From Nocardia sp. CNY236 (lineage in GTDB: Bacteria; Actinomycetota; Actinomycetes; Mycobacteriales; Mycobacteriaceae), in contig NZ_AXVD01000011.1 of the NCBI RefSeq assembly GCF_000482385.1, positions 62,001 through 126,000 on the forward strand: a DNA stretch of 64,000 nt. The letters run 5' to 3'. Shown here in pieces: positions 1 through 64,000 of this stretch; position 1 is the first letter of the stretch; each line of letters starts with the position of its first letter. The position numbers and the translations under genes were made by a program. The notes below the pieces were generated by a model. It saw only the letters and a program-made list of their open reading frames with translations. It was not told the DNA's origin and searched no databases.

Positions 1-38
1 GCGGCAGTGGCGACCGGCGTACCTGTTGTGTGGATTCC

Positions 39-398
39 CTAGGTCTGGCAGTGGCTCATCGGTGTGACTCGCAGGTCGGGTTCGTCGTCCGGCACGACTT
101 GTAGGCGCGGGCGCTCTTCTGGAGCAGCACGATCGCCCAGCCAGGACAACAACGACCATCGAGACAGACCGGAGAAGGCCGAACCGAGGCTGGCGAACGA
201 AAACGAAGAGATCACCGATCCGAACGACCCCACAGACCCGATCGACAGCACCGATCCGACACTGCCGATGGACAACACCGAATAGGCCGAACCGATCGAC
301 AGGATCGAGCCTTCGGACCGAATCGACAGAATCGAGCGATGCGAATGCTTGCTCCGGATCGAAAGATCCGGCCGCATCACAGGATCGACGGACGCCAT
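39..398 (-). CDS. Serine-triplet repeat protein, unknown function
   Basis: Encodes about 119 residues. The middle is a low-complexity array in which serine recurs every third residue. It is built from nine-residue units such as SILSIGSAY and SVLSIGSVG, with about seven units between roughly residues 20 and 85, and it ends in a more hydrophobic SLLSWLG stretch. The C-terminal 35 residues are ordinary and acidic (PDDEPDLRV). No signal peptide is seen. The start at 398 (MASVDP) is chosen because the upstream extension to 464 is arginine-rich and unlike the repeat. I recall similar serine/isoleucine/glycine triplet proteins of unknown function in nocardioforms. A solenoid or membrane-associated structure is possible but not shown. 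Confidence 0.6.
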   Translation of the reverse strand: MASVDPVMRPDLSIRSKHSHRSILSIRSEGSILSIGSAYSVLSIGSVGSVLSIGSVGSFGSVISSFSFASLGSAFSGLSRWSLLSWLGDRAAPEERPRLQVVPDDEPDLRVTPMSHCQT

Positions 399-489
399 AG
401 TTAGCGGTCTACCACAGTTCGCGCCCGCGCGCCCGCCGGTCCGGCAGATCCGCGCAGGATGCACCGGAGCGGATCTCGGCCGGTTCGTC

Positions 490-1275
490 TCACGCGACGG
501 TGAAGAAGCCCAGCGTCGGCAGGAACGAGCAGGTTCGCGGCGCAGCGTCGGAGTCGGCTCCAGTGGTCAGCGATCCGCCGATCACGGCGACGATTCGGCC
601 GGAACCGGTATCGGCGATCGCCGACAGCGTTGCCGGACCACCCGGATTGATCTTGGCTTCGTCGGTCAGCGGCAGAATGCCGGATACACGAGTGTCCAGG
701 TTCAGCCATTGCACGGTCATCGGCGGGTCCTGAACCGGCGTCGGTGAGGTGGTGCCGAGCGCGGTGAACACGAAACCGGTTTGACTGGCCTGCGGGCCGG
801 GAGGGGGAAGGGTCGCTGGGCCGGGTACCGCCAGTGCGGTGCCGACCGAGTCCGAGGTGGGGCCGATGCAGCCCTTGCCGACCGTCGGATACAGGAACTG
901 CGCGATCACCGGGCCGTCCTCCGGCAAATCCGGGCCACCGCCGCCACTGCCGTCCAGGAAGGTGATGATCCGCTCGAGCGTCGACTCGATCTCTGGCGGC
1001 AGGTTCAGCGTCGCCAGCAGGATGCGCGCCTGGTCCAGAATCGCCGCCTGGGGGCCGGCGACATCCGTTGGGCCGGCGATGGCCCCGACGATGGCCGGGA
1101 CGAGCGCGGCCAGCGCGTCCACCGGGACGCCCTCGGGAACCGTCGGAACGACATTCGTCGTTGCGGCCGGTGTGGGCACGGGGGCAGCGATGGCGGTCGT
1201 CGGTGCGACGAGCGTGACACTCGCCGCCAAGGCGAGCGCCGACACCGCGATCCGCGTTCTTCGGGTGCGAAGCAC
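490..1275 (-). CDS. Secreted alanine/proline-rich protein
   Basis: A 261-residue exported protein. The N-terminus (MLRTRRTRIAV, then a hydrophobic core ending AIAAP) is a Sec signal peptide, with probable cleavage after about residue 31. The mature part is Ala/Pro/Gly-rich and has only two cysteines, in GKGCIG and PRTCSF, which could form one disulfide. The start is GTG, with an AAGGA-like site about 11 bases upstream. It is divergent from the PimE-like gene. From memory, M. tuberculosis carries secreted Ala/Pro-rich proteins (Rv1157c/Rv1158c) in this position, so this is probably the positional counterpart. No catalytic motif is visible and the function is unknown. Confidence 0.8.
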   Translation of the reverse strand: MLRTRRTRIAVSALALAASVTLVAPTTAIAAPVPTPAATTNVVPTVPEGVPVDALAALVPAIVGAIAGPTDVAGPQAAILDQARILLATLNLPPEIESTLERIITFLDGSGGGGPDLPEDGPVIAQFLYPTVGKGCIGPTSDSVGTALAVPGPATLPPPGPQASQTGFVFTALGTTSPTPVQDPPMTVQWLNLDTRVSGILPLTDEAKINPGGPATLSAIADTGSGRIVAVIGGSLTTGADSDAAPRTCSFLPTLGFFTVA

Positions 1276-1428
1276 TGGTCTGGCCGTCCTTAGCTCGGGT
1301 GCATCATGGTTCGATTGCGAAACGCCATCGATTCGGGCTCACTCTAGGGACATTGGGGCTACGTGTACAGCCATTCGTGTCCGAATATTCGTGTGGACGA
1401 TCAGTGTCAGCCGACCATAACCTGTTGG

Positions 1429-1446
1429 TACTGTTAGTACTGTTAC
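1429..1446. repeat. 9-bp tandem repeat in divergent promoter region
   Basis: TACTGTTAG (1429-1437) is followed directly by TACTGTTAC (1438-1446) and a degenerate third unit, TGGTGTTGA. It lies in the AT-richer gap between the divergent secreted-protein and mannosyltransferase genes. It could be a binding site for a regulator that reads direct repeats, or chance. Confidence 0.4.
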
Positions 1447-1525
1447 TGGTGTTGAAGTTGATATAAATGTTATCGGTGATTCGAGGGGGCAATCGAGTCG
1501 ATTTCAGCTGCCGCTAGTCTGATTC

Positions 1526-2857
1526 GTGCCGTCCGCCCGCAAGTCGCCGCCCGCGCCGTGCGGTCCGGGAAGCCGAGCCGACATACCCGAGCCGAAAGCC
1601 AGCGACTTGAAACGTCATTTCCGATGGGCTGTGCTGGCGCTCGGCGTGTCCGTGTTGGCCCGGTTGCTGTGGATGGTGTTGTCGCCGAACGGGATGAACC
1701 TGGTCGACCTGCACGTCTACGTCGACGGTTCGGCAGCACTGCCGAATGATCGGCTCTACGACTTCACGTATTCCGAGGACACTCCCGATTTCCCGCTACC
1801 GTTCACGTATCCGCCGTTCGCGGCATTGGTCTTCTTCCCGCTGCACTATCTGCCGTTCACCGCTGTAGCCATCGGTTGGCTGCTAGCGGTGACCGCTGCG
1901 CTGTATGCGGTGGTGCGCATTGGTTTCGAACTCGTGCTGGGCGCCGATGCAGTGCGTACGTCACAGTGGCGAGCGGCGACGGCCGGCTGGACCGCGGTGG
2001 GGCTGTGGATGGAGCCGGTCCGAACCACTTTGGATTACGGCCAGGTCAACGTGTTTCTGGTGCTCGGTGCGATGCTTGCGGTGCGTAGTTCGCGGTGGTG
2101 GGTTTCCGGCGGACTGGTCGGCCTCGTCGCGGGAATCAAACTCACGCCCGCGATCACGAGTCTGTACTTCCTCGCTCGGCGGCGATGGGCGACCGTCGCC
2201 TGGTCGGCGCTGGTCTTCTCGGCGACTGTGGGGGCGAGCTTCGTGATCGCGCCGCTCGAGGCTCGACGGTATTTCGGCACGCTGCTCGGCGACGCCGATC
2301 GCATCGGGCCGGTGGGTTCGGTATGGAACCAGTCGATGCGCGGGGCGCTGAGCCGAATTCTGGGCGAGGACGTGGAATTCGGACCGTGGTGGATCGCGGC
2401 GATCGCGGCGGTGGCGGCATCGGGTTTTGCGGCCTGGCGGGTGCTCGGGCCCGACGACCGACTGGGCACCCTGGTCATGGTGCAACTGTTCGGGCTGACG
2501 CTCTCGCCGATCTCGTGGTCGCATCACTGGGTCTGGCTGCTCCCCACGGTGTTGTGGTTGCTCTACGGACCGCTGCGCGCGGCGCCCGGTGCGCGCGTCA
2601 TCGCTGGATTCTGGCTGGCGACTACGCTTGTCGGCGTGCCGTGGGTGTTGTCCTTCTTCCAGGACGGCATGTGGGCGATCTCCCGACCGGGCCTGCTGGC
2701 CTGGCCAGCGGCGGTCGACGTATTCGGCGTCGTGGCAACCTACCTCTGGGTCGCCTGGCATGGGCGGCGCCAGGGTAGGTCACCTCAGGGTGCGTCCGCA
2801 GGCGTGGTCCCCGCGTCCACCGCTGCGGGAACCACGCACAGGATCCCGGTCAGGTAG
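1526..2857 (+). CDS. pimE: Polyprenol-phosphate-mannose-dependent alpha-(1->2)-mannosyltransferase, PimE-like (GT87)
   Basis: A 443-residue multi-pass membrane protein of the DUF2029/GT87 family. It has about ten hydrophobic segments, and NLVDLHVYVDG follows the first of them. The Asp in this loop matches the catalytic acid described in PimE-type GT-C enzymes. The family uses polyprenyl-phosphate mannose on the outer membrane face, and PimE adds an alpha-1,2 mannose to make polar PIMs. Its position beside the pterin dehydratase and upstream of typA and lpqW matches Rv1159/pimE, which favours PimE over the paralogous LM/LAM-branching enzyme. The start is GTG at 1526. The first 25 residues are soluble and may be over-extended; a TTG at 1606 is an alternative. 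Confidence 0.8.
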   Translation: MPSARKSPPAPCGPGSRADIPEPKASDLKRHFRWAVLALGVSVLARLLWMVLSPNGMNLVDLHVYVDGSAALPNDRLYDFTYSEDTPDFPLPFTYPPFAALVFFPLHYLPFTAVAIGWLLAVTAALYAVVRIGFELVLGADAVRTSQWRAATAGWTAVGLWMEPVRTTLDYGQVNVFLVLGAMLAVRSSRWWVSGGLVGLVAGIKLTPAITSLYFLARRRWATVAWSALVFSATVGASFVIAPLEARRYFGTLLGDADRIGPVGSVWNQSMRGALSRILGEDVEFGPWWIAAIAAVAASGFAAWRVLGPDDRLGTLVMVQLFGLTLSPISWSHHWVWLLPTVLWLLYGPLRAAPGARVIAGFWLATTLVGVPWVLSFFQDGMWAISRPGLLAWPAAVDVFGVVATYLWVAWHGRRQGRSPQGASAGVVPASTAAGTTHRIPVR

Positions 2858-3158
2858 TTCGATCGGAGTGCGCCACGAGCGAATCGATGCGGCGTGCCAG
2901 CGCGATGTCCAGCGCGGTGATCCCCCCGGCGAAGTGAGTGGACACCGCGAACGTGATCGTGCGCCAGCGGATATCGATATCGGGATGGTGATCGGCCTCC
3001 TCGGCGGCCTCGGCGACTCTGCGCACGAGGTCGATGCCCGCCGGAAACGAGGGCGCCTTCACAACGCGAACCAAGGTGTCCCCGGATCGGGTCCACGTCG
3101 GTAGCTCCGTCAGTGCCTCGGTGATTTCGGTGTCGGAGAGCAATGTCTGTTGCGCCAT
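2850..3158 (-). CDS. 4a-hydroxytetrahydrobiopterin dehydratase (pterin-4a-carbinolamine dehydratase)
   Basis: A 102-residue protein of the PhhB/DCoH family. It carries the family signature HHPDIDIRW followed by a VSTH segment, and the histidines make up the active site. It would dehydrate 4a-hydroxytetrahydropterin in pterin recycling. Which pterin-dependent hydroxylase it serves is not visible here. The start at 3158 is preceded by a strong GGAAGG site 6 bases upstream. It overlaps the convergent mannosyltransferase gene by 8 bases at the stop codons. It lies 53 bases downstream of the small Cys-rich gene on the same strand and may be cotranscribed with it. The neighbour pair matches Rv1159/Rv1159A. 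Confidence 0.9.
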   Translation of the reverse strand: MAQQTLLSDTEITEALTELPTWTRSGDTLVRVVKAPSFPAGIDLVRRVAEAAEEADHHPDIDIRWRTITFAVSTHFAGGITALDIALARRIDSLVAHSDRTT

Positions 3159-3211
3159 GACTGTCCTTCCTCGTTGCCTCGGGCCGCCCCCGGGACGCAG
3201 GGTCGGCAGGG

Positions 3212-3400
3212 TCACGCAGCACGGGCACGCTCGAGTGCCTTCTTCAGCTCTTTGCCGCGGATGCCCGCGGCTTCACACTTCTTCATTCGAGTGATGACCA
3301 CCGGGCACGTCAAGCAGCGCGTCTTCTTCCGACAGCACTTCTTCTTCGGTTTCAGGCTCGAAACCTGCTTTGCCTTGACTTTGCCCACGATGGTTAGCAT
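3212..3400 (-). CDS. Small basic Cys-rich protein, conserved hypothetical
   Basis: A 62-residue, Lys/Arg-rich protein. It has a compact cysteine cluster (KKCCRKKTRCLTCPVV; Cys 22, 23, 29 and 32) and a later Cys 42. A basic N-terminus and clustered cysteines suggest a small zinc- or nucleic-acid-binding protein, but this is inferred from composition only. I recall short proteins with a KKCCRSKPRCKRCPVV-like core being widespread in Actinobacteria without a known role. The start ATG at 3400 faces typA across a 141-base gap, so the two probably share a divergent promoter region. It is easily missed because the frame stays open far upstream, antisense to typA. Confidence 0.75.
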   Translation of the reverse strand: MLTIVGKVKAKQVSSLKPKKKCCRKKTRCLTCPVVITRMKKCEAAGIRGKELKKALERARAA

Positions 3401-3541
3401 ACCCTTACTACGACGCCTGGAGCGCTGCGGGAATCGGACTGCCGTAGGGTGGGGCTGGCCGTGATGCCCGGTGAGTCTCGATTCTCCACCTATTTGCAGG
3501 GGCCGACCGGCACTACTACCCAACAGCAGGAGGATTCGGGC

Positions 3542-5440
3542 GTGTCGTCTGCACGCGATTTTCGCAATGTCGCCATCGTGGCTCACGTCGATCACGGCAA
3601 GACCACTCTGGTCGACGCAATGCTGAGGCAGTCCGGTGCGGTCGCGGAGCGCGCCGAGCTCGTCGATCGCGTGATGGACTCCGGCGACTTGGAGCGCGAG
3701 AAGGGCATCACCATCCTCGCCAAGAACACCGCGGTGCACCGGCACCACCCGGACGGTTCGGTCACTGTCATCAATGTGATCGACACGCCGGGTCACGCCG
3801 ACTTCGGGGGTGAGGTAGAGCGTGGTCTGTCCATGGTGGACGGCGTCGTGCTGCTCGTGGATGCATCCGAGGGTCCGCTCCCACAAACTCGATTCGTCCT
3901 GCGCAAGGCGCTTGCCGCTGCGTTGCCGGTGATTCTGGTGGTGAACAAGACCGACCGTCCGGACGCCCGCATCGCGGAGGTCGTGGAGGAAAGTCACGAC
4001 CTGTTGCTCGATCTGGCATCCGACCTGGATGATGCCGCCGCCGAGGCTGCCGAGTTCGCACTCGACCTTCCGGTGCTGTATGCCTCCGGTCGGGAAGGCA
4101 AGGCGTCGGTGCAGCGTCCGGACAACGGGCACGCACCGGCCGCGGAGAATCTCGATGCGCTGTTCGACGTGCTGATGGAATGCATTCCCGCACCCAAAGG
4201 CGATCCGACGGCGCCGTTGCAGGCCCACGTGACCAATCTGGACGCCTCGGCGTTCCTCGGCCGACTCGCGCTGGTCCGCGTGCACAATGGCGAACTGCGT
4301 AAAGGACAGAACGTCGCATGGATGCACGCTGACGGGGTCAAACAGGTGAAGATCACCGAACTGTTGCAGACGATCGGCGTGGAGCGCCGCTCCGGTGAGG
4401 TCGCGACGGCGGGTGACATCGTGGCGATCGCGGGCATCGCAGACATCATGATCGGCGATACCCTCGCCGACATCGATCGACCGGTCGCGCTGCCACGCAT
4501 CACCGTGGACGAGCCGGCCATCTCGGTCACCATCGGAACCAATACCTCGCCGCTGGTGGGTCGGGTGCAGGGACACAAGTTGACCGCCCGCATGGTGAAA
4601 GCTCGCTTGGACCAGGAGTTGGTCGGCAACGTGTCGCTGCGCGTCCTCGATATCGGCCGGCCGGACGCCTGGGAAGTGCAGGGCCGCGGCGAGTTGGCGT
4701 TGGCAGTTCTGGTGGAGACCATGCGCAGGGAGGGCTTCGAGCTTACCGTGGGAAAGCCGCAGGTGGTCACCAAGACGATCGATGGCACAGTGCACGAACC
4801 GTACGAAGAGCTGACCATCGACTGCCCGGACGATTACCTGGGCGCGATCACCCAACTGCTGGCCGCGCGCAAGGGAAAGATGGTGCAGATGAGCAACCAT
4901 GCCGCCGGCTGGGTTCGCATGGAGTTCATCGTCCCGTCGCGCGGGCTGATCGGCTTCCGGACCGACTTCCTCACCGAGACCCGCGGCACCGGCATCGCCA
5001 ATGCGGTCGCCCACGGTTATGCGCCGTGGGCCGGTGAGATCCGCGCCCGGCACAATGGCTCGTTGGTGTCGGACCGGGCGGGTACCGTGACGCCGTTCGC
5101 CATGATTCAGCTGGCCGATCGCGGCCAGTTCTTCGTCGAACCGAGCGCGGTGACCTACGAGGGCCATGTCGTCGGCATCAACCCTCGGGCGGAAGATCTC
5201 GACATCAATGTCACTCGGGAGAAGAAGCTGACCAATATGCGCAGCTCGACCGCCGATGTGATCGAAACGCTGGCCAAGCCCCTGCAGCTGGATCTGGAGG
5301 GCGCCATGGAGTTCTGTGCCGCCGACGAGTGTGTGGAGGTCACTCCAGAGGCGGTCAGGGTGCGCAAGGTGGTCCTCGATCGGAACGAACGTGCTCGGGA
5401 GTTGTCGCGGCGCAAGGCCCGCGATCGCGCGGCTCGCTAG
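3542..5440 (+). CDS. typA: Ribosome-associated translational GTPase TypA/BipA
   Basis: A 632-residue translation-factor GTPase. The G1 loop AHVDHGKT lies at residues 14-21, followed by DTPGHADFGG (G3) and NKTDRP (G4), then EF-G-like domains and the TypA C-terminal domain with the RGLIGFR segment. TypA binds ribosomes and supports 50S assembly and stress adaptation. The start is set at GTG 3542 because AGGAGG sits 8 bases upstream and the protein then begins VSSARDFRNVAIVAHVDHG, as usual in the family. The frame is open upstream, but that part has no family similarity. Length and motifs are complete. Confidence 0.96.
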   Translation: MSSARDFRNVAIVAHVDHGKTTLVDAMLRQSGAVAERAELVDRVMDSGDLEREKGITILAKNTAVHRHHPDGSVTVINVIDTPGHADFGGEVERGLSMVDGVVLLVDASEGPLPQTRFVLRKALAAALPVILVVNKTDRPDARIAEVVEESHDLLLDLASDLDDAAAEAAEFALDLPVLYASGREGKASVQRPDNGHAPAAENLDALFDVLMECIPAPKGDPTAPLQAHVTNLDASAFLGRLALVRVHNGELRKGQNVAWMHADGVKQVKITELLQTIGVERRSGEVATAGDIVAIAGIADIMIGDTLADIDRPVALPRITVDEPAISVTIGTNTSPLVGRVQGHKLTARMVKARLDQELVGNVSLRVLDIGRPDAWEVQGRGELALAVLVETMRREGFELTVGKPQVVTKTIDGTVHEPYEELTIDCPDDYLGAITQLLAARKGKMVQMSNHAAGWVRMEFIVPSRGLIGFRTDFLTETRGTGIANAVAHGYAPWAGEIRARHNGSLVSDRAGTVTPFAMIQLADRGQFFVEPSAVTYEGHVVGINPRAEDLDINVTREKKLTNMRSSTADVIETLAKPLQLDLEGAMEFCAADECVEVTPEAVRVRKVVLDRNERARELSRRKARDRAAR

Positions 5441-5479
5441 TCACCGAGGTTCCGCTGGCCACTGGTGTTCCGTATGTCC

Positions 5480-6019
5480 TCATGCTGCCTTGCGTAAGAG
5501 GGCTGTGAGAACTATGTGGCCGATCTTCAGCTCGCCGACCTGCTCGAATCCCAGATGTCGACCGATCGAGGCGCTGGCAGGGTTGGTGGCGACGAAGAAG
5601 CTGTCCACTGCACTGGTTTCGATTCTGGGTCGCAGCATGCTTGCGGCCAGACCTCGACCGGTCAGATGGGGCACGGTGGCCCCGACCGCGATGTACAGGT
5701 GTGGATATTCGGGCCGCAGGGCATCGATGCGCCGGGACGCGGCGAGGGCGCGGGGAAGCGCCGTTCCCAGGGCTCGAACCAGGCTGGGATAGCGAACGGT
5801 GGGCGCGATCACCCCCGCCGGTTCCCACAGCACGACGCTGGCCAGCGCGCCGTACTCGTCGTGCCGAGTGTCGATCAGGCCGCTTCGGCGGCGGGCTTCG
5901 AGGCGGGAACTCCAGAAATTCGGCAGCGCACGCCTACGGCGGTTACGGTCGGGCCAGAAGTAGGTCATCAGCGGGTCATCGATGAATGCTGTGGCGAGCA
6001 CGTGCACTGCGGGATCCAC
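5480..6019 (-). CDS. GNAT-family N-acetyltransferase
   Basis: A 179-residue protein with the GNAT fold. It has an N-terminal segment of the type VLATAFIDDPLMTYFWPD, an acetyl-CoA-binding loop in HLTGRGLAASML (about residues 118-129), and a C-terminal TNPASASIGRHLGFEQVGE segment typical of motif B. Acceptor specificity cannot be read from the sequence. The start is GTG (VDPAVHV). It is convergent with typA, with only 39 bases between the stops. On its 5' side lies the long AT-richer gap that precedes lpqW. Confidence 0.85.
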   Translation of the reverse strand: MDPAVHVLATAFIDDPLMTYFWPDRNRRRRALPNFWSSRLEARRRSGLIDTRHDEYGALASVVLWEPAGVIAPTVRYPSLVRALGTALPRALAASRRIDALRPEYPHLYIAVGATVPHLTGRGLAASMLRPRIETSAVDSFFVATNPASASIGRHLGFEQVGELKIGHIVLTALLRKAA

Positions 6020-6803
6020 GTATCCGAGGGTAGATCATCGTCGTGGCGCTCCCATGCTTTTCTTGTCGAAGTCCTGCGCGGCCGGTATCGAATGTGCTTC
6101 GCCGAGGCTGGTCGGTCACATGCGTGACCCGATCGTTCATCGGCCGAGAATCGAATTCCAACTGATTTCGACCGACGATATCTGTCTCCGGTGGTTCGTA
6201 TGAACGATCCTCTGTGGATCGAATGGCTAGTTGTTCCATCAATAGTGATTCCTGCTGTTGTTTCAACGAATTTGCTACTATATTGCCGTAACTATATTCG
6301 GCGCATTGCGATCGCAGCGGTTTCACACTCCGTACGACGCCTGGCGCGAATCGGTCGACTGTGGCTCGGTCGCAGATGTCCAGCCGGTGCGGCGACATGT
6401 CGCTGGTGGGAACGTTCGGGCGGCGGTCGTGTTCACCGGCGGGTGGGTGCTGCTGTGGGAGTGTGCTGACGTCGATATGTAGTCGAATTCGACCGCTGGT
6501 CGGCGATGGTGGCAGCTCGCTTTTCTTTCATGCCGAATCGTCGAACGCGGGAGTCTGGCGTGTTACGATGCGGTTGCTTTTCCGGGCCGTGTTTCCTCTC
6601 TTCGCTCCAGATGGCACGGCGAGTATGAAAGTTGTGTTGCTAATTATTTGCTATTGATTGTTTACTCGCGGTTGGACGGAATTGCTCGCAGGCTTGTCGT
6701 CGAAGATTGTTGGCCACCGCCCTCGCGTCGTTCCATGAATGTCCAGGGGTGTATGAGCAGTGATTCTACGGTCGGATGCGAAAGTGCGGTAGAGTTCCCG
6801 TCC
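6020..6803. other. 784-base intergenic region, AT-richer than its surroundings
   Basis: No convincing gene is visible. Parts, especially 6230-6310 and 6620-6665, are clearly AT-richer than the flanks. It contains an 8-bp direct repeat, ACTATATT, at 6277-6284 and 6291-6298 (14-bp period). Short frames such as 6200-6469 begin with a hydrophobic stretch but turn into Arg/Gly-rich sequence and lack a clear ribosome binding site. It probably holds the promoters of the flanking divergent genes (the GNAT gene leftward, lpqW rightward). A regulatory RNA cannot be excluded. Confidence 0.6.
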
Positions 6804-8582
6804 GTGAAAGCGGGCGTAAGAAAACGCGCGGCCGGGCGCATCGTGTTGTCGGCCGTGGCAGTGCTGATCCTGATCGGCAGTTGTGCGGCGAATCCGCCGC
6901 CGCCCATCGAAAGTACCGACAGCCCGAAGACCCCGCCCGTCGAACTGGCCGAAACAACTGTCGTGGTCGCCATGGATACCGTTGCCATGTCGTTCAATCC
7001 ACATCTGCGCGCGGATCTGTCGCCGGCCACCTCCGCGATCGCGTCGCTGATCTTGCCGAGTCCGTTCCGGCCCGTGCCGAGTCCGGTGGTGCCGGGAGCG
7101 ACGGAATGGGTGCCGGATTCATCCCTACTGCTGTCGGCCGATGTGATCGGAGAGGAACCGTTCACGATCGTCTACAAGTTGCGTAACGAGGCGTCGTGGT
7201 CGGACGGAGCGCCCATCGCCGCCGAGGACTTCCGCTACTTGTGGCAAGAGATGATCTCCGAACCCGGGGTGGCCGATCCAGCCGGCTATCGGCTGATCAC
7301 GGATGTGAATTCCTCGGCCGGCGGCAAGACGGTCACCGTCACGATGTCGCAGCCCTACCCCGGCTGGCGGGAGTTGTTCACCAATCTGGTGCCCTCCCAT
7401 CTGCTGAAGGACGCGCCCGGGGGATTCTCCCGAGGCATGAACGGCCAGGTCAACGGTATCCGGGTCTCCGGCGGCCCTTTCGGGATCCGATCGGCCGACC
7501 CAGGTCGCGGGGAGATGCTGTTGGAACGCAACGACCGCTACTGGGATACCCCGGCCCTACCGGATCAGATTCTGCTGCGACGAGGTGGCACGACCGCGCA
7601 ACTGGCGGGTTCGCTGCGTGTCGGCGACGTCCAGATGGCGCTGGTTCACGGCGGCGTCGCGACCCAAGCCCAGCTGGGTGCGGTCCCTTCGGTGCGGACC
7701 GCGATCATGCCGCAGTCGCGCGTACTACAGCTGGTGCTCAACGGACGCACAGATGCGCTGAGTGACCCGCGGGTGCGCTCGGGTGTCCTGGCGTTGCTCG
7801 ACCCGGCCCTGTTGGCGACGGTGGGCGCCCAGACCGGAGACTGGGTCGAGCCAGCACGTGCGCAGGTGCTCGCGCCATCCGACCCCGGTTATCTGCCGAC
7901 CGCTCCGCCGCGACTGTCCGAAGACGAGGCGTTCGGCTTGCTGGCCGCCGCGGGCTATGGCCGCGCACCGGAGCCGCCGCCGGCGATATCGCACACGTCG
8001 CCCGCACCGCAACCGCGCAGTATCGGCAGAGACGGCGAAGCGCTCACCGTGCACATCGGCGCGGCCGACCACGACGCTACTGCGCTCGCTGTGGCCAATA
8101 CGGCCGCCGACCAGCTGCGCAGCGCGGGTATCGAGGCAAAGGTGCGCAGCATCGCCGCCGACGAACTCTATGGCGAGGAGTTGCTCGAAGGGACCATCGA
8201 CGCGATCGTCGGCTGGGAGACCGTAGGTTCGGACCCGGCGACGGTGTTGGCCTCGCGCTATGGATGCCCGCCGCCACCCGTCGCCGAGATCCCCGGCGCT
8301 GCGCAAGCGGTCGCCGAAGCGGCGCGCCGGGCGCCGAGCAATGTGTCCGGGGTCTGTGATCCGGCCCTGCAGCCGGCGATCGACGCGGCACTGCACGGCG
8401 TCGACGTCGGTCGGGTGCTCGCCGACGCCGAACCCATGCTGTGGGCCATGGCGACAGTGCTGCCGATCGTGCAGGACAACGTGGTCGCGGTGGCGGGCCC
8501 CCAGGTGGACGGAGCCTCGCTCAGCGGCGCCGTCCACGTCGGTATCTTCGGCGACGCGTCCATGTGGCGCATGGTGTCGTGA
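6804..8582 (+). CDS. lpqW: LpqW-like lipoprotein, family 5 extracellular solute-binding fold
   Basis: A 592-residue exported lipoprotein with the fold of oligopeptide-binding (SBP_bac_5) proteins, including WSDGAPIAAEDFRYLW and GPFGIRSADPGRGEMLLERN segments. The start is GTG 6804, which gives a short basic N-region, a hydrophobic core and a lipobox ending IGSC with Cys 27 as the lipidated residue; upstream ATGs would bury the signal. In mycobacteria LpqW does not import peptides but helps direct PIM intermediates towards lipomannan/lipoarabinomannan, and it interacts genetically with PimE. The position between typA and mshB matches Rv1166. The GTG of mshB overlaps its stop. Confidence 0.88.
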   Translation: MKAGVRKRAAGRIVLSAVAVLILIGSCAANPPPPIESTDSPKTPPVELAETTVVVAMDTVAMSFNPHLRADLSPATSAIASLILPSPFRPVPSPVVPGATEWVPDSSLLLSADVIGEEPFTIVYKLRNEASWSDGAPIAAEDFRYLWQEMISEPGVADPAGYRLITDVNSSAGGKTVTVTMSQPYPGWRELFTNLVPSHLLKDAPGGFSRGMNGQVNGIRVSGGPFGIRSADPGRGEMLLERNDRYWDTPALPDQILLRRGGTTAQLAGSLRVGDVQMALVHGGVATQAQLGAVPSVRTAIMPQSRVLQLVLNGRTDALSDPRVRSGVLALLDPALLATVGAQTGDWVEPARAQVLAPSDPGYLPTAPPRLSEDEAFGLLAAAGYGRAPEPPPAISHTSPAPQPRSIGRDGEALTVHIGAADHDATALAVANTAADQLRSAGIEAKVRSIAADELYGEELLEGTIDAIVGWETVGSDPATVLASRYGCPPPPVAEIPGAAQAVAEAARRAPSNVSGVCDPALQPAIDAALHGVDVGRVLADAEPMLWAMATVLPIVQDNVVAVAGPQVDGASLSGAVHVGIFGDASMWRMVS

Positions 8583-9475
8583 GCTCGGCGGCCGCGTCCA
8601 TGGCAGGTGGCCTGCTGATGGTCCATGCGCACCCGGACGACGAATCCATCACCACCGGGGGGACGATCGCGCACTATCGCCGGCGTGGGATACCGGTAAC
8701 GGTGATCACCTGCACCCTCGGCGAGGAGGGGGAAGTGATCGGTGAGCAGTGGGCGCAGTTGGTCGCCCACCGTGCCGACCAACTCGGCGGCTATCGGATC
8801 CTCGAGCTGACCCGTGCACTCGAGCAGCTGGGCGCGGGTCCGCCGCGGTTTCTCGGCGGTGCGGGTCGCTGGCGCGACTCCGGCATGGCGGGCACGGCGT
8901 CCGCGCGGAATCCGATGGCGTTCGTGCATTCCGGAGACGATGCAGTGCTGGCGCTGACAGAGGTGATCCTGCAGGTTCGACCGCGTGTGGTGGTCGGCTA
9001 CGATCCGGACGGCGGCTATGGCCACCCCGATCACATTCGGGCACACGAGATCAGTACGGCTGCAGTGCATGTCGCAGCCGGCAGAGGCTGGGACGTCCCG
9101 AAGTTCTACTGGACGGTGACCGACGCCGACCTGCTCGGCCAACACACCACGGCACTGGCCCGACGTACGGTCGAGGGTCTTCCCGGCGCGCTGCCGCCCG
9201 GCTGGCGGCTGCCCGGCGACGGGGAGCTCGCATGCGTGCCCAGCTCCGCGGTGACCACGATCATCGATGTCTCCGACGAGTTGCCCGCCAAGCGAGCCGC
9301 GTTGCGGGCGCATGCCACACAAGTCGTCGTCGCGTCGTCGGGACGGGAGTTCGCGCTGTCGAACACTATCGCTCAGCCGATACTGCCGCACGAGCACTTC
9401 GTTCTCGTGCGGGGTCGGCGTGGCCCGGTGGGATCGGACGGGCGCGAACACGACCTGTTCGGGGGTTTGGACTGA
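8579..9475 (+). CDS. mshB: GlcNAc-Ins deacetylase MshB (mycothiol biosynthesis)
   Basis: A 298-residue LmbE/PIG-L-family zinc deacetylase. It removes the acetyl group from GlcNAc-inositol, the second committed step of mycothiol synthesis. The zinc ligands are His 18 and Asp 21 in AHPDDE and His 152 in GYGHPDH; with a five-residue offset these match the His13/Asp16/His147 set known for the M. tuberculosis enzyme. The start at GTG 8579 overlaps the lpqW stop as GTGA, suggesting translational coupling. An ATG at 8600 is an alternative. Mycothiol is the low-molecular-weight thiol of Actinobacteria, which supports the taxonomic call. Confidence 0.93.
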   Translation: MSSAAASMAGGLLMVHAHPDDESITTGGTIAHYRRRGIPVTVITCTLGEEGEVIGEQWAQLVAHRADQLGGYRILELTRALEQLGAGPPRFLGGAGRWRDSGMAGTASARNPMAFVHSGDDAVLALTEVILQVRPRVVVGYDPDGGYGHPDHIRAHEISTAAVHVAAGRGWDVPKFYWTVTDADLLGQHTTALARRTVEGLPGALPPGWRLPGDGELACVPSSAVTTIIDVSDELPAKRAALRAHATQVVVASSGREFALSNTIAQPILPHEHFVLVRGRRGPVGSDGREHDLFGGLD

Positions 9476-9573
9476 CCGGATGGCACGCAAGGGTGCCGCC
9501 GAGCCGCACGGCGGATTCCGGGTCGGTCCAGGAACCGACTCGTGTCGGGTAGCGCCGGAATAGACTCGGCGGC

Positions 9574-9732
9574 ATGTACAACTGGGAACTTCAGGACGCG
9601 ATCGTCGCGTTCGTGGACAGCATGAAGCCGCACTGGCAAGCGCAACACGACCTCTACGTGACCGTGCTGCATTCGTTCGTCGACATGCAGAGTCACTTGT
9701 TGACGCTGCTGGGCTACCCGCCGGTGCCGTGA
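9574..9732 (+). CDS. Small 52-residue protein, unknown
   Basis: A short frame starting MYNWELQDAIVAFVDSMKP and ending TLLGYPPVP. It lies 98 bases after mshB, and its stop overlaps the GTG of the next gene as GTGA. Composition is balanced (Trp, Tyr, His, acidic and hydrophobic residues) rather than the Arg/Gly/Ala-rich pattern of spurious frames in this GC-rich DNA, and third positions are mostly G or C. Helical periodicity suggests an amphipathic helix. The overlap implies coupling with the membrane protein downstream. There is no recognised domain, so function is unknown. Confidence 0.6.
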   Translation: MYNWELQDAIVAFVDSMKPHWQAQHDLYVTVLHSFVDMQSHLLTLLGYPPVP

Positions 9733-10196
9733 CAGCGCAGATCGACGACCGCTACATCATGGGCGATCACGGTGACACGACGCTCGACGACGCCCTCGAT
9801 CGCATTCTGGGCAGGGTAGCGATCGTCGTCCTGGTTCTCGATGCGCCACTGCTGTTGTCGCTCGAGGTGCTGTATCTTCCCAGCAACTTCGAGCTCCCCA
9901 GCAACCTCGGCTCTATCGTTTTTCCCGTCTCCGCTGTTGTAGCGGGTGTGTCGAATGTCGCGCTCGTTGCCGGTGTGCGGGCGGTTACTCGGCGCAATCT
10001 GGCCATGGGTCTGCCGGTGATCGCCTGGATGCTGGGCTTCCTGATCTGCGCGAGCCCCGGCCCTGGCGGCGATGTCATGCTCGGCAGCGATTGGCGCACC
10101 GCGGTGCTGTTGCTCTGCGGATCGGTCCCGCCACTGGTCTACAGCTATTTTCATGTGAATGCGGGCGCGGTCAACCGCCCCCGAGTCCGCACGTAG
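9729..10196 (+). CDS. Four-helix membrane protein (positional Rv1171 counterpart)
   Basis: A 155-residue protein with about four hydrophobic segments, near residues 30-50, 63-83, 91-109 and 127-147. A soluble N-terminus (TAQIDDRYIMGDHG) precedes them. The GTG start at 9729 overlaps the stop of the 52-residue gene by 4 bases. Its place right after mshB matches the membrane protein Rv1171, from memory of that gene order. No catalytic motif is seen. Its 3' end overlaps the convergent PH-domain gene by 26 bases. Confidence 0.75.
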   Translation: MTAQIDDRYIMGDHGDTTLDDALDRILGRVAIVVLVLDAPLLLSLEVLYLPSNFELPSNLGSIVFPVSAVVAGVSNVALVAGVRAVTRRNLAMGLPVIAWMLGFLICASPGPGGDVMLGSDWRTAVLLLCGSVPPLVYSYFHVNAGAVNRPRVRT

Positions 10197-11835
10197 GCGC
10201 GCCCTGCTGCGCCGCGTCATCGATGCGTGCGGCCGTTGTCCGCATACCGAGCCGCCCCGGGGTCACGGCTTCGATCAGTCGCCAAGCGTCGTCGACCGCG
10301 ATGTCGATGACTGCATAGCGCTTCTTGCCCGCGGCAGTCGCGGCGACCACTGTGGCGAGCCCGGCGCGGCGCTGGAAGAAGGTTTGCCGGACGGTCCAAC
10401 CGAGCACGCCGGGCGCCTCCAGACAGTCCCGATCCCGGTCGAGCGATCCGGACCGGGTGATCAGCCACGTCGGGCTGGTCGCCGTGCTGGGCAACACCGC
10501 GTGACCGAGGCCGCGGTAGCGGTCCTCGGCCAGTGCGAGCGCGAGCGGCAGTGCGCAGCCGGGCATCAGCCACCACCACCAGGAACCCCCCGGTCCAGCA
10601 AGCGAAATACCGGCCAGGACCACGGTGATGCCCGCGACCGGCAGCAGGGCGCGGGTGTACCTGCGGCGCCGGGCGGCCGGGCCGTGTGCCTGCAGCGGTG
10701 CGCGATCCGGCGCGGTGTAGGCACGCGAGCCCGTCGAGGCCGGATTGTCGGGGGCCGCACCGAAACGGATCGGATCATCGTGCTCGCTGCGGTCGTCGGG
10801 GGTGAGTAGATGGCTCAGCGTATGTTCGACAGCGCTGCGCGGCGCCTGCGGTAGAAGTTTTTGACGCGGATTCTCGCCGGTCATGATCGCTTCGAGTTCG
10901 GCTCCGCCCGCCAAGCGAAGCAACAGTGGTTCCTTCACCGTCGCGCCGCGCAGTCGGGCCAGGTCGAGACTGACCTGGCGCACGGTGAACAGGCCGTGGC
11001 GCACGTGGAGGGTCGTGCCGTCGTGGTCGACGCGCAACCCGAAGTACGTGGTCACATAGTGTGCGCACGCGGCAGCGCTCACGACCAGGACGACCACGAG
11101 CAGCAGCGCGGCTGTGACGAGCGCGAGCACGAGCACGCCGCGTCCTTCCACATCGGCAATCGCATTCGATCGAAACAAAGTCTCGCCGAGTCCGTATTGG
11201 AAGGCGAGGCCGACGATGGGGGCGATGATTGCGAACCCGGTCAGTGACAGCGGCGCGTAGCGCACCCAGGCCGGCTTCCAGTGGCCGATATCACGCGCTT
11301 TTCGCATATGCGGACCCGCGCCGTCGGTCGTGTTGTGCCACGGTCCGGCTCGTACCGGCGGTGAGTTCGCCGTATCTGCTGCCTGTGCCAGTAATTCGGC
11401 GCGCAGTCGCGGTACGTCCGCCGCCGCCAATGCATCCAGCTCGAACTGTTCGCCCGAGTCCGCGTGCTGCCCCGTCCCGATCGAGAGCACCGCGAGGCCG
11501 AGCGCCCGATGCAGCAGGTCCGCCTCGACGTCCACCGAACGGATCCGAGACCGTGGCACCGAGAGTTTCTTGCGCGACAGCACGCCGGTGCGCAGTTCGA
11601 TGTGCGTGGCCCCGATGCGATAGGTGGTGGTGAACCACTGGGCGACTGCGAGGCCCACGATCAGCACGACAGGGATGATGCTCCACAACGGATTGCCGCT
11701 GCTGGTACCGAGAATCACCGAACCGACCAGCACCGGGATGAATCTGATCGTCGCGGTGATCGGGTGCACCAGCAGCATCCGCTTGTCGAGCCGTCGCCAC
11801 GCCGGCTCGGCCGACAGGGTATTCGTCTGACTCAT
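10171..11835 (-). CDS. PH-domain (bPH_2/DUF304) membrane protein, YdbT-like
   Basis: A 554-residue membrane protein with repeated bacterial PH-like (bPH_2) modules. The first follows a pair of helices at about residues 27-65 (TTTYRIGATHIELRTGVL, then VPRSRIRSVDVE). A second follows helices near residues 200-270, with a VDHDGTTLHVRHGLF segment, and a third membrane pair lies near the C-terminus. B. subtilis YdbS/YdbT have this architecture and are linked to bacteriocin resistance; the activity of the actinobacterial proteins is unknown. The start at 11835 overlaps the stop of the smaller PH-domain gene as ATGA, so the two form a coupled pair. Confidence 0.85.
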   Translation of the reverse strand: MSQTNTLSAEPAWRRLDKRMLLVHPITATIRFIPVLVGSVILGTSSGNPLWSIIPVVLIVGLAVAQWFTTTYRIGATHIELRTGVLSRKKLSVPRSRIRSVDVEADLLHRALGLAVLSIGTGQHADSGEQFELDALAAADVPRLRAELLAQAADTANSPPVRAGPWHNTTDGAGPHMRKARDIGHWKPAWVRYAPLSLTGFAIIAPIVGLAFQYGLGETLFRSNAIADVEGRGVLVLALVTAALLLVVVLVVSAAACAHYVTTYFGLRVDHDGTTLHVRHGLFTVRQVSLDLARLRGATVKEPLLLRLAGGAELEAIMTGENPRQKLLPQAPRSAVEHTLSHLLTPDDRSEHDDPIRFGAAPDNPASTGSRAYTAPDRAPLQAHGPAARRRRYTRALLPVAGITVVLAGISLAGPGGSWWWWLMPGCALPLALALAEDRYRGLGHAVLPSTATSPTWLITRSGSLDRDRDCLEAPGVLGWTVRQTFFQRRAGLATVVAATAAGKKRYAVIDIAVDDAWRLIEAVTPGRLGMRTTAARIDDAAQQGAPTCGLGGG

Positions 11836-12329
11836 GTCGCGTCTCCGCGATGCTGGGCTGCGATCCGAGTCAATCGAGTCACGGTCTCCTCGGCCACCGC
11901 GAGATCCAGGGCGCTGATCTGCACCGCACCGGCAGAGGAAGCGGTCGTCACGGTCACCGTCGCCAGTCCGAGCAGGCGCTCCAGCGGTCCACGGTCGGTG
12001 TCGACGGTCTGGACCCGCGAGATCGGCGCAACGCGACTCTCCTGAGCGAGCCAGCCGACCCTGGTGTATACCGCCTCGTCGGTGACCTCCCAGCGATGCA
12101 CCGCGTAGCGCCACCACGGCACCACACCGATGTGCAGGACTGCCGATGCGAGCGTGAGGAGAAAGACCACCAGCTGCCATCCGCGATGCGCGGAGTCGAG
12201 CGCTGCCCATACGATTTGGGCCACGAACGGAATCATCCAGGCCAGCGCGATCTGCACGGTCCACAGCAATCTGGCCTTGGGGCTGGGGCGCCAAGCGGGA
12301 TCGGTCATGATCGTGCGTGGCTGCGACAT
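11832..12329 (-). CDS. PH-domain (bPH_2/DUF304) membrane protein, YdbS-like
   Basis: A 165-residue partner of the larger PH-domain gene. It has two membrane helices (about residues 23-45 and 50-68) followed by one bPH_2 domain with WEVTDEAVYTRVG, ISRVQTVDTDRGPLERLLGL and VTTASSAG segments characteristic of DUF304. The start ATG at 12329 could also be 12308 (MTDPAW). The 252-base gap to the divergent fbiC gene should hold both promoters. The pair probably forms a membrane complex; its substrate or signal is not visible. Confidence 0.87.
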   Translation of the reverse strand: MSQPRTIMTDPAWRPSPKARLLWTVQIALAWMIPFVAQIVWAALDSAHRGWQLVVFLLTLASAVLHIGVVPWWRYAVHRWEVTDEAVYTRVGWLAQESRVAPISRVQTVDTDRGPLERLLGLATVTVTTASSAGAVQISALDLAVAEETVTRLTRIAAQHRGDAT

Positions 12330-12581
12330 GCGACCATGGTCGCATGGTCACAGACCCGCTGCCGCCCGTAATCGCGCTGCGCGGGAACACGGACGATCGG
12401 TGCGTGCGGGAACCCCGTCGCGGCGGGCCTGGAATAGCCGAGCCCGGCCTGCAGTTGTCACCGCTCAACCGTGCCGATGTCCGGCGTGGAAGAGACGGTG
12501 GGCGAACTCGGCGCTTGTGACGCCGATGTGGTTCGCCTCGTTTCGAGCACTGGAGGGAGACAGTTTCGGGATGTGTAGCGC

Positions 12582-15263
12582 ATGATCGAGGACGTGACCG
12601 ACCTACCGCACCCGAGCATCCCGTCCGCACCGCCGAGCCCGTCGGCCATGCGTCGGGCGTTGCGCAGGGCCCGCGACGGCGTCTCGTTGAACGTCGACGA
12701 GGCGACGGTGCTCCTACACGCCACCGGTGAGGACCTCGCGGACCTGTGTCGCAGCGCCGCGCGGGTGCGCGATGCCGGTCTGGTTTCCGGCCAGCGTGCG
12801 AAGACACTCACCTATTCCCGCAATGTCTTCGTTCCGCTGACGCGGCTGTGCCGGGACCGATGCCACTACTGCACCTTCGTCACCGTGCCCGGCAAGCTGC
12901 GCGCCGAGGGCAGAGGGCTGTTCCTCGAACCCGACGAGGTAGTCGATATCGCCCGGCGTGGCGCGGCGTTGGGGTGCAAGGAGGCGCTGTTCACCCTCGG
13001 TGACCGCCCGGAGGATCGGTGGCCGGAGGCTGCCCAGTGGCTGGACGAGCGCGGGTACGACTCCACGCTGGACTACCTGCGCGCCGTGTCGATCATGGTC
13101 TTGGAACAGACAGGCCTGTTGCCGCACCTGAATCCAGGGGTGATGTCGTGGGCGGAGATCGCCCGGCTCAAACCGGTCGCGCAGTCGCTGGGCATGATGC
13201 TGGAAACCACCGCGACCCGCTTGTACACCGAGAAGGGCAACTGCCATTACGGCAGCCCGGACAAGGATCCCGCGGTGCGGTTGCGCGCCATCGCCGATGC
13301 GGGCCGGCTGTCGGTGCCCTACACCACCGGAATTCTGGTCGGTATCGGTGAGACCATGGCCGAGCGGGCCGAATCGATCCTGCAGATCCGAAAGCAGCAC
13401 AAGGCTTTCGGACATATCCAGGAAGTAATCGTGCAGAACTTCCGCGCCAAGGACGACACCGCGATGCGGGAGACGCCGGATGCGGGAATCGACGAGTTTC
13501 TTGCCACCATCGCCGTTACACGTATCCTGCTCGGCCCCGGCGTTGCGGTCCAGGCGCCGCCGAACCTGGTGTCACACGCCGAGTGCCGTGCGCTGATCGA
13601 TGCCGGTATCGACGACTGGGGCGGGGTATCGCCGGTCACGCCCGACCACGTCAATCCCGAGCGGCCGTGGCCGAATCTGGACACGTTGCGCGAGATCACC
13701 GAGTCGGCTGGGTATCAGCTGGTCGAACGCACCTCTGCACACCCGAAGTACGTGCTGGCGGGTAACCCATGGATGGATCCGCGCATCGGTCGACACGTCG
13801 CGGCGCTCACCGATCCGGTCACCGGGTTGGCGAAGCCGGATGTAACCCCGGTGGGCCTGCCCTGGCAGGAGCCGGACGAATCATGGCAGTCGACCGGACG
13901 CGTCGATCTCCACACCGCCATCGACATCGATGGCCGCAGCACCGAGCATCGCAGTGACGCCGGACTCGCCCCGGGCCGGTCGAGTGGTGACCTCGATGAC
14001 GACTCGACCGACCGCGCAATCGACGCCGCCGGCGCCGACCGGCTGCCGTCGACCGATGTGGTGGGCGCCTTCGGTGACTGGGACACCATCCGCGAGCAAG
14101 CGCGGGATCTCGCCGCGGCGACGCCCCGACGCTTGGATGCCGACGTGCTCGCCGCATTGCGCGCCGCCGAACGCGATCCGGCCGGGCTCGGTGATACGGA
14201 ATATCTGGCGTTGGCCACCGCGGACGGCGCAGAATTGGACGCGGTCGCCGGGCTGGCGGACGAATTGCGTCGCGAGGCCGTCGGAGACGAGGTCACCTAC
14301 GTGGTGAACCGGAACATCAATTTCACCAATATTTGCTACACGGGGTGCCGGTTCTGCGCCTTCGCGCAACGCAAAGGCGACGCGGATGCATTCACGCTGA
14401 GTACCGACGAGGTCGCCGATCGTGCATGGGAAGCGCATGTCGAGGGCGCCACGGAGGTGTGCATGCAGGGGGGTATCGACCCCGACCTGCCGGTTACCGG
14501 GTACGCCGACTTGGTTCGGGCGGTCAAACGGCGGGTGCCCTCCATGCACGTGCACGCGTTCAGTCCGATGGAGATCGTGAACGGCGCCTCCCGGGGTGGG
14601 CTGAGTATTCGGGACTGGTTGGTCGCATTGAAGGAGGCCGGCTTGGACACCATTCCAGGCACGGCAGCCGAGATTCTGGACGACGAGGTGCGGTGGGTGC
14701 TCACCAAGGGCAAGCTGCCCACCTCTGCGTGGATCGAGGTGATCACCACCGCGCACCAGCTGGGCATCCGGTCCAGCTCGACCATGATGTACGGCCACGT
14801 GGACAATCCGGAGCATTGGATCGGGCACCTGCGGGTGTTGCGTGGAATCCAGGACGAGACCGGGGGCTTCACCGAGTTCGTCCTGCTGCCGTTCGTGCAC
14901 CAGAGTGCCCCGTTGTACCTTGCCGGCGCTGCGCGGCCGGGGCCGACCAAACGAGACAACCGCGCTGCCCATGCCGTGGCCCGGATCATGCTGCACGGCC
15001 GGATCTCGAACATTCAGACCAGCTGGGTCAAACTCGGGACCGTCGGAACCCGAGTGATGTTGTCCAGCGGCGCCAACGATCTCGGGGGCACGCTGATGGA
15101 AGAGACCATCTCCCGGATGGCGGGGTCCCAGCACGGCTCGGCGAAAACCGTCGCCGACCTGGTCGAGATCGCCACGGGGATCGGTCGACCGGCTCGTGAG
15201 CGGACGACGACCTACGGTGTGCCCGAGCGCAAGGCGTCGCTGCTGCCATTGACGGTCGGGTAG
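12582..15263 (+). CDS. fbiC: FO synthase FbiC (fused CofG/CofH), F420 biosynthesis
   Basis: An 893-residue two-domain radical SAM enzyme that makes the deazaflavin FO from a flavin-pathway pyrimidine and tyrosine. The CofG half has its cluster motif at Cys 90, 94 and 97 (CRDRCHYC). The CofH half has Cys 585, 589 and 592 (CYTGCRFC). A poorly conserved linker near residues 430-500 joins the halves. The fused form is typical of Actinobacteria. F420 made through this route could serve the LLM-type enzyme at 23.1 kb. A GC-rich stem-loop follows the stop codon, before the ferredoxin gene. Confidence 0.96.
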
Positions 15264-15265
15264 TG

Positions 15266-15299
15266 CCGGCCACCGCCCGAGGCGGGATGCGATGGCCGG
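15266..15299 (+). terminator. Candidate stem-loop terminator after fbiC
   Basis: CCGGCCA (15266-15272) pairs with TGGCCGG (15293-15299), and the loop holds a further CCCG/CGGG pairing. It starts three bases after the fbiC stop. There is no clear U-tract, as is common in high-GC Actinobacteria. Confidence 0.4.
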
Positions 15300-15450
15300 A
15301 CATCGTCGTCGAGGGGCCTTTTCGACTCCGATGGCGGTGTGCGGAGCGTCGCAGGTTAGGGCAGGCTGACCAGTAGTAATGTGGAACCCCGGGATAGGGT
15401 TTCGCAGGGCGGGCCGTCCCGCAGGCGAGGAACAGACTAGGAGACCGGTA

Positions 15451-15774
15451 GTGCCTTACATCATCGCTGAACCGTGCGTTGACGTGAAGGACAAGGCATG
15501 CATCGAGGAATGCCCCGTGGATTGCATCTACGAGGGTGGTCGAATGCTGTACATCCATCCCGACGAGTGCGTGGACTGTGGTGCATGTGAGCCGGTGTGC
15601 CCGGTGGAGGCGATCTTCTACGAAGACGACACTCCGGATCAGTGGAGCGAATACATCACTGCCAATGTCGACTTCTTCGATGAGCTCGGTTCGCCCGGTG
15701 GTGCCACGAAGTTGGGTAAGATCGACTACGACCCGCCGTTGATCAAGGAGCTCCCCCCGATGGCGAGTGAGTGA
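15451..15774 (+). CDS. fdxC: 7Fe ferredoxin FdxC-like
   Basis: A 107-residue ferredoxin. Cysteines at 9, 17 and 21 and a CVDCGACEPVC block at 40, 43, 46 and 50 fit one [3Fe-4S] and one [4Fe-4S] cluster; Cys 25 is an extra residue found in this subfamily. It is an electron carrier in the cytosol, partner unknown. The start is GTG 15451, with a GGAGA site 6 bases upstream, and the protein then begins VPYIIAEPC as in related ferredoxins. Its stop overlaps the aminotransferase start by 8 bases, a pairing shared with fdxC-Rv1178. Confidence 0.95.
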   Translation: MPYIIAEPCVDVKDKACIEECPVDCIYEGGRMLYIHPDECVDCGACEPVCPVEAIFYEDDTPDQWSEYITANVDFFDELGSPGGATKLGKIDYDPPLIKELPPMASE

Positions 15775-16891
15775 TCCCCTCGTGGCGTCGCATCGCCGGG
15801 TCGGCCATCGGCTGCCGGAATTTCCTTGGGACACCATTGCTTCCGCGAAGGTCACCGCGTCCGCGCACCCTGGCGGGATCGTCGACCTGTCCGTGGGCAC
15901 TCCGGTCGACCCGGTCGATCCGCTGATCCGAGCGGCATTGAGTTCGGTCGCCGACACGCCTGGATACCCGACCACGCGCGGCACCGACGAGCTGCGCACG
16001 GCCATTGTCGATGCGTTGCGGCGACGCCATGGGATAACGGGAGTCTCCCCAGCGGCCGTGCTGCCCGTGATCGGCACCAAGGAGTTGATCGCGGGGCTGC
16101 CTCAGCTGCTGGGGCTCGGTCCGAACGACGTGGTTGTGATTCCCGAAATCGCCTACCCCACCTATGAGGTCGGTGCGTTGTTGGCCGGTGCCACGGTGGT
16201 TCGCGCCGATGGCCTGAACCAACTCGGCCCGCAGAGTCCTGCGCTGATCTACGTGAACTCACCCGCCAACCCGACCGGGCGAGTGCTCGGCGTCGATCAT
16301 TTGCGGAAGGTCGTGGCCTTCGCGCGTGAGCGCGACGCGATCGTCGCCTCCGACGAGTGCTACCTCGGTCTGGTGTGGGAGGGGCGAGCGGTGTCCCTGC
16401 TGGACCCCGAAGTATGTGATGGTGATCACACCAATTTGCTCGTGGTGCACTCGACGTCCAAGACCTCCAACCTTGCCAGCTATCGCGCGGGTTTCGTGGC
16501 CGGCGACCCGGACTTGGTCGCCGAGGTGCTCACGGTGCGCAGACATGCCGGAATGATCATGCCGCTTCCGATCCAGGCCGCAATGACTGCTGCGCTCGAC
16601 GACGACGATCATGCCTCTCGACAGCGCGAGCGCTACCGCGCGCGCCGTGAGGTGCTCCACGAGGTGTTGACCCGGGCCGGGTTCCGCATCGATCACTCCG
16701 AGGCAGGTCTGTATCTGTGGGCGACGCGGGGTGAACCGTGCCGGGTCACTGTGGAGTGGCTGGCCGCCCGCGGCATTCTCGTCGCGCCCGGCGATTTCTA
16801 CGGGCCCGGTGTGCGGGAGCACGTCCGGATCGCGCTGACCGCGACCGACGAGCGCATTGCCGTGGCCGCCGAACGGCTCGCAGCGAGCTGA
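15767..16891 (+). CDS. dapC: Succinyldiaminopimelate transaminase (actinobacterial DapC type)
   Basis: A 374-residue fold-type I PLP aminotransferase. It contains the NSPANPTGRVL segment, the SDECYLGL region, the PLP-lysine segment in STSKTSNLASYRAGF and the C-terminal arginine region VRIALTATDERI. It would convert N-succinyl-2-amino-6-ketopimelate to succinyl-DAP in lysine/DAP synthesis, between DapD and DapE, both encoded near 25-27 kb. The GTG start overlaps the ferredoxin stop. The substrate is assigned from family resemblance and synteny with Rv1178; other small aminotransferases look similar. Confidence 0.85.
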   Translation: MSDPLVASHRRVGHRLPEFPWDTIASAKVTASAHPGGIVDLSVGTPVDPVDPLIRAALSSVADTPGYPTTRGTDELRTAIVDALRRRHGITGVSPAAVLPVIGTKELIAGLPQLLGLGPNDVVVIPEIAYPTYEVGALLAGATVVRADGLNQLGPQSPALIYVNSPANPTGRVLGVDHLRKVVAFARERDAIVASDECYLGLVWEGRAVSLLDPEVCDGDHTNLLVVHSTSKTSNLASYRAGFVAGDPDLVAEVLTVRRHAGMIMPLPIQAAMTAALDDDDHASRQRERYRARREVLHEVLTRAGFRIDHSEAGLYLWATRGEPCRVTVEWLAARGILVAPGDFYGPGVREHVRIALTATDERIAVAAERLAAS

Positions 16892-16925
16892 AGGTAGGCC
16901 GTGGGACGGCCGCCGAACGGCTCGC
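16864..16925. repeat. 18-bp direct repeat spanning the dapC 3' end
   Basis: GGCCGCCGAACGGCTCGC occurs at 16864-16881, inside the last codons of dapC, and again at 16908-16925, after the stop. The second copy looks like a partial duplication of the gene end. Confidence 0.7.
16897..16911 (+). terminator. Candidate hairpin after dapC
   Basis: GGCCGT (16897-16902), loop GGG, ACGGCC (16906-16911): a perfect 6-bp GC-rich stem 5 bases after the dapC stop, with no U-tract. It could end the fdxC-dapC transcript. Confidence 0.35.
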
Positions 16926-17049
16926 GGCGGGTCCTTCTGGTGTGCGGTTTCGGTGGCACGCCTGGCGGTTCGGGTGATCCGTCCGTCGATTCGTGGCGGC
17001 TGGTGTGTCGCCATACGGGTATCTCGGGGCAGTGGGGTTAGCCTGAGGT

Positions 17050-18684
17050 ATGGACGCTGTCACGGTTGTCCCCGTGCCCGGCAATGAGCCGGCACACTCC
17101 TACGCGCCGGGAAGTCCAGAACGCGAGCTACTTGTTAGCAAACTTGCTGAGCTGTCGGCTGATTCTGTCGATGTGCCGCTGGTGATCGCCGGCAAACACC
17201 GGCCCGGAGTCGGTGAACGTCACGATATCGTCGCGCCGCATCGGCACCGGCAGGTATTGGGGACCTACACCGATACCACGCATTCGGAAGCACATGCCGC
17301 CATCGACGCGGCGATCGCGGCGGCGCCCGGATGGCGGGCGATGCCCTTCGAGGAGCGTGCTGCGGTGTTGTTGCGCGCCGCCGACCTGCTGGCCGGGCCA
17401 TGGCGAGAGACCCTCGCCGCGGCCACCATGCTCGGGCAGTCGAAGTCGGTCCTCCAGGCCGAGATCGATGCCCCGTGTGAACTGGTCGACTTCTGGCGAT
17501 TCAACGTTGCGTTCGCCCGCGAGATCCTCGCGCAACAGCCACGGTCCACCGCCGGAGTGTGGAATCGCATGGACCATCGGCCGCTCGAAGGGTTCGTCTA
17601 CGCCATCACTCCCTTCAATTTCACCGCGATCGCTGGAAACTTGCCAACTGCGCCGGCATTGATGGGCAACACGGTGGTGTGGAAGCCGTCGTCGACTCAG
17701 ACCCTGTCGGCGTTCTACACCATGCGGGTGCTGGAGGCGGCCGGTCTACCGCCCGGCGTGATCAACATGGTCACCGGGGCCGGCGAGCGACTGTCGGAGG
17801 TGGCGCTGGCCGATCCACGACTGGCCGGTATCCACTTCACCGGTTCCACTACGACCTTCCAGCATCTGTGGCAACAGGTCGGCGCGAATATCGCCCACTA
17901 CCACAGCTATCCCCGTCTGGTCGGCGAAACCGGGGGAAAGGATTTCATCGTCGCGCACTCCTCGGCCGACCCGGATGCGCTGCGCACCGCGCTGATTCGC
18001 GGCGCCTACGAATACCAGGGCCAGAAGTGCTCCGCCGCCTCTCGCGCGTATATCGCGCGGTCGGTGTGGCGCACGATGGGAGAGGAGTTCCTGCACGCCG
18101 CAGGCGAGTTGAGCTACGGCGACGTAGCCGAGTTGTCGAATTTCGGTGGAGCACTGATCGATCAGCGCGCATTCGACAAGAATGTTGCCGCCATTCGGCG
18201 AGCAGCGGATGCCGGAATCGGCATTCCGGTCGGCGGCGGCTACGACGACAGCGAGGGTTGGTTCGTTCGGCCGACCGTTCTGTTGGCCGACGATCCGCAC
18301 GATCAATCGTTCGCCACCGAGTACTTCGGGCCGATTCTGTCGGTGTACGTCTACGACGACGCCGATCCCGGAGCGTTCGCAGCGGTGCTCGCCGACGTCG
18401 AGTCGGCGGCGCCCTACGCATTGACCGGCGCAGTGTTCGCACAGGACCGCAGTGCGATTTCGCAGGCGAGCGCGGCGTTGCGATTCGCCGCTGGCAACTT
18501 CTACATCAATGACAAGCCCACCGGCGCTGTGGTGAGTCAGCAACCTTTCGGCGGTGCTCGAGCATCCGGTACCGACGACAAGGCCGGCTCGCCGTTGAAT
18601 CTCTTGCGTTGGGTAGCGCCACGCGTGACCAAGGAAGTCTTCGTACCGCCTGTGGATCACCGCTATCCGCACATGGAGTCGTAA
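17050..18684 (+). CDS. pruA: L-glutamate gamma-semialdehyde (delta-1-pyrroline-5-carboxylate) dehydrogenase
   Basis: A 544-residue aldehyde dehydrogenase of the P5C dehydrogenase type. It contains AITPFNFTAI and VVWKPSSTQT in the NAD fold, the catalytic-glutamate segment LVGETGGKDF and the catalytic cysteine in YQGQKCSAASR. It oxidises glutamate semialdehyde to glutamate, the second step of proline use. It is followed 46 bases later by the proline dehydrogenase gene, giving the two-gene order known as Rv1187-Rv1188. As in other Gram-positives, the two activities are separate proteins rather than one PutA. Confidence 0.95.
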   Translation: MDAVTVVPVPGNEPAHSYAPGSPERELLVSKLAELSADSVDVPLVIAGKHRPGVGERHDIVAPHRHRQVLGTYTDTTHSEAHAAIDAAIAAAPGWRAMPFEERAAVLLRAADLLAGPWRETLAAATMLGQSKSVLQAEIDAPCELVDFWRFNVAFAREILAQQPRSTAGVWNRMDHRPLEGFVYAITPFNFTAIAGNLPTAPALMGNTVVWKPSSTQTLSAFYTMRVLEAAGLPPGVINMVTGAGERLSEVALADPRLAGIHFTGSTTTFQHLWQQVGANIAHYHSYPRLVGETGGKDFIVAHSSADPDALRTALIRGAYEYQGQKCSAASRAYIARSVWRTMGEEFLHAAGELSYGDVAELSNFGGALIDQRAFDKNVAAIRRAADAGIGIPVGGGYDDSEGWFVRPTVLLADDPHDQSFATEYFGPILSVYVYDDADPGAFAAVLADVESAAPYALTGAVFAQDRSAISQASAALRFAAGNFYINDKPTGAVVSQQPFGGARASGTDDKAGSPLNLLRWVAPRVTKEVFVPPVDHRYPHMES

Positions 18685-18730
18685 TGCACCCCGTTGTGGC
18701 CAGGCGCGGCGGCGACCGGGAGGCGATGTG

Positions 18731-19681
18731 GTGAATCCGCTGCGACCGGTGATCTTGGCCGCGTCGTCGTCGTCGCGGATACAGCGTATGCTCACCGGAT
18801 TTGCGCCGACTTCCCGGATCGTGCGCCGATTCGTCGCCGGTGAGACCCGCGACGACGTACTCACCGTGGCTGCTGGGTTGTTGGCCGGCGGCCGGATGAT
18901 CAGCGTGGACTTCCTCGGTGAGAACACCACCGATCGGGCGCAGGCGCAGCGCACGCTCGCGGAATACCGGGAACTGATCTGGGATCTGGCTCGAGTAGCG
19001 CCGCCGGCGGTCGCCGCCGTGCAGCCGATCGAGGTCTCGGTGAAGTTGTCCGCGCTGGGCCAGGCATTGGCCGTCGACGGGCATGCGGTCGCAACCGAGA
19101 ACTTGTACGCCCTGTGTGCCGAAGCGGTGCGGGCCGGGGTATGGGTGTGTGTCGACGCGGAGGATCATTCGACGACCGAGCCGACGTTGGCCACCGTGGA
19201 AGCCATGCGTACCGAGTTCCCGTGGCTAGGGGTGGCGGTCCAAGCGTATCTGCGTCGCACCGAAGCGGACTGCCGCGCGTTCGCGAGCGCGGGAACCCGC
19301 ATTCGATTGTGCAAGGGTGCCTATCGGGAGCCCCAGGATGTCGCGTTCCAGCGTGCGAGCGAGGTGACCAGGTCCTACCTGCGGTGCCTGGAGATTCTGA
19401 TGCACGGTCGCGGATACCCGATGATCGCCTCGCACGATCCTGCGGTCATCGCCGCCGCCGAGCGGATGGCCGCCGACAGCGATCGGGCCGCCGGCGAGTT
19501 CGAACACCAGATGCTCTACGGCGTCCGGGATCGGGAACAGGCGCGCCTGGTCCATGCGGACCAGGCGGTACGGGTCTACGTACCCTATGGCGGCCAATGG
19601 TACGGCTACCTGACCCGACGGCTGGCCGAACGGCCGGCCAATGTGGCGTTCTTCGTGCGCGCTCTGCGGGACGGATCCTGA
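18731..19681 (+). CDS. Proline dehydrogenase (monofunctional PutB)
   Basis: A 316-residue FAD-dependent proline dehydrogenase with a TIM-barrel. VSVKLSALGQAL, VDAEDHS, the VAVQAYLRRT segment, RLCKGAYREP and the C-terminal YVPYGGQWYGYLTRRLAERPAN are family hallmarks; the tail binds the proline carboxylate. It oxidises proline to P5C for PruA. Two adjacent GTG codons (18728, 18731) can start it; GGGAGG at 18718-18723 fits the second better. It is probably cotranscribed with pruA. Confidence 0.93.
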   Translation: MNPLRPVILAASSSSRIQRMLTGFAPTSRIVRRFVAGETRDDVLTVAAGLLAGGRMISVDFLGENTTDRAQAQRTLAEYRELIWDLARVAPPAVAAVQPIEVSVKLSALGQALAVDGHAVATENLYALCAEAVRAGVWVCVDAEDHSTTEPTLATVEAMRTEFPWLGVAVQAYLRRTEADCRAFASAGTRIRLCKGAYREPQDVAFQRASEVTRSYLRCLEILMHGRGYPMIASHDPAVIAAAERMAADSDRAAGEFEHQMLYGVRDREQARLVHADQAVRVYVPYGGQWYGYLTRRLAERPANVAFFVRALRDGS

Positions 19682-19690
19682 TCCGGTTTG

Positions 19691-19706
19691 CGCATGGCAG
19701 CATGCG
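19691..19706. promoter_or_regulatory. Inverted repeat upstream of tetR gene
   Basis: CGCATG (19691-19696), spacer GCAG, CATGCG (19701-19706): a perfect 16-base inverted repeat. It lies 44 bases before the TetR start and 10 bases after the proline dehydrogenase stop. It could be an autoregulatory operator or part of a terminator. Confidence 0.35.
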
Positions 19707-19749
19707 ATGGTGAGCGTGTCATCGTCTCGTTGCGGATAGGGTAGAAGTC

Positions 19750-20382
19750 ATGACCACCGCAACCCGGTTGTTGCCCCTCGTTCGCGACATGCCGCCGGAG
19801 GACCGCAACCAGGCCCAGGTGTTGGATGCCGCGCTGCTGGCGTTCCTGGATTTCGGGATCAAGCGCACCAGCATGGTCGAAGTGGCACGGCGCGCCAAGG
19901 TGTCGCTGGCCACGCTCTACCGGCGGTTCGCCGGCAAGCCCGATCTGATCAAAGCTGTCGGGCTGCGACAGACGCGCGAGTTCATCGGCACCGTCGACGC
20001 CGTGTTGCAGCGGCAGGTCGACCAGGACGCGAGCGCCGAGGATCAGATCGTCGAACTGTTCGCCGCGTTCATCACAGGACTGCGGGGAAATCGGTTGATC
20101 CACCGACTACTGTCCACCGAACCCGAACTCGTATTGCCCTACCTGACCATCGACGGCGCCCCGGTCGTCGAACTCGGCCGAGACTACGTCGCCGAGTTCA
20201 TCATGCGGCTGCAGCGGGAAGGCAGGCTGCCGCACTACGATCCGGCACCGTTGGCCGAGATGATCGCCCGTACGGCACTGTCGCTGGCACTGACCTCGCA
20301 GACGGTGATCCCGCTCGGGGACGACGCGGCTATTCGGCAGTTCGCGCGCAACCACGTCGTGGCCTCGTTCCGGGCGCCCTGA
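19750..20382 (+). CDS. TetR-family transcriptional regulator
   Basis: A 210-residue regulator. The helix-turn-helix lies at residues 41-60 (SMVEVARRAKVSLATLYRRF), followed by the usual KPDLIKAV helix. The ligand-binding C-terminal half is helical and not assignable to a known ligand. The start is ATG 19750. Two palindromes lie nearby: one just upstream (19691-19706) and one 1 kb away between the DUF2236 and fadD36 genes (21400-21426). Either could be its target. It is convergent with the DUF2236 gene across a stem-loop. Confidence 0.92.
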   Translation: MTTATRLLPLVRDMPPEDRNQAQVLDAALLAFLDFGIKRTSMVEVARRAKVSLATLYRRFAGKPDLIKAVGLRQTREFIGTVDAVLQRQVDQDASAEDQIVELFAAFITGLRGNRLIHRLLSTEPELVLPYLTIDGAPVVELGRDYVAEFIMRLQREGRLPHYDPAPLAEMIARTALSLALTSQTVIPLGDDAAIRQFARNHVVASFRAP

Positions 20383-20399
20383 GCAGCGTGCTCGAAGCC

Positions 20400-20422
20400 T
20401 GTGTGGCAGAGGGAGCCACACA
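20400..20422. terminator. Candidate bidirectional terminator
   Basis: TGTGTGGC (20400-20407) and GCCACACA (20415-20422) form a perfect 8-bp stem with a 7-base loop, between the convergent tetR and DUF2236 genes. Confidence 0.5.
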
Positions 20423-20531
20423 CGCCGGAGCGTACGACCCGCAGCGTAGGGTCCGGCGGGTACGACGCAGTGGCTCGACGAGTGTGGAGCGTCCACCCGC
20501 CTGCAGGTCCTGCACGGTCCGATCGTCGTGA

Positions 20532-21383
20532 TCAGACCAGCGGCCGGCCGAGCCGGCGGCGAAGACGCATGTCCAATAGGTAGGCGTTGTACGGGAACAC
20601 TCGAATCGGTTGCGGCAGTGCGGCCGACGCGGCGCCGAGGGTGCGCAGGACGTGATCGAGCACCTGGTCCTCACGCTGGCTCCAGGTCAGGCCCATTTCG
20701 CAGCGTAGGTGTGCCGGCAGCAGCCCCGTGACGACGAAGCGGTGCATGCGTCCGAAGGCCAGTTGGACCGGGCGGGGCAGCATGCGCAGGTCGACGAGGT
20801 CGTGGAGGTAGGCGCGGACGGTCGGATCGATGCTGGTGTTCGCGAGTTGCCTCGCCCAGTATTCGTCGAAGTCGCGCCGGTTGGCAGGCCATAGTGTGTG
20901 CGGCATTTGCAGGGTGGTGCCCATCCGTGCGCCGAGATGGAAGAAGGCATCGGCGGTCGCGTCGTCCATGGGACCGTGCATGCGTTCGTACAGGTCCTTC
21001 GCGCCCCAGTACAGGCAGGCCGCAACCCATAGCTGCAGGGTCGGGTCGAAGGCGTTGTATCGCACGGGACTCGACGCACCCGAACGAACCGGTCGATGTG
21101 CGACGTCGACTGCCTGGCGATAGGCGGCACGTTCGGCGTCGGTGCCGAGGAGGGTCACCGAAAGATAGGTCAGGGTGGTGCGCAACCGCTTGATCGGATG
21201 AAGCATGACTTTGCCGCTGTCGACGGTGCTTTCCACCACGCCGCGCCCAACGGGCGGCGCGCTCAGTTGCATGATGACATTCGCGGTACCGCCGAGGAAG
21301 CCGGCGATCCCGTCGATGTGGCGCTCCAGCTCGACGGAACCAGCACGGTCGATTCGAGGTGGAGTATGCGGTGGCCAGGGCAT
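20532..21383 (-). CDS. DUF2236 (MpaB/latex-clearing-protein-like) oxygenase family protein
   Basis: A 283-residue protein of the MpaB/rubber-oxygenase-like DUF2236 family. It contains the central LWVAACLYWGAKDLYERMHGPM region, ADAFFHLGARMG, and the DFDEYWARQLANTSIDPTV segment typical of the family. Characterised relatives bind heme b and oxidise hydrophobic substrates such as polyisoprene; the substrate here is unknown. ATG 21383 is preferred because GGTGAGG precedes it; GTG 21395 is possible. It is divergent from fadD36 with a 27-bp palindrome between them, so both may answer the same lipid-related signal. Confidence 0.85.
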   Translation of the reverse strand: MPWPPHTPPRIDRAGSVELERHIDGIAGFLGGTANVIMQLSAPPVGRGVVESTVDSGKVMLHPIKRLRTTLTYLSVTLLGTDAERAAYRQAVDVAHRPVRSGASSPVRYNAFDPTLQLWVAACLYWGAKDLYERMHGPMDDATADAFFHLGARMGTTLQMPHTLWPANRRDFDEYWARQLANTSIDPTVRAYLHDLVDLRMLPRPVQLAFGRMHRFVVTGLLPAHLRCEMGLTWSQREDQVLDHVLRTLGAASAALPQPIRVFPYNAYLLDMRLRRRLGRPLV

Positions 21384-21399
21384 CGTCGACCTCACCAGA

Positions 21400-21426
21400 T
21401 GAGAAAGTTACACAACAATTTTCTCA
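21400..21426. promoter_or_regulatory. 27-bp palindromic operator candidate
   Basis: TGAGAAAGTT (21400-21409) and AATTTTCTCA (21417-21426) are inverted copies matching at 9 of 10 positions, with a 7-base AT-rich spacer. It lies 17 bases upstream of the DUF2236 start and 115 bases upstream of fadD36. The form resembles TetR-family operators. Confidence 0.6.
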
Positions 21427-21541
21427 CCGAATCAGCGCAGGTGTCAACGGCGTGCTGGGCGACGCGGTGGAGGTGTGGTTCAGGCGGTCTGCTCGCCAAG
21501 AGAGCACCACGACCGAGATCGCCGCGACGTAGGATGACCGA

Positions 21542-22960
21542 ATGTCCTTCGGTTCGGTCCCGCTACTCGGTTGTTCGAGCCCGCACGCTCTCGTGCACGG
21601 GCAGGACATCCCCAATGCGGTCACCATCGAGGGGACCACGCTCTCGCGCGGCGACCTGCTGGGTGCGGCCACGTCGGTGGCCGAGCGCATGGGACCCGCC
21701 GAGCGGGTGGCAGTGTTTGCCGAGCCCACGGTGGATACGGTGCTCGGGGTGGTCGGTTGCCTGATCGCCGGCGTCCCCGTCGTACCGGTGCCGCCGGACT
21801 CCGGCGCTGCGGAACGGGCGCACATTCTGACCGATTCGGGCGCGCAGATCTGGCTGGGGAAGGCTCCGGACGGCGCCGACCTACCGGTGGTGCCGGTCCG
21901 ACGGCACGCCCGGTCGTGGCACACCTATCCAGAACCCGACCCCGGCGCGCCCGCCGTCGTGTTGTACACCTCCGGAACCACCGGGCCGCCCAAGGGGGTC
22001 GTGCTCGGGCGAGCGGCCATCGCGGCCGGCCTGGATGCCTTGATCGAGGCGTGGGATTGGACCGCGAGTGACGTTCTGGTGCACGGGCTTCCGCTGTTTC
22101 ACCTGCATGGGCTCGTGATCGGGATGCTCGGCGCCCTGCGTGTCGGCAGCCCGGTGATCCACACCGGCAGACCCACGCCCCAAGCCTATGCCGAGGCCCC
22201 GGGCTCACTGTACTTCGGCGTGCCGACCGTCTGGTCGCGGATCGTGGACGACCCCGATGCTGCAGCGCGATTGGCCGGCGCCCGACTGCTGGTCTCCGGT
22301 AGCGCACCACTGCCGACGCCGGTGTTCGAGCGGTTGCGCACGCTCACCGGACACGCGCCGATCGAGCGATACGGCATGAGCGAAACCATGATCACACTGT
22401 CCACTCGGGCCGATGGGGAACGCAGACCCGGCTGGGTGGGCCTGCCGGTGCATGGTGTGCAGACCCGACTCCGAGACGAGTCCGGTGCTCCGGTCCCGCA
22501 CGATGGGGAAAGCATCGGTGGCCTACAGGTACGTGGCCCGATGGTCTTCGACGGCTACCTGAACCGCCCGGAGACGACTGCGGCGAATTGGACCGACGAC
22601 GGGTGGTTCCGGACGGGAGACGTCGCCGTCATCGACCCTGAGGGCTTCCATCGCATCGTCGGTCGAGAATCGGTCGACTTGATCAAGTCCGGTGGCTATC
22701 GTGTCGGCGCGGGCGAAGTGGAGACTGCGCTGCTCGGGCACCCGGCGGTCGCCGAGGTGGCGGTGGTCGGGCTACCGGACGCCGATCTCGGTCAACGCAT
22801 CACTGCGTTCGTTGTGTTGCGGCACGAGGCCAGTGCGCGTGAATTGATCGACCATGTGGCCGAACAGCTTTCGGTGCACAAACGCCCCCGCGAGATTCGG
22901 GTGGTGGATACCCTGCCGCGCAACGCCATGGGCAAGGTGCGCAAAGCGTTGCTCGGCTGA
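21542..22960 (+). CDS. fadD36: Acyl-CoA synthetase, FadD36-like
   Basis: A 472-residue ANL-superfamily acyl-CoA ligase. The P-loop is VVLYTSGTTGPPKGV near residues 139-153, the A5 motif is RYGMSET, the A7 region is WFRTGDVA, the A8 hinge GRESVDLIKSGGYRV, and the A10 lysine lies in NAMGKVRKALLG. It would activate a carboxylic acid as its CoA thioester through an acyl-AMP. The short length and position after pruA/putB match FadD36 (Rv1193); malonyl- or medium-chain-type specificity cannot be excluded. It is divergent from the DUF2236 gene across a palindrome. Confidence 0.88.
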   Translation: MSFGSVPLLGCSSPHALVHGQDIPNAVTIEGTTLSRGDLLGAATSVAERMGPAERVAVFAEPTVDTVLGVVGCLIAGVPVVPVPPDSGAAERAHILTDSGAQIWLGKAPDGADLPVVPVRRHARSWHTYPEPDPGAPAVVLYTSGTTGPPKGVVLGRAAIAAGLDALIEAWDWTASDVLVHGLPLFHLHGLVIGMLGALRVGSPVIHTGRPTPQAYAEAPGSLYFGVPTVWSRIVDDPDAAARLAGARLLVSGSAPLPTPVFERLRTLTGHAPIERYGMSETMITLSTRADGERRPGWVGLPVHGVQTRLRDESGAPVPHDGESIGGLQVRGPMVFDGYLNRPETTAANWTDDGWFRTGDVAVIDPEGFHRIVGRESVDLIKSGGYRVGAGEVETALLGHPAVAEVAVVGLPDADLGQRITAFVVLRHEASARELIDHVAEQLSVHKRPREIRVVDTLPRNAMGKVRKALLG

Positions 22961-23106
22961 CCATCGCTGATCGCATACTGGTGTCGGGACCGTTGCACCC
23001 GGTGCGCGATCTCGGTTCGCGCGCTTTCGTGGCAGAGCGAACACAGGCCCTGATGCGGACCCTTCAGAGTTTTCGTTCTTCGGTGATGGAAGGATGGTTC
23101 GATGAC

Positions 23107-24231
23107 ATGTCAGCGACCATTGATCACGGGTCGTCGAGTGAATCCGGGAATTCTCGTTTCGGCATCATTCTATCGTCCGCAGTTCGAGGACTGGCCGTCG
23201 GGAACTATCCGGATATGGTGCGAACAGCGCGAGAGGCCGAAACACTGGGCTTCGAGTCCATATGGCTGTGTGACCATTTTCTCACGCTGAGCCCCGAAGA
23301 CTATGTGCAGGAAGTCGGTATCGGCGGCGATTCGTCCGGGCGACAACAGGCGAGTCACCGGAACGGACACTCCATCCCGCAATTGGAATGCTGGACCGCG
23401 CTGGCTGCACTGTCACGAGACACAGAACGTATTCGGCTGGGAACGAATGTCCTGTGCAACTCCTACCGCTATCCGTCGGTGCTCGCGAAGATGGCCGCCA
23501 CGCTCGACGTCATCTCCGCCGGGCGGGTGGAACTCGGCCTGGGAGCGGGCTGGTTTCGGCAAGAATTCGACGCCTATGGAATTCCCTTCCCGCCGACCGG
23601 TGACCGAGTGTCTGCGCTTGCCGAGTCGTTGCAGCTCATACGGCACATCTGGGTCGACGAATCCCCGGCCTTCCACGGTGAGTACTACGCGATCGACGGC
23701 GCAGTGTGCGATCCAACGCCGGTGCAACGTCCACATCCGCCGCTGTGGGTCGGCGGCGAAGGCGACCGGGTTCATCGCATTGCCGCTCGGTATGCCGACG
23801 GCATCAATGTGCGTTGGTGGTCCCCGACACGGTGCGCAGACCGCCGGGATTTTCTGGATCGCGCGTGCGAGAAAGCGGGTCGTGAGCCCGCGGCACTGCG
23901 CTTGGCACTGACCGCCCTACTCGCCCCGGTCGCCCACCCGGAATCGCAGCAACGGATTCGGACACGATTCCGATCCATTCCGGCCGACGGGTTGATCATC
24001 GGCTCACCGGAGAAGTGTGCAGCGCGAATCAGAGAGTATGAGAACGCGGGAATCCGTGACTTTCTTTTCTTTGTCCCCGATGTTGCCGATACCGAGTATC
24101 TGACAGTGGCAGGGGAGGAGGTGATCCGATACTTCGGCGATTCATCGTCGAGGAACGACGCGGTCGGCGCCCGTGGCGACGAACCGAACAGCCAAGCAGG
24201 GAGAGAGCAACGAGATGACCTACCCCAATAA
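23107..24231 (+). CDS. LLM-class, probably F420-dependent, oxidoreductase
   Basis: A 374-residue luciferase-like TIM-barrel protein. It has FGIILSSAVRGL at the N-terminus, LGFESIWLCDHFLTL, ERIRLGTNVLCNSYRYPSVLAKMAATLD, and GRVELGLGAGW, then HPPLWVGGEG and LIIGSPEKCAARIREYENAGI. This layout is typical of the actinobacterial F420-using group rather than FMN monooxygenases, though the cofactor is inferred. The start is set at ATG 23107; ATG 23086 and an upstream frame from 22981 are alternatives. Its last 17 bases overlap the start of the transglutaminase-like gene, so the two are likely translated together. The substrate is unknown. Confidence 0.85.
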   Translation: MSATIDHGSSSESGNSRFGIILSSAVRGLAVGNYPDMVRTAREAETLGFESIWLCDHFLTLSPEDYVQEVGIGGDSSGRQQASHRNGHSIPQLECWTALAALSRDTERIRLGTNVLCNSYRYPSVLAKMAATLDVISAGRVELGLGAGWFRQEFDAYGIPFPPTGDRVSALAESLQLIRHIWVDESPAFHGEYYAIDGAVCDPTPVQRPHPPLWVGGEGDRVHRIAARYADGINVRWWSPTRCADRRDFLDRACEKAGREPAALRLALTALLAPVAHPESQQRIRTRFRSIPADGLIIGSPEKCAARIREYENAGIRDFLFFVPDVADTEYLTVAGEEVIRYFGDSSSRNDAVGARGDEPNSQAGREQRDDLPQ

Positions 24232-24976
24232 TTCGGCCGCCAATAATTCGGCCGCCAACAACTCTGCGGTAGCAGCTGCCGACGACGAATACCTTCGCCC
24301 CACGCCCTATGCGAACTCCGACCATCCCATTGTGGTGGCGAAAACCGAGGAACTCACGAGCGCATCGTCGGATGTCCTCGTTCACCTCGGGAATATATAT
24401 CGGTATGTTCGTGACATTCCCTACGATATCCTTGCGTCGTTCAGATATCTTGCGGAGGGCAAGAGTGCCGCCAGCGACGTGATCGAACACGACGTCGCTT
24501 TTTGCATGGGTAAGGCGAATACCTTCGTCGCTCTGTGTCGGGCAGCGAAGATCCCCGCGCGTGTCGCCTTCCAGTCGCTCGATGCGCCCGAGATGGAATT
24601 CCTCGCGCCCGAGGTGCGCCGCATGTGTGGCGGTCGGGCAGGTCGACCGCTGCCCTGGCATTCGCTCGGCGAAGCGTTCCTCCATGGCCGATGGATCAAA
24701 CTGGATGCCACCATCGACGCCCCGACCGCGCAACGGCTGGGAAAGCCGTACACCGTGGAGTTCGACGGTCGGACCGACATACCCACCGTGGAGGGAGCGG
24801 TGCTTCGAGACAACGGCAGCTACGCGGACTACCCACCGCAGGTGGCTGCCTGGTACATGCGGCTGGCTCGAGAAGTCCTCGGCGCTCTGGATTCCGACAT
24901 CGACGAGCAGCGTGTCGCTGCCGACGACCGGCTGTGGGCCGGACCGGATCCAGATCTGGTCCGGCTCGGCCGATAG
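24215..24976 (+). CDS. Transglutaminase-like cysteine-protease-fold protein
   Basis: A 253-residue protein with a transglutaminase-core domain. The probable catalytic triad is Cys 97 (AFCMGKANTFVALCRAA), His 149 (PWHSLGEAFLHGRW) and Asp 164 (KLDATID), in the family order and spacing. No signal peptide or membrane helix is seen, so it should be cytosolic. The first 18 residues contain three NNSA(A) repeats encoded by a 15-bp tandem repeat. The start at 24215 lies inside the end of the LLM gene. Bacterial relatives act as peptidases or amide-forming/cleaving enzymes; no specific reaction can be assigned here. Confidence 0.8.
   Translation: MTYPNNSAANNSAANNSAVAAADDEYLRPTPYANSDHPIVVAKTEELTSASSDVLVHLGNIYRYVRDIPYDILASFRYLAEGKSAASDVIEHDVAFCMGKANTFVALCRAAKIPARVAFQSLDAPEMEFLAPEVRRMCGGRAGRPLPWHSLGEAFLHGRWIKLDATIDAPTAQRLGKPYTVEFDGRTDIPTVEGAVLRDNGSYADYPPQVAAWYMRLAREVLGALDSDIDEQRVAADDRLWAGPDPDLVRLGR
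24227..24271 (+). repeat. 15-bp tandem repeat at the LLM/transglutaminase overlap
   Basis: Two identical units of AATAATTCGGCCGCC (24227-24241 and 24242-24256) are followed by a degenerate third. They encode NNSAA in the transglutaminase frame. In the LLM frame each perfect unit contains an in-frame TAA, the first being the stop codon actually used. Confidence 0.85.
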
Positions 24977-25015
24977 CCTGCTCCCAGGTTCCGATGGACC
25001 GGGATCCCGCACGAC

Positions 25016-25032
25016 GAGCCTCGACGAGGCTC
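25016..25032. terminator. Candidate bidirectional terminator
   Basis: GAGCCTC (25016-25022), loop GAC, GAGGCTC (25026-25032): a 7-bp perfect stem extendable by GAC/GTC across a one-base bulge. It lies between the convergent transglutaminase-like gene and dapD and overlaps the dapD stop. Confidence 0.5.
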
Positions 25033-25978
25033 AGTCGTTGGCGTGGAGATCGGTGTTGAGGGCGATCCCGACGCCTTTGCGGGAAACCACCTCGACCACG
25101 CCCGTAGTGGAATTGCGACGAAACAACAGATTGTCGCGGCCGGCCAGTTCGGCCGCCTTCATCACAGCGCCGTCCGGGGCGGTGACCTTGGTCCCCGCGG
25201 TCAGGTACAACCCTGCCTCGACGACACAGTCGTTGCCCAGCGGTATACCCAGGCCGGAGTTCGCGCCGAGCAGCGACCGCTCGCCGATGGAGATCACCGT
25301 GGTGCCGCCACCGGACAGGGTGCCCATCGTGGAGGCGCCGCCGCCGACATCCGAGCCGTCGCCGACAACGACGCCGGCGGAGATGCGACCTTCGATCATG
25401 GACGCCCCGAGGGTACCGGCGTTGAAATTCACGAAGCCTTCGTGCATGACTGTGGTGCCCGCAGCCAGATGTGCGCCGAGCCGAACCCGATCCGCATCGC
25501 CGATGCGGACGCCAGTGGGTAGCACATAGTCGATCATGCGCGGGAATTTGTCGACGCTGTACACCGTGACCGGCCCGCGGGCGCGGAGTCGGGCGCGGGT
25601 GGCCTCGAATCCCTCGACAGCGGCCGGACCGTGATTGGTCCACACCACATTGGTCAGCAGGCCGAACTGGCCCTCCAGGCTCACACTGTGTGGGGTGACC
25701 AGGCGGTGGGAGAGCAAGTGCAAGCGCAGGTAGACATCGTGCGCGTCGATCGGCGCGGCAGCGAGGTCGGCGATCGTGGTGCGCACTGCGACCACGTCGA
25801 CTCCGCGGGCCTCGTCGAAGCCGAGCAGCGCCGCGTACTCCGCGGGTACGTCGTCCAGTCGCTTGGTGCCGGTCTCGGCGAACTCGCCCAGCTGCGGGTC
25901 CGGGTACCACGTGTCCAACACAGTCCCATCCGCGGTCACACTGGCGATTCCGACTGCTGCTGCTCCCTGGATGCTCAC
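25031..25978 (-). CDS. dapD: Tetrahydrodipicolinate N-succinyltransferase DapD
   Basis: A 315-residue acyltransferase of the actinobacterial DapD type. An N-terminal domain is followed by left-handed beta-helix hexapeptide repeats ([26 protein letters not shown], read in overlapping six-residue units) and a C-terminal lid. It transfers succinyl from succinyl-CoA to tetrahydrodipicolinate in the DAP/lysine pathway. GTG 25978 gives [14 protein letters not shown], matching the start of known relatives; the open frame continues upstream to 26077 without similarity. It is divergent from dapE, the order seen as Rv1201c-Rv1202. Confidence 0.93.
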
Positions 25979-26127
25979 GGCACTAGAGGTTACCGGCCCG
26001 CCGAAGCGCGGGCGCGGTTGCTCCGAGGTAGCGCCTGTGGGACGGACGAGGTCACGCTCGTGGAACAGGTGGAGCATCGCGCCCGCACCTGTCGCTGTGA
26101 CCGAGACGCAGTCCGTACGCTGACTGC

Positions 26128-27231
26128 GTGACGATCGACCTACGTGCCGACCCGATAGCCCTCACCGCTGCTCTCGTGGACATCCCCAGTGTGTCGCGGG
26201 ACGAGGTAGCCATTGCCGACGAGGTCGAGCGGGCGCTGCGTGACCAGACGACCGGCTTCGAGGTGCTGCGACACGGAAACGTGGTGTTGGCGCGAACCGA
26301 TCGGGCGCTGCCGACCCGGGTGATTCTGGCCGGACACCTGGACACCGTGCCGATCGCCGACAATGTGCCCAGCCGCCTCGACCGGAGCCCGGCCGGTGAG
26401 CAGCTGCTCTACGGTTGCGGTTCGGTCGACATGAAATCCGGTGACGCGGTGTTCTTGCACTTGGCCGCGACCATCACCGACCCGGTGCACGACCTGACGA
26501 TGGTCTTCTACGACGGCGAGGAGATCGCCGCGGAATTCAACGGGCTCGGCGCAATCGAGCGGGAGCTGCCCGACTGGCTCGCCGCCGACCTCGCCATCTT
26601 GGGCGAACCGTCCGGTGGCTGGATCGAGGCGGGTTGCCAAGGCACGGTGCGCGTTCGGCTACGCGCCCCGGGCGAGCGTGCGCATTCGGCACGAGCGTGG
26701 CTGGGCGACAATGCGATCCACCGATTGGCCGCGCCGCTGCAGCGGTTGTGCGACTACCAAGGGCGGCAGGTCGACATCGACGGTTGTGTCTATCGCGAGT
26801 CGTTGTCCGCGGTTCGAGCGGTCGGTGGTGTGGCCGGCAATGTGGTGCCCGACGCGGCCGAGTTGGACGTCAACTTCCGCTTCGCCCCCGACCGCACCGT
26901 GGACCAGGCGATCGCGCACGTCCGGGAGGTCTTCTCCGGACTCGACCTCGATTGTGAGGTCACCGACGCCGCACCGGGAGCGCTCCCGGGGCTGACCGCG
27001 CCGGCGGCCCGGGACCTCGTCGACTCGGTGCGGGGCCACGGTGCGGGCGGCGTACGCGCGAAGTACGGCTGGACGGATGTCTCGCGTTTCGCTGCACGGG
27101 GCATTCCGGCGGTCAATTTCGGTCCCGGCGACCCGAATCTCGCTCATACCCGCGACGAACACGTCTCGGTGCGACAGATCACCGCTGTCACTGCCATGTT
27201 GCGCGACTTTCTGACCGGGACATCGATCTGA
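26128..27231 (+). CDS. dapE: Succinyl-diaminopimelate desuccinylase DapE
   Basis: A 367-residue M20-family zinc amidohydrolase. The metal-binding segments are [35 protein letters not shown] and [15 protein letters not shown], with a late [17 protein letters not shown] histidine region. It cleaves N-succinyl-LL-DAP to LL-DAP and succinate, the step after DapC. The GTG start at 26128 is divergent from dapD with a 149-base shared promoter region. Two LOG-family genes follow closely on the same strand. Confidence 0.94.
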
Positions 27232-27251
27232 GCCGCGGTAGCGTTGCAGCC

Positions 27252-28109
27252 ATGTCCGCCGACGCCCAGGGCCGTGAAGTCCCCGCCGAGGGCCGTGAAG
27301 TCCCCGAGGAACCGCAGTCGACAGCCTCGTATCACGGTCCGGTTCTGCTTCGGCGTGATCGTAGAGACGATGTCGGTACCGCCGACCGGAGTCTGCTGGA
27401 CGGGCGTGGTGATTCGGACTGGGTACACACCGACCCGTGGCGGGTGTTGCGTATTCAAGCGGAGTTCGTCGAGGGATTCGGTGCGCTCGCGCAAGCCCCG
27501 CCTGCGGTGACCGTCTTCGGTTCGGCGCGCATCCCGGTGGACCATCCCGAATACCAGGCCGGGCATGCAATCGGCGCCGCGTTGGCCGCGGCCGGGTTCG
27601 CGGTGATCACCGGCGGCGGGCCGGGCGCCATGGAAGCGGTCAATCGGGGCGCCTGCGAGGCGGGCGGCTACTCGATCGGCCTCGGTATCGAGTTGCCCTT
27701 CGAGCGGACCCTCAACGAGTGGGTGGATCTCGGGATCAACTTCCGCTACTTCTTCGTGCGCAAAACGATGTTCGTGAAGTACGCGCGGGCCTTCGTATGC
27801 CTGCCCGGTGGATTCGGGACACTCGATGAGCTTTTCGAGGCGCTGACACTGGTGCAAACCGGCAAGATCACTCGCTTTCCGATCATCTTGTTCGGCAGCA
27901 AGTACTGGTCGGGGCTGCTCGGTTGGTTGCGAGACACACTCGGGCGCTCGGGTAAGATCTCCGCGGAGGATTCGAGCTTGCTGCAGGTGACCGACAGCGT
28001 CGAAGAGGTCGTGGCCATGGTGGTGGCCGGCACGAACTCGGTCGGCGCCACCGACACCATCGGTTCGAGCGCCACCGACGCCGCCGGTTCGACGAAGGAA
28101 TGGTCGTGA
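27252..28109 (+). CDS. LOG-family (TIGR00730-type) protein with N-terminal extension
   Basis: A 285-residue Rossmann-like protein of the cytokinin-activating LOG family. It contains VTVFGSARIP, the phosphate-binding GGGPGAMEAVNRGA, RKTMFVKYARAFVCLPGGFGTLDELFE (catalytic Arg and PGGxGT motif) and LFGSKYWSGLL. The family hydrolyses nucleoside 5'-monophosphates to base and ribose phosphate. The first 80 residues are extra and include a duplicated GREVP segment. It begins 20 bases after dapE and its stop overlaps the next LOG gene. It is more divergent than the downstream paralogue and may have another substrate. Confidence 0.88.
   Translation: MSADAQGREVPAEGREVPEEPQSTASYHGPVLLRRDRRDDVGTADRSLLDGRGDSDWVHTDPWRVLRIQAEFVEGFGALAQAPPAVTVFGSARIPVDHPEYQAGHAIGAALAAAGFAVITGGGPGAMEAVNRGACEAGGYSIGLGIELPFERTLNEWVDLGINFRYFFVRKTMFVKYARAFVCLPGGFGTLDELFEALTLVQTGKITRFPIILFGSKYWSGLLGWLRDTLGRSGKISAEDSSLLQVTDSVEEVVAMVVAGTNSVGATDTIGSSATDAAGSTKEWS
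27268..27306 (+). repeat. 18-bp direct repeat inside the first LOG gene
   Basis: AGGGCCGTGAAGTCCCCG at 27268-27285 and again at 27289-27306 (21-base period, in frame), giving two GREVP copies in the N-terminal extension. Confidence 0.85.
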
Positions 28110-28666
28110 GCGAACAGTCTTTCGCTGTCTGTGTCTACTGCTCTGCGAGCACGACGGACCCGGATTGCTTGTCGCTATCCGCTCGAGTCGGCACCGAACT
28201 CGCTCGGCGCGGGTGGCAGTTGGTGTCCGGCGGCGGGCACGTTTCGATGATGGGAGCGGTCGCGACCGCGGCGCGCGCGGGAGGCGCACACACCATCGGG
28301 GTGATTCCGAAACACCTGGTGCACCAAGAGGTCGCCGACGTCGACGCCGACGAACTGGTGGTCACCGACACCATGCGCCAACGCAAGCAGGTGATGGAAG
28401 ACCGTGCCGATGCGTTTCTCACTCTGCCCGGTGGCATCGGTACCCTGGAGGAGTTCTTCGAGACCTGGACCGGTGGCTACCTCGGACAGCACGACAAACC
28501 CGTTGTGGTGCTGGACCACCAGGGATTCTTCCACGGACTGTTCTCCTGGCTGGAGGAGCTCTACGACCGGAAATTCGTCTCCCGGACAGCGATGTCCCGG
28601 ATTACCGTAGCGAGCGATGTCCCGTCGGCATTCGCTGCGCTGCAGGCGGCGCGGACCGAGGGATGA
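28106..28666 (+). CDS. LOG-family nucleoside 5'-monophosphate phosphoribohydrolase
   Basis: A 186-residue compact LOG protein. It has AVCVYCSAST, VSGGGHVSMMGAVATAA, RQRKQVMEDRADAFLTLPGG and GIGTLEEFFETWTG, which are the catalytic Arg and PGGxGTxxE motifs. Length and sequence match Rv1205, which makes free cytokinin bases from their nucleotides. The start is GTG 28106, overlapping the preceding stop as GTGA, with AAGGA 6 bases upstream; ATG 28100 sits too close to that site. It is a tandem paralogue of the upstream LOG gene. Confidence 0.92.
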   Translation: MSEQSFAVCVYCSASTTDPDCLSLSARVGTELARRGWQLVSGGGHVSMMGAVATAARAGGAHTIGVIPKHLVHQEVADVDADELVVTDTMRQRKQVMEDRADAFLTLPGGIGTLEEFFETWTGGYLGQHDKPVVVLDHQGFFHGLFSWLEELYDRKFVSRTAMSRITVASDVPSAFAALQAARTEG

Positions 28667-28735
28667 CACCCGAGCGCAGCCGCCGGGCAGCGACATCCAA
28701 CCGACCGGAAAGGGTGTTCGTCTACAGTCGTTGAC

Positions 28736-29620
28736 ATGTTCAGCTCGACCGCTGCGCGGCTTCCCACGTTGTGCGGTCGGCCGGTCGCGGCTGATCGGGC
28801 GTTGGTCATGGCGATCGTGAATCGCACGCCGGACTCGTTCTACGACGCAGGCGCTACATTCGCCGACGCCGCTGCGATGGACGCCGTGGCACGCGCCGTG
28901 GACGAGGGCGCGGATCTGATCGATATCGGTGGTGTCAAGGCCGGACCCGGAACCTCGGTCGACGCGGCCGAGGAGACCCGCCGCGTGGTCCCGTTCATCG
29001 CGGCGATCCGCGCAAAATATCCGGGATTACTGATCAGCGTGGACACCTGGCGCGCCGAGGTGGCTTCGGCGGCGGTCGGCGAGGGCGCGGATCTGATCAA
29101 CGACACCTGGGCGGGCGCCGACCCGGATCTGATCTCCGTGGCCGTCACCCACGGCGCGGGCGTGGTGTGCAGTCACACCGGCGGAGCGTCGCCGCGGACC
29201 AGGCCGCACCGGGTGCGGTATGCCGACGTTGTGCAGGAGGTCACCGCGACGGTGGTGCGTGCAGCGGAGGATGCGCTCGCGGTAGGGGTACGGCGTGACT
29301 CGATTCTGATCGATCCGACCCACGATTTCGGAAAGAACACCTACCACGGCCTCGAACTGTTGCGCGGAGTCGACAGTCTTGTAAATACCGGGTGGCCAGT
29401 CTTGATGGCGCTGAGCAACAAGGATTTCATCGGAGAGACTCTAGGTGTCGGCCTTTCCGAGCGGCTGGAGGGCACATTGGCGGCCACAGCATGGTCGGCG
29501 GCGGCCGGCGCCAGGGTCTTTCGTGTCCACGAGGTTGCCGCTACCCGGCGGGTCGTGGACATGATCGCCGCGATCCAGGGCATCCGGCCCCCCGTACGAA
29601 CCTTGCGAGGTCTGGTATGA
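28736..29620 (+). CDS. folP2: Dihydropteroate synthase paralogue FolP2
   Basis: A 294-residue TIM-barrel protein of the DHPS family. It has VMAIVNRTPDSFYDAG at the pterin site, DLIDIGGVKAGPGT, LISVDTWRAEVA, and DPTHDFGKNTYHGLELLRG. In folate-making FolP1 the segment after DIGG normally reads ESTRPG; here it reads VKAGPG, a change typical of FolP2. Mycobacterial FolP2 proteins were reported to lack detectable DHPS activity, so a role other than folate synthesis is likely. Its stop overlaps the gpgS start as ATGA, as in Rv1207-Rv1208. Confidence 0.88.
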   Translation: MFSSTAARLPTLCGRPVAADRALVMAIVNRTPDSFYDAGATFADAAAMDAVARAVDEGADLIDIGGVKAGPGTSVDAAEETRRVVPFIAAIRAKYPGLLISVDTWRAEVASAAVGEGADLINDTWAGADPDLISVAVTHGAGVVCSHTGGASPRTRPHRVRYADVVQEVTATVVRAAEDALAVGVRRDSILIDPTHDFGKNTYHGLELLRGVDSLVNTGWPVLMALSNKDFIGETLGVGLSERLEGTLAATAWSAAAGARVFRVHEVAATRRVVDMIAAIQGIRPPVRTLRGLV

Positions 29621-30558
29621 CAGTCGTGCAACACTGTGAGCCCAGCTGGGCGGAAACGAATACGTGGGACACCCCGAACTGGACGGTGGACGAGCTCATC
29701 GACGCCAAAGCAGGCCGAACGGTGTCGGTGGTGCTGCCCGCATTGAACGAAGAACGAACCGTGGCCGAAGTAGTGGCCAGTATCCGACCGCTGGTCGGCA
29801 GATTGGTCGATGAGCTCGTCGTGCTCGATTCCGGTTCTACCGATGCCACTGCCGACCGGGCTCGCACAGCAGGCGCCGAGGTGATCACCAGAGAGCAGGC
29901 CGTGCCGGAATTGGAACCCGTCCCCGGTAAGGGGGAGGTGTTGTGGCGCTCGTTGGCCGTCACCGGCGGGGATCTGATCGCCTTCGTCGACTCCGATCTG
30001 ATCGATCCGGATCCGCATTTCGTGCCGAAGCTGCTCGGCCCATTGCTCACGATGAACGGCCTGCATCTATCCAAAGCCTATTATCGTCGGCCACTTCGGT
30101 TCGGCGGTGCGGTGGAGGCTCATGGCGGCGGCCGAGTCACCGAGTTGGTCGCACGTCCGCTGCTGGCGGCGCTGCGACCGCAGCTGTCGCACGTGCTCCA
30201 GCCACTGGGTGGCGAGTACGCGGGAACCCGGGAGTTGCTCACGTCGGTGCCGTTCGCACCGGGCTACGGCGTGGAGATCGGCCTGCTGTTGGACACCTAC
30301 GACCAGTTCGGTATGTCCGCGATCGGCCAGGTCAACTTGGGCACTCGTACACATCGCAATCGTCCGCTGGCCGATTTGGGGGTGATGAGTCGCCAGATCG
30401 TCGGCACCGCGCTCGGTCGCAGTGGCGTCCGGGATTCCGGTGCGGCACTGACCCAATTCCCCATGGTCGGTGACGAATTCACCGCACGCAGTACCGAGGT
30501 GTCATTGATCGACCGTCCGCCGATGAACACCCTGCGGCCCGCGCGGGCGGCGGCCTGA
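29617..30558 (+). CDS. gpgS: Glucosyl-3-phosphoglycerate synthase GpgS
   Basis: A 313-residue GT-A glycosyltransferase (GT81). It has VSVVLPALNEERTVAEVV at the N-terminus, the metal-binding DSD in LIAFVDSDLID, GGAVEAHGGGRVTELVARPLL, the LQPLGGEYAGTREL acceptor loop and the late NRPLADLG motif. It transfers glucose to 3-phosphoglycerate, the first step of methylglucose lipopolysaccharide synthesis, which regulates fatty acid chain length in mycobacteria. Coupled to folP2 by a 4-base overlap. Its 3' end overlaps the convergent small membrane-protein gene by 57 bases. Confidence 0.94.
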   Translation: MTVVQHCEPSWAETNTWDTPNWTVDELIDAKAGRTVSVVLPALNEERTVAEVVASIRPLVGRLVDELVVLDSGSTDATADRARTAGAEVITREQAVPELEPVPGKGEVLWRSLAVTGGDLIAFVDSDLIDPDPHFVPKLLGPLLTMNGLHLSKAYYRRPLRFGGAVEAHGGGRVTELVARPLLAALRPQLSHVLQPLGGEYAGTRELLTSVPFAPGYGVEIGLLLDTYDQFGMSAIGQVNLGTRTHRNRPLADLGVMSRQIVGTALGRSGVRDSGAALTQFPMVGDEFTARSTEVSLIDRPPMNTLRPARAAA

Positions 30559-30918
30559 ACGGTCGAGTTGTTCCGATGCGTGGTCGGGTCGGATTCCCGC
30601 GCGGGTATCTCGCATGTACCCGGCCTCGATCAAAGTGCGAAACGCAGCGTTCTTGTAGACACATTCGGCAGGTTCGCATATCCGGTGCCGCTGCATCAGC
30701 TCGTGGGCTTCTGCCACGGTCAATGGGTCCATGGGCAGCTGCTGCGGTTTACCGATCGGGCAGGTCGGGAGGGGGGCGGCGATCTCGCGCGCCAGTCCGT
30801 GCTCGGTGTCGTGGGTTCGTCGTCGCCGGACGGTTGGTCTGTACCACAACGCGAAGGCCGCGACCAGGCTCGTGGCGCCTGCGAGTGAGCAGAGGACGGC
30901 GATCTGGGTGGCGGTCAC
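30502..30918 (-). CDS. Small membrane-anchored protein with Cys pair
   Basis: A 138-residue protein. The N-terminal helix (about residues 5-26, IAVLCSLAGATSLVAAFALW) is followed by a basic stretch, then a domain with LTVAEAHELMQRHRICEPAECVYKNAAFRTLIEAG. The C-x4-C pair with the helix around it recalls a small protein family I associate with nocardioforms, function unknown. The start is GTG 30918, with GAGGAG about 11 bases upstream; the frame stays open to 31113 without features. The last 57 bases are antisense to the gpgS end, which is unusual for two real genes. Confidence 0.7.
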   Translation of the reverse strand: MTATQIAVLCSLAGATSLVAAFALWYRPTVRRRRTHDTEHGLAREIAAPLPTCPIGKPQQLPMDPLTVAEAHELMQRHRICEPAECVYKNAAFRTLIEAGYMRDTRAGIRPDHASEQLDRSGRRPRGPQGVHRRTVDQ

Positions 30919-31146
30919 GGCGCGTGTTCTCCTCTCGGTGGGCGAGCCGGGCGGGTGTGGCGGAGCCGAAGCGCAGCGCACCGTCAACTGAGATGGCAAA
31001 CATTCAGCAAATTTAGTGTGAAGTGGCATAGCAGGCTGTGCAAGAGGTTGCACCATGCTGTTAGCCGGAATTGATTGCTTTGTCATGGGTATGCCCCGCG
31101 CGCCGGAGTCCAATCACCCCGGAGAGGCATTTCCGCTATGAGCTGG

Positions 31147-31584
31147 CTACTGGCGGTTGCGGCGCTGTTCGGTTGGTCGAGGCTCGGTCGACGGCGTGTC
31201 GGCCGAGTCGCCATGGACGGGTGTGTCGGTGATGTCCGTGGTCTCGTCCCGGGCCCGAGTCGACGGTTCGGGCAACTGGCGCCGTTCCATGGGAACGACT
31301 GGGTTGCGACCACTGTCGGCAAGCGGTCCTGTGCCGATCGCGGGTTCGTGTGGTCGCGTGGAATCGTCGGTGGCGACATCGTGGTCGGAATTCGCCGCTT
31401 CGTCGGAGTCGGCCGTCCCGTCGGTCTCGGGCGATCCGGTTTCCTGCTCCCGCGCAAGTCGGGCCTGTAGATCGGCGACAGTCAGGTGGATACGCGCTGG
31501 CGGAGGCCGCAAGAGCATGGCGACGACCGCGCCGATCAGTGCGGCTGCCAAGACGACGCTGCTGATGAGCAGAAGCAGATGCAC
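31147..31584 (-). CDS. Single-pass membrane protein with acidic disordered tail
   Basis: A 145-residue protein. A hydrophobic helix at residues 2-25 (LLLLISSVVLAAALIGAVV) is followed by LTVADLQARLAREQ, then a long acidic, Thr/Ser/Asp-rich tail to the end that looks disordered. The GTG start has a GAGGAAATC site just upstream, supporting translation. No domain is recognised. The LTVADLQARL helix resembles short helices in other actinobacterial membrane proteins, which is not informative. It lies in the stretch that marks one end of a rearranged block. Confidence 0.65.
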   Translation of the reverse strand: MHLLLLISSVVLAAALIGAVVAMLLRPPPARIHLTVADLQARLAREQETGSPETDGTADSDEAANSDHDVATDDSTRPHEPAIGTGPLADSGRNPVVPMERRQLPEPSTRARDETTDITDTPVHGDSADTPSTEPRPTEQRRNRQ

Positions 31585-31858
31585 GATTTCCTCGAGTCGT
31601 TGTCATTGGTGTGGGCCGAGGTGGGCGCTCGACGTGCAGCCGCGTGCAGGACACGGACGCCGACCTCGATCTTCGATTGTGTGATCGGGCTACATCGCAG
31701 CGCGGCTATCTGCTAGCAATTTTAGATGGTCGGTCGCGCACGATGCGCAGGTGGCCAGATGTCCGGCGCGGCGCGCCGGCCTGTGGCGTTCGCCAGGGTG
31801 CGTCCGCGACCGCGATCAGCACCTTGCAGATGGCCGGCGCTAGTCGCCAGGCGATAGC

Positions 31859-32716
31859 TCAGCGCCGCACACCCAGCGTGGGTGTCCGTTTTTCCGGGTC
31901 GTGCCGGTAGACCGGCGTGAGCAGTTCGGCTTCCAGCGGTTCGCCGGTGGCGCGATCGAAACGGCACGAGACCAGGACCGAGAATCGGTGATTGCTCGCG
32001 CGTTCGTGCAAATTGGCCAGCCGGGTCGCGAGCAGCCGGATGGCGCCGAGCGAGCCCGCCGGTTGCATACCGTCGATGATCAGTACGCTGCCGAGTCCAT
32101 CGGGGCGGGGCAGCCTGGCCAGATAGGCGATGTCGTGTGGATCCGGGCCGCCGGGTCGATACACTCGCCGCGCCGCGCGGTCCTCGATCGCCCGGCGGGC
32201 ATCGCCGGCTCTGGCCACCGCGCGACGCAGCCGTGGATCGGCGGTCATCAGCTGACGCAGACTGGGCGACAGTTCCGGACCCCCGAGGACGATCAATCCA
32301 TCACGGAGGAGGTCGATTCGGCGTCCCGGGAGAAAATGCTCGACCGTGACCGAGAATCCGAGTTGTCGCAGCAGCTGCCCCAACCGTTGCGGCGCAGCCG
32401 GATCCGGCGCGCCGATCACCCGCCCGGCACGTAGTTCGGGTACGAGTACGGTCAGCGGGCCATGTCCGAAGAACAGACCTTCCGGCGCCGGCCCTTGCAT
32501 ACTCACCTGGTGTATGCGAGCACGGGAAAGACCAGCTGCTGCACCGATTCTGGCGAAAGTCCAGCCGTCGGCGTGCAGTTCGCGGATTACGGCACGACGA
32601 ATCCTGGTCAGTTCGTTGATGGTCTGTTGGGCTGCCGCGACCCTTTCGGTGGCCGCCTTCAGTCGCTCGACCCTGTCTTCGATCGCGAATACGCGCGCCA
32701 CGTCGTCGGCCGGCAT
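31859..32716 (-). CDS. Sigma-factor-like HTH protein with uncharacterised C-terminal domain
   Basis: A 285-residue protein. Residues 1-35 form a charged helix (VERLKAATERVAAAQQTINELTRIRR). Residues 40-72 form a region-4-like HTH (VIRELHADGWTFARIGAAAGLSRARIHQV). Residues 80-285 are an alpha/beta domain with GPLTVLVPELRAG, DLLRDGLIVLGGPELSPSLRQLM, DIAYLARLPRPDGLGSVLIIDG, GSLGAIRLL and SVLVSCRFD. I recall this C-terminal domain following HTH modules in several actinobacterial proteins, without known function; it looks like a nucleotide- or ligand-sensing fold. A 12-bp inverted repeat lies just upstream, suggesting autoregulation. The stop is next to an AT-richer gap at 31585-31858. Confidence 0.75.
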   Translation of the reverse strand: MPADDVARVFAIEDRVERLKAATERVAAAQQTINELTRIRRAVIRELHADGWTFARIGAAAGLSRARIHQVSMQGPAPEGLFFGHGPLTVLVPELRAGRVIGAPDPAAPQRLGQLLRQLGFSVTVEHFLPGRRIDLLRDGLIVLGGPELSPSLRQLMTADPRLRRAVARAGDARRAIEDRAARRVYRPGGPDPHDIAYLARLPRPDGLGSVLIIDGMQPAGSLGAIRLLATRLANLHERASNHRFSVLVSCRFDRATGEPLEAELLTPVYRHDPEKRTPTLGVRR

Positions 32717-32720
32717 GTGC

Positions 32721-32760
32721 GAAGTCTAGACAGCCGAATACCACATGGTGTCTAGACTTC
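32721..32760. promoter_or_regulatory. 12-bp inverted repeat, operator candidate
   Basis: GAAGTCTAGACA (32721-32732) and TGTCTAGACTTC (32749-32760) are perfect inverted copies with a 16-base spacer. Each arm contains the 8-bp palindrome GTCTAGAC, so two palindromic sites lie 28 bp apart centre to centre. It sits between the tatB stop and the HTH gene start, 5 bases from the ATG. Confidence 0.65.
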
Positions 32761-32768
32761 TTGACGGA

Positions 32769-33185
32769 TCACGTGGCATCGGTGTCGATCGGGGGACGTT
32801 CGTTGCGTTCCAACGGCTTGTCCATTGCGGGCGTCGGATAGCTCGACCTCGTACTTTTCGTCCCGTACACGTCCTTGGTCTGGGACAATGTGTCGTCCAG
32901 ATCCCGCAGCAGTGAATCGTCGTCGTTCAGAAGGTGTTTGGTCACCATTTTGCGCGGCGTCATGGTACGAAGTTCGTTCAGGTCGGCCAGCGGTTTGCGT
33001 AGATCCTCGAATTCGGGCCCGAGTTCCGTGCGAAGCTGAGAGGTCGCGCCGCTCGCGTAGTCACGCACTTGACGCAGGCTGCGCATGGTCCACCGCACGG
33101 CGCCGGGTAGGCGTTCCGGGCCGAGGATCACGAGGGCGGCGACGAGGAGGACGAGCGTCTCACCCCAGCCGATACTGCTGAACAC
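32769..33185 (-). CDS. tatB: Sec-independent translocase subunit TatB
   Basis: A 138-residue TatB. The N-terminal helix [20 protein letters not shown] is followed by [26 protein letters not shown], the amphipathic helix, then a charged C-terminal tail. The glutamate in the helix (GWGE) and the LGPERLP hinge are family hallmarks that separate TatB from TatA. It works with TatC in exporting folded twin-arginine proteins; a probable substrate, the cupin at 41.3 kb, lies nearby. It follows htrA by 33 bases, as in the sigE-rseA-htrA-tatB order. Confidence 0.93.
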
Positions 33186-33218
33186 ATCATCAGGCTACCG
33201 GGCGGCGCGACCAGCGGG

Positions 33219-34754
33219 TCAGTCGGATTCCAGCGTCACCGATACGTCCACCTGCCGGCCATCTCGGATCAACACCACAGTCACCGTCTCGCCGATCTCG
33301 TGCGACTGTACTGCGACAACCAATTCCTCCGGGCCGGTCACCTCACGGTCGCCGACCTTGACGATCACATCGCCCTCGACGATTCCCGCCTTGGCTGCGG
33401 GTCCATCCGCTTCCACGTCGGCGACCTGCGCGCCACTGGTCGTTTCGTTGGCCACCTGGCCACTGCGCGGGATGAGTCCCAGTTTCGCATGATGAATCTC
33501 GCCATCCCGAATCAATGTCTGGGCGACGGTGGTCACCACGTCGACCGGGACTGCGAAGCCGATTCCGACCGAGCCGCCGGTCTGGCTGCGGATGGCGGTG
33601 TTGACGCCGATGACCTGGCCGTTCAGGTCCACCAATGCGCCGCCGGAATTACCCGGGTTGATCGATGCGTCGGTCTGCACCGCGTCGATCACCGCGTTCG
33701 TGTCGGTACCTTCTCCCTGCAGCCGCACCGGACGATGCAAGGCGCTGACGATGCCCGAGGTGACGGTTTTGCTCAAACCCAGCGGCGAACCGATGGCCAC
33801 GACGTCATCACCCACTTGGACCTCACCGGATTTGCCGAGCTGGGCCACCGTGAGATTTTCCGCTTCGACCTTCAGTACTGCCAGGTCGGTCTTCGGATCC
33901 CGGCCGACGATATCGGCGCGAACTCGGGTGCCGTCGGAGAATTGGATCAGGATTTCGGCACGGTCGCTCGTGTCCTGCGCGGCCATCGAGACGACATGGT
34001 TGTTCGTCACGATGTAGCCCGCACCGTCGATCACCACGCCGGAACCGGTAGCACCGTTCTCACCCACGGTCACGCGGATCGAGACGACCGAGGGCAAGAC
34101 GGCATTGGCGACCTGTGCGATAACGCCATGTGACCCGGAGTCCGCACTGTTCTGTTGCAAGGTGACCTTGCGCGAGGTGAGTGTCGAGGCGGTTTCGGCC
34201 GTCAACCGCCCGACCACGCCTCCGAGTAGACCGATGACCAGTGCCACCGATGCCAGCGCGGCCAGTGCGGTCGGCGCGACCCGAGAGCCGAAGAGCACTT
34301 CTCGCGCGGTGAGCTTCTCGGCGCGTGGCAGCTGTCGAGGCGGTGGGGACGCTACCGCGGGAGCGCCCAAGCGCGCCGCGGAGTCGGGATCACGCCACGG
34401 GTCGGATTGTTCGGCAACCGGTGGCGGGACGATCGGCTCGGGGTCGCGCTGCAGCAGTTCGGTCGAACCCACGGGGCGGCCGAATGCCTCGGCCAGCACC
34501 GTGTCGGGCGGACGATTCTGCGGTTGTGGAACCGACTGTTGCGCCGAACCACCAGTACGAATCGGCAGCGGCTGCGCGAACGAACCCGACAGGCCGGCCG
34601 GTCGGCGGAAGGCATGCGCGGTGTGCGTGTCGACGTGGGGTCGGTAGACCGGGCGCGGGCCGAGGACGGGGGCATCCGGCGGACGGAGATTTCCGCGATC
34701 GGCCGTCGAATCCGGGGTGTCGGACGATCCGGAATTCGTCGATTCGGTGGTCAC
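33219..34754 (-). CDS. htrA: HtrA-family membrane-anchored serine protease with PDZ domain
   Basis: A 511-residue protein. Residues 1-150 are a Pro/Ser-rich cytoplasmic region, residues 164-182 a membrane helix, and the rest is extracytoplasmic. The trypsin-like domain has its triad at His 253 (NNHVV), Asp 290 (DLAVL) and Ser 370 (GNSGGAL); a PDZ domain covers about residues 410-505. It degrades misfolded envelope proteins. It is encoded with sigE and rseA and matches Rv1223. The long proline-rich cytoplasmic part, ahead of the single helix, is usual for the mycobacterial HtrA. Confidence 0.95.
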   Translation of the reverse strand: MTTESTNSGSSDTPDSTADRGNLRPPDAPVLGPRPVYRPHVDTHTAHAFRRPAGLSGSFAQPLPIRTGGSAQQSVPQPQNRPPDTVLAEAFGRPVGSTELLQRDPEPIVPPPVAEQSDPWRDPDSAARLGAPAVASPPPRQLPRAEKLTAREVLFGSRVAPTALAALASVALVIGLLGGVVGRLTAETASTLTSRKVTLQQNSADSGSHGVIAQVANAVLPSVVSIRVTVGENGATGSGVVIDGAGYIVTNNHVVSMAAQDTSDRAEILIQFSDGTRVRADIVGRDPKTDLAVLKVEAENLTVAQLGKSGEVQVGDDVVAIGSPLGLSKTVTSGIVSALHRPVRLQGEGTDTNAVIDAVQTDASINPGNSGGALVDLNGQVIGVNTAIRSQTGGSVGIGFAVPVDVVTTVAQTLIRDGEIHHAKLGLIPRSGQVANETTSGAQVADVEADGPAAKAGIVEGDVIVKVGDREVTGPEELVVAVQSHEIGETVTVVLIRDGRQVDVSVTLESD

Positions 34755-34764
34755 TCGGAAAACT

Positions 34765-35163
34765 CTACTTGCGCCACCACGTTGTCCATCGGGCCGCGGT
34801 GAACGAATCGCTCAGCGCCCCGGAAAATGCCGCGTCACGCGGGTTCTGGCCGGAGCCGGGTGATGTGGCGCCGGTGTTGGATGCGCCGCCGGGCAATTCC
34901 GCAAGCGGAATTCTGGTGAGACTGTCTCGAAGTTCGGAGGGCATCCTGACCTGGTCTGCCCGACGCAACGCAATGCGGGCCTGGTGTTGGGCATCGACTT
35001 CCGCCGCGCATTCCGGGCATTGCTCGAGATGTTGTGCAGCCCGAAGGTAGGCGTTCATACGCAACTCGCCGTCCACATACGCGGCGATGGCTTCGCTGGC
35101 CAGATGCTCGGTAGGACGGAAGCGATGCGGAGGACGACCGGACGTACTGTAGTCGCCACTCAT
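34765..35163 (-). CDS. rseA: Anti-sigma-E factor RseA
   Basis: A 132-residue zinc-associated anti-sigma factor. The ZAS signature is His 45, Cys 49 and Cys 52 (HLEQCPECAAEVD), preceded by HLASEAIAAYVDGEL, which binds the sigma factor. No membrane helix follows, so it is a soluble, redox-type anti-sigma like mycobacterial RseA (Rv1222). It would hold SigE inactive until oxidation, phosphorylation or proteolysis frees it. It lies 56 bases after sigE and 10 bases before htrA, so it is cotranscribed with both. Confidence 0.93.
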   Translation of the reverse strand: MSGDYSTSGRPPHRFRPTEHLASEAIAAYVDGELRMNAYLRAAQHLEQCPECAAEVDAQHQARIALRRADQVRMPSELRDSLTRIPLAELPGGASNTGATSPGSGQNPRDAAFSGALSDSFTAARWTTWWRK

Positions 35164-35219
35164 GCGGTGCTCACCCTTTCAACCGACGTCCGTCCTGGGG
35201 TGACGCCGACTTCGGCAAA

Positions 35220-35879
35220 TCACCCGAGATGCGCATCAGCGGCGAACCGCTGCCTACCTCCATTATGCGCAAGGTAGTCACGCAATGCGGCCCGTCCACG
35301 GTGGATTCGACTACGCACGGTACCCAGCTTCACGCCGAGCGTCGCGCCGATCTCCTCGTAGGACAGCCCTTCGATGTCGCACAAGACTACGGCGGCTCGA
35401 AACTCCGGCGCCAGTGCGTCCAACGCCGATTGCAGATCGGGATCCAGGCGCGCGTCGTGATAGGCCTGCTCCGGATCGGGTCCCTCGGCTGGAACTCGGT
35501 CGTAGTCTTCGGGAAGCGCTTCCATTCTGATCCGGCTGCGTCGGCGGACCATATCCAGGAACAGGTTGGTGGTGATCCGGTGCAGCCAGCCTTCGAAGGT
35601 GCCCGGTTGATAACTCGACAGCGAACGAAACACCCGAATGAACGTCTCCTGGGTGAGATCCTCCGCGTCCTGTGCGTCACCGGACAGTCGGTAGGCCAAG
35701 CGGTAGACCCGATCGGCGTGTTCCCGGACCAACTCGTCCCACGACGGCATTGCCGACCGATCGCCGGTGGCATCGAAGGCAGCTGTTCCCGACAGCTGTG
35801 CCATTCCTTCGGCGGTGTCGGCTTCGACTGGCCGAGTTTGCTCGGTGAGGGTGGCGTACTCGCGCGCCGCGTCGACCAT
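35220..35879 (-). CDS. sigE: ECF RNA polymerase sigma factor SigE
   Basis: A 219-residue ECF sigma factor. Region 2 runs from about residue 50 to 120 ([41 protein letters not shown], read in segments) and region 4 from about 150 to 210 ([44 protein letters not shown]). It controls envelope and surface stress genes. ATG 35879 is chosen, with AGGAGG 13 bases upstream; GTG 35912 is an alternative. A GGAAC/GTTG pair upstream could be its own promoter. It is divergent from the O-methyltransferase, as Rv1221 is from Rv1220c. Confidence 0.94.
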
Positions 35880-35961
35880 GCGGATGGGGTTACCTCCTAC
35901 TAGGGACCGCACACGTTCGGGACTGCTCCGGTCCGCGTGTACGGACCATCATGCTCGGATA

Positions 35962-35989
35962 CAACAGAAGCACGGGGTGCTGTTGTTCC
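35962..35989 (-). promoter_or_regulatory. Candidate ECF (SigE-type) promoter of sigE
   Basis: Read on the minus strand: GGAAC (35985-35989), a 19-base spacer, then GTTG (35962-35965), about 83 bases before the sigE start. GGAAC and GTT boxes are typical of ECF promoters. The spacing is at the long end, so this is only a candidate for autoregulation. Confidence 0.35.
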
Positions 35990-36165
35990 TGGTTCCCGGG
36001 TCGAGCCACGGTCGGTGGTCTTGCGTTGCTCATACTCTGTCTGGTCCCGATATGGCCGAGGTATGGAGACCCTGAGGGACACCTGAGAAAGCGGGTTCGG
36101 GAAATGGCGGCGGCACGTGTTGTTCGCAACCCCGAGACTGCTCGCTCGGCGTTAGCCTCATACCC

Positions 36166-36798
36166 GTGGCATCGAATCTGGAGCGAAGTCTCGCCTACGT
36201 GGAGGAATCCGTCGTGGAAGACGAGGTCCTCGTCAGCGCGCGCGAACGAGCCACCGAGCTCGGCGCCGTGCCCGTGCCGCCCTCGGTGGGGGCGCTGTTG
36301 AGCATGTATGCCCAGCTGCTCGGTGCGCGGGCGGTGGTCGAGGTCGGCACCGGGGCGGGTATCAGCGGACTATGGTTGCTCGACGGTATGCGTGAGGATG
36401 GCACGCTGACCACCATCGACTCCGAGCCCGAGCATCAGCGCGCGGCGAAGGAGGCGTTTCGCGCCGCGGATATCCCGCTCGCGCGCACCCGCCTGATCAA
36501 TGGACGCGCCCTCGACGTGCTGCCACGTTTGGCCGATGGCGCCTACGACTTGGTCTTCATCGACGCGGCACCGCTGGAACATCCGGAGTATGTTGCCCAA
36601 GGGGTTCGTCTGCTGCGCAAAGGCGGCGCCATTCTGCTGTACAACGCACTGCTCGGCGGGCGCGTGCCGGACCCGGCACACCGCGATGCGACCACACAGG
36701 CCGTGCGCGCCGCGACGCGGGCCGTTGCGGAGGACCCCGGACTCACCAGCGTGCTGATCCCAGTGGGCGACGGATTGCTCTGCGCTTCGCGCGGCTGA
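36166..36798 (+). CDS. SAM-dependent O-methyltransferase (Rv1220c-like)
   Basis: A 210-residue class I methyltransferase of the catechol/caffeoyl-CoA type. It has [34 protein letters not shown] for SAM binding, [10 protein letters not shown] with the acidic ribose-binding residue, and [16 protein letters not shown] with the metal-site Asp. It would methylate a hydroxyl on an unknown small molecule. The GTG start at 36166 is divergent from sigE, the arrangement conserved in mycobacteria. The stop lies 6 bases from the convergent glgC stop. Confidence 0.9.
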
Positions 36799-36804
36799 AC
36801 AGTC

Positions 36805-38076
36805 CTACGGTGGGTTGACGCCCGATGGCCCTCCGGCGCCCGCTCGGGCACCGAGCGGGCCCTGGACCCACGTGCCCTTGCCCACGGTGACCACGCCACC
36901 GTTGCTGACCGCGAACCGGCTGCGATCACGCGCCGCTTCCACTCCGATGCTCTCGCCCTCCCCGACGACCACGTTCTTGTCCAGGATCGCGTGTCGCACC
37001 ACCGCGCTGCGCCCGATCCGAACGCCCGGCATCAGTACGCAACCCTCCACAGTCGCGCCATCGTCGACCACGACATTGGAGCTGAGCACCGAGTTGCGTA
37101 TCGTGGCCGCGGACAGAATGCTGCCGGCGCCGACGATGCACTCCTGAACCAGGCCGCCCCGGGCGAACTTTGCTGGCGGGAGGTTTTCCGCCGCCGCACG
37201 GATCGGCCAGTGCCGGTTGTAGAGATTGAACACCGGATGCACCGAGACCAGGTCCATGTGCGCGTCGTAGAACGCGTCGATGGTCCCGACATCGCGCCAG
37301 TAGCCGCGGTCGCGATCGGTCGCGCCGGGTACGTCGTTGTCGGCGAAGTCGTAGACGCCGGCCTGCCCGGCCGCCACCAGCGACGGGATGATGTCGCCGC
37401 CCATGTCGTGGTCGGAGTCACCGTTGTCCGCGTCCGCCTTGATCGAATCCACCAACACTTTTGTGGTGAAGACGTAGTTACCCATGGATGCGAACGTGAC
37501 GTTCGGGTCGTCGGGCGTACCCGGCGGATGGGCGGGCTTTTCCAGGAACTGGGTGATCCGCCCGCTGTCGTCGGTGTCGATACAGCCGAACGCACTCGCC
37601 GCGCCGCGCGGCACCCGAATGCCGGCCACGGTCACCCCGGCTCCGGAATCGATGTGGTGGCGCACCATCTGCTCGGGGTCCATGCGGTACACGTGGTCGG
37701 CGCCGAACACCACGATGTAGTCCGGGTCCTCGTCGTAGATCAGGTTCAGCGACTGCATCACCGCATCCGCGCTACCGGTGTACCACCGCGGTCCGAGTCG
37801 TTGTTGCGCGGGGACCGGGGTGATGAATTCGCCCCCGAAACCGGACAGCCGCCACGTTTGCGAGATGTGGCGGTCCAGCGAATGTGACTTGTATTGGGTG
37901 AGTACGCACAACCGCAAGAAACCGGCATTGACCAGATTGCTGAGCACGAAGTCGATGAGGCGGTAGGCGCCGCCGAAAGGTACCGCGGGTTTGGCCCGAT
38001 CGGCCGTGAGTGGAAACAGTCGCTTGCCCTCGCCACCGGCGAGCACGATCCCGAGTACGTGCGGCTGGCTCCTCAC
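36805..38076 (-). CDS. glgC: Glucose-1-phosphate adenylyltransferase GlgC
   Basis: A 423-residue nucleotidyltransferase. It has [18 protein letters not shown] (nucleotide loop), [43 protein letters not shown] and a C-terminal left-handed beta-helix. It makes ADP-glucose for GlgM and glycogen synthesis. GTG 38076 (VRSQPHVLG) matches family starts; the open frame upstream is Pro/Arg-rich filler. The tail ending in GVNPP is about 20 residues longer than in M. tuberculosis from memory. It is divergent from the glycosyltransferase gene with 68 bases between the starts. Confidence 0.94.
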
Positions 38077-38144
38077 ATCTGCCAAACTACCGGGTGCGGC
38101 GTCGGTGAGTGGCCCGCGCCGACTCGAACGTCTAGTTTGTATCG

Positions 38145-39398
38145 GTGGGTTTCGGCACGGACGGCAGGCGCTCGACGGCGGATTCCGGCGTGCGGGACCG
38201 GCTTCGAGTCGCGATGCTGACCCGTGAGTATCCACCGGAGGTCTATGGCGGGGCCGGTGTTCACGTCACCCACCTGACGAACCACCTGCGTCGGGTCTGT
38301 GATGTCACCGTGCACTGCATGGGTGGCGCCCGCGTGGATGCGTTCGCCCACCGTCCGGATCCGTCGCTGTCGGTGGCCAACGCTGCATTACAGATGATGT
38401 CCAGCCAACTGCGGATGGCCGATGCCGTGGGCGAAGTCGACGTGGTGCACTCACACACCTGGTACACCGGATTGGCCGGGCACCTGGCCGCGACGCTGTA
38501 TGGGGTTCCTCATGTGCTGACCACGCATTCGCTGGAGCCGCGCAGACCGTGGAAGGCCGAACAGCTCGGCAGCGGCTACCGACTGTCGTCGTGGTCGGAG
38601 CGCAATGCGGTCGAGTACGCAGACGCGATCATCGCCGTGAGCGAGGCCATGCGCCGCGATGTGCTCGACGCCTACCCGACGGTCGACCCGGACCGGGTAC
38701 ACGTGGTGCACAACGGCATCGACGGTAGCCTGTGGCACCCCGGCCCGGCTGCCGACGACGCGCCATCGGTGGTTGCGACACTCGGCCTGCGGACGGATCG
38801 GCCGACCGTGGCGTTCGTCGGCCGGATCACGCGGCAGAAGGGAGTGGGCCATCTCTTGGCCGCTGCCCGCGACTTCCATCCAGACATCCAGCTCGTGCTG
38901 TGCGCGGGGGCGCCCGATACCCCGCACCTGGCTCGGGAGGTGGCGGTGGCCGTGCGGGAACTGCACCGGCTGCGTGGCAATGTGTTCTGGGTTCGCGAGC
39001 TGCTCTCGGCCGAGCAGATTCGGCAAATCCTCGCCACTGCCACGGTTTTCGTGTGCCCATCGGTCTACGAACCATTGGGCATAGTGAACCTGGAGGCGAT
39101 GGCGTGTGCGACCGCGGTGGTCGCCTCCGATGTCGGCGGCATACCCGAGGTGGTCGAGGACGGTCGCAGCGGCCGGTTGGTGCACTACGACGCGGGTGCT
39201 ACCGAGATCTATGAGCGTGCTTTGGCCGCTGCCGTGAACGAGATTGCCGGCGATCCTGCGCTGGCCGCCGCGTTCGGTGCGGCTGGGCGCGCGCGGGCGG
39301 TTTCCGAGTTCGACTGGCAGAGTATCGCGGCACGAACGCTGCAGGTCTACCACAGACTCGGCCGCGCGCGAGCCACGAGCAGCCCCGCGCTCAGGTAG
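38145..39398 (+). CDS. glgA: ADP-glucose:glucose-1-P alpha-maltose-1-phosphate synthase (GlgM/GlgA type)
   Basis: A 417-residue GT4 glycosyltransferase. It has [20 protein letters not shown] at the N-terminus, [17 protein letters not shown], the [15 protein letters not shown] donor region and the [18 protein letters not shown] glutamate motif. The actinobacterial enzyme makes maltose-1-phosphate from ADP-glucose and glucose-1-phosphate for GlgE-type glucan assembly. It is the direct user of GlgC product and is divergent from glgC. GTG 38145 gives the longest form; GTG 38190 gives a protein nearer the family length. The stop overlaps the convergent methyltransferase by 8 bases. Confidence 0.92.
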
Positions 39399-40266
39399 CC
39401 GGTCGGTAGATGCCGATCGAGACCGAGGCGGTGACCTCGACGCTCGGCGGTAGATGCATGCCGCGCTCGGCAGAAGCGGACGCATGATGGGCGGACGGTC
39501 CCATGCCCACGACGTTCGCGACCTCGGACCCGGCGAGGGTCATCGAGTATTCGACAAGGCGCCGTCCGAGCGGTTCGAAATGCCCGGCCATCGCTGCTTC
39601 GAGCCTGCGGTCCTTGTCCGGGTCGACGCGCACCATACCCAAGGGGCCGATCACCTCGCCGAGATGGCGTTCGGTCGGCGTCGCGACCACGAATCGACCG
39701 TCGTCGGCGAGTACTCTGGCGACCTCGCCAGGATTACGGGGCGCAAAGACGGCGATCACGCCAGTGAGTGCGCCGGTGCGAATCGGTAACTCACGCCATG
39801 CGTCGGCCAGCACGGCGGCCGCGCGGGGATGAGCGCGGGCACATCGCCGTACCGCGGGTTTGGCCACGTCCACTGCGATGCCGACCCCGACAGCCGTGGC
39901 TTCGAGCGCATGCGCGAGGTAGTAGCCCGTGCCGGCGCCGACTTCCAGTAGCGCACCCTCGGGTGGGCAGTCCGAAACGGCGCCGGCGACCGCCTCGGCG
40001 ATCGGCGCGAAATGTCCCCCGCGGTGAAAGGCCGCACGGGCGTCGAGCATGGTCGCGCTGTCGCCGGTCATTTTGGTGGATGCGCCGGTCAGTAGGCTGA
40101 CGTAGCCCTGCTTGGCGATGTCGAAACTGTGGCCGGCTGCGCAACGCAGCGCTCGAGCGCGCGGTTCGAGCTCGAGCGCTGCGGCATCCCGCTGCGTGCG
40201 CGCGCATTCGGGGCATGCCAGGAACCGGGTAGCGCTGGCAAGAGCCGAATAGTCAGCGCGGGCCAC
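39391..40266 (-). CDS. RlmA-family 23S rRNA (guanine-N1)-methyltransferase
   Basis: A 291-residue protein. An N-terminal zinc-ribbon-like part has FLACPECARTQ, then a later RCAAGHSFDIAKQGYVSLL, which is the RlmA signature (Cys-Cys-Cys-His). The SAM fold follows with LLEVGAGTGYYLAHAL and IAVDVAKPAVRRC, then VIAVFAPRNPGEVARVL. Relatives methylate N1 of guanine 745 or 748 in 23S rRNA, the latter (TlrB) giving macrolide resistance. Which position is modified here cannot be read. It lies after DUF3117 on the same strand with no gap, so the two are coupled. Confidence 0.87.
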   Translation of the reverse strand: MARADYSALASATRFLACPECARTQRDAAALELEPRARALRCAAGHSFDIAKQGYVSLLTGASTKMTGDSATMLDARAAFHRGGHFAPIAEAVAGAVSDCPPEGALLEVGAGTGYYLAHALEATAVGVGIAVDVAKPAVRRCARAHPRAAAVLADAWRELPIRTGALTGVIAVFAPRNPGEVARVLADDGRFVVATPTERHLGEVIGPLGMVRVDPDKDRRLEAAMAGHFEPLGRRLVEYSMTLAGSEVANVVGMGPSAHHASASAERGMHLPPSVEVTASVSIGIYRPAT

Positions 40267-40434
40267 TCAACTCGTGACGCTCTTCAGTTCGTCACCGAGT
40301 GCCGCCGCTTCGTCTGGGGTGAGTTCGACGACCAGACGCCCGCCACCCTCGAGTGGGACCCGCATAACGATTCCCCGCCCTTCCTTGGTTGCCTCGAGGG
40401 GACCGTCCCCGGTGCGGGGCTTCATGGCCGCCAT
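40267..40434 (-). CDS. DUF3117 small protein (Rv1211 counterpart)
   Basis: A 55-residue protein, MAAMKPRTGDGPLEATKEGR followed by GIVMRVPLEGGGRLVVELTPDEAAAL and a short tail. The sequence is the DUF3117 family pattern, short and strongly conserved in Actinobacteria, function unknown. A strong GGAGG site lies about 9 bases upstream of the ATG. It is too short for many gene finders. Its neighbours tag and a glycosyltransferase match the Rv1210-Rv1212c setting. Confidence 0.88.
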   Translation of the reverse strand: MAAMKPRTGDGPLEATKEGRGIVMRVPLEGGGRLVVELTPDEAAALGDELKSVTS

Positions 40435-40574
40435 CCTCTGCTCCCTCCAGATCTGCGCGGTCTGCTGCGCACTTGCTCGGAACTCCAGTTGTCACCAACC
40501 AGCAGCTCGCCGGCATCTGGCGAGCTACACCTGTCCCATTCTTCCCTATCACGGACGTGGACGGATACCTGAGT

Positions 40575-41174
40575 TCAAAAAGTGACCGGTCGGATCGTGT
40601 CGGATCGGTCATGGTTCACCCAGCAATCGGCCAGATGATCATCGACCATCCCCGTTGCTTGCATCAGTGCGTACACCGTGGTCGGGCCGACGAAACGGAA
40701 TCCGCGCCGTTTCAATTCCTTTGCCAGAGAAATCGATTCGGTGGTATTCGCCGGGATTTCGGCACTGGTGCGTGGGCGCGGGCGCGGCGGCGGTGCGAAG
40801 GACCAGAGCAGTTCGTCCAAGCCGACGTCGAGCTCGCGCGCGACGCGCGCATTGCCGATGGCCGCGTCGATCTTGCGCGCGTTGCGCACGATGCCGGTAT
40901 CGGACATCAGCCGGTCGACATCGGCCTCGCCGAACTCCGCGACGTCGGCGATCGAGAATCCAGCGAATGCTGCGCGGAAAGCGGGCCGCTTGCGCAGGAT
41001 GGTCAGCCACGAGAGGCCGGACTGGAACGCTTCGAGACACAGCCGCTCGAACATGGCGTCGTCGCCGTGGAGGGGCTTGCCCCATTCCTGGTCGTGATAG
41101 TCCTGGTAGAGAGGGTCGGCGAACTGCCCGGTCGTTCCCCAACACGCCCCTTGACCTGCTCGAACTTCGCTCAC
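40575..41174 (-). CDS. tag: DNA-3-methyladenine glycosylase I (Tag)
   Basis: A 199-residue HhH-fold glycosylase. The family segments are GACWGTTGQFADPLYQDYHDQEWG, LCLEAFQSGLSWLTILRKR, FRAAFAGF, and GFRFVGPTTVYALMQATGMVDDHLADC. The Glu in the QSGLSW/LEAFQ pocket region and the late Cys-His residues fit the zinc-stabilised Tag fold. It excises 3-methyladenine from alkylated DNA. GTG 41174 is used; TTG 41186 in frame is possible. It follows the Rv1210-type gene order next to DUF3117. Confidence 0.92.
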   Translation of the reverse strand: MSEVRAGQGACWGTTGQFADPLYQDYHDQEWGKPLHGDDAMFERLCLEAFQSGLSWLTILRKRPAFRAAFAGFSIADVAEFGEADVDRLMSDTGIVRNARKIDAAIGNARVARELDVGLDELLWSFAPPPRPRPRTSAEIPANTTESISLAKELKRRGFRFVGPTTVYALMQATGMVDDHLADCWVNHDRSDTIRPVTF

Positions 41175-41253
41175 TGGTCCATTCAATCATCCCCGCGCGG
41201 TTCCTCCCCGCGCGTTCATCCCGTGCACCCGAGCGAGACCTTGGCCGGCGAGC

Positions 41254-41934
41254 TCACCGTCGTTTGGTGATCACCACTGGTTGCAGATCTGTCGGTATTC
41301 CGTTCAGGGCCGACTCGGGGATGCCCAGCACCGCCGCAGTTACTGCGCGTGGAATGGAATTCAGTGCGCCGCGCAGCCCGATGTCGTCATTGGGTTCCTG
41401 GGCGCTGGTATTGAAGACGATCAGCACTTCCAGTGGGTGGTCTCGGTGAGCATTCTCGAAGTAGTGAAAATAGCCTTGTGGGGCGAAGACGAGATCGCCG
41501 GCACGGGCTTCGAATTCCTCGCTACGGTAACGCCCGTCGGGATGAGTGCCGAGAATGGTCCACTTCGCACGTCCAGAGATGTGGTAGTTCAACTCCCACG
41601 CGGTGGGGTGCCAGTGCGGTTCGCGGATGCCGCCGGGCTCCAGTCGGACGACATAGGCCGATCCACATTGTCCTGCCAGGACCGGAAAATTGTTCTCGTG
41701 GGCGCCCCGCAGATCGCCGCCATCGAACCGTAGTGGCTCGGTCGCATCGAGATGGAACAGATGTGCCGATTCGCTGAGATTATCGTCCAGTTCGCCGGCA
41801 TTCGGCAGCCCGCCCGGGGTCGCGTCCGCGCATGCGGCGGCCGTGGCGGCCAAGCCAGCTCCGAGGGCGGCGCCGGTTCCCAGGGCGGCGCGCCGGCTCA
41901 TCTCCGGTCGGTCGCGCGATGAGTCGTTCGACAT
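41254..41934 (-). CDS. Twin-arginine-exported cupin protein, oxalate-decarboxylase-like
   Basis: A 226-residue protein. The N-terminus MSNDSSRDRPEMSRRAALG is a twin-arginine signal, followed by an alanine-rich core ending ATAAACADA, where Cys could be lipidated. One cupin domain has metal ligands in EPHWHPTAWELNYHISG (two His and a Glu) and a late His in APQGYFHYFEN. The pattern resembles one half of bicupin oxalate decarboxylases. The reaction is not assignable. Tat export fits a protein that binds its metal before secretion. It is inserted between tag and the DivIVA-domain gene, which in M. tuberculosis are adjacent from memory. Confidence 0.83.
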   Translation of the reverse strand: MSNDSSRDRPEMSRRAALGTGAALGAGLAATAAACADATPGGLPNAGELDDNLSESAHLFHLDATEPLRFDGGDLRGAHENNFPVLAGQCGSAYVVRLEPGGIREPHWHPTAWELNYHISGRAKWTILGTHPDGRYRSEEFEARAGDLVFAPQGYFHYFENAHRDHPLEVLIVFNTSAQEPNDDIGLRGALNSIPRAVTAAVLGIPESALNGIPTDLQPVVITKRR

Positions 41935-42080
41935 GGTGCTCCATTCTCGCGTGTATAGCTGGTGACAACGCTCGACTGTGCAGCTCGACGAAGGTCTCGA
42001 TCGCGAAAGTGTATTCCCCGGCGGCGGGGTATCTCAGGATTCCTGTCGCGGCCGCCGTGAATCGGTCGTCGCTATACCGG

Positions 42081-42401
42081 TCATGTCGATTCGGGAGCCG
42101 GCGGCGTCTGCCACTGGGTTGCCTGGGCCATGGCCAGCTGGTATTGGAGTTCATCGATTCGAGCAGCCAGCCGGGTCAGCGCCCAGTCCACCTCACTGGC
42201 TTTGTAGCCTCGCGCAACTTGCTGGAAACGCAGTGCGCGCACATCGGCTCCGGTGACCCCTTCGACCGGGAGAACCGTGGCCGTGGTTCCCTTGGGCACG
42301 GTCCCCATCTCCTCCGAACGCCCGAACACCGCGCTGGCGAGAAGAAACAGAATCGTGGCGACCGCGCCGACGATCAGCACGTACAGCAGCATGGTGAGCA
42401 T
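42081..42401 (-). CDS. DivIVA-domain membrane protein (Rv1209 counterpart)
   Basis: A 106-residue protein with one N-terminal membrane helix (residues 4-25, MLLYVLIVGAVATILFLLAS), a short linker and a DivIVA-like segment, LRFQQVARGYKASEVDWALTRLAARIDELQ, at about residues 55-85. This helix pattern is found in polar-growth proteins. Rv1209, next to gpgS and tag in M. tuberculosis, looks similar. Here it is far from gpgS because the block between them is inverted. ATG 42392 is an alternative start. Confidence 0.85.
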   Translation of the reverse strand: MLTMLLYVLIVGAVATILFLLASAVFGRSEEMGTVPKGTTATVLPVEGVTGADVRALRFQQVARGYKASEVDWALTRLAARIDELQYQLAMAQATQWQTPPAPEST

Positions 42402-42486
42402 GCGACGAGCTTATTGAACGGCGCGACGGTTGCGTAGCGAGCGATGCGGCACTGGCCCGCGCTGCCCACCACGGAATCCGTCACGG

Positions 42487-43623
42487 TCATGGGTGTCGCG
42501 TGGTGTCGATGTTCAAGGACATGCCTGCGAGACCACGGCGCCGAACGGCGAGTTTGTCGGCGACTGCCAGCAGCGCCTCGGCCGCCGGGTTCTGCGGATC
42601 ACGCAATACCAGCGGAGTACCGTCGTCACCCGATTCGCGCAGTGCCTGCTCGATCGGGATTTGACCGAGTAGCGGCACATCGGCGCCGACGGCGCGGGTC
42701 AGTCGGTCGGCCACGGCCTGCCCACCACCGGAACCGTACAGGTCCATTCGGGTGCCGTCGGGTAGATCCAGCCAGGACATGTTCTCCACCACGCCGGCGA
42801 TGCGTTGGCGGGTCTGCAATGCAATCGCCCCGGCTCGCTCGGCCACTTCGGCCGCGGCGGGCTGCGGTGTGGTGACCACCAGAATTTCGGCGCCCGGGAT
42901 CAGTTGGGCGAGGGAGATGGCGACGTCGCCGGTGCCCGGCGGCAGATCGAGCAGCAGGATGTCCAGGTCTCCCCAGAACACGTCGGCAAGGAACTGCTGC
43001 AGTGCCCGGTGCAGCATCGGGCCACGCCACACCACGGGGGTGTTCCCTTTGGTGAACTGCGCAATCGAGATCATCTTCACCTCGTGCGCGACCGGCGGCA
43101 TGATCATCCGCTCGACCTGCGTGGGTCTGGCGTCGGTGCCGAGCATCCGCGGGATGGAATGGCCGTAGATATCGGCGTCCAATACCCCGATCGACAGGCC
43201 ACGTGCGGCCAGTGCGGCGGCGAGATTGACCGTGACGCTCGACTTGCCTACGCCGCCCTTGCCCGATGCAACGGCATAGACACGGGTCAGCGAGCCTGGT
43301 TGGGCGAACGGGATGACCGGGTCGGCCGAGTCACCACGCAACTGTTTGCGTAGGGCGGTACGTTGTTCGTCGCTCATCACGTCGAGGTCGACGGTCACGG
43401 CCCCTACGCCGGGCACGTCGGCGACCGCCCTCGAAACTCGCTGTGTGATCTCGGTGCGCAGGGGGCACGCGGCCGTCGTCAGATAGATCTCCACGTGGAC
43501 ATCGCTGTGGGCATCGATCGTGACGCTTTTCACCATGCCCAGTTCGACGATCGGCTTGCGGATCTCCGGGTCGTCGACTTTTGCGAGGGCACCCCGCACA
43601 TCCGATTCCGTAACTGCCGGCAT
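42487..43623 (-). CDS. mrp: Mrp/NBP35-family ATPase (iron-sulfur carrier protein)
   Basis: A 378-residue protein. An N-terminal MIP18/DUF59 domain (about residues 5-85, with the conserved Cys in LTTAACPLRTEI) is fused to a P-loop ATPase with GKGGVGKSS at 121-129, VLDADIYGHSIPRMLG and LLLDLPPGTGDVAISLAQ. The family carries Fe-S clusters to target proteins. The CxxC found after ENMS in many homologues is missing (ENMSWLDLPDG), which I recall as usual in Actinobacteria. ATG 43623 begins MPAVTESD. It matches Rv1229c and marks the end of the rearranged block. Confidence 0.93.
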   Translation of the reverse strand: MPAVTESDVRGALAKVDDPEIRKPIVELGMVKSVTIDAHSDVHVEIYLTTAACPLRTEITQRVSRAVADVPGVGAVTVDLDVMSDEQRTALRKQLRGDSADPVIPFAQPGSLTRVYAVASGKGGVGKSSVTVNLAAALAARGLSIGVLDADIYGHSIPRMLGTDARPTQVERMIMPPVAHEVKMISIAQFTKGNTPVVWRGPMLHRALQQFLADVFWGDLDILLLDLPPGTGDVAISLAQLIPGAEILVVTTPQPAAAEVAERAGAIALQTRQRIAGVVENMSWLDLPDGTRMDLYGSGGGQAVADRLTRAVGADVPLLGQIPIEQALRESGDDGTPLVLRDPQNPAAEALLAVADKLAVRRRGLAGMSLNIDTTRHP

Positions 43624-43642
43624 GGCCGGAATTTTACGCGTG

Positions 43643-44506
43643 TCAAATTTTCGGCAGATCCGCGGGCCGCGGAGAAATTCCTGCGCTGTAGGACGCTTCC
43701 CAGGCCATGACGTTCGCAACATATGCCATGGAGTGGTTGTAGCGCAGGATCGCCTTGGACTGTTGGGACAGGTCACGCATGTTGCTGCCGCCGTCGCACA
43801 AGTACTTTCCGGCCGCCAGCGTTGCATCGAAGAGGTTCTGTGGATCGGCGACGCCATCGTCGTTGCCGTCGGCCGCGTAGTGCTGCCACGTTTCGGGCAG
43901 GAACTGCATCGGTCCGACCGCGCGGTCGTAGCTGGACAGGCCGTCCAGTGCACCGTTGTCGGAGTCGTAGACAACCTGATTGCCCGCCAACGTACCGTCC
44001 AACACCGGGCCGTGGATGGGGCTGAGCGGATTTCCGTCGGAGTCGGCTCGGCCGCCGAATGCGTGCGTGGACTCGACTCGGCCGATGCCGGCCAGGAGCG
44101 ACCACGGCATACCGCACGCCGGATCCTCTTCCGCCAGAATGCGTTCAGCGTTTCGGTATGCCGCGTCGGCCACACCCGGTATGCCCAGTGGCCCGTCGGG
44201 TAGTGCGGCAGCCTGCCGACCGTCCGGCAGGGCAATGGTTTTCACCTCGGGCTCGGGTTTCGGTGCAGTGGGTTCGTCGACCGCGTGAGTGGCCAGGTCG
44301 GTAGCGGCGGCCAATTCTGCGGCCGGACCGGCGTCGCGCGCGGCGGGATCGTCTTCCGGAACGTGAATCGCCACGGTGGTCGGTGCGGCATCGTCCACAT
44401 CGGACGCGGCTGCGACAGTGACGAGGCCAGCGGGAAACAATCCGGTCAGGGCGATGACGGAACTTCGTCTGGCGGTGGCAGGCTGCTTTTTTCGGTGACG
44501 CCCCAC
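43643..44506 (-). CDS. Exported lytic transglycosylase (SLT_2), Rv1230c-like
   Basis: A 287-residue secreted cell-wall hydrolase. A basic signal peptide (MGRHRKKQPATARRSS, then a hydrophobic run to about residue 34) precedes an acidic linker and a lysozyme-fold domain with LLAGIGRVESTH (catalytic Glu), GPMQFLPETWQHYAADGN and LRYNHSMAYVANV. It cleaves peptidoglycan glycan strands. It lies 19 bases before mrp and downstream of a paralogous transglycosylase on the same strand. GTAAC direct repeats upstream could bind a response regulator such as MtrA. Confidence 0.9.
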   Translation of the reverse strand: MGRHRKKQPATARRSSVIALTGLFPAGLVTVAAASDVDDAAPTTVAIHVPEDDPAARDAGPAAELAAATDLATHAVDEPTAPKPEPEVKTIALPDGRQAAALPDGPLGIPGVADAAYRNAERILAEEDPACGMPWSLLAGIGRVESTHAFGGRADSDGNPLSPIHGPVLDGTLAGNQVVYDSDNGALDGLSSYDRAVGPMQFLPETWQHYAADGNDDGVADPQNLFDATLAAGKYLCDGGSNMRDLSQQSKAILRYNHSMAYVANVMAWEASYSAGISPRPADLPKI

Positions 44507-44560
44507 GATGGGTGACCCTCCTCGGCTCGCTGTGAGCCCTTCGTGATATCCGAAGAGAAG

Positions 44561-44588
44561 GTTACCCCATCCGAGATCTTTTTGTTAC
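44561..44588 (-). promoter_or_regulatory. GTAAC direct repeats upstream of transglycosylase gene
   Basis: On the minus strand GTAAC occurs at 44584-44588 and 44561-44565, 23 bp apart and in the same orientation, 55-80 bases before the start at 44506. MtrA sites in Actinobacteria contain GTAAC-like repeats and control cell-wall hydrolases, but spacing here is not the usual one. Confidence 0.25.
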
Positions 44589-44617
44589 TGCTTCGTGATC
44601 TGAGGTGGTTTCGAACC

Positions 44618-46087
44618 CTATTGGGGCGGTGCGGGAAGCGGGATGACGATCCCGAAGGGCAACGTGATTGCGGGCTGGGGAGTGGGTTCCGGTCGAGGTC
44701 CGTCCGCGGGCGGGGCCGGTTCGGTGGGTGCGGCCGGGGGCGCGGGTTCGGGCTGCGCGGCGGGTGGTTCGGCAGGCTGCGCGGCGGGTGGTTCGGCAGG
44801 CTGCGCAGCGGGTGGTTCGGCAGGCTGCGCAGCGGGTGGTTGCGGTTGTGCGGGATCGGTGGGTGGCGTGGCACCGGGTCCGCTTTCCGGTGGTAGGCAA
44901 TCAGAAGCCGAAGCGTCCCCGGCCTGCGACAGGTCCGTCCCGGGCGGTGGGCCGAAACGCTTCGCCGACGACAATGGCTCGTCGTCGGCCGCCGGGCGGC
45001 CGGTTCGCGGCATCGGCGCCGGAACCGGTTGGACCGCACATGGTTCCGGTGGATCCGCGGGCAATGGAGCGGGCGCGGGACAGAAGATGCCACACGGAAT
45101 CGGCGGCAGACCGGGGATGTCGATCATCACCTGCTCCGACTCGGGAGGGGGTGCCGGCGTAGGTTGCTCGGGGCCGATGCGCGGTGGCGAACCTGGATCG
45201 GACGGATCGACCACGGTGTGCTCCGGAGCCACGGGCGGCGACACCGGCAATGCTCCCGGCGGAACCAGATCCGGGGAAATCTGCACCGGCGCGGGTGCCC
45301 CGCCGGTGCGATATGCGGCCGACCAACTCAACACATTCGCCGCATAGGCCATCGAGTTGTTGTAGCGCAACACCGCCCGCAACTCCTGAGCCGGATCGCG
45401 CAGATTCAACCCGCCCGAACACAGATACTTCCCGGCGGCCAACGCCGCATCGAACACATTGTGTGGATCGGCAACGCCGTCCGCATTGCCGTCGGTGCCG
45501 TACAACGCCCATGTCCCCGGTAGGAACTGCATCGGCCCCACCGCCCGCACATACCCGCCGTCGGCGGCGCGAATGACTTCGTTGCCCGGCAGAGTGCCAT
45601 CCAATGCCGGTCCGTAGATCGGTCGCACCGTCGTGCCCGCCGCGTCGGTGCGTCCGCCTCGCGCGTGCGCGGACTCCACCCACCCGATTCCAGCCAGCAG
45701 ATTCCACGACAGTCCGCAGCCCGGTGTCGAGGATGCCATGGCCAGCTCCGCGTTGCGATACGCGGCCAACACGACCTCTGGAATGCCCAACCCGCCCCGG
45801 TGCGCCGGGAGCGAAATCTCTCGCAAGGGAACAACGCCCGAGAACGGAGCCACCGTACTCGGCTGCACCGCGCGCAATGTCCGCGGCCGTTGTGTCGGCG
45901 CGGGCAGTACCCCCACCGTCCGGGACAGCCCGGCATCGGTTGCGTCCGACGCCACCGCCACCATTTCCGGCTCTCCGTGTGAGGTCCGGGGCGCCGACCC
46001 GCTCGCTACGACACCAGCAACAACCAATGCCGATACCGTCACCGGAACAGATACGCGCATTCGGCCACACCCAATCGTCGACGTCAC
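44618..46087 (-). CDS. Exported lytic transglycosylase with long proline-rich tail
   Basis: A 489-residue paralogue of the gene downstream. A signal peptide (core about residues 12-32) leads to an SLT_2 domain near residues 95-260, with LLAGIGWVESAHARGG (catalytic Glu), AVGPMQFLPGTWALYGTDGN and LRYNNSMAYAANV. Residues 270-489 are Pro/Ala-rich. They include PPIPCGIFCPAP, with two close Cys, and then an 8-residue repeat PPAAQPAE near 425-455. The tail probably spans or binds the cell wall. The repeat may vary in number between strains. The start is 46087, with ATG 46060 (MRVSVP) as an alternative. Confidence 0.88.
   Translation of the reverse strand: MTSTIGCGRMRVSVPVTVSALVVAGVVASGSAPRTSHGEPEMVAVASDATDAGLSRTVGVLPAPTQRPRTLRAVQPSTVAPFSGVVPLREISLPAHRGGLGIPEVVLAAYRNAELAMASSTPGCGLSWNLLAGIGWVESAHARGGRTDAAGTTVRPIYGPALDGTLPGNEVIRAADGGYVRAVGPMQFLPGTWALYGTDGNADGVADPHNVFDAALAAGKYLCSGGLNLRDPAQELRAVLRYNNSMAYAANVLSWSAAYRTGGAPAPVQISPDLVPPGALPVSPPVAPEHTVVDPSDPGSPPRIGPEQPTPAPPPESEQVMIDIPGLPPIPCGIFCPAPAPLPADPPEPCAVQPVPAPMPRTGRPAADDEPLSSAKRFGPPPGTDLSQAGDASASDCLPPESGPGATPPTDPAQPQPPAAQPAEPPAAQPAEPPAAQPAEPPAAQPEPAPPAAPTEPAPPADGPRPEPTPQPAITLPFGIVIPLPAPPQ
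44752..44841 (-). repeat. 24-bp tandem repeat coding for PPAAQPAE
   Basis: Three and a partial fourth copies of a 24-bp unit at 44752, 44776, 44800 and 44824, nearly identical (one G/A difference). They encode the 8-residue repeat in the transglycosylase tail. Confidence 0.9.
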
Positions 46088-46144
46088 GGGAGCGGTCGGT
46101 CCGAGCTACGCAGGCCCGGGCCGCTCGGGACAACGTGGTCCAGG

Positions 46145-46780
46145 TTACTCACCGGTTAGGTTGTTGTTCGGCATTTCCGACCGATCATCGATGGTCGGCA
46201 GGACAGGTTTTCGGCCGGAGCCCCTTTTGCGGCCAGACTTTCCGAGGCCTTCCGCGTGATGCTCCCGGTTCGGGAATTCCACGGACTCGATCCGGTCGAG
46301 TATCCCTTTTACCTCGTCCAATTCACGACGCAGGTAGTCGCGTGTGGCCACCTCGCCGACCGCGATGCGCAGCGCCGCCAGTTCCCGCGCGAGGAACTCG
46401 GTGTCCGCCTTCGTCTGCGCCGCCCGCATCCGGTCTTCCTCCAAGGCGACCCGGTCACGGTTGTCCTGTCGGTTCTGGGCGAGCAGGATCAACGGCGCGG
46501 CATACGCGGCCTGAGTGGAAAACGCCAAATTCAACAGAATGAACGGATATGGATCCCACCGCAATGCGACCACGAAGATATTCGCAGTGATCCAGGCGAG
46601 CACCACGAGCGTTTGGATCGCCAGATATCGCCCGGTGCCGAGAAACCGAGCCACTTGTTCGCTGCTGCGCGCCAGCGCTTCGGCATCCCAATCCCATCGA
46701 AACCGCGATTCGACCGGGGTTTCCAGGCGCTGGCGCGCGGTTCCATAGCCGAGCCGCATATCGGAAGCCTTCTCGCTCAT
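46145..46780 (-). CDS. DUF1003 membrane protein
   Basis: A 211-residue protein with the DUF1003 core: two membrane helices (about residues 50-67 and 75-92) around FVVALRWDPYPFILLNLAFSTQAAYAAPLILLAQNRQ. This is followed by a long coiled-coil-like stretch (RDRVALEEDRMRAAQTKADTEFLARELAALRI, read in segments) and a basic C-terminus. DUF1003 has no assigned activity. ATG 46780 is used, with GGAAAGG 7 bases upstream. It lies 46 bases after the MgtE-N gene on the same strand, as in mycobacteria. Confidence 0.9.
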   Translation of the reverse strand: MSEKASDMRLGYGTARQRLETPVESRFRWDWDAEALARSSEQVARFLGTGRYLAIQTLVVLAWITANIFVVALRWDPYPFILLNLAFSTQAAYAAPLILLAQNRQDNRDRVALEEDRMRAAQTKADTEFLARELAALRIAVGEVATRDYLRRELDEVKGILDRIESVEFPNREHHAEGLGKSGRKRGSGRKPVLPTIDDRSEMPNNNLTGE

Positions 46781-46826
46781 GCTGTGGCCTTTCCGGAACG
46801 AGCGGACCTGCTCGTGCCGTACCCGC

Positions 46827-48107
46827 TCATGCCGTACCCCTCTCGTCGTTCTCTTCCTGATCACGCCAGCCCTCGGGGAGTAGGTGGTCGAGCACATCGT
46901 CGACGCTGACCGCCCCGAGCAGGTGGCTTTCCTCGTCCACCACCGGTCCGCAGACCAGGTTGTAGGTCGCGAAGTAGCGGGTCACGGCGACCAGTGACAG
47001 CTCGGGACGCAGGGGGGACAGGTCGGTGTCGAGGATGCCGCCCACCAAGTGGGCCGGCGGCTCGCGCAGTAGCTGCTGGATGTGTACCGAGCCCAGATAG
47101 CGGCCGGTCGGTGTCGCGGTCGGTGGACGAACGACGAAAACCATCGAGGCCAGCGCGGGGGTCAGGTCGGGGTTGCGTACCCGTGCCAGCGCCTCGGCCA
47201 CTGTCGTCGACGGTGTCAGAACAACCGGTCGCGGCGTCATCAGGCCGCCCGCGCTGTAGGGCGAATGTTCGAGCAGTCTGCGCACGGGTTCGGATTCCTG
47301 CGGGTCCATCAGAGCCAGGAGTGACTCCGCCTCGCCCTCGGGCAGTTCACCCAACAGGTCGGCGGCATCGTCGGGGTCCATGGCCTCGAGCAGATCGGCG
47401 GCACGGCGCACTTCCAGGTGGCTGAGCAGCTCGATCTGTGCGTCGTCCGGTAACTCTTGGACGACATCGGCAAGGCGCTCGTCATCGAGTGCGACGGCCA
47501 CCTCGACCCGTCGCTTCTCCGGCAACTCCCGCAACAGATAGGCGACGTCGGCCGGGCGCATGCCTTCGAACTGCTCCAGCAGTTGGGTGACCTCCTGTCC
47601 CGGTCTGCCGATTTCGTATGGCGTCAGGCCGGAGACACTGGTCCAGTCCACCACGTGCACGGTGCGTCGGCGTCCCAGCCGCCGATGCCCACGTACAGCT
47701 ACCCTGGTGACCAGCCAGTCCCGACTGCGGGTCTGTTCGATACCGAGATCGAACACATGCAGGTCCACACCGGCTACATCCGGAAGGTCGGGGTCCTGCA
47801 CCCGCACTACCGAATCGACGATCTGCGCCAAGGCGAGCATTTCACCGGGCCGCTGTGTGAAGCGCCGCAGGCTCACAGTTCCGGTGTTCAGCGTCACCAC
47901 ACCCGGGTCGATGGCGGTGACCCGCAGGATGGGTACGAAAATTCGGCGCCGGGTGAACAATTCGACCACCAAGCCGTGTACGCGCGGCTGCTGGCGGTTG
48001 TAGCGGATGGCCACGACGACGTCTCGGATCCGCCCGATAGACTCGCCGTCCGGTCCCAGCACCACCAGGCCGGCCAGCCTGGCGACATACACCCTGGTAG
48101 CTGCCAT
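46827..48107 (-). CDS. Soluble MgtE-N/CBS protein, magnesium-transporter-like
   Basis: A 426-residue protein. Residues 1-75 form a PRC-barrel-like domain (RVYVARLAGLVVLGPDGESIGRI), about 185-290 an MgtE N-terminal alpha-solenoid (MRPADVAYLLRELPEKRRVEVA, ELPDDAQIELLSHL, MDPDDAADLLGELP), and about 300-415 a pair of CBS domains. The five-helix transport domain of true MgtE is absent, so it is not a channel by itself. It could sense Mg2+ or nucleotides for the DUF1003 partner or another protein. It matches Rv1232c and is divergent from the lyase gene. Confidence 0.92.
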   Translation of the reverse strand: MAATRVYVARLAGLVVLGPDGESIGRIRDVVVAIRYNRQQPRVHGLVVELFTRRRIFVPILRVTAIDPGVVTLNTGTVSLRRFTQRPGEMLALAQIVDSVVRVQDPDLPDVAGVDLHVFDLGIEQTRSRDWLVTRVAVRGHRRLGRRRTVHVVDWTSVSGLTPYEIGRPGQEVTQLLEQFEGMRPADVAYLLRELPEKRRVEVAVALDDERLADVVQELPDDAQIELLSHLEVRRAADLLEAMDPDDAADLLGELPEGEAESLLALMDPQESEPVRRLLEHSPYSAGGLMTPRPVVLTPSTTVAEALARVRNPDLTPALASMVFVVRPPTATPTGRYLGSVHIQQLLREPPAHLVGGILDTDLSPLRPELSLVAVTRYFATYNLVCGPVVDEESHLLGAVSVDDVLDHLLPEGWRDQEENDERGTA

Positions 48108-48170
48108 GCTGCCAGGCTAGAGGTTCGCGGGCGGGTGTTCGGCCCTGCGCCACGATCGACGGGAGTGATC

Positions 48171-49127
48171 ATGAAACCGCGCCGTTCGGTGCTCGCGTGT
48201 CCTGGTAGCAACGAGAAGATGATGCAGAAGGCGAAGACATTGCCGGCCGACGCAGTCTTTCTCGATCTCGAAGACGCGGTTGCGCCGGTGGCCAAGGAAC
48301 AGGCGCGTGCGAATGTCGTGGCAGCGCTGAACGACTCCGGCTGGGGGCTGCAGCTGCGTACCGTCCGAGTGAACGACTGGACCACCGAATGGACCTACCT
48401 CGATGTCACGTCGGTGGTCGCCGGCGCGGGTGCACGACTGGATGCGATCGTGCTGCCCAAGGTGACCGACCCCGGCCAGGTGCGCGCGCTCGACCTGCTG
48501 CTGACTCAGCTGGAGAAGGTGCACGGCTTGGACGTCGGCCGCATCGGTATCGAACCGCAGATCGAAAATGCACGAGGACTACGTGACATCGACGCGATCG
48601 CCACGGCGAGCTCACGGGTGCAGACCTTGGTGTTCGGTCCGGCCGACTTCATGGCCAGCATCGGGATGCGAACGCTTGTGGTCGGGCAACAGCCGGAGGG
48701 CTACGACACCGGGGATGCCTACCACCACGTCCTGATGACCATCCTGCTCGCCGCTCGGGCACACGGACTCCAGGCCATCGACGGACCCTACGTCCAGATT
48801 CGAGACGTCGACGGTTTCCGGCGCGCGGCAGCGCGAACTGCTGCGCTGGGGTTCGATGGCAAGTGGGTGCTACATCCTGCGCAGATCGAGGCGGCAAACG
48901 AGGCGTTCAGTCCGCGCCAGACCGATTACGATCGAGCCGAACTGATCCTGGAGGCCTACGCTTTCCACAGCTCTAGGGCCGGCGGCGCCCACGGTGCGGT
49001 CGTACTCGGCGACGAGATGATCGACGAGGCGAGCGCCACGATGGCTCGGGTGATCGCGGAGAAGGGGCGGGCCGCCGGAATGACGCGCACCACGCGTTTC
49101 ACTCCACCACAGCACCGGAAGCGATAG
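48171..49127 (+). CDS. HpcH/HpaI-family CoA-ester lyase (malyl-CoA lyase/CitE-like)
   Basis: A 318-residue TIM-barrel lyase. It has RRSVLACPGSNEKMMQKA at the N-terminus, the metal-binding FLDLEDAVAPVAKEQAR, RVNDWTT, ALDAIVLPKVTDP-like strand LDAIVLPKVTDPGQVR, and GIEPQIENARGLRDID with the second metal Glu. WVLHPAQIEAANEAF follows. It is nearer in length to malyl-CoA/methylmalyl-CoA lyases than to short CitE. It cleaves a C-C bond in a beta-hydroxyacyl-CoA; the substrate is not certain. ATG 48171 has GGGAG 5-6 bases upstream. The stop is 12 bases before the next gene. Confidence 0.88.
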   Translation: MKPRRSVLACPGSNEKMMQKAKTLPADAVFLDLEDAVAPVAKEQARANVVAALNDSGWGLQLRTVRVNDWTTEWTYLDVTSVVAGAGARLDAIVLPKVTDPGQVRALDLLLTQLEKVHGLDVGRIGIEPQIENARGLRDIDAIATASSRVQTLVFGPADFMASIGMRTLVVGQQPEGYDTGDAYHHVLMTILLAARAHGLQAIDGPYVQIRDVDGFRRAAARTAALGFDGKWVLHPAQIEAANEAFSPRQTDYDRAELILEAYAFHSSRAGGAHGAVVLGDEMIDEASATMARVIAEKGRAAGMTRTTRFTPPQHRKR

Positions 49128-49139
49128 CAGAATAGAGAC

Positions 49140-49631
49140 ATGACGAATCCCTTGGGGAACGCGAGTCGCGCCCGGCAGAATCTGCCGACGCCCCCGTCCG
49201 GCTGGCCGGTCGGCTCCTACCCGACCTATGCCGAGGCGCAAAAAGCGGTCGACTACTTGGCCGACCACCAGTTCCCAGTCCAGGACGTAACCATCGTCGG
49301 TGTCGACCTGATGCAGGTCGAGCGAGTGCTGTACCGGCTGACCTGGGGAAAGGTAATCGGGGGCGGCGTGGTGTCGGGTGCCTGGCTGGGCCTGTTCCTC
49401 GGTTTGCTGCTGAGCCTGTTCACCACCAACGGCGCTCTGGGGCCACTGCTCGTGGGGCTGCTCGGCGGCATCGTTTTCGGCGTCATCTCGACGTCGATCC
49501 CCTACGCGGCGACCAGAGGGCAGCGCGATTTCGCATCGACGATGCAGCTGGTGGCGGGCCGCTACGACGTGTTGTGTGATCCGAAGTCGGCCGAGCAGGC
49601 GCGCGATATGCTCGCTCGACTGGCGATCTGA
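49140..49631 (+). CDS. General-stress-protein-17M-type membrane protein
   Basis: A 163-residue protein. The N-terminus has a GSP17M-like module, GSYPTYAEAQKAVDYLADHQFPVQDVTIVGVDL. This is followed by two membrane helices with a glycine-rich pattern (about residues 76-98 and 102-120), and a C-terminal FASTMQLVAGRYDVLCD segment similar to the N-terminal fold. The function of the family is unknown; members are stress-induced in bacilli. It is probably cotranscribed with the CoA-ester lyase and matches the Rv1234 type. Confidence 0.87.
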   Translation: MTNPLGNASRARQNLPTPPSGWPVGSYPTYAEAQKAVDYLADHQFPVQDVTIVGVDLMQVERVLYRLTWGKVIGGGVVSGAWLGLFLGLLLSLFTTNGALGPLLVGLLGGIVFGVISTSIPYAATRGQRDFASTMQLVAGRYDVLCDPKSAEQARDMLARLAI

Positions 49632-49634
49632 CTC

Positions 49635-50216
49635 ATGGATGTGCTGGAAACGGTTCGATCGCACGTCCTGGCCCATTTCAGGGTCTCGGCATCGAGCGTC
49701 GATGCCGCGTCGGTGACTTTTCTGGGGGTGGAGCCGATCGAGATACTGCGCGTCGTCGAGGGGGAGTTGGTGCACTACCTGACCTTGGGCGGCTCCCGCT
49801 ATCCGATGAGCGATCCGGCCGCGCCGCATGCGGACCCGGTGCGCGGCCCGCGTGCGGAGTTGGCGCTGACGTTGCGGTCCGGAGTGGGTGCGAGTTCGGG
49901 GCTGACCAGATCGTTGGGTGTGCTTGCCGCTACGCCGGCCGTGGAAGGTGTTGTGCTCCAAGCAGACGCATTGGTGGACTTGGGTGAGCCGATGTGGCGC
50001 AATGCGCCGTTCACCGCGGTTCTGCTCGGCGGCAGCGCCATTCCCGAGGTGAGCTTGCCCGAACCTGCCGAGCCCGTGCGGTACTTCACCGTCACACCGG
50101 TGACCGCAACCGAGGCTGCGTGGATTCGGATTCGTGGCGCGCAGGCCTTGCGGGACGCATGGCACGAGGCAGGGATCGACGTACACGACCCGGTACGGGC
50201 GGCGGCGACGCTGTGA
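49635..50216 (+). CDS. Suppressor-of-fused (SUFU) domain protein
   Basis: A 193-residue protein with the SUFU-like pattern. It has an N-terminal helical segment, VEPIEILRVVEGELVHYLTLGGSRYPM, RAELALTLR, and a C-terminal WRNAPFTAVLLGGSAIPE followed by VRYFTVTPVTATEAAWIRIRGAQALRDAW. The domain is named from a eukaryotic Hedgehog regulator. Bacterial members are often immunity or unknown proteins. No toxin gene is adjacent here, so an immunity role is not supported. It starts 3 bases after the preceding stop. Confidence 0.85.
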   Translation: MDVLETVRSHVLAHFRVSASSVDAASVTFLGVEPIEILRVVEGELVHYLTLGGSRYPMSDPAAPHADPVRGPRAELALTLRSGVGASSGLTRSLGVLAATPAVEGVVLQADALVDLGEPMWRNAPFTAVLLGGSAIPEVSLPEPAEPVRYFTVTPVTATEAAWIRIRGAQALRDAWHEAGIDVHDPVRAAATL

Positions 50217-50315
50217 GGCCGCGGGTGTGGTCGGGACTGTGTGTAGCCGCGGTGCGGCGGGAACTTCGAGGCCGCGGGGTGCGGCTCGACGGCGATACAC
50301 GGTAAGACTGAGGGC

Positions 50316-51170
50316 GTGCGCATCGATCTGCATACTCATTCGACTGCTTCCGACGGTACCGACGAGCCAGCCGATCTGATACGGAACGCCGCTGCCGCGG
50401 GGCTGGACGTCGTCGCGATCACGGATCACGACACCACAGCCGGATGGGCAGGGGCCGTCGACGCGCTTCCGAAGGGGCTGGTGCTCGTTCGGGGCATGGA
50501 GATGTCGTGCGTCGGTCTGTGCGACGACGGGTGGCCGGTGCCCGTGCACCTACTGGCGTATCTGTTCGATTCGACCGATCGCTGTTTTGCCGACGAGCGC
50601 GAGCGACTCCGCGTCGAACGTGTCCAGCGCCTGCGCGCCATGGCCGAGCGCATGGCCGCCGACGGACTGCCGATCGATCCGGAAGCCGTACTCGCCTCGG
50701 CGGGGCCATCGGCAGGACGCCCGCATCTGGCGCGGGCCTTGGTCGCCGCGGGGGTGGTGCCCAGTGTCGACGCCGCGTTCACCGAATTGCTTGCTCCCTA
50801 CGGCCCTTATCACATCGACAAGGCCGACACTCCGCTGCGTCACGCGGTCGAGATGGTGGCCACAGCAGGCGGAGTCAGCGTGTTGGCGCACGTCAGAGCT
50901 CGTACCCGGGGTAGGTTGCTCGCGCTCGAGCAGATCCGGGAGTTGGCCGAAATCGGACTCGGTGGTCTGGAGATCGCGCATCCCGATCACTCCGCGGCCG
51001 ATCGCGCGCTGTTGACCGGTATGGCGGCCGAACTCGGTCTGCTCGCCACCGGATCGTCGGATTACCACGGCGCGAACAAGTCCGTTCGACTGGGCGAGAA
51101 CACGACAGACCCGGTGCAGTTCGAGAAGTTGGTGAGCAAGGCGACCGGAGTGCCGGTGGTCGGATCGTGA
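50316..51170 (+). CDS. PHP-domain metal-dependent phosphoesterase
   Basis: A 284-residue protein of the YciV/RNase AM-like PHP group. It has RIDLHTHSTASDGTDEPADL with the first metal His pair, AITDHDTTAGW, LVRGMEMSC, and late VLAHVRART, LEIAHPDHSAADRALL and GSSDYHGANKS motifs. The histidines and aspartates form a trinuclear metal site. Relatives hydrolyse 3',5'-bisphosphonucleotides or short RNA ends. The GTG start at 50316 is 99 bases after the SUFU-domain gene. It overlaps the small membrane protein gene by GTGA. Confidence 0.92.
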   Translation: MRIDLHTHSTASDGTDEPADLIRNAAAAGLDVVAITDHDTTAGWAGAVDALPKGLVLVRGMEMSCVGLCDDGWPVPVHLLAYLFDSTDRCFADERERLRVERVQRLRAMAERMAADGLPIDPEAVLASAGPSAGRPHLARALVAAGVVPSVDAAFTELLAPYGPYHIDKADTPLRHAVEMVATAGGVSVLAHVRARTRGRLLALEQIRELAEIGLGGLEIAHPDHSAADRALLTGMAAELGLLATGSSDYHGANKSVRLGENTTDPVQFEKLVSKATGVPVVGS

Positions 51171-51463
51171 GCCACCAGGGCGCCGGTGGCGCCCTCGTCC
51201 GGTCGGTGCGTGAACTCAGCGGTGTCGTCGCGGCGGGGACGTTCGCGGGCACGCTCGTCGTCGTCGGCGCTGCGGTGGTGGCCGACCGGCGCGGCTTTCC
51301 CGGCCCGGGGGGCGAGTCGGTGGCCTGGCATGTCGCGTCCGCCGCGGTGGCGGTCATGGCGCAAATCTATGCAGACCGCCATCGAGGTCCGGCGGCCTGC
51401 GCCGGGTCCCTGGTCGTCTTCTGCGCGGCCGGACTCTTGCTGGCGACACAATGGTGGGGCTGA
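51167..51463 (+). CDS. Small membrane protein, unknown
   Basis: A 98-residue protein with about three hydrophobic helices (near residues 19-40, 52-68 and 77-96) and a TQWWG end. The GTG start at 51167 overlaps the PHP gene stop as GTGA, so it is coupled to it. No domain is recognised. It may be a membrane partner for an adjacent protein, but nothing in the sequence shows this. Confidence 0.72.
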   Translation: MSHQGAGGALVRSVRELSGVVAAGTFAGTLVVVGAAVVADRRGFPGPGGESVAWHVASAAVAVMAQIYADRHRGPAACAGSLVVFCAAGLLLATQWWG

Positions 51464-51487
51464 TATTTCGATTCCGGTTGCGGGTGG

Positions 51488-53065
51488 GTGAACTGTGGCC
51501 GAACATTTCTCTTTGTGGGTGAACTCGAGACAGATGTACTGGTTATCGGCGGTGGACCCGCTGGTACCTGGGCAGCTGTCTCTGCGGCCGCGACCGGCGC
51601 CACCGTCGTGCTGGTCGACAAAGCGCGCTGCGGGTCGAGTGGACCGACGGCATTTGCCGCGACCTCGTTGTGGCATATTCCGCCCGGGGTGGCGCGGGAC
51701 GAGGCGGTGCGCCGCACTTATGCGCAGGGTGGCAAACTCGGCGACCCGGACTGGATGCATCGCGTATTCGACGAGACCCACCATCGGGTCGAGCAGTTGG
51801 TGCGCTGGGGCCATCGGAAGCCCGCCGAGAAGGCACCTGCCACACCCAGGCGGGTATTGCTCGACGGCGGGGGCTATCTGCGCCGGATGCGTCATAGCGT
51901 GCGGGCGGTCGGCGTGCGCGTTCTCGACCACCATCCAGCACTGCAGTTGCTCGTCGACCGCGACGGCGTCGTGTCCGGCGCGACTGGGCTGCAACAGCGC
52001 AACGGGTTCCGGTGCTGGACCGTGCGCGCAGGTGCGGTCGTAGTCGCTACCGGTGGATGCGCGTTCTTGTCCGGCGGCGCGGGCACCGAGGGAAACACCG
52101 GTGACGGCCTACTGATCGCCGCGGAGGCCGGCGCCGAGTTGTCCGGGATGGAATTCTCCAACGCCTATAGCCTCGCTCCGGTCGGCAGCCCACATCCGGT
52201 GGACGATGCCGAGCTGGTTGCCCACTCGCAGCTCGCCCCGGTCTACGACGAGTCGGGTGCGCAGTTGCCGGGACACCGGTCGGTGGTGCTCGCGGCTATC
52301 GCCGGCGGTCGTCGGGTATTCGCGGAGCTGGACGACTTGCCACCCGCCGCTCGTGCTCGGCTCACTCGCCAAGGTCTCGTCGATCGAGCAGGTCGAGTCC
52401 CGCTGCGCGCGGTTCTGGAAGGCACCGTGCGCGGCACGGGAGGATTGCGGGTGACCGGCCCGGACTGCGCGACCACCGTGGCGGGCTTGTTCGCGGCAGG
52501 TGATGTGGCCAGCCGCGAGCCGATCACCGGCGCGGTGAGTGGATCCAGTGGCTTGGGCGGCGCGTGGGCAATGGCGTCGGGAGTGTGGGCTGGCGCGGGT
52601 GCGGCGAATTTCGCGCGTATGGCCGACCTGAACGCCCCGACCCACGCGGTCTTCGGCGCGGGACTAAACCCCGTAGCGCGGATCGATCCGCGAGCGGTGA
52701 TCGGGCTCGTCCAAGAACATACGTTGCCATTGCGGCGCAGCTACTGGCGTAGCGCGGGAAGTCTGCGCGACAGCATCGCCGAACTCGACGCGATGTGGCC
52801 CGGAGCGGAATTCGACCTCGGTGGCACCGGGCTGGACCGCTTGCGCGCTCGGCAGGCTGCCGCGCTGCTGGCGGTGGCTCGGTGGACGAAATACAGCGCA
52901 TTGATGCGGACCGAGACTCGGGGAATGCACCGCCGCACCGATCATCCCGGCGCTACCGAAGACTGGCGTGTGCGCCTGATGTCCGGAGGGGTGCGCAGAG
53001 TGTGGGTGCGCCCGGACGTACCGGAGACAGCTGCGGTGGAACACGCTCGCAACAGCGTGGCCTGA
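51488..53065 (+). CDS. FAD-dependent oxidoreductase, succinate dehydrogenase/fumarate reductase flavoprotein-like
   Basis: A 525-residue flavoprotein. The FAD-binding Rossmann motif VLVIGGGPAGTWAA is near residue 18, with VLVDKARCGSSGPTAFAA, then VVVATGGCAF, GTEGNTGDGLLIAAEAGAEL, and a late GLFAAGDVASREPITGAVSGSSG. The C-terminal helical part has RARQAAALLAVARWTKYSALMRTETRG. The pattern is that of the FrdA/AprA/aspartate oxidase group. No iron-sulfur or ferredoxin partner gene lies beside it. Starts at GTG 51488 or GTG 51515; the second fits the usual family start better. The substrate is unknown. Confidence 0.85.
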   Translation: MNCGRTFLFVGELETDVLVIGGGPAGTWAAVSAAATGATVVLVDKARCGSSGPTAFAATSLWHIPPGVARDEAVRRTYAQGGKLGDPDWMHRVFDETHHRVEQLVRWGHRKPAEKAPATPRRVLLDGGGYLRRMRHSVRAVGVRVLDHHPALQLLVDRDGVVSGATGLQQRNGFRCWTVRAGAVVVATGGCAFLSGGAGTEGNTGDGLLIAAEAGAELSGMEFSNAYSLAPVGSPHPVDDAELVAHSQLAPVYDESGAQLPGHRSVVLAAIAGGRRVFAELDDLPPAARARLTRQGLVDRAGRVPLRAVLEGTVRGTGGLRVTGPDCATTVAGLFAAGDVASREPITGAVSGSSGLGGAWAMASGVWAGAGAANFARMADLNAPTHAVFGAGLNPVARIDPRAVIGLVQEHTLPLRRSYWRSAGSLRDSIAELDAMWPGAEFDLGGTGLDRLRARQAAALLAVARWTKYSALMRTETRGMHRRTDHPGATEDWRVRLMSGGVRRVWVRPDVPETAAVEHARNSVA

Positions 53066-53521
53066 TGCTGCGCGGCGGCGGGTCACGCCGACTCACCGAG
53101 GTGCCTGCCCACCGTGCGAGCCGACGCTCGTGTCTGCGCAACCTACGCGCACTACTGCGGGACGATGCCGCACGACCAGGCCTCGATGGATTCCGGTTTG
53201 CCGATTGTCTCCGGAGGCTGGCACAATATTTCGAACTCCTTGCCTTCGCCACCGCCGGGTAGGGAAGATACGGAGATCTCCGCATCGCGACATACCGTAG
53301 CGGCCGAGGGATCACACCGCATGTCGTGTCCGGGCCCACCTGCCCGGTTCTTGCTTCGCGGATCAGCGCCGCGCCATGTCGTTCCAGATGTCGGCACGCG
53401 ACATTCGAAACGACATCGAACACCCTGGTCAGCGCGCCCGCCGAGCACAGTGAACGCTTGATATCAATTACCCGGTGGTAACCGTCCTCCGGTTTAGCCC
53501 GACCCGAGCAGGAGTGAAATC
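53066..53521. other. 456-base intergenic region
   Basis: No gene with family similarity is seen. It contains a candidate 56-residue minus-strand frame (53152-53322), described separately. It also holds an AT-richer stretch near 53440-53480 that probably carries the malic-enzyme promoter, with a short inverted repeat AACCG/CGGTT at 53480-53494. Confidence 0.6.
53152..53322 (-). CDS. Possible small protein, 56 residues
   Basis: A frame starting MRCDPSAATVCRD and ending SIEAWSCGIVPQ. Composition is balanced and acidic, with four cysteines, not the Arg-rich bias of non-coding frames here. Third positions are about 70 percent G or C overall and higher in the C-terminal half. There is no clear ribosome binding site (a GGACA lies near) and no recognised domain. 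It could be a small secreted or disulfide-bonded peptide, or chance. Confidence 0.3.
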   Translation of the reverse strand: MRCDPSAATVCRDAEISVSSLPGGGEGKEFEILCQPPETIGKPESIEAWSCGIVPQ

Positions 53522-54718
53522 GTGTCACCTGTGACTGACGCACCGAATGCCACCACAAGTCTTTCCGAAATCACCGGCGACGAAGTTTTCGCCGGACATC
53601 TCGGTGGCAAACTTTCGGTGGAACTCAGTGCACCGTTGGAGACCCAGCGCGATCTGTCGATCGCCTACACCCCAGGTGTTGCTCGGGTCAGCCGGGCCAT
53701 TGCGGAAGACGCGGCGCTGGCCAAGCGCTATACCTGGACCGACCGGCTCGTAGCCGTGGTCAGCGACGGCAGCGCCGTGCTCGGCTTGGGGGATATCGGT
53801 GCGCGCGCGTCGTTGCCGGTGATGGAGGGCAAGGCCGCGCTGTTCAAGAAGTTCGCCGGCCTGGACTCGATTCCGATCGTGCTGGACACCAAGGACGTCG
53901 ACGAGATCGTCGAGACGCTGATCCGCCTGCGGCACAGCTTCGGTGCAGTCAATCTGGAGGACATTTCGGCACCTCGCTGTTTCGAAATCGAGCAGCGGGT
54001 GATCGAGGCGTTGGACTGCCCGGTGATGCACGACGATCAACACGGCACCGCCATCGTGGTGCTCGCTGCGCTCAATGGTGCTGCCGCAGTCCAGGGTCGC
54101 GGCATCGAGGGGATGAAGGTGGTGGTGTCCGGGGCGGGTGCAGCCGGCATCGCATGCGCGAACATTCTGCTCGCGGCGGGCCTTCGCGACGTCACCGTGC
54201 TCGACTCCAAAGGCATCGTGAGTGCCGATCGCGACGATCTCAATGACGTCAAGGCGGAATTGGCGGGTCGGACCAACCCACGGGGCCGTACCGGCGGGGC
54301 GCCCGAGGCATTGGCCGGCGCGGATGTGTTCCTGGGCCTGTCGGCTGGTCGGATCGGTGAGCAGCTCATCGCCTCGATGGCACCGGAGTCGATCGTGTTC
54401 GCCATGTCGAACCCGGACCCGGAGATCCACCCGGATACGGCTCGCCAGCACGCCGCGATCGTTGCCACCGGACGCAGCGATTTCCCGAACCAGATCAACA
54501 ATGTGCTCGCGTTTCCCGGGGTCTTCAAGGGAGCCCTGGACGCCGGTGCTCGGCGGATCAGTGAAGGCATGAAGATCGCCGCCGCCGAGGCCATCCTCGG
54601 TGTCGTCGCCGACGAGCTCGGCCCGGACAAGATCGTGCCCAGTCCCCTGGATCCACGGGTGGCTCCTGCGGTCGCCGAGGCGGTGGCAGCTGCCGCCGTG
54701 GCCGAGGGCATCGTCTAG
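53522..54718 (+). CDS. NAD-dependent malic enzyme (malate dehydrogenase, oxaloacetate-decarboxylating)
   Basis: A 398-residue malic enzyme of the short bacterial form. It has LSIAYTPGVARVSRAIA at the catalytic Tyr, VVSDGSAVLGLGDIGARASLPVMEGKAALFK with the Lys, VNLEDISAPRCFEIE for metal binding, HDDQHGTAIVV, and the nucleotide fold VVSGAGAAGIACANILL. It decarboxylates malate to pyruvate. The GTG start at 53522 has AGGAG 8 bases upstream. It ends 50 bases before the convergent ABC operon, and the gap is filled by an 18-bp tandem repeat. NAD versus NADP preference is inferred. Confidence 0.93.
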   Translation: MSPVTDAPNATTSLSEITGDEVFAGHLGGKLSVELSAPLETQRDLSIAYTPGVARVSRAIAEDAALAKRYTWTDRLVAVVSDGSAVLGLGDIGARASLPVMEGKAALFKKFAGLDSIPIVLDTKDVDEIVETLIRLRHSFGAVNLEDISAPRCFEIEQRVIEALDCPVMHDDQHGTAIVVLAALNGAAAVQGRGIEGMKVVVSGAGAAGIACANILLAAGLRDVTVLDSKGIVSADRDDLNDVKAELAGRTNPRGRTGGAPEALAGADVFLGLSAGRIGEQLIASMAPESIVFAMSNPDPEIHPDTARQHAAIVATGRSDFPNQINNVLAFPGVFKGALDAGARRISEGMKIAAAEAILGVVADELGPDKIVPSPLDPRVAPAVAEAVAAAAVAEGIV

Positions 54719-54736
54719 CGGGTCGAGAAGTCCAGC

Positions 54737-54771
54737 CGGTCGGAGGCGCCTAGCGGGTCGGAGGCGCCTAG
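54737..54771. repeat. 18-bp tandem repeat between malic enzyme and ABC permease genes
   Basis: Two near-identical units of about 18 bp, each with TCGGAGGCGCCTAG (at 54737-54753 and 54754-54771), in turn flanked by partial copies (54715-54728 and 54772-54780). Each unit contains the palindrome AGGCGCCT. The second unit includes the permease stop codon. Confidence 0.8.
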
Positions 54772-55472
54772 CGGGTCGAGGCAACTTCGCCCGTCGGGCG
54801 TGACGGACGGGTCAGCCGGCCGGTTCCCGGTGCACTGGCCCATACCGCGAATGCGAGCACGCCGTCCAGCAGCATCGCCAGGATCGCAACGAGAAGCGCA
54901 CCCACCAGAACGCGGTCGTACCGGTAGAGGCTGATGCCGTCGAAGATGAATCGGCCGAGACCACCGAGGTTCACGTACGCGGCGATCGTGGCAGTGGCCA
55001 CGACCTGAAGTGTGGCGCTGCGCAGGCCGGTGAGCAGCACGGGCAGTGCATTGGGCAGCTCCACCTGCAGGAGGATCTGGCGTTCGGTCATGCCCATCGC
55101 CCGCGAGGAGTCCACGACATCGGTCGCGACATTGGCCATTCCGGCATACGCGCCGGCCAGCAATGGTGGAACACCGACCGTGACCAACGCCAGCAATGGC
55201 GGGATCGGGCCCAACCCCAGAAGCAACACCAAAAAGGTCAGTAGTCCGAGAGTGGGCAGGGCGCGCATCGCGTTGGCGAAGCCGACGAGCATCGCCGCAC
55301 CACGCCTGATATGGCCGATGAGCAGCCCGAGCGGCACTGCAATCACGGCGGAGACGGCGACGGTGACGACGCTGTAGTACAGATGCTGGATGATCCGGGT
55401 ACCGATACCCGCCGGGCCGCGCCAATTGGCGCCCTCGGCAAAGTAATGCCAGGCATCGAGGAAAACGCTCAT
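54768..55472 (-). CDS. Osmoprotectant ABC transporter permease, ProZ/OpuCD-like
   Basis: A 234-residue inner-membrane permease with about five to six helices. It has the EAA-type loop MANVATDVVDSSRAMGMTERQILLQVELPNALPVLLTGLRSATLQ and a late AAYVNLGGLGRFIFDG segment. It pairs with the other permease and the ATPase encoded upstream on the same strand to import glycine-betaine-like compounds. ATG 55472 lies within a 20-bp tandem duplication at the gene junction. The stop sits inside an 18-bp repeat. Confidence 0.92.
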   Translation of the reverse strand: MSVFLDAWHYFAEGANWRGPAGIGTRIIQHLYYSVVTVAVSAVIAVPLGLLIGHIRRGAAMLVGFANAMRALPTLGLLTFLVLLLGLGPIPPLLALVTVGVPPLLAGAYAGMANVATDVVDSSRAMGMTERQILLQVELPNALPVLLTGLRSATLQVVATATIAAYVNLGGLGRFIFDGISLYRYDRVLVGALLVAILAMLLDGVLAFAVWASAPGTGRLTRPSRPTGEVASTR

Positions 55473-55505
55473 GACGCCGTGCCTGCGCTCATGACGCCGT
55501 GCCTC
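55466..55505 (-). repeat. 20-bp tandem duplication at the permease junction
   Basis: Copy A 55466-55485 and copy B 55486-55505 are identical at 19 of 20 bases (CGCTCATGACGCCGTGCCT plus one). Each carries an ATGA stop/start overlap. On the minus strand, ATG 55492 opens a 7-codon frame (MSAGTAS) that ends at TGA 55469-55471, overlapping the real ATG at 55472. Confidence 0.9.
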
Positions 55506-56157
55506 GGGGTTGCGCGCCCCGGGCGCCCGCGGATATCCAAGGCGTGGCCCAGCGGCCGAGGGCATACACGATGCGGTCGGCGATCAGCGCCAGCGCGAGC
55601 GTCATGATCACGCCGGTCACGATCTCCTCCGGATAGTCACGCTGATACCCCTGCGTGAACAACTTGCCCAACCCGCCGACACCGATCAGCGATCCCACCG
55701 ACACCATTGCGATATTGGCCACCACGACCACCCGAAGACTCGATACGAACACCGGGATGGCCAGTGGCATCTCCACGGTGAGCACGCGGCGCAGGGCGCT
55801 GTGCCCGACCGCGTCGGCCGCGTCGAGCACACTGGCCGGCACCGAATCCAGCGCTGCCGGGACCGCGATCGTCAGCAGTGCTGCGGAATAGATGGTGAGC
55901 GCGATGAGCACGGTCAGCGGGTCGATCGCCGAAATCCCCACCACCGGCGGAATGATCACGAACAGCGCCAGTGAGGGGATGGTGTAGGCCAGGCTCGCCG
56001 CGGTCACCGTGATCCGCCGTAGCCACGATCTGCGCCGCACCAGTGCGCCCACCGGAATCGCGATCACCAGCGCCACGAGCAGCGGCGTCAGCGCGAGATG
56101 GAGGTGGGTCCCGGTGAGCTCGAGGACTTCCGTGAAATTGGTGGTCAGATAGCTCAT
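55489..56157 (-). CDS. Osmoprotectant ABC transporter permease, ProW/OpuCB-like
   Basis: A 222-residue permease. It has LAYTIPSLALFVIIPPVVGISAID, VLDAADAVGHSALRRVLTVEMPLAIPVFVSSLRV (EAA loop) and GVGGLGKLFTQGYQRDYPEEI, the usual QAT-family segments. ATG 56157 (MSYLTTNF) lies just after the ATPase stop at 56159, so the two overlap or nearly so. It ends in the 20-bp duplication with GTAS as the last residues. The substrate is taken from the family. Confidence 0.92.
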   Translation of the reverse strand: MSYLTTNFTEVLELTGTHLHLALTPLLVALVIAIPVGALVRRRSWLRRITVTAASLAYTIPSLALFVIIPPVVGISAIDPLTVLIALTIYSAALLTIAVPAALDSVPASVLDAADAVGHSALRRVLTVEMPLAIPVFVSSLRVVVVANIAMVSVGSLIGVGGLGKLFTQGYQRDYPEEIVTGVIMTLALALIADRIVYALGRWATPWISAGARGAQPRGTAS

Positions 56158-56158
56158 G

Positions 56159-57325
56159 TCATTCTCCGACGTCGCGGTGCGTCGCGTCCGATGTGGCGCA
56201 CCGCCGATGCCGTCGAGAGTTCTCCCGCGCGCGCTGGCCGGCCAGGAGCTCGAGAACGTCGGCGGCCAGCACACCGCCGCGAACCAGACCGGCCTCGTCG
56301 ACGGCCACCCCGATCCCGGACGGTGAAGAGATGGCGGCATCCAACGCTTGGCGCAGGTCTCCGACCGGGGTGAACAGTGAGCCGCCGGCCAGCATGCACC
56401 GAGTCGGCGGCTGCCCTGTGCGAACCTCTGCGACGGCGGCTTCGTCAACCCATCCGACGGGTTTCCCCTCGGCGTCGACCACCAGCGCCCATTCGCCGAC
56501 GTCCAGCCGGAGCCCGATCACATCGTCGATGTCGACCGAGCGGATCTCGTGCAGCGCCACCTCGCTCGCGGAGCGAAAGGACAATCCGCGGTAGCCACGG
56601 TCGCGGCCGACGAAGTCGGCGACGAAATCGGTGGCCGGCTGGGCGAGCAGGCGGCGTGGCGAATCGTATTGCTGGACAACCCCGCCGTGGCCGAACACCG
56701 CTACCCGGTCGCCGAGAGTGATCGCCTCGTCGATATCGTGCGTGACGAATACGATGGTTTTGTGCAGTTGCGCTTGTAGCCTTTGCATTTCGACCTGGAG
56801 TTCCGCGCGCACCACGGGGTCCACGGCACTGAACGGCTCGTCCAGCAGCAGGATGGGTGGGTCCGCGGCCAGTGCCCGTGCCACGCCGACCCGCTGTTGT
56901 TGACCGCCGGACAGTTGCGCGGGATATCGTCGCGCCAGCGACCGGTCCAGGCCCACGCGGTCGAGTACCTCCAGCGCGGCGGCACGAGCAGCACGCCGCG
57001 TGTCGCCGCGCAGCACCGGAACCGTCGCCACATTGTCGATGACCGTTCGGTGTGGGAGTAGGCCACCGTTTTGGATGACGTACCCGATACCGAGGCGTAG
57101 CCGCACCGGGTCGACGGTCGCGATGTCCTTCCCGGCGATGGATATCGTGCCGGAGCTGGGGACGATCATCCGGTTGATCATCCGCATCGAGGTGGTCTTT
57201 CCACAGCCGGACGGGCCGACGAACACCGTGAACGAGGCGGATTCGATGCGCAGGTCGAGGTTGTCGACTGCGCGGGTGCGGCCCGGATACGTCTTGCTGA
57301 CGCGGGAGAACTCGATATCGGACAA
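56159..57325 (-). CDS. Osmoprotectant ABC transporter ATP-binding protein, ProV/OpuCA-like
   Basis: A 388-residue ATPase. Walker A is GPSGCGKT at residues 37-44, the signature is LSGGQQQRVG, Walker B is ILLLDEPFSAVDP, followed by a switch His in FVTHD. The C-terminal part has CBS-like modules after residue 250 (DIDDVIGLRLDVGEWALVVDAEGKPVGWVDE), typical of ionic-strength-sensing QAT ATPases. The start is TTG 57325: AGGGA sits 6 bases upstream and no ATG or GTG is better placed. It follows the binding-protein gene by 8 bases. Confidence 0.93.
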   Translation of the reverse strand: MSDIEFSRVSKTYPGRTRAVDNLDLRIESASFTVFVGPSGCGKTTSMRMINRMIVPSSGTISIAGKDIATVDPVRLRLGIGYVIQNGGLLPHRTVIDNVATVPVLRGDTRRAARAAALEVLDRVGLDRSLARRYPAQLSGGQQQRVGVARALAADPPILLLDEPFSAVDPVVRAELQVEMQRLQAQLHKTIVFVTHDIDEAITLGDRVAVFGHGGVVQQYDSPRRLLAQPATDFVADFVGRDRGYRGLSFRSASEVALHEIRSVDIDDVIGLRLDVGEWALVVDAEGKPVGWVDEAAVAEVRTGQPPTRCMLAGGSLFTPVGDLRQALDAAISSPSGIGVAVDEAGLVRGGVLAADVLELLAGQRARENSRRHRRCATSDATHRDVGE

Positions 57326-57333
57326 CGTTTTCC

Positions 57334-58302
57334 CTAGTCGATCGGTGTGTTCAGTCCCTGTGCGGCTATCCAGGCCTTGGCAGCGACCTCGGGTTCGGTC
57401 TTGCTCGGACCGGACACCGCTTCGTTCAACTCGATCAGTTCGTCGGTGGTGAGCACGGCCGACACCGCATCCAGTGCGGCGCGGGCACGGTCGGAGTGCT
57501 CGGCCGTGTTGAACAGCGGGACGATGTTCTGCGCGGGGAAATTGTGCTTCGGGTCCTCCAACACGACCAGGTCGTACTGGGCGATGGCGGGCGAGGTGGT
57601 GAAGATGTTGGCCGCGGTCAGCTGGCCCTCGACCAGTGCGCGCACGGTTGCGGGACCGCCGCCGTCGGCGATCGGCACGAAGTTCTCCACGGAGATCTCG
57701 AGGCCGTAGTTCTTCCGCAGGCCAGGCAAACCGCCTGCGCGTTCCTGGAATTCGGCAGGTGCACCGAAGGTCACCCCGGCCGAGTGCTCGGCGAGGTCGC
57801 CGATGGTGCGTAGATTCCAGCGTTCGGCGGTGGCCCGGGTGACCACGACGGCGTCGGAATCCTGGCCGGGCGCGGGCGTGCCGATGGTCAGGTCGGAGCC
57901 GAGCGCCGCGCCGAGTGCCTTCTCGACCTCGTCGGCGGTGGTGGCAGTGGCATTCTGGTCCAGGTACTGCAGCAGATTGCCGGTGTACTCGGGGATCACC
58001 GAGATAGCGCACTGTCGCACCGCGGGGATATAAGCTTCGCGGCTACCGATGCCGAGCTTGGTCTCGACATCGAATCCGTTGACGCGCAGAGCCTCCGCGT
58101 ACGCGAGGGCGACGGTCTCGGACTCCGGGAAGTTGGCCGAGCCGACGACCAGCCCCGGTCCCGAACACGTGCCGTCTGCGGCGAGCGGGTCGGAATCACC
58201 ACAGGCGGAAAGGATCATCGCGATGGCGAGGGCTATTGCCACGACGTGGATGCGGGCGGCCGTCGACGCGGTGCGTCGCTCGGGAGTGTGGGTGGGTGTC
58301 AC
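57334..58302 (-). CDS. Osmoprotectant-binding lipoprotein, ProX/OpuCC-like
   Basis: A 322-residue substrate-binding lipoprotein. The signal core (IHVVAIALAIAMILSAC) has a clear lipobox ending LSAC. The mature domain has LVVGSANFPESETVALAYAEAL, the usual start of OpuAC-type proteins, SVIPEYTGNLLQYL, and FPAQNIVPLFNTAE. It captures a quaternary amine or similar solute for the transporter. GTG 58302 has AAGGA 5-7 bases upstream. It is the first gene of the four-gene operon. Confidence 0.93.
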   Translation of the reverse strand: MTPTHTPERRTASTAARIHVVAIALAIAMILSACGDSDPLAADGTCSGPGLVVGSANFPESETVALAYAEALRVNGFDVETKLGIGSREAYIPAVRQCAISVIPEYTGNLLQYLDQNATATTADEVEKALGAALGSDLTIGTPAPGQDSDAVVVTRATAERWNLRTIGDLAEHSAGVTFGAPAEFQERAGGLPGLRKNYGLEISVENFVPIADGGGPATVRALVEGQLTAANIFTTSPAIAQYDLVVLEDPKHNFPAQNIVPLFNTAEHSDRARAALDAVSAVLTTDELIELNEAVSGPSKTEPEVAAKAWIAAQGLNTPID

Positions 58303-58437
58303 AAGGGTCCTTCCGGCATGACGAGCGGTGCACGGGATGGGATCGGGCGGCCGCCGGTACATTCTGGGTATCCATACTGCCCGGTTCCGGGTGCTTCTGT
58401 TGTCCGTGTCCGTTCGTCGGAGGGTTGGTAACACCGG

Positions 58438-59334
58438 ATGGTGGTCGTTGCGTCCCAGCGGGTGCTGGCTCGATTTCTGGTCTTCGTGTCCGTGCTACTG
58501 ATTGCTTCCTGCGGAAACACCGAACCAGGCACGCTGATCGCAGTTGGTGCGGGCGACTCCGCGGAGTCCGTCGTCCTGGCCGAGATCTACGCGGGCGCGT
58601 TGGAGCGGGCCGGCGCGCGCACCGAGGTGGTCACCCGTCTGGGTGATCGTTCCGAATATCTTGCCGCGCTCGATGCGGGTCGGGTGCACCTGGTCGGCGA
58701 ACACACCGGCCCATTGCTGACCCATTTCAACGACCGTGCTCGCGACCAGCTGCCGAAGGCCGTCGCTTCGGCGGTGAGCGCTGCCCTGCCCCCGGGACTC
58801 GTGGTCGGCGATATCGCCGAGAGCGCCGATCTACGGCCGCGCGTCCTGCTACCTGCTCGGCAGGCAACACACGGCGCCGCCGTGCGCTCGGTCAGGGACC
58901 TTACTGCGCGCTGTGGCGACTCGACCCTCGGCGTGGTTTCGGCGCCGGGTTTGCTGCCCGACCCAGCCGTGCGCGATCGGATCGCCGGATGTGAGTTCAC
59001 GACTACAGTGGCTTTCAGCGACCTGTCGGCGCTACGTGCGGCACTGTTGGACGGCACGGTCCAGATCGGTCTCGTGACCGTTCTGACCGAGCTCGCTCCC
59101 ACCGAGATCGATGGGCTGACCGTGTTGTCGGATGAAGATTATTGCGTGCGGGCGCAAAACGTGCTACCGCTGTTTCGGAGAGGGTTGCTCGACCATCGGC
59201 AGATCACGAAGCTGAACTACGTTGCGGGTGAGCTGACCACCGCGGAACTGACTCGAATGGTCGTGCGAGTGCGCGATCGCGGCGCCTCACCAGAGGACAG
59301 TGCGCGGGCTTGGCTGGACGCGCACAGGTTGTAG
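58438..59334 (+). CDS. Second OpuAC-type binding lipoprotein, divergent
   Basis: A 298-residue exported lipoprotein. The lipobox is LLIASCGN, with Cys at about residue 25. The mature part follows the same fold as the operon protein: LIAVGAGDSAESVVLAEIYAGALERAGA, VHLVGEHTGPLLTHFN, and RAQNVLPLFRRGLLDHRQI. The conserved substrate-box aromatic residues seem changed (EYTG in the operon protein versus EHTG here), so it may bind another ligand. It is transcribed away from the operon, with 135 bases between the starts. The ATPase it could use is probably the adjacent one. Confidence 0.83.
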   Translation: MVVVASQRVLARFLVFVSVLLIASCGNTEPGTLIAVGAGDSAESVVLAEIYAGALERAGARTEVVTRLGDRSEYLAALDAGRVHLVGEHTGPLLTHFNDRARDQLPKAVASAVSAALPPGLVVGDIAESADLRPRVLLPARQATHGAAVRSVRDLTARCGDSTLGVVSAPGLLPDPAVRDRIAGCEFTTTVAFSDLSALRAALLDGTVQIGLVTVLTELAPTEIDGLTVLSDEDYCVRAQNVLPLFRRGLLDHRQITKLNYVAGELTTAELTRMVVRVRDRGASPEDSARAWLDAHRL

Positions 59335-59403
59335 CCAGTGGTAGGCAGGAACTGGGCGTTCCGGCGCTAGCAGCCGGCGAGGCTCGTAGTGGAGATGACA
59401 ACC

Positions 59404-60867
59404 ATGTCCACCAATCGCAATCCCTGGCCTGCGCTCTTCGCGCTGGTCGTCGGCTTTTTCATGCTTTTGCTGGATGTGACGATCGTCGCGGTCGCCAATC
59501 CGGCGATCATGGCCAGCCTGCACGCAGATGTTTCGCAGGTGATCTGGGTCACCAGTGCGTATCTGCTCACCTATGCGGTGCCGTTGCTGGTTACCGGTAG
59601 ACTGGGTGATCGATTCGGTCCGAAGAACATCTACCTGATCGGGCTGGCCGTGTTCACCGGTGCTTCGCTGTGGTGCGGATTGTCCGGCAGCATCGTTATG
59701 TTGATTGCGGCCCGTGCGGCGCAGGGCGTCGGCGCGGCATTGATGACACCGCAAACCATGGCGGTCATCACCAGGACTTTTCCGCCGGACCGACGGGGTG
59801 CGGCGCTGGGGGTGGGCGGTGGAGTGGCAGGTCTGGCCACGTTGACCGGTCCCCTCCTCGGGGGAGTGCTGGTCGACCGACTCGGTTGGGAATGGATCTT
59901 CATCGTGAACGTTCCGGTCGGTGTAGTCGCTTTCGGATTGGTAGTCAGGCTGGTGCCTGCGCTGCCGACCCACACGCACACTTTCGACGTTCCCGGCATG
60001 TTGCTCAGTGGCGTCGGGATGTTCCTGCTCGTCTACGGCGTCCAGGAAGGCGCCGACCACGACTGGTCCTTGCGCATCTGGCTGGTGATCGGCATGGGCG
60101 TGCTCGTGCTCGGATCATTCGTGGTGCACCAGGCGCGCCACACCAGGGAGCCTTTGATGCCGCTGAGTCTGTTCCGCGATCGCAACTTTGCATTGGCAAG
60201 TGCCGCTATTGCCGCGATGGGCGCGGCGGCGACAGCGGTGATGGTGCCTGTGTACTTCTATCTACAAGCTGTGCGAGGGATGTCGTCGACGATGTCGGCG
60301 TTGCTCTTGGCGCCGAATGCGGTCATCGTCGGCCTCGCATCGCCAGTGATCGGCAAACTTGCCGATCGTGTGCATCCGCGAGTGGTGCCCACTCTCGGCT
60401 TCTCCCTGTTCGCCATTTCGGTGCTCTGGTTCGCGGCATTGATGCAGCCGGACTCGTCATTGGTCTGGTATGCGGTCGCCAGCGGATTGGCCGGTTTCGG
60501 TAATGCATGCATCTGGGCTAGGTTGACAGCCACCGCGATGCACGACCTACCGGTGCGGCAGGCCGGGGCGGGCTCCGGCGTCTACAACACCATGCGCCAG
60601 GGCGGTTCGGTACTCGGCAGCGCCGCAATCAGCGCGCTGATCGCGGCCCGCATGACGGCCAATGGAGTGGGCGGCGGCCCGCTGGTCGAGGAAGCAACAA
60701 TTCCGGATTCGGTCAAGACCGCCTTCGGTAGTGCGCTCGGTCAATCCACTGTGCTGCCTGCAGGCATCTTGCTATTGGGCGCGGCCGCATCGGCGCTGCT
60801 GGTCGGGCACAGCTTCGCCTTCGATTCCGAGCGCGAGGTTGCGCGAGCGAGTCGCGGTTCGAGTTGA
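59404..60867 (+). CDS. MFS efflux transporter, DHA2 (EmrB/QacA) type
   Basis: A 487-residue, 14-helix major-facilitator exporter. It has LDVTIVAVANPAIMASLH at TM1, GRLGDRFGPKNIYLIGLAVF (motif A), LIAARAAQGVGAALMTPQTMAVI (motif B) and GPLLGGVLVDRLGWEWIFIVNVPVG (motif C), the antiporter signature of drug exporters. Its substrate is unknown. The start ATG 59404 is chosen, with GGAGAT 9 bases upstream; GTG 59389 and ATG 59395 are in frame. A 20-bp tandem repeat follows its stop. Confidence 0.92.
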   Translation: MSTNRNPWPALFALVVGFFMLLLDVTIVAVANPAIMASLHADVSQVIWVTSAYLLTYAVPLLVTGRLGDRFGPKNIYLIGLAVFTGASLWCGLSGSIVMLIAARAAQGVGAALMTPQTMAVITRTFPPDRRGAALGVGGGVAGLATLTGPLLGGVLVDRLGWEWIFIVNVPVGVVAFGLVVRLVPALPTHTHTFDVPGMLLSGVGMFLLVYGVQEGADHDWSLRIWLVIGMGVLVLGSFVVHQARHTREPLMPLSLFRDRNFALASAAIAAMGAAATAVMVPVYFYLQAVRGMSSTMSALLLAPNAVIVGLASPVIGKLADRVHPRVVPTLGFSLFAISVLWFAALMQPDSSLVWYAVASGLAGFGNACIWARLTATAMHDLPVRQAGAGSGVYNTMRQGGSVLGSAAISALIAARMTANGVGGGPLVEEATIPDSVKTAFGSALGQSTVLPAGILLLGAAASALLVGHSFAFDSEREVARASRGSS

Positions 60868-60870
60868 CGC

Positions 60871-60950
60871 GACCCAGCTCCCGCCGCGAAGACCCAGCTC
60901 CCGCCGCGAAGACCCAGCACCCGCCGCGAAGACCCAGCACCCGCCCGCGC
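60871..60950. repeat. 20-bp tandem repeat, four copies
   Basis: Units start at 60871, 60891, 60911 and 60931. The first two are identical (GACCCAGCTCCCGCCGCGAA); the third has one change (T to A), and the last is degenerate at its 3' end. The array lies between the convergent exporter and fadD15-like genes, 3 bases from the exporter stop. Confidence 0.95.
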
Positions 60951-61001
60951 AGGTGAAATGGTCTGCGGGGCGGGCACCGGTGGGCGCGCCGCGGTGTGTG
61001 G

Positions 61002-62795
61002 TCAGCCGTAGATCTTCGCGACGTCGTCGGCGTACTTCTTCATGGCGACCGCGCGCTTGAGCGACATCTTCGGGGTGAGTTCGCCGGTCTCCTGAGTCCA
61101 GTCGGTGCTCAGTATGCGGATCTTCTTGATCTGCTCGGCGTGCGAGACCTTCTTGTTGGTCTCGGTCACCGCGGTGTCTATCTCGGCGATCAGGTCGGGC
61201 TGCTCGACGAGCTTCTCGATGGGAGTGTCGTCGGGCACACCGTGGCGCTGCTTCCACCCGGGCAATGCTTCGGGGTCGAGCGTGATCAACGCACCGATGA
61301 ACGGCTGACCATCACCCACCACCATCACCTGACTGATCAGCGGATGCGCCCGAAGCGAATCCTCGAGCAGCGCGGGGGAGACGTTCTTCCCGCCGGCGGT
61401 GACGATGATCTCCTTCTTGCGGCCGGTGATGGTGATGAAACCGTCCGCATCGATGGCGCCGAGGTCACCGGTCTTGAACCAGCCATCCTCGAACGCATCC
61501 TCGGTGGCCTCGGAGTTGCCCCAGTATCCGCCGAACACAACTTCGCCGCGCAACAGCAATTCGCCATCGTCGGCGATCTTGGCGGCATGGCCGGCGAGCG
61601 GTCGCCCAACCGTTCCGACGCGGTTGTGTTCGGGGGTGTTCACCGTGGCGGCGGCGCTGGTCTCGGTCAGGCCGTAGCCTTCGTAGATCGTTACCCCGAT
61701 GCCTCGGAAGAAGTGACCGAGGCGGGCGCCGAGCGGGCCTCCGCCGGAGACGGCCGTCTCACACTTGCCGCCGAGGGCGGCACGCAGTTTGCTGTAGACC
61801 AGCTTGTCGAACAGCGTGTGCTTCAGCTTCAGCGCCAACCCGGGGCCGCCATTGTCCACGGCTTCGCTCCAGGCGATGGCCGTGCTCGCCGCGGCATCGA
61901 AGATCTTGCCTTTGCCGTCGTCGTAGGCTTTCTGTTTGGCGCTGTTGAACACCTTCTCGAACACGCGTGGCACCGAAAGGATGAAGTCGGGCTTGAAGCT
62001 TGCGAATTGCTCGACGAGGGTGGACCAGTCGGCGGTGTGTGCGACGATCACCTTCGCTTCGAACGCGGTCAGCCCGATGATCCGCGCGAAAATGTGCGCC
62101 AGCGGCAGGAACATGAGGGTCTTCCTGCCCTCGGCCACGAAATTGTGCAATGCGGCGCGGGCTGCGGCGGATTCGGCGTAGAGATTCGAGTGGGTCAGCA
62201 TGACCCCCTTGGGGCGACCCGTGGTGCCCGAGGTGTAGATCAGGGTAGCCGGTGACTGTGCGCCGACCTGGGCACGGCGGTCTCGAAGCACCTGGTCGTC
62301 CACATCGGCGCCACGGGCGATCAGTTCGTCCACAGCGCCCTGGTCGATCTGCAGGATCTCTCGCAGATTCGGCAGCGCACCGGGCTGGATCTCATCGATG
62401 ACCTTGCGGTGCCTGTCGTTGTCCACAACCAGCAGCGTGGTCGTCGAGTCCTGCAGGATCCACTCCGCCTGCTCGGCGGAGGAGCTGTCGTAGATCGCGA
62501 CGGTGCAGCCGCCCGCGGCCCAGATGGCGAAGTCGAGGACGGTCCACTCGTATCGAGTCGGGGCCATGATCGCAGCCCGCTGGCCGAGTTCGAGACCAGA
62601 GGCGATGAGGCCTTTGGCCACCTCGGTCACGGTCTTCGCGAATTCGGCGGCTGTGACGTCGCGCCAGCCGCCGCCACTGTTCGGTACGTTGAACACCACC
62701 ATGTCCGGCGACTGTTCGGCGTGACGGAAGACGGTGTCGGAACTGTTCGCGTCATCCGGAATGGTGTAGGAAGCCGGGACTTCGAACTCTCGCAT
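61002..62795 (-). CDS. Long-chain acyl-CoA synthetase, FadD15-like
   Basis: A 597-residue AMP-dependent ligase. It has ATLIYTSGTTGRPKGVMLTHSNL (P-loop), YEGYGLTETSAAATVNTP, WFKTGDLGAIDADGFITITGRKKEIIVTAGGKNVSP (A7-A8) and a C-terminal ELTPKMSLKRAVAMKKYADD with the catalytic lysine region. It activates long-chain fatty acids. FadD15-type enzymes are essential or near-essential lipid enzymes in mycobacteria. Start ATG 62795. Two palindromes upstream, 62816-62829 and 62897-62906, may be regulator sites. Confidence 0.94.
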   Translation of the reverse strand: MREFEVPASYTIPDDANSSDTVFRHAEQSPDMVVFNVPNSGGGWRDVTAAEFAKTVTEVAKGLIASGLELGQRAAIMAPTRYEWTVLDFAIWAAGGCTVAIYDSSSAEQAEWILQDSTTTLLVVDNDRHRKVIDEIQPGALPNLREILQIDQGAVDELIARGADVDDQVLRDRRAQVGAQSPATLIYTSGTTGRPKGVMLTHSNLYAESAAARAALHNFVAEGRKTLMFLPLAHIFARIIGLTAFEAKVIVAHTADWSTLVEQFASFKPDFILSVPRVFEKVFNSAKQKAYDDGKGKIFDAAASTAIAWSEAVDNGGPGLALKLKHTLFDKLVYSKLRAALGGKCETAVSGGGPLGARLGHFFRGIGVTIYEGYGLTETSAAATVNTPEHNRVGTVGRPLAGHAAKIADDGELLLRGEVVFGGYWGNSEATEDAFEDGWFKTGDLGAIDADGFITITGRKKEIIVTAGGKNVSPALLEDSLRAHPLISQVMVVGDGQPFIGALITLDPEALPGWKQRHGVPDDTPIEKLVEQPDLIAEIDTAVTETNKKVSHAEQIKKIRILSTDWTQETGELTPKMSLKRAVAMKKYADDVAKIYG

Positions 62796-62815
62796 CAGTG
62801 CCCTTCCACGTGGGT

Positions 62816-62829
62816 TTACTCGTCAGTAA
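62816..62829. promoter_or_regulatory. Palindrome upstream of fadD15-like gene
   Basis: TTACT (62816-62820), spacer CGTC, AGTAA (62825-62829): arms match perfectly. It lies 21 bases upstream of the fadD15-like start. The form is that of a TetR-type operator. Confidence 0.45.
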
Positions 62830-62896
62830 TCTACGACACCTGTGCCAGGGCCGTGAGGTCAACCACGGTAATCGGCTTCGAACATCACCGCTTTGT

Positions 62897-62906
62897 ACCG
62901 ATCGGT
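62897..62906. promoter_or_regulatory. Palindrome ACCGATCGGT between esterase and fadD15-like genes
   Basis: ACCGATCGGT (62897-62906) is a perfect 10-bp palindrome, followed by CTGTCGGT, a partial second half-site. It lies 8 bases from the esterase stop and about 100 bases upstream of the fadD15-like start. CCGATCGG-type sites occur in TetR operators. Confidence 0.4.
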
Positions 62907-62913
62907 CTGTCGG

Positions 62914-63831
62914 TTAGTCTAGTTCCTGCAGGTCAGCCATTCGAATCACACTGCGCAGGAACTGCCCGAGTTCGCGCACCAATGTGGCGGCTGGCGCGGT
63001 CAGCGCGGCTTGTAACTGCGCGACGTGCCACATCCCGCGGGTTTCGGTGTAGCGTACGGGCACATCTGCCGCGCGCAGTGCGGCGACGAGATCGACACAC
63101 TGACCGTGCAGCAGTTCGCTGACGTCGACCTGTACATAGGTGGGCGGAAGGCCACGCATCTCGCCGAGCAATGGAGCGAAACGGGGGTCGGCGGGGTCAC
63201 CATCGCCCACGTAGGCGGTTGCGCAGGCACGCATCCACGGCACGTTGAGCACCAGCTCCCGCGCGCCGTCGGGGATCCGGGTGGGATCGGTCACGGGTGC
63301 GATCAGGCCGAGTCCGGCCGGGGTGCACCCATGGTGGGTGACCAAGCGTTGCGCCAGGCCCAGCGCGGGGCCGCCGCCCGCGGAATCGCCGGAGATGGCG
63401 ATCTGTTCCGAGCGACATCCCGTGAGCGCCATCAAGTCCACGAACGCAGCCTCGGCGTCGTCGAGTGCCGCCGGGTAGGGATGTTCGGGGGCGAGCCGGT
63501 AGTCCAGGATGTACACCGCGAACCCGGCCTCGCGTGCGAGCCGGGCTGCCAGCGTGCGGTGTGTGGTGATCGAGCCGATGGTGTACCCGCCACCGTGTAG
63601 ATACAGCACGGCGCCGTCGTCTGCGGTGTCCTCGAAGCTGATCCGCTCGGCGGCTCGGCCACCCAGACGCATCTGTCGCACCATGGCGCCTTCGGGTATC
63701 GGCTGCGCGCGTGACACCGCCTCGAACAGGGTCCGTTGCGCTGGAAAGGGCAAGCGCGCGTTCAGTATCGCCCAGAAGATCGGACGCAGCATCGCCCGCG
63801 TGACGGGCAGCGGCAGGTTGAGGTCCCGCAT
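62914..63831 (-). CDS. HSL-type alpha/beta-hydrolase (esterase)
   Basis: A 305-residue esterase of the hormone-sensitive-lipase group. It has the oxyanion-hole motif YLHGGGYTIGS, DYRLAPEHPYPAALDDAEAA, the nucleophile elbow GDSAGG (Ser near residue 150) and a catalytic His in GMWHVAQLQ. It should hydrolyse short acyl esters. ATG 63831 (MRDLNLPLP) is preferred; the frame is open to 63903 without features. It lies upstream of the fadD15-like gene on the same strand with a 118-base gap, so it may supply fatty acids for activation, but that link is inferred. Confidence 0.9.
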   Translation of the reverse strand: MRDLNLPLPVTRAMLRPIFWAILNARLPFPAQRTLFEAVSRAQPIPEGAMVRQMRLGGRAAERISFEDTADDGAVLYLHGGGYTIGSITTHRTLAARLAREAGFAVYILDYRLAPEHPYPAALDDAEAAFVDLMALTGCRSEQIAISGDSAGGGPALGLAQRLVTHHGCTPAGLGLIAPVTDPTRIPDGARELVLNVPWMRACATAYVGDGDPADPRFAPLLGEMRGLPPTYVQVDVSELLHGQCVDLVAALRAADVPVRYTETRGMWHVAQLQAALTAPAATLVRELGQFLRSVIRMADLQELD

Positions 63832-63865
63832 CGTAATCCTCGAATCACAGCTGTCGAATCGCAGT

Positions 63866-64000
63866 TCAAGGAAGAACGTAGCGCGCGACAATGCTGGCAG
63901 CACGCTGAACGGTCAGCGGGGCGACTCGGGTGAGGACGTCCACCGCCCGGGCATCCCAGCCGACCACCACCCGCGGGCGGCCTTTACGCACGCCCTCGAT
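63866..64000 (-). CDS. Short-chain dehydrogenase C-terminus, truncated by window edge
   Basis: The last 44 residues of a protein whose start is beyond the window. The segment GRPRVVVGWDARAVDVLTRVAP followed by QRAASIVARYVLP resembles the C-terminal tail of the SDR proteins common in Nocardia and mycobacteria (a GRPRVLVGxDAKxxDLLxRLxP pattern). Only the tail is present, so the catalytic part cannot be checked. It ends 35 bases before the esterase start. Confidence 0.6.
   Translation of the reverse strand: MEGVRKGRPRVVVGWDARAVDVLTRVAPLTVQRAASIVARYVLP

What the first reader, a model, noticed from the sequence alone, without database searches (positions are those of the whole stretch)
23107..24976. 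LLM flavoenzyme overlapping a transglutaminase-like gene
A probable F420-dependent oxidoreductase and a cysteine-protease-fold protein with an intact Cys-His-Asp triad are coupled by a 17-base overlap. The pair is not a known pathway to me. It could modify or cleave an amide-containing metabolite or act on a peptide. A 15-bp tandem repeat encoding NNSAA lies right at the overlap, and its units contain stop codons in the LLM frame.
Basis: partly seen in the sequence, partly recalled or inferred. Interest (0 to 1): 0.55.

Follow-up and report, generated by a model that had tools for sequence, protein, structure and literature searches.

The report
Borrowed F420-type oxidoreductase and amidase pair
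Two adjoining genes, an enzyme that probably uses the rare cofactor F420 and a probable amide-cutting enzyme, were gained together by this bacterium, with their nearest known relatives in other actinobacteria; the same pair belongs to a known but unexplained gene cluster of the tuberculosis bacillus.

Summary
In detail: an LLM oxidoreductase (23107-24231) overlaps by 17 bp a transglutaminase-fold protein (24215-24976) with an intact Cys97-His149-Asp164 triad; a 15-bp tandem duplication lies at the junction. The pair is conserved but patchy. No close copy was found in 97 other genomes of the genus; it fills a ~2.1-kb, lower-GC insertion between fadD36 and dapD, neighbours in 10 of 10 relatives: recent lateral gain. 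Outside the window, 13 of 13 close TG homologues with an open catalytic region have the LLM directly upstream, a GntR regulator before it and an ABM gene nearby. The regulator matches NCBIfam's 'Rv0792c family' and ABM matches solved Rv0793, so this is the enzyme pair of the M. tuberculosis Rv0790c-Rv0793 cluster, in print as an operon; I found no reaction for it. New here: in three Sciscionella-type loci an aldehyde dehydrogenase and an NADPH:F420 reductase (npdG) follow. This suggests an F420-linked catabolic module: redox step, amide hydrolysis, aldehyde oxidation. Substrate unknown. The window has only the two enzymes, and its genome no npdG or close regulator. Overlap and repeat are local details. 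The LLM also occurs without TG (12 of 24 Mycobacterium-like genomes).

The parts
23107..24231 (+). LLM-class (luciferase-like) oxidoreductase, Rv0791c-type; NCBIfam TIGR03560 and TIGR03619 'F420-dependent LLM class oxidoreductase'
   Evidence: PF00296 E 2.3e-53; TIGR03560 233.1 bits vs cut-off 231.4, TIGR03619 183.3 vs 166.9; both scored on the longer ORF from 22981; 58-61% identity to four homologues
24215..24976 (+). Transglutaminase-fold cysteine hydrolase/transferase, Rv0790c-type, 253 aa
   Evidence: PF01841 E 3.5e-12, the only Pfam family matched; AlphaFold model of residues 21-253 pLDDT 92.4; best solved match 3isr, Z 13.7; 57-67% identity to four LLM-paired homologues
24215..24231 (+). 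17-bp overlap of the two reading frames
   Evidence: not found in the five homologous junctions looked at
24225..24258 (+). 15-bp tandem duplication, 2.3 copies, encoding NNSAA in the TG frame; supplies the LLM stop codon (TAA 24229) and a second in-frame TAA (24244)
   Evidence: absent in the homologues aligned
24503..24505 (+). codon of Cys97 (inferred catalytic)
   Evidence: Cys in 31 of 31 aligned sequences
24659..24661 (+). codon of His149 (inferred catalytic)
   Evidence: His in 31 of 31 aligned sequences
24704..24706 (+). codon of Asp164 (inferred catalytic)
   Evidence: Asp in 13 of 13 LLM-paired sequences of alignment A3 (window included) and in 3 of 18 distant ones (L008, L009, L012); Thr in 14 and Ser in 1 of the other 15
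22961..25030 (.). ~2.1-kb segment without counterpart in the relatives compared: inserted between fadD36 (ends 22960) and dapD (its end at 25031)
   Evidence: homology to 10 Nocardia-like relatives stops at 22938-22963 and resumes at 25020-25037; LLM and TG GC 61-62%, GC3 66-71%, against GC3 78-85% in nine flanking genes

Best explanation
A laterally acquired two-enzyme fragment of the Rv0790c-Rv0793-type cluster. The LLM enzyme, most likely with F420 (F420H2), transfers hydride to or from a small amide- or ring-containing substrate; the transglutaminase-fold enzyme then uses its Cys-His-Asp triad to hydrolyse (or transfer) the amide bond made labile or exposed by that step. In the fuller cluster (Sciscionella) an aldehyde dehydrogenase oxidises the aldehyde product, npdG recharges F420 from NADPH, an MFS carrier may import the substrate and a GntR/UTRA regulator senses it. 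In the window the F420 would be recharged by another enzyme of the cell and the pair stands without its regulator. Shown: both families, the triad residues, predicted fold, conservation, cluster make-up, lateral gain, an F420 biosynthesis gene in the genome. Inferred: cofactor, order of steps, amide chemistry. Unknown: substrate.
For: LLM directly upstream of TG in 13 of 13 loci outside the window whose TG has an open catalytic region (L026-L030, L054-L057, L059-L062; in L062 the LLM itself is in two frames, in L030 the TG ends early at a stop). GntR upstream in the same 13 and ABM in the same 13 (in L059 about 2 kb away). GntR = NCBIfam NF052441 Rv0792c family, 454-490 bits vs cut-off 400 in 4 of 4 scanned, three TG-bearing and one TG-less locus; ABM best solved match = Rv0793, 1y0h, E 9.3e-30 and 2.5e-44 in 2 of 2 scanned. 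In the three Sciscionella-type loci ALDH and an npdG homologue follow (L026 npdG 173.6 bits vs TIGR01915 cut-off 149.8); none of the seven L026 cluster genes put to NCBIfam was a flavin reductase. A Mycobacterium-like locus (L062) keeps part of the same ALDH, 69% identical. The window genome has fbiC (TIGR03551 533 bits). TG fold: 3isr Z 13.7, animal transglutaminases up to Z 10. LLM and TG trees both join the window to the Sciscionella-type rows (100/99).
Against: No substrate or activity is known. The F420 assignment rests on family naming: the LLM only just passes TIGR03560 (233.1 vs 231.4; L026 231.5) and also scores FMN families far below their cut-offs. The window genome has no npdG, no close Rv0792c-type regulator (best 32% identity) and only a 34% ABM. 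The LLM occurs without TG in 12 of 24 Mycobacterium-like genomes, so TG is not needed for every use of the LLM. ALDH plus npdG are known only in three closely related loci, the MFS in two of these. A flavoprotein of the pyridine-nucleotide disulphide oxidoreductase type lies near one Mycobacterium-like locus (L060 4456-5889) and was not followed. The window rows have long end branches (0.73 LLM, 0.36 TG), so their exact place is unsure. A published study places Rv0790c in the cell-wall fraction and gives it a host-directed role (PMC9683476), which a cytoplasmic catabolic enzyme does not predict.
Confidence: 0.45

Rival explanations
1. The LLM is an FMNH2/O2-dependent monooxygenase that opens an N-heterocycle, and TG hydrolyses the resulting amide, as RutA/RutB do for pyrimidines.
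For: The LLM class includes RutA, SsuD and MsuD, all matched in the PDB search; LLM, amidase, aldehyde-handling enzyme and transporter is also the make-up of the Rut pathway (recalled, from no call).
Against: The redox partner gene in the Sciscionella cluster is an npdG-type F420 reductase, and none of the seven L026 cluster genes put to NCBIfam was a flavin reductase (other genes of the loci were mostly not scanned). Best curated families are F420-named; the RutA model scores far below its cut-off (64.8 vs 498.3).
Confidence: 0.2
2. TG is a peptide- or protein-modifying enzyme (protease or transglutaminase), possibly acting at the cell surface or on a host, and the LLM is only co-transcribed with it.
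For: Transglutaminase fold; published cell-wall location and host role for Rv0790c (PMC9683476, passages and Discussion).
Against: The Pfam scan found no domain besides Transglut_core, and no export signal was seen by eye (no signal-peptide program was run). The family occurs in Sciscionella next to ALDH and npdG genes, which fits small-molecule metabolism.
Confidence: 0.15
3. Biosynthetic use: TG forms an amide, as geldanamycin amide synthase GdmF and arylamine N-acetyltransferases of the same fold do, and LLM tailors the product.
For: GdmF (8oom, Z 8.2) and NATs (Z up to 8.8) are among the structural matches.
Against: No synthase or assembly-line gene was noticed in the L026 and L028 open-frame lists (read by eye); 3isr and animal transglutaminases score higher, and Z near 8 is common (note). 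ALDH, transporter and npdG fit catabolism better.
Confidence: 0.1
4. In the window the pair is a non-functional passenger after lateral transfer.
For: No regulator, ABM, ALDH or npdG beside it; long end branch of the window LLM (0.73); composition unlike its neighbours.
Against: Both frames are intact, the triad is kept, and identity to the homologues is 57-67% (TG) and 58-61% (LLM).
Confidence: 0.1

Closest known systems
M. tuberculosis Rv0790c-Rv0793 (moyR/Rv0792c) cluster
   Same: LLM plus TG-like pair; in the homologous loci an Rv0792c-family GntR and an Rv0793-like ABM gene stand by it; published as expressed like an operon, with F420-type and transglutaminase-like annotation by database match (PMC8698889, passages)
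   Different: The window has only the two enzyme genes, at another site (fadD36-dapD), with a 17-bp overlap, an NNSAA tail and no regulator; the M. tuberculosis sequences of Rv0790c and Rv0791c themselves were not compared here
Sciscionella-type LLM-TG-ALDH-npdG operon (L026, L027, and unnamed L028)
   Same: Nearest relatives of both window proteins in the trees; TG 67-68%, LLM 61-63% identical; same gene order LLM-TG
   Different: Has GntR, ABM, ALDH and npdG (and MFS in two of three); LLM and TG are separated by a few tens of bases instead of overlapping
npd picrate/2,4-dinitrophenol pathway (F420H2-dependent LLM reductases)
   Same: Works alike in logic: LLM-type hydride transfer with F420H2, in Rhodococcus, Nocardia and Nocardioides (PMC8498797, passages)
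   Different: No TG-like gene known there (recalled); no evidence that the LLM here acts on nitroaromatics
Rut pyrimidine pathway (RutA LLM, RutB amidohydrolase)
   Same: LLM followed by a cysteine amidohydrolase (recalled)
   Different: RutA uses FMNH2 and O2, and RutB is not transglutaminase-fold (recalled); RutA model cut-off not met

Membership tests
TIGR03560 / TIGR03619 F420-dependent LLM class oxidoreductase | score above curated cut-off | tested here: met
   233.1 vs 231.4 and 183.3 vs 166.9 bits (on the ORF from 22981); the L026, L029 and L098 LLMs also pass both, L026 by 0.1 bit on TIGR03560
TIGR03560 / TIGR03619 F420-dependent LLM class oxidoreductase | uses F420 | not testable with these tools
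   only indirect: fbiC in the genome, npdG in the Sciscionella operon
Transglutaminase-like superfamily PF01841 | domain score above gathering cut-off | tested here: met
   47 bits vs 23
Transglutaminase-like superfamily PF01841 | Cys-His-Asp triad in order | tested here: met
   C97, H149, D164; Cys and His in 31 of 31, Asp in 16 of 31 aligned sequences, among them 13 of 13 LLM-paired ones
Transglutaminase-like superfamily PF01841 | transglutaminase fold | tested here: met
   predicted model pLDDT 92.4; 3isr Z 13.7 over 152 residues, rmsd 3.0
Rv0790c-Rv0793-type cluster | LLM directly followed by TG | tested here: met
Rv0790c-Rv0793-type cluster | Rv0792c-family GntR upstream | tested here: not met
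   none between fadD36 and dapD; best in the whole genome 32% identity
Rv0790c-Rv0793-type cluster | Rv0793-like ABM gene nearby | tested here: not met
   best in the genome 34% identity, on another contig
Rv0790c-Rv0793-type cluster | direct sequence identity to M. tuberculosis Rv0790c and Rv0791c | not tested
   no such record was at hand; the link rests on NF052441 and 1y0h neighbours in homologous loci

The most novel reading that the evidence does not exclude
The cluster is an undescribed F420-linked catabolic pathway (LLM hydride transfer, transglutaminase-fold amidase, aldehyde dehydrogenase, dedicated NADPH:F420 reductase) spread by lateral transfer among actinobacteria, whose reduced versions survive in Nocardia-like bacteria and, as Rv0790c-Rv0793, in M. 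tuberculosis; the published host-directed role of Rv0790c would then be secondary or wrong.
Probability: 0.35. Interest if true: 0.65.

Novelty: new member of a known kind. Interest (0 to 1): 0.42.

Why it matters
It gives a metabolic context (aldehyde dehydrogenase, F420 reductase, possible importer) to a tuberculosis gene cluster reported to respond to the intracellular environment (PMC8698889, passages), for whose enzymes I found no reported reaction, and it offers relatives in Sciscionella in which that reaction can be looked for. It would also be a transglutaminase-fold enzyme partnered with an F420-type oxidoreductase, a pairing for which the searches made here (listings, passages of four papers) showed no described reaction.

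Tried and rejected
Phage or plasmid origin of the pair: no phage record matched the TG, and 10 plasmid records matched only at 26.7-32.3% identity. A repeat search around the insertion listed only short repeats that look like chance besides the 15-bp duplication; no mobile gene was noticed beside it in the open-frame list (read by eye).

The NNSAA repeat as a functional element (frame switch, coupling ratio): not favoured, as neither repeat nor overlap is conserved in the junctions looked at.

A P450- or acyl-CoA-linked role copied from the distant TG family: the ~30% identical TGs lie next to a P450 (L068, L070) or an acyl-CoA synthetase (L065-L067; acyl-CoA dehydrogenase by Pfam in L066), but their counterparts in alignment A3 have Thr where the triad Asp stands, so their context was not carried over. 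Three other distant members (L008, L009, L012) do keep the Asp; their neighbours were not studied.

Pyridine-type ring cleavage (LLM, amidohydrolase, semialdehyde dehydrogenase; recalled) as a precise match: two paper searches (listings only) gave nothing that ties it to this family.

The first fold of TG from five sequences was poor (pLDDT 55.8) and was not used. One search for npd gene clusters with aldehyde dehydrogenase (listing only) gave nothing I could use.

Rows dropped: of the 14 TG hits four (G904, G905, G940, G1050) were broken or partial and left out of the 13 loci; G940 was not fetched. G148 (L030) was kept although its TG ends early at an in-frame stop. In the count of 12 TG-less among 24 LLM-bearing genomes, G904 and G1050, with broken or partial TG, count as TG-bearing. 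In one search broken TGs, identical copies and frames over 360 aa were left out of the list of 36, of which 30 plus the window went into alignment A3. Hits under 45% identity were not printed, under 60 bits, under 50 bits in the first and 35 bits in the second scan. The trees used best single tblastn pieces.

Full report
Observation. The two genes are as described. LLM 23107-24231 and TG 24215-24976 overlap by 17 bases; TG has C97, H149 and D164 in the usual order. Pfam gives Bac_luciferase (E 2.3e-53) and Transglut_core (E 3.5e-12). The 15-bp unit at 24225-24258 is present in 2.3 exact copies, the only exact 15-mer tandem duplication in the window, and two copies carry TAA in the LLM frame, the first being the LLM's stop.

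Conservation. With the TG protein, 0 of 97 other genomes of the genus had a close relative (11 had weak matches, 27-35% identity); with the LLM, 0 of 97 matched at E<=1e-50. Among 397 genomes of the order, besides the window's own, three close TGs appeared (G462 69%, G457 61%, G148 63%), the ten other matches being 31-36% identical. The class sample of 394 added no further close one. A pattern scan of named genomes, which finds close relatives only, gave Sciscionella marina and S. sediminilitoris (67 and 68%). In the Mycobacterium-like genus 14 of 248 genomes matched a TG of that genus at E<=1e-20: ten with an open catalytic region (one of them, G148, ending early at a stop) and four broken or partial, two of these in 3.3-Mb genomes like those of leprosy bacilli (inference from size and decay). 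In the family of G462, 1 of 250 was close (G462 itself) and three were 31-33%.

Pairing. In the five loci first examined the LLM lies directly upstream, 60-63% identical. Over the 13 loci outside the window whose TG has an open catalytic region (L026-L030, L054-L057, L059-L062) the LLM, and GntR before it, were found in 13 of 13; in L062 the LLM is split over two frames. Against strict pairing: the LLM was found in 24 of 248 Mycobacterium-like genomes at E<=1e-80, 12 of them without a TG hit; in those 12 loci no TG, GntR in four and no ABM were found at 50 bits or more. The LLM tree puts nine of these TG-less loci in one clade (95/95) beside TG-bearing ones, so loss of TG there is the simpler reading; it was not tested.

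Identity of the cluster. The GntR gene matches NCBIfam NF052441 'Rv0792c family' at 454 (L026), 490 (L029), 472 (L062) and, from a TG-less locus, 489 bits (L098), cut-off 400. The small ABM gene, found in 12 of 14 further loci searched (not in L058 and L063, whose TG is broken) besides L026 from which the query came, has Rv0793 (1y0h) as best solved match for both proteins tried, L026 and L029. Eight of the ten Mycobacterium-like loci lie within a few kb of purQ. This identifies the Rv0790c-Rv0793 cluster, although Rv0790c and Rv0791c themselves were not compared. [quoted passage not shown] transcripts of Rv0790c and Rv0791c rise in an Rv0792c mutant (PMC9927256, passages); all three fall about five-fold under para-hydroxybenzaldehyde (PMC10470581, passages); Rv0790c is reported in the cell-wall fraction and as host-directed (PMC9683476, passages and Discussion). 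Of 19 papers naming Rv0790c or Rv0791c (listing) I saw passages of four; none of those passages gives a reaction.

Wider cluster. In L026, L027 and L028 the pair is followed by an aldehyde dehydrogenase and an npdG-type gene; L026 npdG passes TIGR01915 (173.6 vs 149.8). The L026 ALDH is nearest to succinate-semialdehyde dehydrogenases but below every cut-off listed, and the MFS nearest to aromatic acid/H+ symporters, also below cut-off; the MFS is by the pair in L026 and L028, not L027. L062 keeps a 241-residue stretch of the same ALDH, 69% identical, after TG. These genes point to F420-linked catabolism. A pyridine-nucleotide disulphide oxidoreductase lies near L060's GntR and was not followed.

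Origin in the window. fadD36 and dapD lie near each other in 10 of 10 relatives fetched (eight within 2 kb, L131 2.8 kb, L130 8.8 kb), with no LLM or TG of at least 45% identity between them (searches agree). Homology stops at 22938-22963 and resumes at 25020-25037. LLM and TG have GC 61-62% and GC3 66-71%, against GC3 78-85% in nine neighbouring genes. Both trees join the window to the Sciscionella-type rows (100/99), though its end branches are long. So the two genes most likely came together, and no GntR, ABM, ALDH or npdG came, or stayed, beside them; the rest of the genome holds no close GntR, ABM or npdG; ALDH was not searched there. It does hold fbiC, so F420 is probably made.

Structure. 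From 31 aligned sequences the TG (residues 21-253) gave a confident model (pLDDT 92.4). Best solved matches: 3isr (Z 13.7, rmsd 3.0, 152 residues) and animal transglutaminases (up to Z 10), then arylamine N-acetyltransferases (up to 8.8) and geldanamycin amide synthase (8.2) (Foldseek order). The fold shows that amide-type thiol chemistry is possible, not which reaction. Cys and His are kept in 31 of 31 sequences, Asp in 16: all 13 LLM-paired and three of 18 distant ones.

Mechanism. I judge most likely an F420-dependent redox step by LLM, hydrolysis of an amide by TG through the Cys thiol, then aldehyde oxidation where ALDH is kept. Families, triad residues, predicted fold, gene order and lateral gain are shown; cofactor, order of steps and amide chemistry are inferred; the substrate is unknown. 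The LLM passes TIGR03560 only narrowly, which keeps the FMN reading open.

Verdict. A real, conserved and functionally unexplained pair; a new member, in a new host and place, of a cluster already on record. The addition of value is the Sciscionella context and the evidence that the pair travels.

Noticed in passing
window ~12693-15218: fbiC-type F420 biosynthesis gene (894-residue open frame; CofH part 14193-15218, TIGR03551 533 bits) lies about 8 kb upstream of the LLM in the same window.
   Followed up: partly
L064 (G905) 7916-8590 and G940:C1:2634760-2635005: Decayed or partial TG remnants in two 3.3-Mb Mycobacterium-like genomes, the first near purQ; no LLM was found in L064 at the thresholds used. 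G940 was not fetched.
   Followed up: partly
L098 5706-6104; also in L100-L103 and L105: In TG-less Mycobacterium-like loci a 132-residue protein resembling the VOC (glyoxalase/dioxygenase) family (my reading; NCBIfam gave no family) stands divergently where ABM stands in TG-bearing loci.
   Followed up: no
L065-L067: Distant TG relatives lie in an operon of like-sized genes in three loci; in L066 Pfam names an ectoine-synthase-like cupin, indigoidine-A-like, MFS, arylmalonate-decarboxylase-like, acyl-CoA dehydrogenase and glycosyltransferase genes, with an acyl-CoA synthetase.
   Followed up: no
L068, L070: Other distant TGs have a cytochrome P450 gene directly upstream, frames touching.
   Followed up: no
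window 44751-44841 and 60871-60945: Two strong tandem arrays (24 bp x 3.8 and 20 bp x 3.8, 98% matches).
   Followed up: no
window 20532-21395 and L129-L138: MpaB/Lcp-type oxygenase gene beside fadD36; seven of ten relatives show two matches here where the window has one.
   Followed up: no
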